This document shows, one piece after another, positions 1 through 9,553 of a DNA stretch of 9,553 bases. The stretch comes from Thermoplasmata archaeon (GTDB lineage: Archaea > Thermoplasmatota > Thermoplasmata > Thermoplasmatales > Thermoplasmataceae). Location of the stretch: positions 1-9,553 of the forward strand of contig JAKAUD010000036.1 of the NCBI GenBank assembly GCA_021827885.1, given 5' to 3'. The notes under the pieces were generated by a model. It was not told the origin of the DNA. It did no database searches and saw only the letters and a list, made by a program, of their open reading frames with translations. A program made the position numbers and the translations under genes. The stretch's first letter is position 1; each line of letters starts with the position of its first letter.

Positions 1-146
1 TGTAATTCGTATTTATTCGGGAAATTGTTTTCAAATGCAGTTTTGGATATATCGTAACATGCTTCATTGAATACTTCCATTGTTTGAAGAAGTATATCTT
101 TCTGTTCTGGTGTAGAAAGAATTTTAAGCATTAATGTGTTCTGCAA
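1..146 (-). CDS. tnpB: IS200/IS605-family TnpB (OrfB) transposon protein, N-terminal fragment cut by window edge
   Basis: About 48 residues are visible, beginning MQNTLMLKILSTPEQKD if TTG at 144-146 is the start, and continuing with FNEACYDISKTAFE. This is the usual opening of TnpB: a first strand ending in a TPEQK motif, then a helix with FNEAC and an IS-K/A pattern. A TAG codon sits immediately upstream of the TTG, so the frame cannot start earlier; ATG at 129-131 is the alternative. TTG is preferred because it restores the usual N-terminal strand and lies about 28 bases from a TATA-like box, fitting a leaderless transcript. TnpB proteins are RNA-guided DNA nucleases carried by these elements. 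The catalytic RuvC-like and zinc-finger regions are outside the window, so whether this copy is intact cannot be judged. Confidence 0.8.
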   Translation of the reverse strand, partial: MQNTLMLKILSTPEQKDILLQTMEVFNEACYDISKTAFENNFPNKYEL

Positions 147-170
147 CTATGGAGAGATATATTCAATACG

Positions 171-177
171 TATATAA
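171..177 (-). promoter_or_regulatory. TATA box for tnpB
   Basis: On the minus strand this reads TTATATA, centred about 28 bases upstream of the TTG start at 146. That is the archaeal TBP-to-initiation distance, so the transcript would be leaderless at TTG or have a short leader for the ATG at 131. Confidence 0.45.
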
Positions 178-207
178 CTTTGCATCCCCAATTCCTCCCC
201 ACGCTAA

Positions 208-246
208 CATGAGGTCTCCTTGGGGGAGTTAGATGAAAAACCTATG
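208..246 (+). pseudogene. Remnant resembling the 3' end of a SnoaL-like gene
   Basis: The plus-strand codons from 208 read HEVSLGELDEKPM. The end of the SnoaL-like gene at 1133-1171 reads HEHLSLGRLDKP then stop. The two match at most positions once two single-codon gaps are allowed, and the DNA is also similar around TTGGGG-AG-TTAGA. A TAA lies directly upstream in this frame (205-207), and the rest of the gene is absent. The simplest reading is that a paralogue was cut off by the adjacent tnpB element, leaving only the last codons. The match is short, so chance or a different origin is possible. Confidence 0.4.
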
Positions 247-348
247 GACTCGTATTATGGTGGAGCCCAAAAACATTTATCCACGTTTGCGGCATGGGAA
301 ATGAAGGAGAAAACCTTCATATCCCCAAAACAACGTGCAGGTGAAATA

Positions 349-585
349 ATGGTAAAATTGGATTTTGGTGAATGTAGAAATTGTGGGCATCAAGTCGTAA
401 AAGAAGGCAAGAATTGGTTGCATCATATTACCCGAAGCAAACTGATGAATTTACCTCACTGGCCGGCAGGACATGTAATTTCTGCGGAATGTAATTGGGA
501 TTGTGAATGCAAGGTTCCAGAATTAGATCAGGCTAAAAATGTTAAGTCCAGAATTGTTTACATCGGCAAGAGTACTGAAAAGTGA
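349..585 (+). CDS. Small putative zinc-ribbon protein, unknown function
   Basis: This encodes 78 residues. CRNC lies at residues 9-12 and a second cluster CNWDCEC at residues 48-54, with histidines between (HH at 25-26, H37, H42). Paired cysteine knuckles about 35 residues apart are typical of a single-zinc ribbon, and small archaeal proteins of this shape (CxxCG, a W-H segment, then a C-x-C near the end) are common and mostly uncharacterised. Start at 349 is chosen because AGGTGA at 339-344 is a good Shine-Dalgarno match four bases upstream. An in-frame ATG at 301 is the alternative, 20-odd bases after a weak TATA-like string near 274-282. The frame is open back to 208, but that part overlaps the SnoaL-like scrap and is probably not native coding. 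An oligo-T terminator follows the stop. It could be a DNA-, RNA- or protein-binding module; the sequence does not say which. Confidence 0.6.
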   Translation: MVKLDFGECRNCGHQVVKEGKNWLHHITRSKLMNLPHWPAGHVISAECNWDCECKVPELDQAKNVKSRIVYIGKSTEK

Positions 586-594
586 ACACCAATA

Positions 595-601
595 TTTTTT
601 T
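595..601 (+). terminator. Oligo-T terminator after the zinc-ribbon gene
   Basis: A run of seven T residues begins ten bases after the TGA stop (583-585) on the coding strand, the usual archaeal termination signal. It supports the upstream frame being a transcribed gene. Confidence 0.5.
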
Positions 602-606
602 GGCAT

Positions 607-623
607 TCAATCGCATCGATTGA
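607..623 (+). repeat. Short perfect inverted repeat in the 586-790 gap
   Basis: TCAATCG at 607-613 and CGATTGA at 617-623 are separated by CAT and could form a seven-pair hairpin just after the oligo-T run. The gap from 586 to about 740 otherwise holds nothing I can support. The hairpin may contribute to termination or be incidental. Confidence 0.3.
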
Positions 624-748
624 GGAGAGCAAGTCAATCCGGTATCCTCATAGCTAACCAACTCCCTATCTATCCTTTGAGTTCCCAAACGCGTTGTTTT
701 CAAAGGTGCACTTTACTGTTTCGAAGAACAGAAGACAAGGAGAGAAAG

Positions 749-756
749 ATTTAAAC
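749..756 (+). promoter_or_regulatory. TATA-like box upstream of the SnoaL-like gene
   Basis: ATTTAAAC follows a purine-rich stretch (AGGAGAGAAAG) that could serve as a BRE. Initiation would be expected near 778, about 13 bases before the ATA codon at 791 where the conserved coding region begins, and more than 30 before the first ATG at 812. Confidence 0.35.
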
Positions 757-790
757 AAATGTTTTCATTGAATTCAAGAATAATTATGAT

Positions 791-1171
791 ATAGAATCAC
801 CAGAAAAATTTATGTTAATGTATGAACATGCGGCTAATTCAAGAAATTTTGACAAAGTAGGCTCTTTAGTAGCTGATGAAGCTGTCTTTTTCTTCTCAGA
901 CGGCTCGTTTACAGGGATTGGAAACATAAGAATGGCTTTTGAGAATACTTGGAAAACTATAAAGGAGGAGACATATTCTATCAGAGATTTGCGGTGGCTT
1001 CACAAGAGCGAAGATTGCGCAGTATGCGTCTATAGATTTGTCTCCAGAGGGATAATTAACGGAGAGGCTTCCCAATTCGAAGGAAGAGGCACGAATATTC
1101 TGAAAAGGTTTGGAGATAAATAGAGGATAATTCACGAGCACCTCAGCTTGGGGAGGTTAGACAAGCCATGA
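791..1171 (+). pseudogene. SnoaL-like / NTF2-like domain protein, apparently inactivated by an in-frame TAG
   Basis: The frame resembles the SnoaL-like (DUF4440-type, NTF2 fold) family almost end to end: SPEKFMLMYEHAANSR, a DEAVFFFSDGSF strand, an AFENTW helix, the Y-S-I-R-D-L-RWL strand, CVYRF, and EGRGTNIL. A TAG at 1121-1123 then interrupts. The frame continues RIIHEHLSLGRLDKP to a TGA at 1169-1171, and the family's last strand normally reads Trp-Arg-(hydrophobic)2-His-Glu-His, so TAG replaces a Trp codon by one base change. The conserved N-terminus starts at 797, upstream of the first ATG (812), with no ATG, GTG or TTG in frame after the TAA at 752. ATA at 791 may be a mutated ATG. If translated from 812, a 103-residue product lacking the last strand would result. 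Members are enzymes or ligand-binding proteins of varied function; no specific role can be assigned. Confidence 0.65.
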
Positions 1172-1251
1172 ATCGCCATTAAAATGACTCCTAATCAAAA
1201 CTAATTTCAAGTATCCACTTAATTAAATAATCGGACGCCTACCTATCCGTT

Positions 1252-1257
1252 AAAAAA
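1252..1257 (-). terminator. Oligo-T terminator downstream of tRNA-Ile
   Basis: Six T residues on the minus strand, starting 24 bases after the tRNA 3' end, fit an archaeal tRNA terminator. Positions 1172-1251 contain no other feature I can support. Confidence 0.4.
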
Positions 1258-1280
1258 CTGGACCTGCTTATGGCTATAAA

Positions 1281-1354
1281 TGGGGCTGACCGGATTCGGA
1301 CCGGTGACCTCCCGGTTATCAGCCGGGTGCTCCACCATGCTAAGCTACAGCCCC
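1281..1354 (-). tRNA. tRNA-Ile (anticodon GAU)
   Basis: The minus strand folds into a complete 74-base cloverleaf. The acceptor arm is GGGGCTG/CAGCCCC, the D arm GCTT/GAGC, the anticodon arm CCCGG/CCGGG with loop CTGATAA giving anticodon GAT, and the T arm ACCGG/CCGGT with loop TCCGAAT. The discriminator base is A, as expected for isoleucine. CCA is not encoded and must be added afterwards. There is no intron. G15 and C48 are present, the Levitt pair that archaeal TGT normally modifies to archaeosine; position 13 is T. The 234 bases between this gene and hisS (1355-1588) show no clear TATA box and no other gene. Confidence 0.96.
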
Positions 1355-1588
1355 CCATATCTTCGAATGGCTAAAACGCCAAAGAAGTTTCCATTGATTT
1401 ATCATGCGGAAAGTGAATGTGCGATCTTCTCTCCAAGCGTCAAGCCTTACTAACGTTGGCTGATTTCTTTGCACTACTAAAGCATTATGATTAAGCCTCA
1501 GTCAGTTCTGAATATTTCAGATCAATCTTGATGATGCGGAACAGGATGAAAATTTGTAAATTTAGCGTTGAGGGAGCCAGAATTCATT

Positions 1589-2878
1589 TTAATTTTCCGA
1601 AAGTTCCAACATCATCTGAATGAGGTCTTGAAAACTACCAACTGCCTGTTTTCCTGTTTTCATGTTCCTTATAGTTATTTTCTTATCCTCCAGTTCCTTG
1701 GGTCCCAGTATGGCGGCGAACCCCATGCCATTGGCACCTGCCTTTTTCAGTTGATTTGAAATGGAAGCCATGGATGTATCAACCGTTGTTGAATAACCAT
1801 ATTCCCTGACAGTTTTTACGAGGCTGAAACACATATCTATTGCTTCTTTGCTCAGGACACAAAAAACAACGCTGTTATTCTTCACTTCAGCATCCCAATT
1901 GTTATTGCGTCTCAGGAGAAGTTCAAGAACAGCGTCTCCCATGCCAAATCCAACAGCTTCCATAGAGGTTCCAGATAGCAACTGGCAAAGATTATCATAT
2001 CTTCCTCCGCCAAAAATAGACCTGAATTCGCCTTTTATGTCAAACCCTTCAAACACTATTCCAGTATAATAACCAAGTCCCCTGACAACAGATGCATCAT
2101 AAACAAGTTCCGCATCTGTTTGCTTGGAAACGAGTTTTGCAGTGTTCATGAGCCGGAAGATTATTTCTTCATTGCCACTCTTGAATGTTTCGGGGAACTT
2201 TTTATCCAATTCACTTAACTTAATTTCAGTTCCAAGCAGTTCTGTCAGTGCCAGCAGCATTTCTTTGTCATCCGAAAGATCCATCAATTCTTTCTCAAAC
2301 TCCTCTTTGCTAATTTTTTTAAAGTGATCGATGAGTGAATACCCTTTGGATATTTGCTTTATCCCAACCCTTTCGAGGATTTTTTCCATGAGGAAGCGGT
2401 TATTTACCCTTACCTTATACGTTCCGCATAGGCCCAATTTGTCAAGAGTGGCACAGGCAAGGCTTATTATTTCTGCATCAGCATAAAGTGATTCATCACC
2501 GAAGATGTCGGCATTAAATTGCGTGTGTTCCCTGGATCTGCCGGATTGTGGTTCTTCATATCTCCAAAGTTTTGGTAAGCAGAACCACCTGACTGGTTTC
2601 CTGATGTCCTTGCGCGCAGTCAACATTCTGACAACAGAGGGCGTAGCCTCTGGGATCAGGGTTAATTCTCGTCCCCCCTTATCCTTGAATGAAAATGTCT
2701 GCGTCAGGAGCTCATCTCCGGATTTAATTTTGTAGAGTTCCAGATATTCAAGGGAAGGGATATCTATGGGTGAAAAACAAAATTTATTTGCAGTTTGTCG
2801 CATAATGTCAAACATTCTCTGCCTTGGGACCATGTCTTCCGGAAACGAATCCCTGAAACCTCTAACTTTTTCTATCAT
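1589..2878 (-). CDS. hisS: Histidyl-tRNA synthetase
   Basis: This cytosolic enzyme charges tRNA-His using ATP. It has 429 residues, normal for the class II HisRS family, and all landmarks are in order. The motif 1 region is near PIDIPSLEYLELY (37-49). Motif 2 spans about 97-127 with R106YEEP and the REHTQFNADIFG segment. The HisA signature VVRGLGYYTGIVFE (264-277) carries catalytic Arg266, and HisB is SIFGGGRYDNL (287-297). The anticodon-binding domain runs from about 335 to the end. Position 269 is Gly where many HisRS have Asp (RGLDYY). The start is the ATG at 2876-2878, about eight bases after the predicted initiation site. The gene is divergent from the Fur-family regulator. No strong terminator is seen after the stop; only short T-rich stretches occur in the following 40 bases. 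Confidence 0.96.
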   Translation of the reverse strand: MIEKVRGFRDSFPEDMVPRQRMFDIMRQTANKFCFSPIDIPSLEYLELYKIKSGDELLTQTFSFKDKGGRELTLIPEATPSVVRMLTARKDIRKPVRWFCLPKLWRYEEPQSGRSREHTQFNADIFGDESLYADAEIISLACATLDKLGLCGTYKVRVNNRFLMEKILERVGIKQISKGYSLIDHFKKISKEEFEKELMDLSDDKEMLLALTELLGTEIKLSELDKKFPETFKSGNEEIIFRLMNTAKLVSKQTDAELVYDASVVRGLGYYTGIVFEGFDIKGEFRSIFGGGRYDNLCQLLSGTSMEAVGFGMGDAVLELLLRRNNNWDAEVKNNSVVFCVLSKEAIDMCFSLVKTVREYGYSTTVDTSMASISNQLKKAGANGMGFAAILGPKELEDKKITIRNMKTGKQAVGSFQDLIQMMLELSEN

Positions 2879-2907
2879 GCTTAACTGTTAGGGTAAGCTA
2901 ACATATA

Positions 2908-2915
2908 ATTATAAA
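2908..2915 (-). promoter_or_regulatory. TATA box for hisS
   Basis: The minus strand reads TTTATAAT, centred about 33 bases upstream of the hisS ATG, predicting initiation around 2885 and a leader of only a few bases. Confidence 0.5.
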
Positions 2916-2919
2916 CTGT

Positions 2920-2927
2920 TTTATACT
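2920..2927 (+). promoter_or_regulatory. TATA box for the Fur-family gene
   Basis: TTTATACT is centred about 28 bases before the ATG at 2952, placing initiation at or next to the start codon, so the mRNA should be leaderless. No Shine-Dalgarno sequence precedes the ATG, which agrees. A second AT-rich string (TTATAAAC, 2910-2916) overlaps the hisS box. Confidence 0.5.
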
Positions 2928-2945
2928 ATTTGATAATCATACTAT
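2923..2945 (+). promoter_or_regulatory. Candidate operator: ATACTAT direct repeats around GATAATCAT
   Basis: ATACTAT occurs at 2923-2929 and again at 2939-2945, a 16-base period. Between them at 2932-2940 is GATAATCAT, which equals one half of the bacterial Fur-box consensus. The site lies between the TATA box and the start of the Fur-family gene, where binding would block its transcription. Autoregulation is inference from position and sequence; archaeal Fur-family sites are poorly defined and the region is AT-rich. Confidence 0.35.
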
Positions 2946-2951
2946 AAATTG

Positions 2952-3374
2952 ATGACTGATTTAAGCGAGAAACTTAAGAATTCGGGGTTGAAGATTACCC
3001 CGCAGAGAATGGAAGTAATGAGATATATTTCGGGAACCCTCAACGGGCATTTTACCGCAGAAGATATCCACGAGGAATTAAAGAAAACTGAGCCAACCAT
3101 ACCAATTTCTACCATATACAATATTACGAGGGCCTTATCCGAAGTTGGATTGCTAAAGGCATTTGAGATTAACGGAAGGATGGTTTTCGAAAGTAATATT
3201 GAGACCCACGCAAATTTCTATTGCACCAGTTGCAATGAGATATCCGATATCGCAATATCCAGTGCGATTAAGGAGAGCCTGATTCCACACAACTTTGTTG
3301 TAACAGACATCAGCCTGATACTCAAAGGGGTATGCAATAAGTGCAACGTTAAAGAAATAGCCGCTGAAGCATAA
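2952..3374 (+). CDS. Fur/PerR-family metal-dependent transcriptional regulator
   Basis: This is a DNA-binding metallo-regulator of the Fur superfamily, 140 residues from the ATG at 2952 (a TTG codon immediately upstream is less likely). Numbering below counts from that TTG. The winged helix occupies roughly residues 1-80 (LKITPQRMEVMRYI; recognition helix STIYNITRALSEVGLL). Structural zinc cysteines are C92, C95 and C129, C132. Compared with Bacillus PerR by spacing from the first CxxC, the regulatory site has H34, E81, H87, N89 and D100, so the usual second His of the HxH pair is Asn. Metal specificity therefore cannot be named: Fe, Mn and peroxide sensing all remain open. The gene is divergent from hisS and its last 26 bases overlap the convergent folP. 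It could repress itself through the adjacent direct repeats. Confidence 0.85.
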   Translation: MTDLSEKLKNSGLKITPQRMEVMRYISGTLNGHFTAEDIHEELKKTEPTIPISTIYNITRALSEVGLLKAFEINGRMVFESNIETHANFYCTSCNEISDIAISSAIKESLIPHNFVVTDISLILKGVCNKCNVKEIAAEA

Positions 3375-4407
3375 GAAGAGCGTTCCTATTTTCCCTCACG
3401 TCATGAACACGCAACATATCCACGCCTTTTGTAGAGAGATATAGGGAGGTAGCTATAGTTTCAGGCAACCTTTCATCGACATTTGAGCCAGTAATTTTTC
3501 CCATAAAGCTCTTTCTGGAGGTTCCGAACAGCACGTCAACCCCTATATTGAATGAAACTGCCTTAGATATAAATTCAGCACTCGTTTCAGGGGATTTTGC
3601 AAATCCGATTCCAGGGTCTATGGTGATCTCTGAGGGCGATATGCCATAATTCATAAGTTCGCTGACCCGATTATAAAAGAACATAACGGTTTCCGATAAT
3701 GCATCATCATAATGTGTCAATTGATTCATGGTTTGGGGAGTTCCTCTCATGTGCATAACAATGCAATTCTTATGATATTTCTTTGCAACCTCTTTCATCT
3801 GCCCAGAGGCAAAACCTGAAATATCATTTATGAAATGAATCTTTCCTGAAAATATTTCGGCCGTGGAGGGGTTTCTCGTATCAATAGAGACTTTCGCTTC
3901 CTTTTCCAAAGCTGTGTTTTCAAAAAAAAGGGACAACCTCCTTTGCTCTTCCTCAGGATTAATAATATCTGAAGTGGGTCTTGTACTTTCGCCACCCACA
4001 TCCACAATATCAGGTGAGGTTGATAGAAAGCTATTGATTTTTTCAATGCTCGACACCCTTGAACTGTGGAAGAAGGAATCCGGGGTGATATTCAATATGC
4101 CCATAATCCTGGGAAATCTAAATCTTCCATCTATTTTATTCATGATTTTTACGGAAAAATTGTGGGCAAATTGATGAAAGGGAGTCTGAATGAGTTCATC
4201 TTCGAGTTCATCAACGTGGAGATATCTTTCTTCCATCATCTTTATGGAATCTCCCAGTTTCACTTTTTTCATGTTTCCCCTGTTTTTCATTTCATCCTTA
4301 TCGTGAAAAATTCTGAATTTTGCACCATCAGAACGAGTTTCATTCATTACTTCTACAGGGTAAAGGAACCTATCCACAAATTGCAATATTCGATCATAAT
4401 TTAACAT
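3349..4407 (-). CDS. folP: Dihydropteroate synthase with long N-terminal extension
   Basis: The enzyme joins a pterin pyrophosphate to p-aminobenzoate in folate-type cofactor synthesis. Residues 100-352 form a full pterin-binding TIM barrel: MGILNITPDSF (102-112), VDVGGESTRP (135-144), SIDT (174-177), NDISG (194-198), VMHMRGTPQTM (217-227), DPGIGFAKSP (264-273), GTSRKSFMG (295-303) and RVHDV (333-337). All substrate-loop motifs, including the SRKS and RVHD residues, are present, so it is probably active. The first 98 residues have no counterpart in the usual roughly 270-residue enzyme; they are charged, with a KVKLGDSIKMMEERYLHVDE segment, and their role is unknown. The start is the ATG at 4405-4407. 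The 3' end overlaps the convergent regulator gene by 26 bases. No other folate gene lies in the window. Confidence 0.93.
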   Translation of the reverse strand: MLNYDRILQFVDRFLYPVEVMNETRSDGAKFRIFHDKDEMKNRGNMKKVKLGDSIKMMEERYLHVDELEDELIQTPFHQFAHNFSVKIMNKIDGRFRFPRIMGILNITPDSFFHSSRVSSIEKINSFLSTSPDIVDVGGESTRPTSDIINPEEEQRRLSLFFENTALEKEAKVSIDTRNPSTAEIFSGKIHFINDISGFASGQMKEVAKKYHKNCIVMHMRGTPQTMNQLTHYDDALSETVMFFYNRVSELMNYGISPSEITIDPGIGFAKSPETSAEFISKAVSFNIGVDVLFGTSRKSFMGKITGSNVDERLPETIATSLYLSTKGVDMLRVHDVRENRNALLMLQRLFL

Positions 4408-4433
4408 TTGCTAAATCTGCCTGCAAAAGCCAC

Positions 4434-4442
4434 CCTTTAAGG
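4434..4442 (-). promoter_or_regulatory. Possible TATA box for folP
   Basis: The minus strand reads CCTTAAAGG, centred about 31 bases before the folP ATG. The match is weak, but it is the best-placed candidate and would give a near-leaderless mRNA. Confidence 0.3.
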
Positions 4443-4516
4443 AAGAAATTGCAAAAAATGCAAGTCTCCAATAACATTAATAGGCTTCTTGCAATACGTA
4501 CTTCCTATCAAGTTTC

Positions 4517-4523
4517 AAAGGAG
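4517..4523 (+). promoter_or_regulatory. Shine-Dalgarno-like AAAGGAG abutting the GTG start
   Basis: AAAGGAG runs directly into GTG, its last G being the first base of the start codon. A normal ribosome binding site needs several bases of spacing, so either this is not used as one or the start is mis-set. No ATG, GTG or TTG occurs in frame until Met41. Confidence 0.3.
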
Positions 4524-4960
4524 TGATCACAACGGCAGGTAATTCTAAAACAAAGATTCAGGTAGCGCCAATTAGGAGTTACACAGATATTCACGAGCTT
4601 TCCACAGCTATCAGCAAGGGCCTTAGCCTTCAGCAACGACGAATGGTTTCTGAAGAGTCTATGGAAGCGGCAGAACATCTTATAAATTTCTTCGGATATA
4701 ATGACAGGGTTATTGACAATATGCTGGAACCCGAAGACAGGGATGCATTTTATACAATGGAAGATATTGGAGTTCTTCAAACCGAAAGGGAGGAAACCAC
4801 TCTTTTCGATGGCAGGGAGTGGAGAATCCATTACTGGATACTGAATGTAAAGAGAATAATAGAACTCTCAAACATGAAGATAGATGAGAGGGAACTCATA
4901 GCAGACACAGAATTCTCAATATATCAGGAAATTCCCGATGAATACTGGAAACCCAATTAG
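4523..4960 (+). CDS. Uncharacterised archaeal protein, first gene of the rli-tgtA operon
   Basis: This soluble acidic protein has 145 residues from GTG, with no signal peptide or membrane segment. It resembles, from memory and without certainty, a Thermoplasmata family of unknown function (DUF6015). Residues 20-70 look helical (STAISKGLSLQQRRMVSEES, then AAEHLINFFGY). Residues 72-108 look like a helix followed by a beta hairpin (MEDIGVLQTEREE, then GREWRIHYWIL), the shape of a winged-helix wing, so nucleic-acid binding is possible but unproven. There are no cysteines and no recognisable catalytic motif. The stop is eight bases before rli, so the two are almost certainly co-transcribed, which points to a translation- or RNA-related role. 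The GTG start is the only standard codon before Met41, but its spacing from the AAAGGAG is abnormal. Confidence 0.82.
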   Translation: MITTAGNSKTKIQVAPIRSYTDIHELSTAISKGLSLQQRRMVSEESMEAAEHLINFFGYNDRVIDNMLEPEDRDAFYTMEDIGVLQTEREETTLFDGREWRIHYWILNVKRIIELSNMKIDERELIADTEFSIYQEIPDEYWKPN

Positions 4961-4968
4961 GATAACAG

Positions 4969-6741
4969 ATGCACATCGCAATTTTAGACCAGGAAAAGTG
5001 CCATCCCAAAAAATGCCATCGTGAATGCCAATATTATTGTCCTCCTGTTAGGAGCGGGACAAAAACAATTGATTTTCCCGGCCCTGATACACAGCCTATT
5101 ATTACAGAATCATTATGTATAGGGTGTGGAATATGCCCCAAGCGATGCCCTTTCGGTGCCATAAAGATCATCGGAATACCGGATGAATTGAACCGTGACA
5201 TTATTCACCAATATGGCCTTAACACTTTCCGCCTTTATTCAATGCCAGTTCCGGAGAAAAATGCCGTGACTGCGATTCTTGGCTCTAACGGCATGGGAAA
5301 GACGACAACAATGAACATTCTCTCTGGCGTTATAATACCTAATTTTGGGGATTATGAATCAAAGCCCGATAAGGACAAAGTCATAGAAAGATATTCAAAA
5401 TCAATTTTGGGACAGTATTTCAGGGATATATATGGTGGGAAGAGAAAGACTGTTCTGAAGAGCCAGTTCGTTGACCAGATTCCCAGGGTAGCGAAGGGGA
5501 CAATAAGGGAAATCCTGGAGAAAAATAACATATCAGGCAAGCTCGACGAGGTGGTTGAGGACCTGAACCTGAAAAATTCACTATCCAAGGATGTGAAAAG
5601 CGCTTCCGGAGGGGAACTTCAGAAACTTGCCATAGGAACTGCGTTCCTGAAGGATGCAGATATTATCCTCATAGATGAGATGACATCCTACCTTGATATC
5701 TCAGAAAGGCTGAACATTGCCAAAAAGATTCAAGAGATGGCAAAGAAGAAGACGCTTTTTGTGGTGGAACATGACCTTGCGATACTTGATTGGATAGCAG
5801 ATTCCATTCATCTCGTTTACGGGCAGACAGGTGCTTATGGAGTTACAGTGAAGCAAAAATCATCGGGAAAGGCGATCAATGAATTCCTCGCAGGGTATTT
5901 ACCGGATGAAAATGTGAGAATAAGGCCATATGCCATTGAATTTGACGAGAAAGGCTTTGTGAGAACCCAGGTAACCCCAGATCTCGTCAACTGGAACAAT
6001 TTTTCATTAACTCTAGGAGATTTCACGCTGGAATCAAGGGCCGGAAAAATAGAATCAAGCTCCGTTGTCGGGGTGCTAGGTGGCAATGCGTTGGGAAAGA
6101 CCACATTTGTCAAGGTTTTGGCTGGAGTTATCGAAGCCAAGGATGCAGTTATTGAACCAAAGCTGAAAATAGCATACAAGCCACAATACATAAGCACTGA
6201 TTTTCCCGGAACTGTTTCCGAACTCATTTATGCTACCGTAAAGGAGAGGTTTGATGACTCTTTCCTCAAGGTTGAATTGTTCAAGCCTCTTGAAATAGAT
6301 TCCTTGATGGAGCAGAATGTATCTTCACTTTCCGGAGGGGAACTGCAAAGGCTTTCCATAGCAATCACACTTGCTACAGATGCAGATCTTTACCTGATGG
6401 ATGAACCATCTGCCAATCTGGATAGCACGTTCAGAATGATCTGTGCAAAGGTTATCAGGAAAATAATGGAATCAAATCGCAAGAGTGCACTAATAGTGGA
6501 TCACGATGTATATTTCATTGATCTTATCTCTGATTCACTGGTGGTTTTTGGGGGGGAACCGGGAAAGCACGGATACACGATTGGACCCATGAGGATGGAT
6601 GAAGGAATGAACACATTCCTGAAAATGGCTAATATAACATTCAGGAGAGACCATAACACAAAGAGGCCCAGGATAAATAAGCTGAACAGCAGCCTTGACC
6701 GGGAACAAAAATACTCAGGAAACTATTATTATAAGGGATAA
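4969..6741 (+). CDS. rli: ABCE1/Rli ribosome-recycling ATPase
   Basis: ABCE1 (RNase L inhibitor homologue) splits post-termination ribosomes into subunits using two ABC domains and an Fe-S domain. Its 590 residues match the family. Fe-S cysteines are C11, C16, C20, C24 and C50, C53, C56, C60. NBD1 has Walker A GSNGMGKT (105-112), signature ASGGELQK (212-219), Walker B IILIDE (232-237) and His269. The hinge RIRPYAIEF is at 317-325. NBD2 has Walker A GGNALGKT (371-378), signature LSGGELQR (454-461), Walker B LYLMDEP (474-480) and His512. The C-terminus ends SGNYYYKG as in other members. NBD1 departs from consensus at Ala212 (usually Leu) and Met238 (usually Pro after the catalytic Glu237). All catalytic residues remain, so it should be active. 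It is eight bases after the preceding gene and two bases before tgtA. Confidence 0.97.
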   Translation: MHIAILDQEKCHPKKCHRECQYYCPPVRSGTKTIDFPGPDTQPIITESLCIGCGICPKRCPFGAIKIIGIPDELNRDIIHQYGLNTFRLYSMPVPEKNAVTAILGSNGMGKTTTMNILSGVIIPNFGDYESKPDKDKVIERYSKSILGQYFRDIYGGKRKTVLKSQFVDQIPRVAKGTIREILEKNNISGKLDEVVEDLNLKNSLSKDVKSASGGELQKLAIGTAFLKDADIILIDEMTSYLDISERLNIAKKIQEMAKKKTLFVVEHDLAILDWIADSIHLVYGQTGAYGVTVKQKSSGKAINEFLAGYLPDENVRIRPYAIEFDEKGFVRTQVTPDLVNWNNFSLTLGDFTLESRAGKIESSSVVGVLGGNALGKTTFVKVLAGVIEAKDAVIEPKLKIAYKPQYISTDFPGTVSELIYATVKERFDDSFLKVELFKPLEIDSLMEQNVSSLSGGELQRLSIAITLATDADLYLMDEPSANLDSTFRMICAKVIRKIMESNRKSALIVDHDVYFIDLISDSLVVFGGEPGKHGYTIGPMRMDEGMNTFLKMANITFRRDHNTKRPRINKLNSSLDREQKYSGNYYYKG

Positions 6742-6743
6742 AA

Positions 6744-8615
6744 ATGGATCTTGTTCACAGGGAAGGGCTTGCAAGGGTTGGAAAATTCTCAACTCCACAC
6801 GGTGTCATAACCACCCCGACAATAATGCCCGTTATCAATCCAAACCTCAGGATATTATCAATCGATGAAATGAAAAAAATGGGTATGGAGGCAATTATAA
6901 CCAACAGCTATATCATACGGAGGAATGAAAATTTAAGAACCCATGCCCAGGAAAAGGGGCTGCACGACCTGATAGGCTTTAACGGACCCATCATGACAGA
7001 TTCTGGCACGTTCCAGAGCTATGTTTATGGCGACATTGAATATGGCAATCTGGAGATCGTTGATTTTCAGGAGCAGATCGGTAGCGACATCTCAACAATC
7101 CTGGACATCTTTTCAGTTCCGGAAGATACGCATGAAAAGGCTGAGAAAGCGGTAATGGAAACGTACAGAAGGATGAATGAGGTCACTACCGAAAGGAAGA
7201 CAATCATTGCAGGGCCGATACAGGGATCTGTTTACAACGATTTGAGGGAAAAGAGTGCAAGGTTGATGTCCGGAACACTGGCAGGATATCTTCCAATAGG
7301 TGGGGTAGTCCCTCTATTGGAGCAGTACCGATATGGAAAATTGTGTGAAATAATCATCAACTCAAAGATAAACGCCTCTTTTAATAAACCGATCCATCTT
7401 TTTGGAGGCGGGCACCCAATGTTCATGGGAATGGCAGTGCTTCTCGGAGTTGATATCTTTGATTCTGCGTCTTATGTAAAATATGCACGGGATGGGAGAA
7501 TGCTCTTTCAGGAGGGGACGAGGGATCTCAAGGAAATAATAGAATTTCCAATGTGGAGCCCGCTTTATGGGAAATATACTGCCAGGGAACTGAAAGAGGC
7601 ATCCCTTGATGTAAGAACAAGGGAACTTGCACGGCATAATCTCTTCACGATTTTCATGGAACTGAAAGAAATAAGGGAACGAATTTATGAGCAGACCCTG
7701 TGGCAATACGTGGAGGAAAAATCACGGGCGCACCCCTCGCTCTACGCAGCTTTCAGGTCTATCCTTAAATACAGCGAGAAACTGGAGCCGTTCTTCGAGT
7801 TGTATAGAAAACCTCCATTATACTACTTTGATGAAATAACGGAGATGAATCCTTATTTCACCAGGCTGAAAGAATTCCGATCCAGATTCATCGGGAGTGG
7901 CGAAAAAGTAAGTTATGTGCCCGATGGAGCATGGCAACCATCGAGACTTTCAAGTAGGTTCATTTCAGAGCATTATGAGAAAAACAGCAATCCTTACCTT
8001 ATCAAGTGGATGGGCATCGAAGTGCCCGTAGAACTTGAAGAAGCCTACCCCGTTGAACAGGTAATAGACGTCATGCACTATGAGGAAGGCTTTGCTGATG
8101 ATCCGGAAACCGTTGAAAAGTCAGAAGGGGAAAGGGTAAGGAATTTTGATCTTGAAAAAATCAGGGCATTGTGCGATTTTCAATTTGGAATCGGAACCGG
8201 CAAGATTGTTTTCCCGCCTGAAACTGAAATAGTCAAGTCAAGAGCCACTGGCAGGATCAGGACAATAAGCCTGAACGGTAAATTCCTTGCCACAATGAGA
8301 GCACACGACGGTTTTCTCGGGCTCCACATAGAGGGGGGGAAAAGACTTCAGTCTGTGTCAAAATATCCCGAAAACAGGATTGTAGTTGATGATGAAAGCG
8401 CGGATTACAATGCAAGAGGATACAATGTATTCCGTAAATTTGTTGTAGATTTTGATCCAAATATAATTCCATTAAATGATGTGATAGTGGTAAACTCAAA
8501 GGACGAACTGCTCGCCATTGGAAGATCCATGATGTCAGGGATTGAACTCGCAACGTATAGAAGCGGTTTGGCGGTAAGTGTCAACCACCACACGCAGGAA
8601 AGAGGTCAGGCTTGA
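6744..8615 (+). CDS. tgtA: Archaeosine tRNA-guanine transglycosylase lacking the zinc-site cysteines
   Basis: ArcTGT swaps guanine 15 in the tRNA D-loop for preQ0, the first step to archaeosine. It has 623 residues, somewhat longer than the 582-residue Pyrococcus horikoshii enzyme. Both catalytic aspartates are kept, D86 in TDSGTFQS and nucleophile D240 in DIFDSASY, at a constant offset of nine from Pyrococcus D95 and D249. At the same offset the zinc ligands C279, C281, C284 and H307 correspond to M270, S272, Y275 and H298, so only the histidine survives although the neighbours (FP-x4-KYTARELKE) align well. The linker and C2 region is about 310-540 and the PUA domain about 545-623. Full length and both aspartates argue against the paralogue ArcS. 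ATG follows the rli stop after two bases, with AAGGG at 6733-6737 as ribosome binding site. Confidence 0.95.
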   Translation: MDLVHREGLARVGKFSTPHGVITTPTIMPVINPNLRILSIDEMKKMGMEAIITNSYIIRRNENLRTHAQEKGLHDLIGFNGPIMTDSGTFQSYVYGDIEYGNLEIVDFQEQIGSDISTILDIFSVPEDTHEKAEKAVMETYRRMNEVTTERKTIIAGPIQGSVYNDLREKSARLMSGTLAGYLPIGGVVPLLEQYRYGKLCEIIINSKINASFNKPIHLFGGGHPMFMGMAVLLGVDIFDSASYVKYARDGRMLFQEGTRDLKEIIEFPMWSPLYGKYTARELKEASLDVRTRELARHNLFTIFMELKEIRERIYEQTLWQYVEEKSRAHPSLYAAFRSILKYSEKLEPFFELYRKPPLYYFDEITEMNPYFTRLKEFRSRFIGSGEKVSYVPDGAWQPSRLSSRFISEHYEKNSNPYLIKWMGIEVPVELEEAYPVEQVIDVMHYEEGFADDPETVEKSEGERVRNFDLEKIRALCDFQFGIGTGKIVFPPETEIVKSRATGRIRTISLNGKFLATMRAHDGFLGLHIEGGKRLQSVSKYPENRIVVDDESADYNARGYNVFRKFVVDFDPNIIPLNDVIVVNSKDELLAIGRSMMSGIELATYRSGLAVSVNHHTQERGQA

Positions 8616-9508
8616 GTATCAGGCATTATTCTATTATTATTCCTGTTTTTTGTATAACTGTCTATCACGCTCAAAAACATAGCCAGAACCATTATTGAAC
8701 CTCCAATAATGGTATAGGTACCAATTCTGTCATTTACCAGGAAATATGAAAATATAGCTGCAAATATGGGCTCTGTTACCAGGACAACACCCGCTTTTTC
8801 TGGTTTTACGTAGATGAGGGCCCTATTCATGATGAAATACCCCATTATACCTGCAAATATAGCTGTAAAAACTATGGTGAAGAGGACAAGGGGAGAGTAT
8901 AGGTCATAATAAATGCTGAAGGTAGGAATCGTTATCAGTGATAGGATGGTGACCGTAAGCATCTGGTAAAAAGTGAACTTCATGGAATCAATACGGGATG
9001 AGTGTTTTGAAACATATGCAATCTGTATTGCGTATCCAACGGCACAGATTATCGTAAGAACATTCCCAAACTCGACAGACGATGAGCCGGAGACACCACC
9101 TGAAAGTATCGCCAATCCAAACATAGCCAGTAAGACAGCAATCCAATCAACAATAGACACCCTGCTCTTCAGGTATACATATGAAAGGATGGGCACCAAT
9201 ACGACATAAAGGCCGGTAATAATTCCAGAATCTGCTGGCGTTGTATATTTCAGTCCTACAGTCTGAAAATAGTAACCGATGAAAAGAAGAAGTCCTGCAA
9301 CGAATCCCTCAGTTTCTCCCCCTCTCGTTTTCAATTTTTTGATGCCAACCATGGGCAGCATAATAAGAGATGAGACAAGGAACCTGATGAATAAAAAAAT
9401 GACCGGGGAGATGAGTTGAAGTGAAAGGTTTATCAAAGGAAAGGTGAGTCCCCACGAGACCGTTGCAAGCAATAGAAGCAAAACATATAACACTCCTTTC
9501 GAAGCCAT
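8606..9508 (-). CDS. DMT-superfamily (EamA/RhaT-like) transporter
   Basis: This integral membrane protein has 300 residues and ten predicted membrane helices: about 5-25, 33-55, 67-87, 93-112, 117-137, 147-166, 177-198, 205-226, 239-257 and 264-284. These form the two EamA repeats of the drug/metabolite transporter superfamily. Typical landmarks are WGLTFPL in helix 1, GLKYTTPADSGIITGL between helices 3 and 4, and KPEKAGVVLVTEPIFAAIFSY in helix 9. The substrate cannot be predicted; family members export amino acids, nucleosides or toxic metabolites. The charged tail is cytosolic. Its stop overlaps the tgtA stop by 10 bases, tail to tail. The 45 bases upstream of the ATG, to the window edge, show only a weak AAGG and no clear TATA box. 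Frames there are open to the edge, so an upstream operon partner ending just before this gene is possible. Confidence 0.92.
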   Translation of the reverse strand: MASKGVLYVLLLLLATVSWGLTFPLINLSLQLISPVIFLFIRFLVSSLIMLPMVGIKKLKTRGGETEGFVAGLLLFIGYYFQTVGLKYTTPADSGIITGLYVVLVPILSYVYLKSRVSIVDWIAVLLAMFGLAILSGGVSGSSSVEFGNVLTIICAVGYAIQIAYVSKHSSRIDSMKFTFYQMLTVTILSLITIPTFSIYYDLYSPLVLFTIVFTAIFAGIMGYFIMNRALIYVKPEKAGVVLVTEPIFAAIFSYFLVNDRIGTYTIIGGSIMVLAMFLSVIDSYTKNRNNNRIMPDTQA

Positions 9509-9553
9509 AACCTTACCAGACCTGCCTCAAGGAACTCCAGGATATGATCCTGA

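Follow-up and report, generated by a model that had tools for sequence, protein, structure and literature searches.

Archaeosine tRNA-guanine transglycosylases of the Thermoplasmatales have lost their zinc-binding cysteines and are probably still active

The closest described relatives of the protein that we study here are archaeosine tRNA-guanine transglycosylases (TgtA or ArcTGT). In the enzyme from Pyrococcus horikoshii, we take Cys279, Cys281, Cys284, and His307 to be the zinc ligands (CxCxxC...H) and Asp95 and Asp249 to be the catalytic pair. Zinc binding is described, in an excerpt of PMC6165067, as one of the two hallmarks of TGTs and as part of the scaffold that binds tRNA. The ArcTGT of Thermoplasma acidophilum is reported to be active, on both G13 and G15 of tRNA-Leu (Kawamura et al. 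2016, NAR 44:1894, as given in excerpts of PMC6313347 and PMC11298593), and not to be soluble in E. coli (PMC11298593, also in excerpt). The insolubility could reflect instability or a missing factor. The activity was reportedly shown by complementing a deletion in T. kodakarensis. Our literature search, by titles and the beginnings of abstracts and with most subscription journals outside its coverage, found nothing on zinc loss in ArcTGT.

We analyzed a contig of 9,553 nucleotides (the window) from a metagenome-assembled genome (MAG) of the Thermoplasmataceae. Its tgtA gene does encode an archaeosine TGT, as the original prediction had it. The protein scores 505 bits against the equivalog model for TgtA/ArcTGT (TIGR00432; the cut-off is 350), and PF01702, PF14810, and PF01472 all exceed their cut-offs, which gives a TGT catalytic domain with a C2 and then a PUA domain after it. 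The protein falls short of the queuine-type TGT model (TIGR00430; 115.1 bits, with a cut-off of 306.75) and of both models for ArcS (NF040592, 121.1 bits of 440 required; NF053620, 18.4 bits of 600). RLI lies immediately upstream of tgtA in 17 of 18 related loci, and the remaining locus begins at tgtA. This suggests that RLI and tgtA share a transcript, which would join ribosome recycling with tRNA modification. The dihydropteroate synthase that is also encoded in the window carries some 100 extra N-terminal residues ahead of its pterin-binding domain.

The zinc site CxCxxC...H is absent from the window protein, which has Met270, Ser272, and Tyr275 at the cysteine positions and retains the histidine as His298 (Table 1). 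When phmmer aligns it to the P. horikoshii enzyme (PDB 1iq8), the two proteins are offset by 9 at Asp86, Asp240, Met270, Ser272, Tyr275, and His298. The alignment covers residues 4–381, and its sole gap is near residue 377, past the zinc site. Both the codons and the alignment thus confirm that all three cysteines are gone while the histidine and both catalytic aspartates are kept, and the claim that misalignment is unlikely is right.

Table 1. Features discussed in the text. Positions are in the window, except for dpdA, whose positions are on contig C180 of the same genome.
Feature	Position	Strand	Basis
Dihydropteroate synthase	3349-4407	-	TIGR01496
RLI/ABCE1 ribosome-recycling ATPase; ends 2 nt before tgtA	4969..6741	+	NF009945, 811 bits
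tgtA, archaeosine tRNA-guanine transglycosylase (TgtA/ArcTGT), 623 aa	6744..8615	+	ORF list, Pfam, NCBIfam
tgtA domains: TGT (residues 10-331), C2 patch (472-542), PUA (545-616)			Pfam
Asp86 codon (Asp95 of P. horikoshii ArcTGT; presumed catalytic)	6999..7001	+	Alignment; D in 121/121 rows
Asp240 codon (Asp249 of P. horikoshii ArcTGT; presumed catalytic)	7461..7463	+	Alignment; D in 121/121 rows
Met270 codon, zinc ligand 1 position (Cys279 in P. horikoshii)	7551..7553	+	Variable; Cys in 0/121 rows
Trp271-Ser272-Pro273, conserved tripeptide in place of xCP	7554..7562	+	Conservation in f1 and order rows
Ser272 codon, zinc ligand 2 position (Cys281 in P. horikoshii)	7557-7559	+	Alignment
Tyr275 codon, zinc ligand 3 position (Cys284 in P. 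horikoshii)	7566..7568	+	Cys in 2/121 rows
His298 codon, fourth zinc ligand position, kept (His307 in P. horikoshii)	7635..7637	+	H in 121/121 rows
DpdA (locus L209, contig C180)	9914-11167	-	NF041059, 406 bits (cut-off 200)

We compared the window protein with the best 120 of its 2266 homologs (121 rows with the query; P0001, the 90%-identity cluster that includes the window, represents seven member sequences). Cysteine is missing from ligand positions 1 and 2 in every row and is present at position 3 in just two. Position 2 is serine in all 121 rows, and His298, Asp86, and Asp240 are invariant. By their record labels, these homologs include proteins from T. acidophilum (P0098), T. volcanium (P0092), Ferroplasma (P0114), Cuniculiplasma (P0008 and P0039), Caldiplasma (P0078), and Thermogymnomonas (P0087). 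Also, none of the three cysteines occurs in any of the 18 loci that we took from named genome records. As a control, we started from L065, a zinc-type TgtA that belongs to a different family of the class; all of the best 120 of its 7523 relatives have all four ligands (CCCH).

To examine the distribution of the loss, we searched genomes with the TgtA model. Matches that exceed the cut-off came from 177 of 200 genomes of the class, 110 of 117 of a sample of the phylum, and 104 of 117 of the order; at E ≤ 0.001, which may include related proteins such as ArcS, the numbers rise to 196, 115, and 115. We aligned 136 distinct TgtA stretches, chosen to span families and genera, with the window protein. 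The order is represented by 55 rows, counting the window's, from families f1 (the window's own), f2, f3, f55, and f56, and none from f54. In 53 of these rows there is no ligand cysteine (two have an alignment gap at position 3), one has the third cysteine only, and one is cut. Elsewhere in the class, 52 of 53 rows have all three cysteines, the exception being L045. In the rest of the phylum (29 rows), 19 have all three, nine have none, and one is cut. The nine cysteine-less rows comprise every row from four families: f41 (4/4), f47 (3/3), f45 (1/1), and f33 (1/1). A second f33 genome (L210) lacks the ligand cysteines as well. Mapping the motif across the class thus supports a loss that is order-wide: it is not peculiar to the window's genome.

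The single MAG from f54 has no ordinary TgtA among the matches listed; it has a TGT-like frame (L190) without the cysteine motif and with one internal stop flagged. An f1 genome, G331, has two full-length TgtA matches, on contigs C97 and C99. This MAG has a contamination value of 5. The second copy may therefore come from a mixed bin, or it may be a real duplicate.

We built a tree of 133 rows with the zinc columns left out. It is unrooted and was made with a quick method, and many of its deep forks are weak. Nevertheless, the order forms one side of a branch with SH-aLRT support of 97. The cysteine state requires at least five changes on this tree if the tip L045 is included. In L045, however, the DNA over the zinc motif (around 827–917) is a stretch of 58% C that is unlike its sister L088, and its other reading frames do not contain CxCxxC either. 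We set L045 aside as a probable sequencing or assembly artifact. That leaves at least four apparently separate losses: in the order, in the clade of f41 and f47, in f45, and in f33. We consider cysteine to be the ancestral state because P. horikoshii and most of the phylum's rows have it. The best explanation is that the cysteines were already lost in the ancestor of the order (Thermoplasmatales in the wide sense). Because the loss is common to the order and recurs in other relatives, this branch of the family seems able to do without the metal.

The f41 clade appears to be Poseidoniales, as four of the best 120 of 5116 relatives of an f41 protein carry Poseidoniales-type names (P0280, P0320, P0325, and P0359). 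None of these 120 proteins has a cysteine at any of the three ligand columns, and all 120 have tyrosine or phenylalanine at the histidine position, but both catalytic aspartates are present in all of them. The f41 TgtAs (such as L111) are longer, at about 750 amino acids, and match the TgtA model over only about the first 345 of its 441 positions, so the middle of the protein has diverged too.

Is the zinc-free enzyme of the order still active? We compared the window's tgtA with loci L003, L004, L005, and L021 (about 78–81% protein identity) and obtained pN of 0.12–0.13 and pS of 0.84–0.87, which is saturated; over residues 262–302, which include the former zinc site, pN is 0.11–0.16. (The values for L005 and L021 do not differ, and the two are probably the same sequence.) The coding sequence is under purifying selection. 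Also, the next step of the pathway is represented: the window's genome has a separate gene for ArcS (621 bits, with a cut-off of 600), which we found in this genome and in the five relatives that we searched, above the cut-off in four of the six. Finally, a protein labeled as being from T. acidophilum (P0098) has the same zinc-free site, xWSPxY...H. It is matched to the assayed enzyme by its species label only. Because the T. acidophilum ArcTGT is reported to be active and the sequence with that label lacks the zinc site, we did not treat CxCxxC...H as defining TgtA. Overall, a change of function is far less likely than an enzyme that works without zinc.

The better of the two options in the original prediction is therefore that this lineage stabilizes the fold without zinc. 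TgtA would exchange guanine 15 (and possibly also guanine 13) of tRNA for preQ0 without a structural zinc, and metal-free contacts would hold the loop that once bore the three cysteines. Ser272, a conserved small residue with a hydroxyl group, may face the retained His298, and an aromatic residue (Trp271 in f1; tyrosine or phenylalanine in f2) along with Pro273 may fill the remaining space. The predicted fold of the window's TgtA is confident. Trp271 is conserved in 28 of 28 rows from f1, and Ser272 and Pro273 in 52 and 50 of the order's 55 rows. Packing had been proposed to involve Met270, Trp271, and Tyr275. Trp271 stands, together with Ser272 and Pro273, but, at this level of detail, we rejected hydrophobic packing by Met270 and Tyr275 because these positions vary. 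Across the 121 rows, ligand position 1 is R, Y, E, M, Q, F, W, I, T, or others, and position 3 is Y, F, R, N, H, S, or others. The absence of bound metal, the contact between Ser272 and His298, and the activity of the window protein are what we infer from these sequences.

A pairing of serine with histidine is not universal among the TgtAs that lost the cysteines. Family f33 has histidine, with phenylalanine at ligand position 2 (L122 and the second genome, L210), and f45 has alanine and tyrosine at the paired positions. The 120 proteins from the Poseidoniales search have no histidine at the paired positions, and in 106 of them serine and threonine are missing there too. We also identified residues that are specific to the order (Tyr182, Phe227, and Tyr322), but none recurs in the independent losers, so we do not claim that they compensate for the loss.

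We considered several other explanations. The chance that the missing cysteines reflect a sequencing or alignment error is negligible. Such an error does seem to be present in one row outside the order, L045, but the agreement among the 18 loci from named records and 53 of the order's 55 rows refutes it for the window. A second scenario is that the enzyme lost or changed its role, leaving the production of archaeosine to a different TGT of the same cell. The window's genome does have a second gene with a TGT domain, which encodes DpdA and has an intact CxCxxC...H site. Also, four other families of the order (f2, f3, f55, and f56) have a second TGT of about 360 amino acids (L186–L189, L191, and L192) that looks bacterial, of the queuine type, and keeps the zinc motif; of seven second copies that we fetched, six have the motif and the copy from f54 does not. 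However, DpdA scores just 24 bits against the TgtA model (cut-off 350) and lies beside a transposase, and no second TGT of bacterial size is among the matches listed for f1 genomes. A separate TgtA with the motif had been suggested as something to look for, and we found no second TgtA of any kind in the window's genome (88% complete): the only matches to PF01702 are TgtA and DpdA. Of the three matches to the TgtA model at E ≤ 0.001 in this genome, only TgtA is listed, and the other two are presumably ArcS and DpdA. Given the equivalog score, the invariant catalytic residues, the purifying selection, the presence of ArcS, and the reported activity of the T. acidophilum ArcTGT, a changed role, which had been the other option in the prediction, is very improbable.

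It is also unlikely that zinc or some other metal is still bound in the pocket, via His298, Ser272, and other side chains or across a dimer. His298 is kept in 54 of the order's 55 rows (the remaining row is cut) despite the loss of the cysteines, and f1 gained acidic residues on the helix of His298, at positions 309 (27/28) and 312 (26/28), that are glutamate in the window's family and could be new ligands. On the other hand, position 309 is arginine in all 14 rows from f2, and ligand positions 1 and 3 vary, unlike a metal site. Among the columns aligned to the query, none is over 30% cysteine in the order, and the largest gains of histidine, His5 (48% versus 6%) and His614 (33% versus 0), are not near the loop in the sequence. 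As for why the cysteines were lost, it had been suggested that losing a cysteine-bound metal might suit an iron-rich, acidic, or oxidizing niche. A cell interior of this kind would make zinc held by cysteines costly. The order does include thermoacidophiles. Its TgtAs also have few other cysteines (0.25 non-zinc cysteines per 100 amino acids in f1, 0.49 in f2, 0.45 in f3, 0.06 in f55, and 0.35 in f56, versus 0.92 in the zinc-type TgtAs) and lack two more that are otherwise common, at columns 171 and 236, so some of the loss of cysteine from TgtA is general. But the Poseidoniales are marine, and they lost the site too; TgtAs from f41 and f47 have 1.30 non-zinc cysteines per 100 amino acids. Other sites of this type are also kept: in 8 of 8 genomes, the window's own among them and six belonging to the order, the zinc ribbons of S27e and L37ae retain all four cysteines; the FUR-family protein and the RLI encoded in the window keep their cysteine pairs and clusters; and CxCxxC...H is intact in DpdA and the motif is present in six of the seven second TGTs, as described above. 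These observations do not support a cellular shortage or avoidance of zinc, and a relaxed need for the metal in TgtA itself fits better. We reject the niche as a general cause; as the driver of the loss within the order, it is a minor and unlikely rival. All told, we think it likely that the order has a working ArcTGT without zinc, that the loss is ancestral to the order, and that metal-free contacts hold the loop.

The region around dpdA on contig C180 looks mobile. It encodes a DUF6884 protein, a PD-(D/E)XK protein, and a transposase, as well as helicase-like, DNA-methyltransferase-like, and tyrosine-integrase-like ORFs, which we named by eye only. It is possibly an archaeal island for 7-deazaguanine modification of DNA or for defense.

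The loss of this hallmark metal site is real and extends across the clade, in a TgtA that is otherwise ordinary and probably active. It is of interest because it recurs, because the T. acidophilum enzyme is reported to be active, and because a link to two-site specificity can be tested. With at least four losses within one phylum and the catalytic residues kept, nature provides pairs of zinc-minus and zinc-plus enzymes for asking what the metal does. The same pairs could show if there is a connection between the loss of zinc and the Thermoplasma enzyme's unusual specificity for two sites. We speculate, with little confidence, that losing the zinc clamp loosened the positioning of the substrate in the order, so that more than one position in the D-arm (G13 in addition to G15, as reported for T. 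acidophilum tRNA-Leu) is a target of its ArcTGTs. If so, the zinc-free enzymes of Poseidoniales should be multisite and the zinc-type TgtAs of the sister orders should act on G15 only. For annotators, the CxCxxC motif is unusable for calling a TgtA functional.

How does this compare with known systems? The window protein lacks the cysteines of P. horikoshii ArcTGT (PDB 1iq8 and 1j2b). T. acidophilum ArcTGT belongs to the same family, so a TGT has already been characterized from a species whose labeled sequence, P0098, lacks the motif; P0098 is 52% identical to the window protein. ArcS is related to TGTs and acts in the same pathway, but it is a separate gene, and the window protein is far below its cut-offs. 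The zinc-free (C-) forms of ribosomal proteins such as S4 are similar, in that a structural zinc site was lost in some lineages while the protein was retained (PMC3087516, in excerpt). For S4, the same excerpt reports both forms in 26 of 660 genomes and spread of the C- form by gene transfer. Unlike S4, tgtA follows the family groups on the tree, and the window's TgtA is the only one that we found in its genome.
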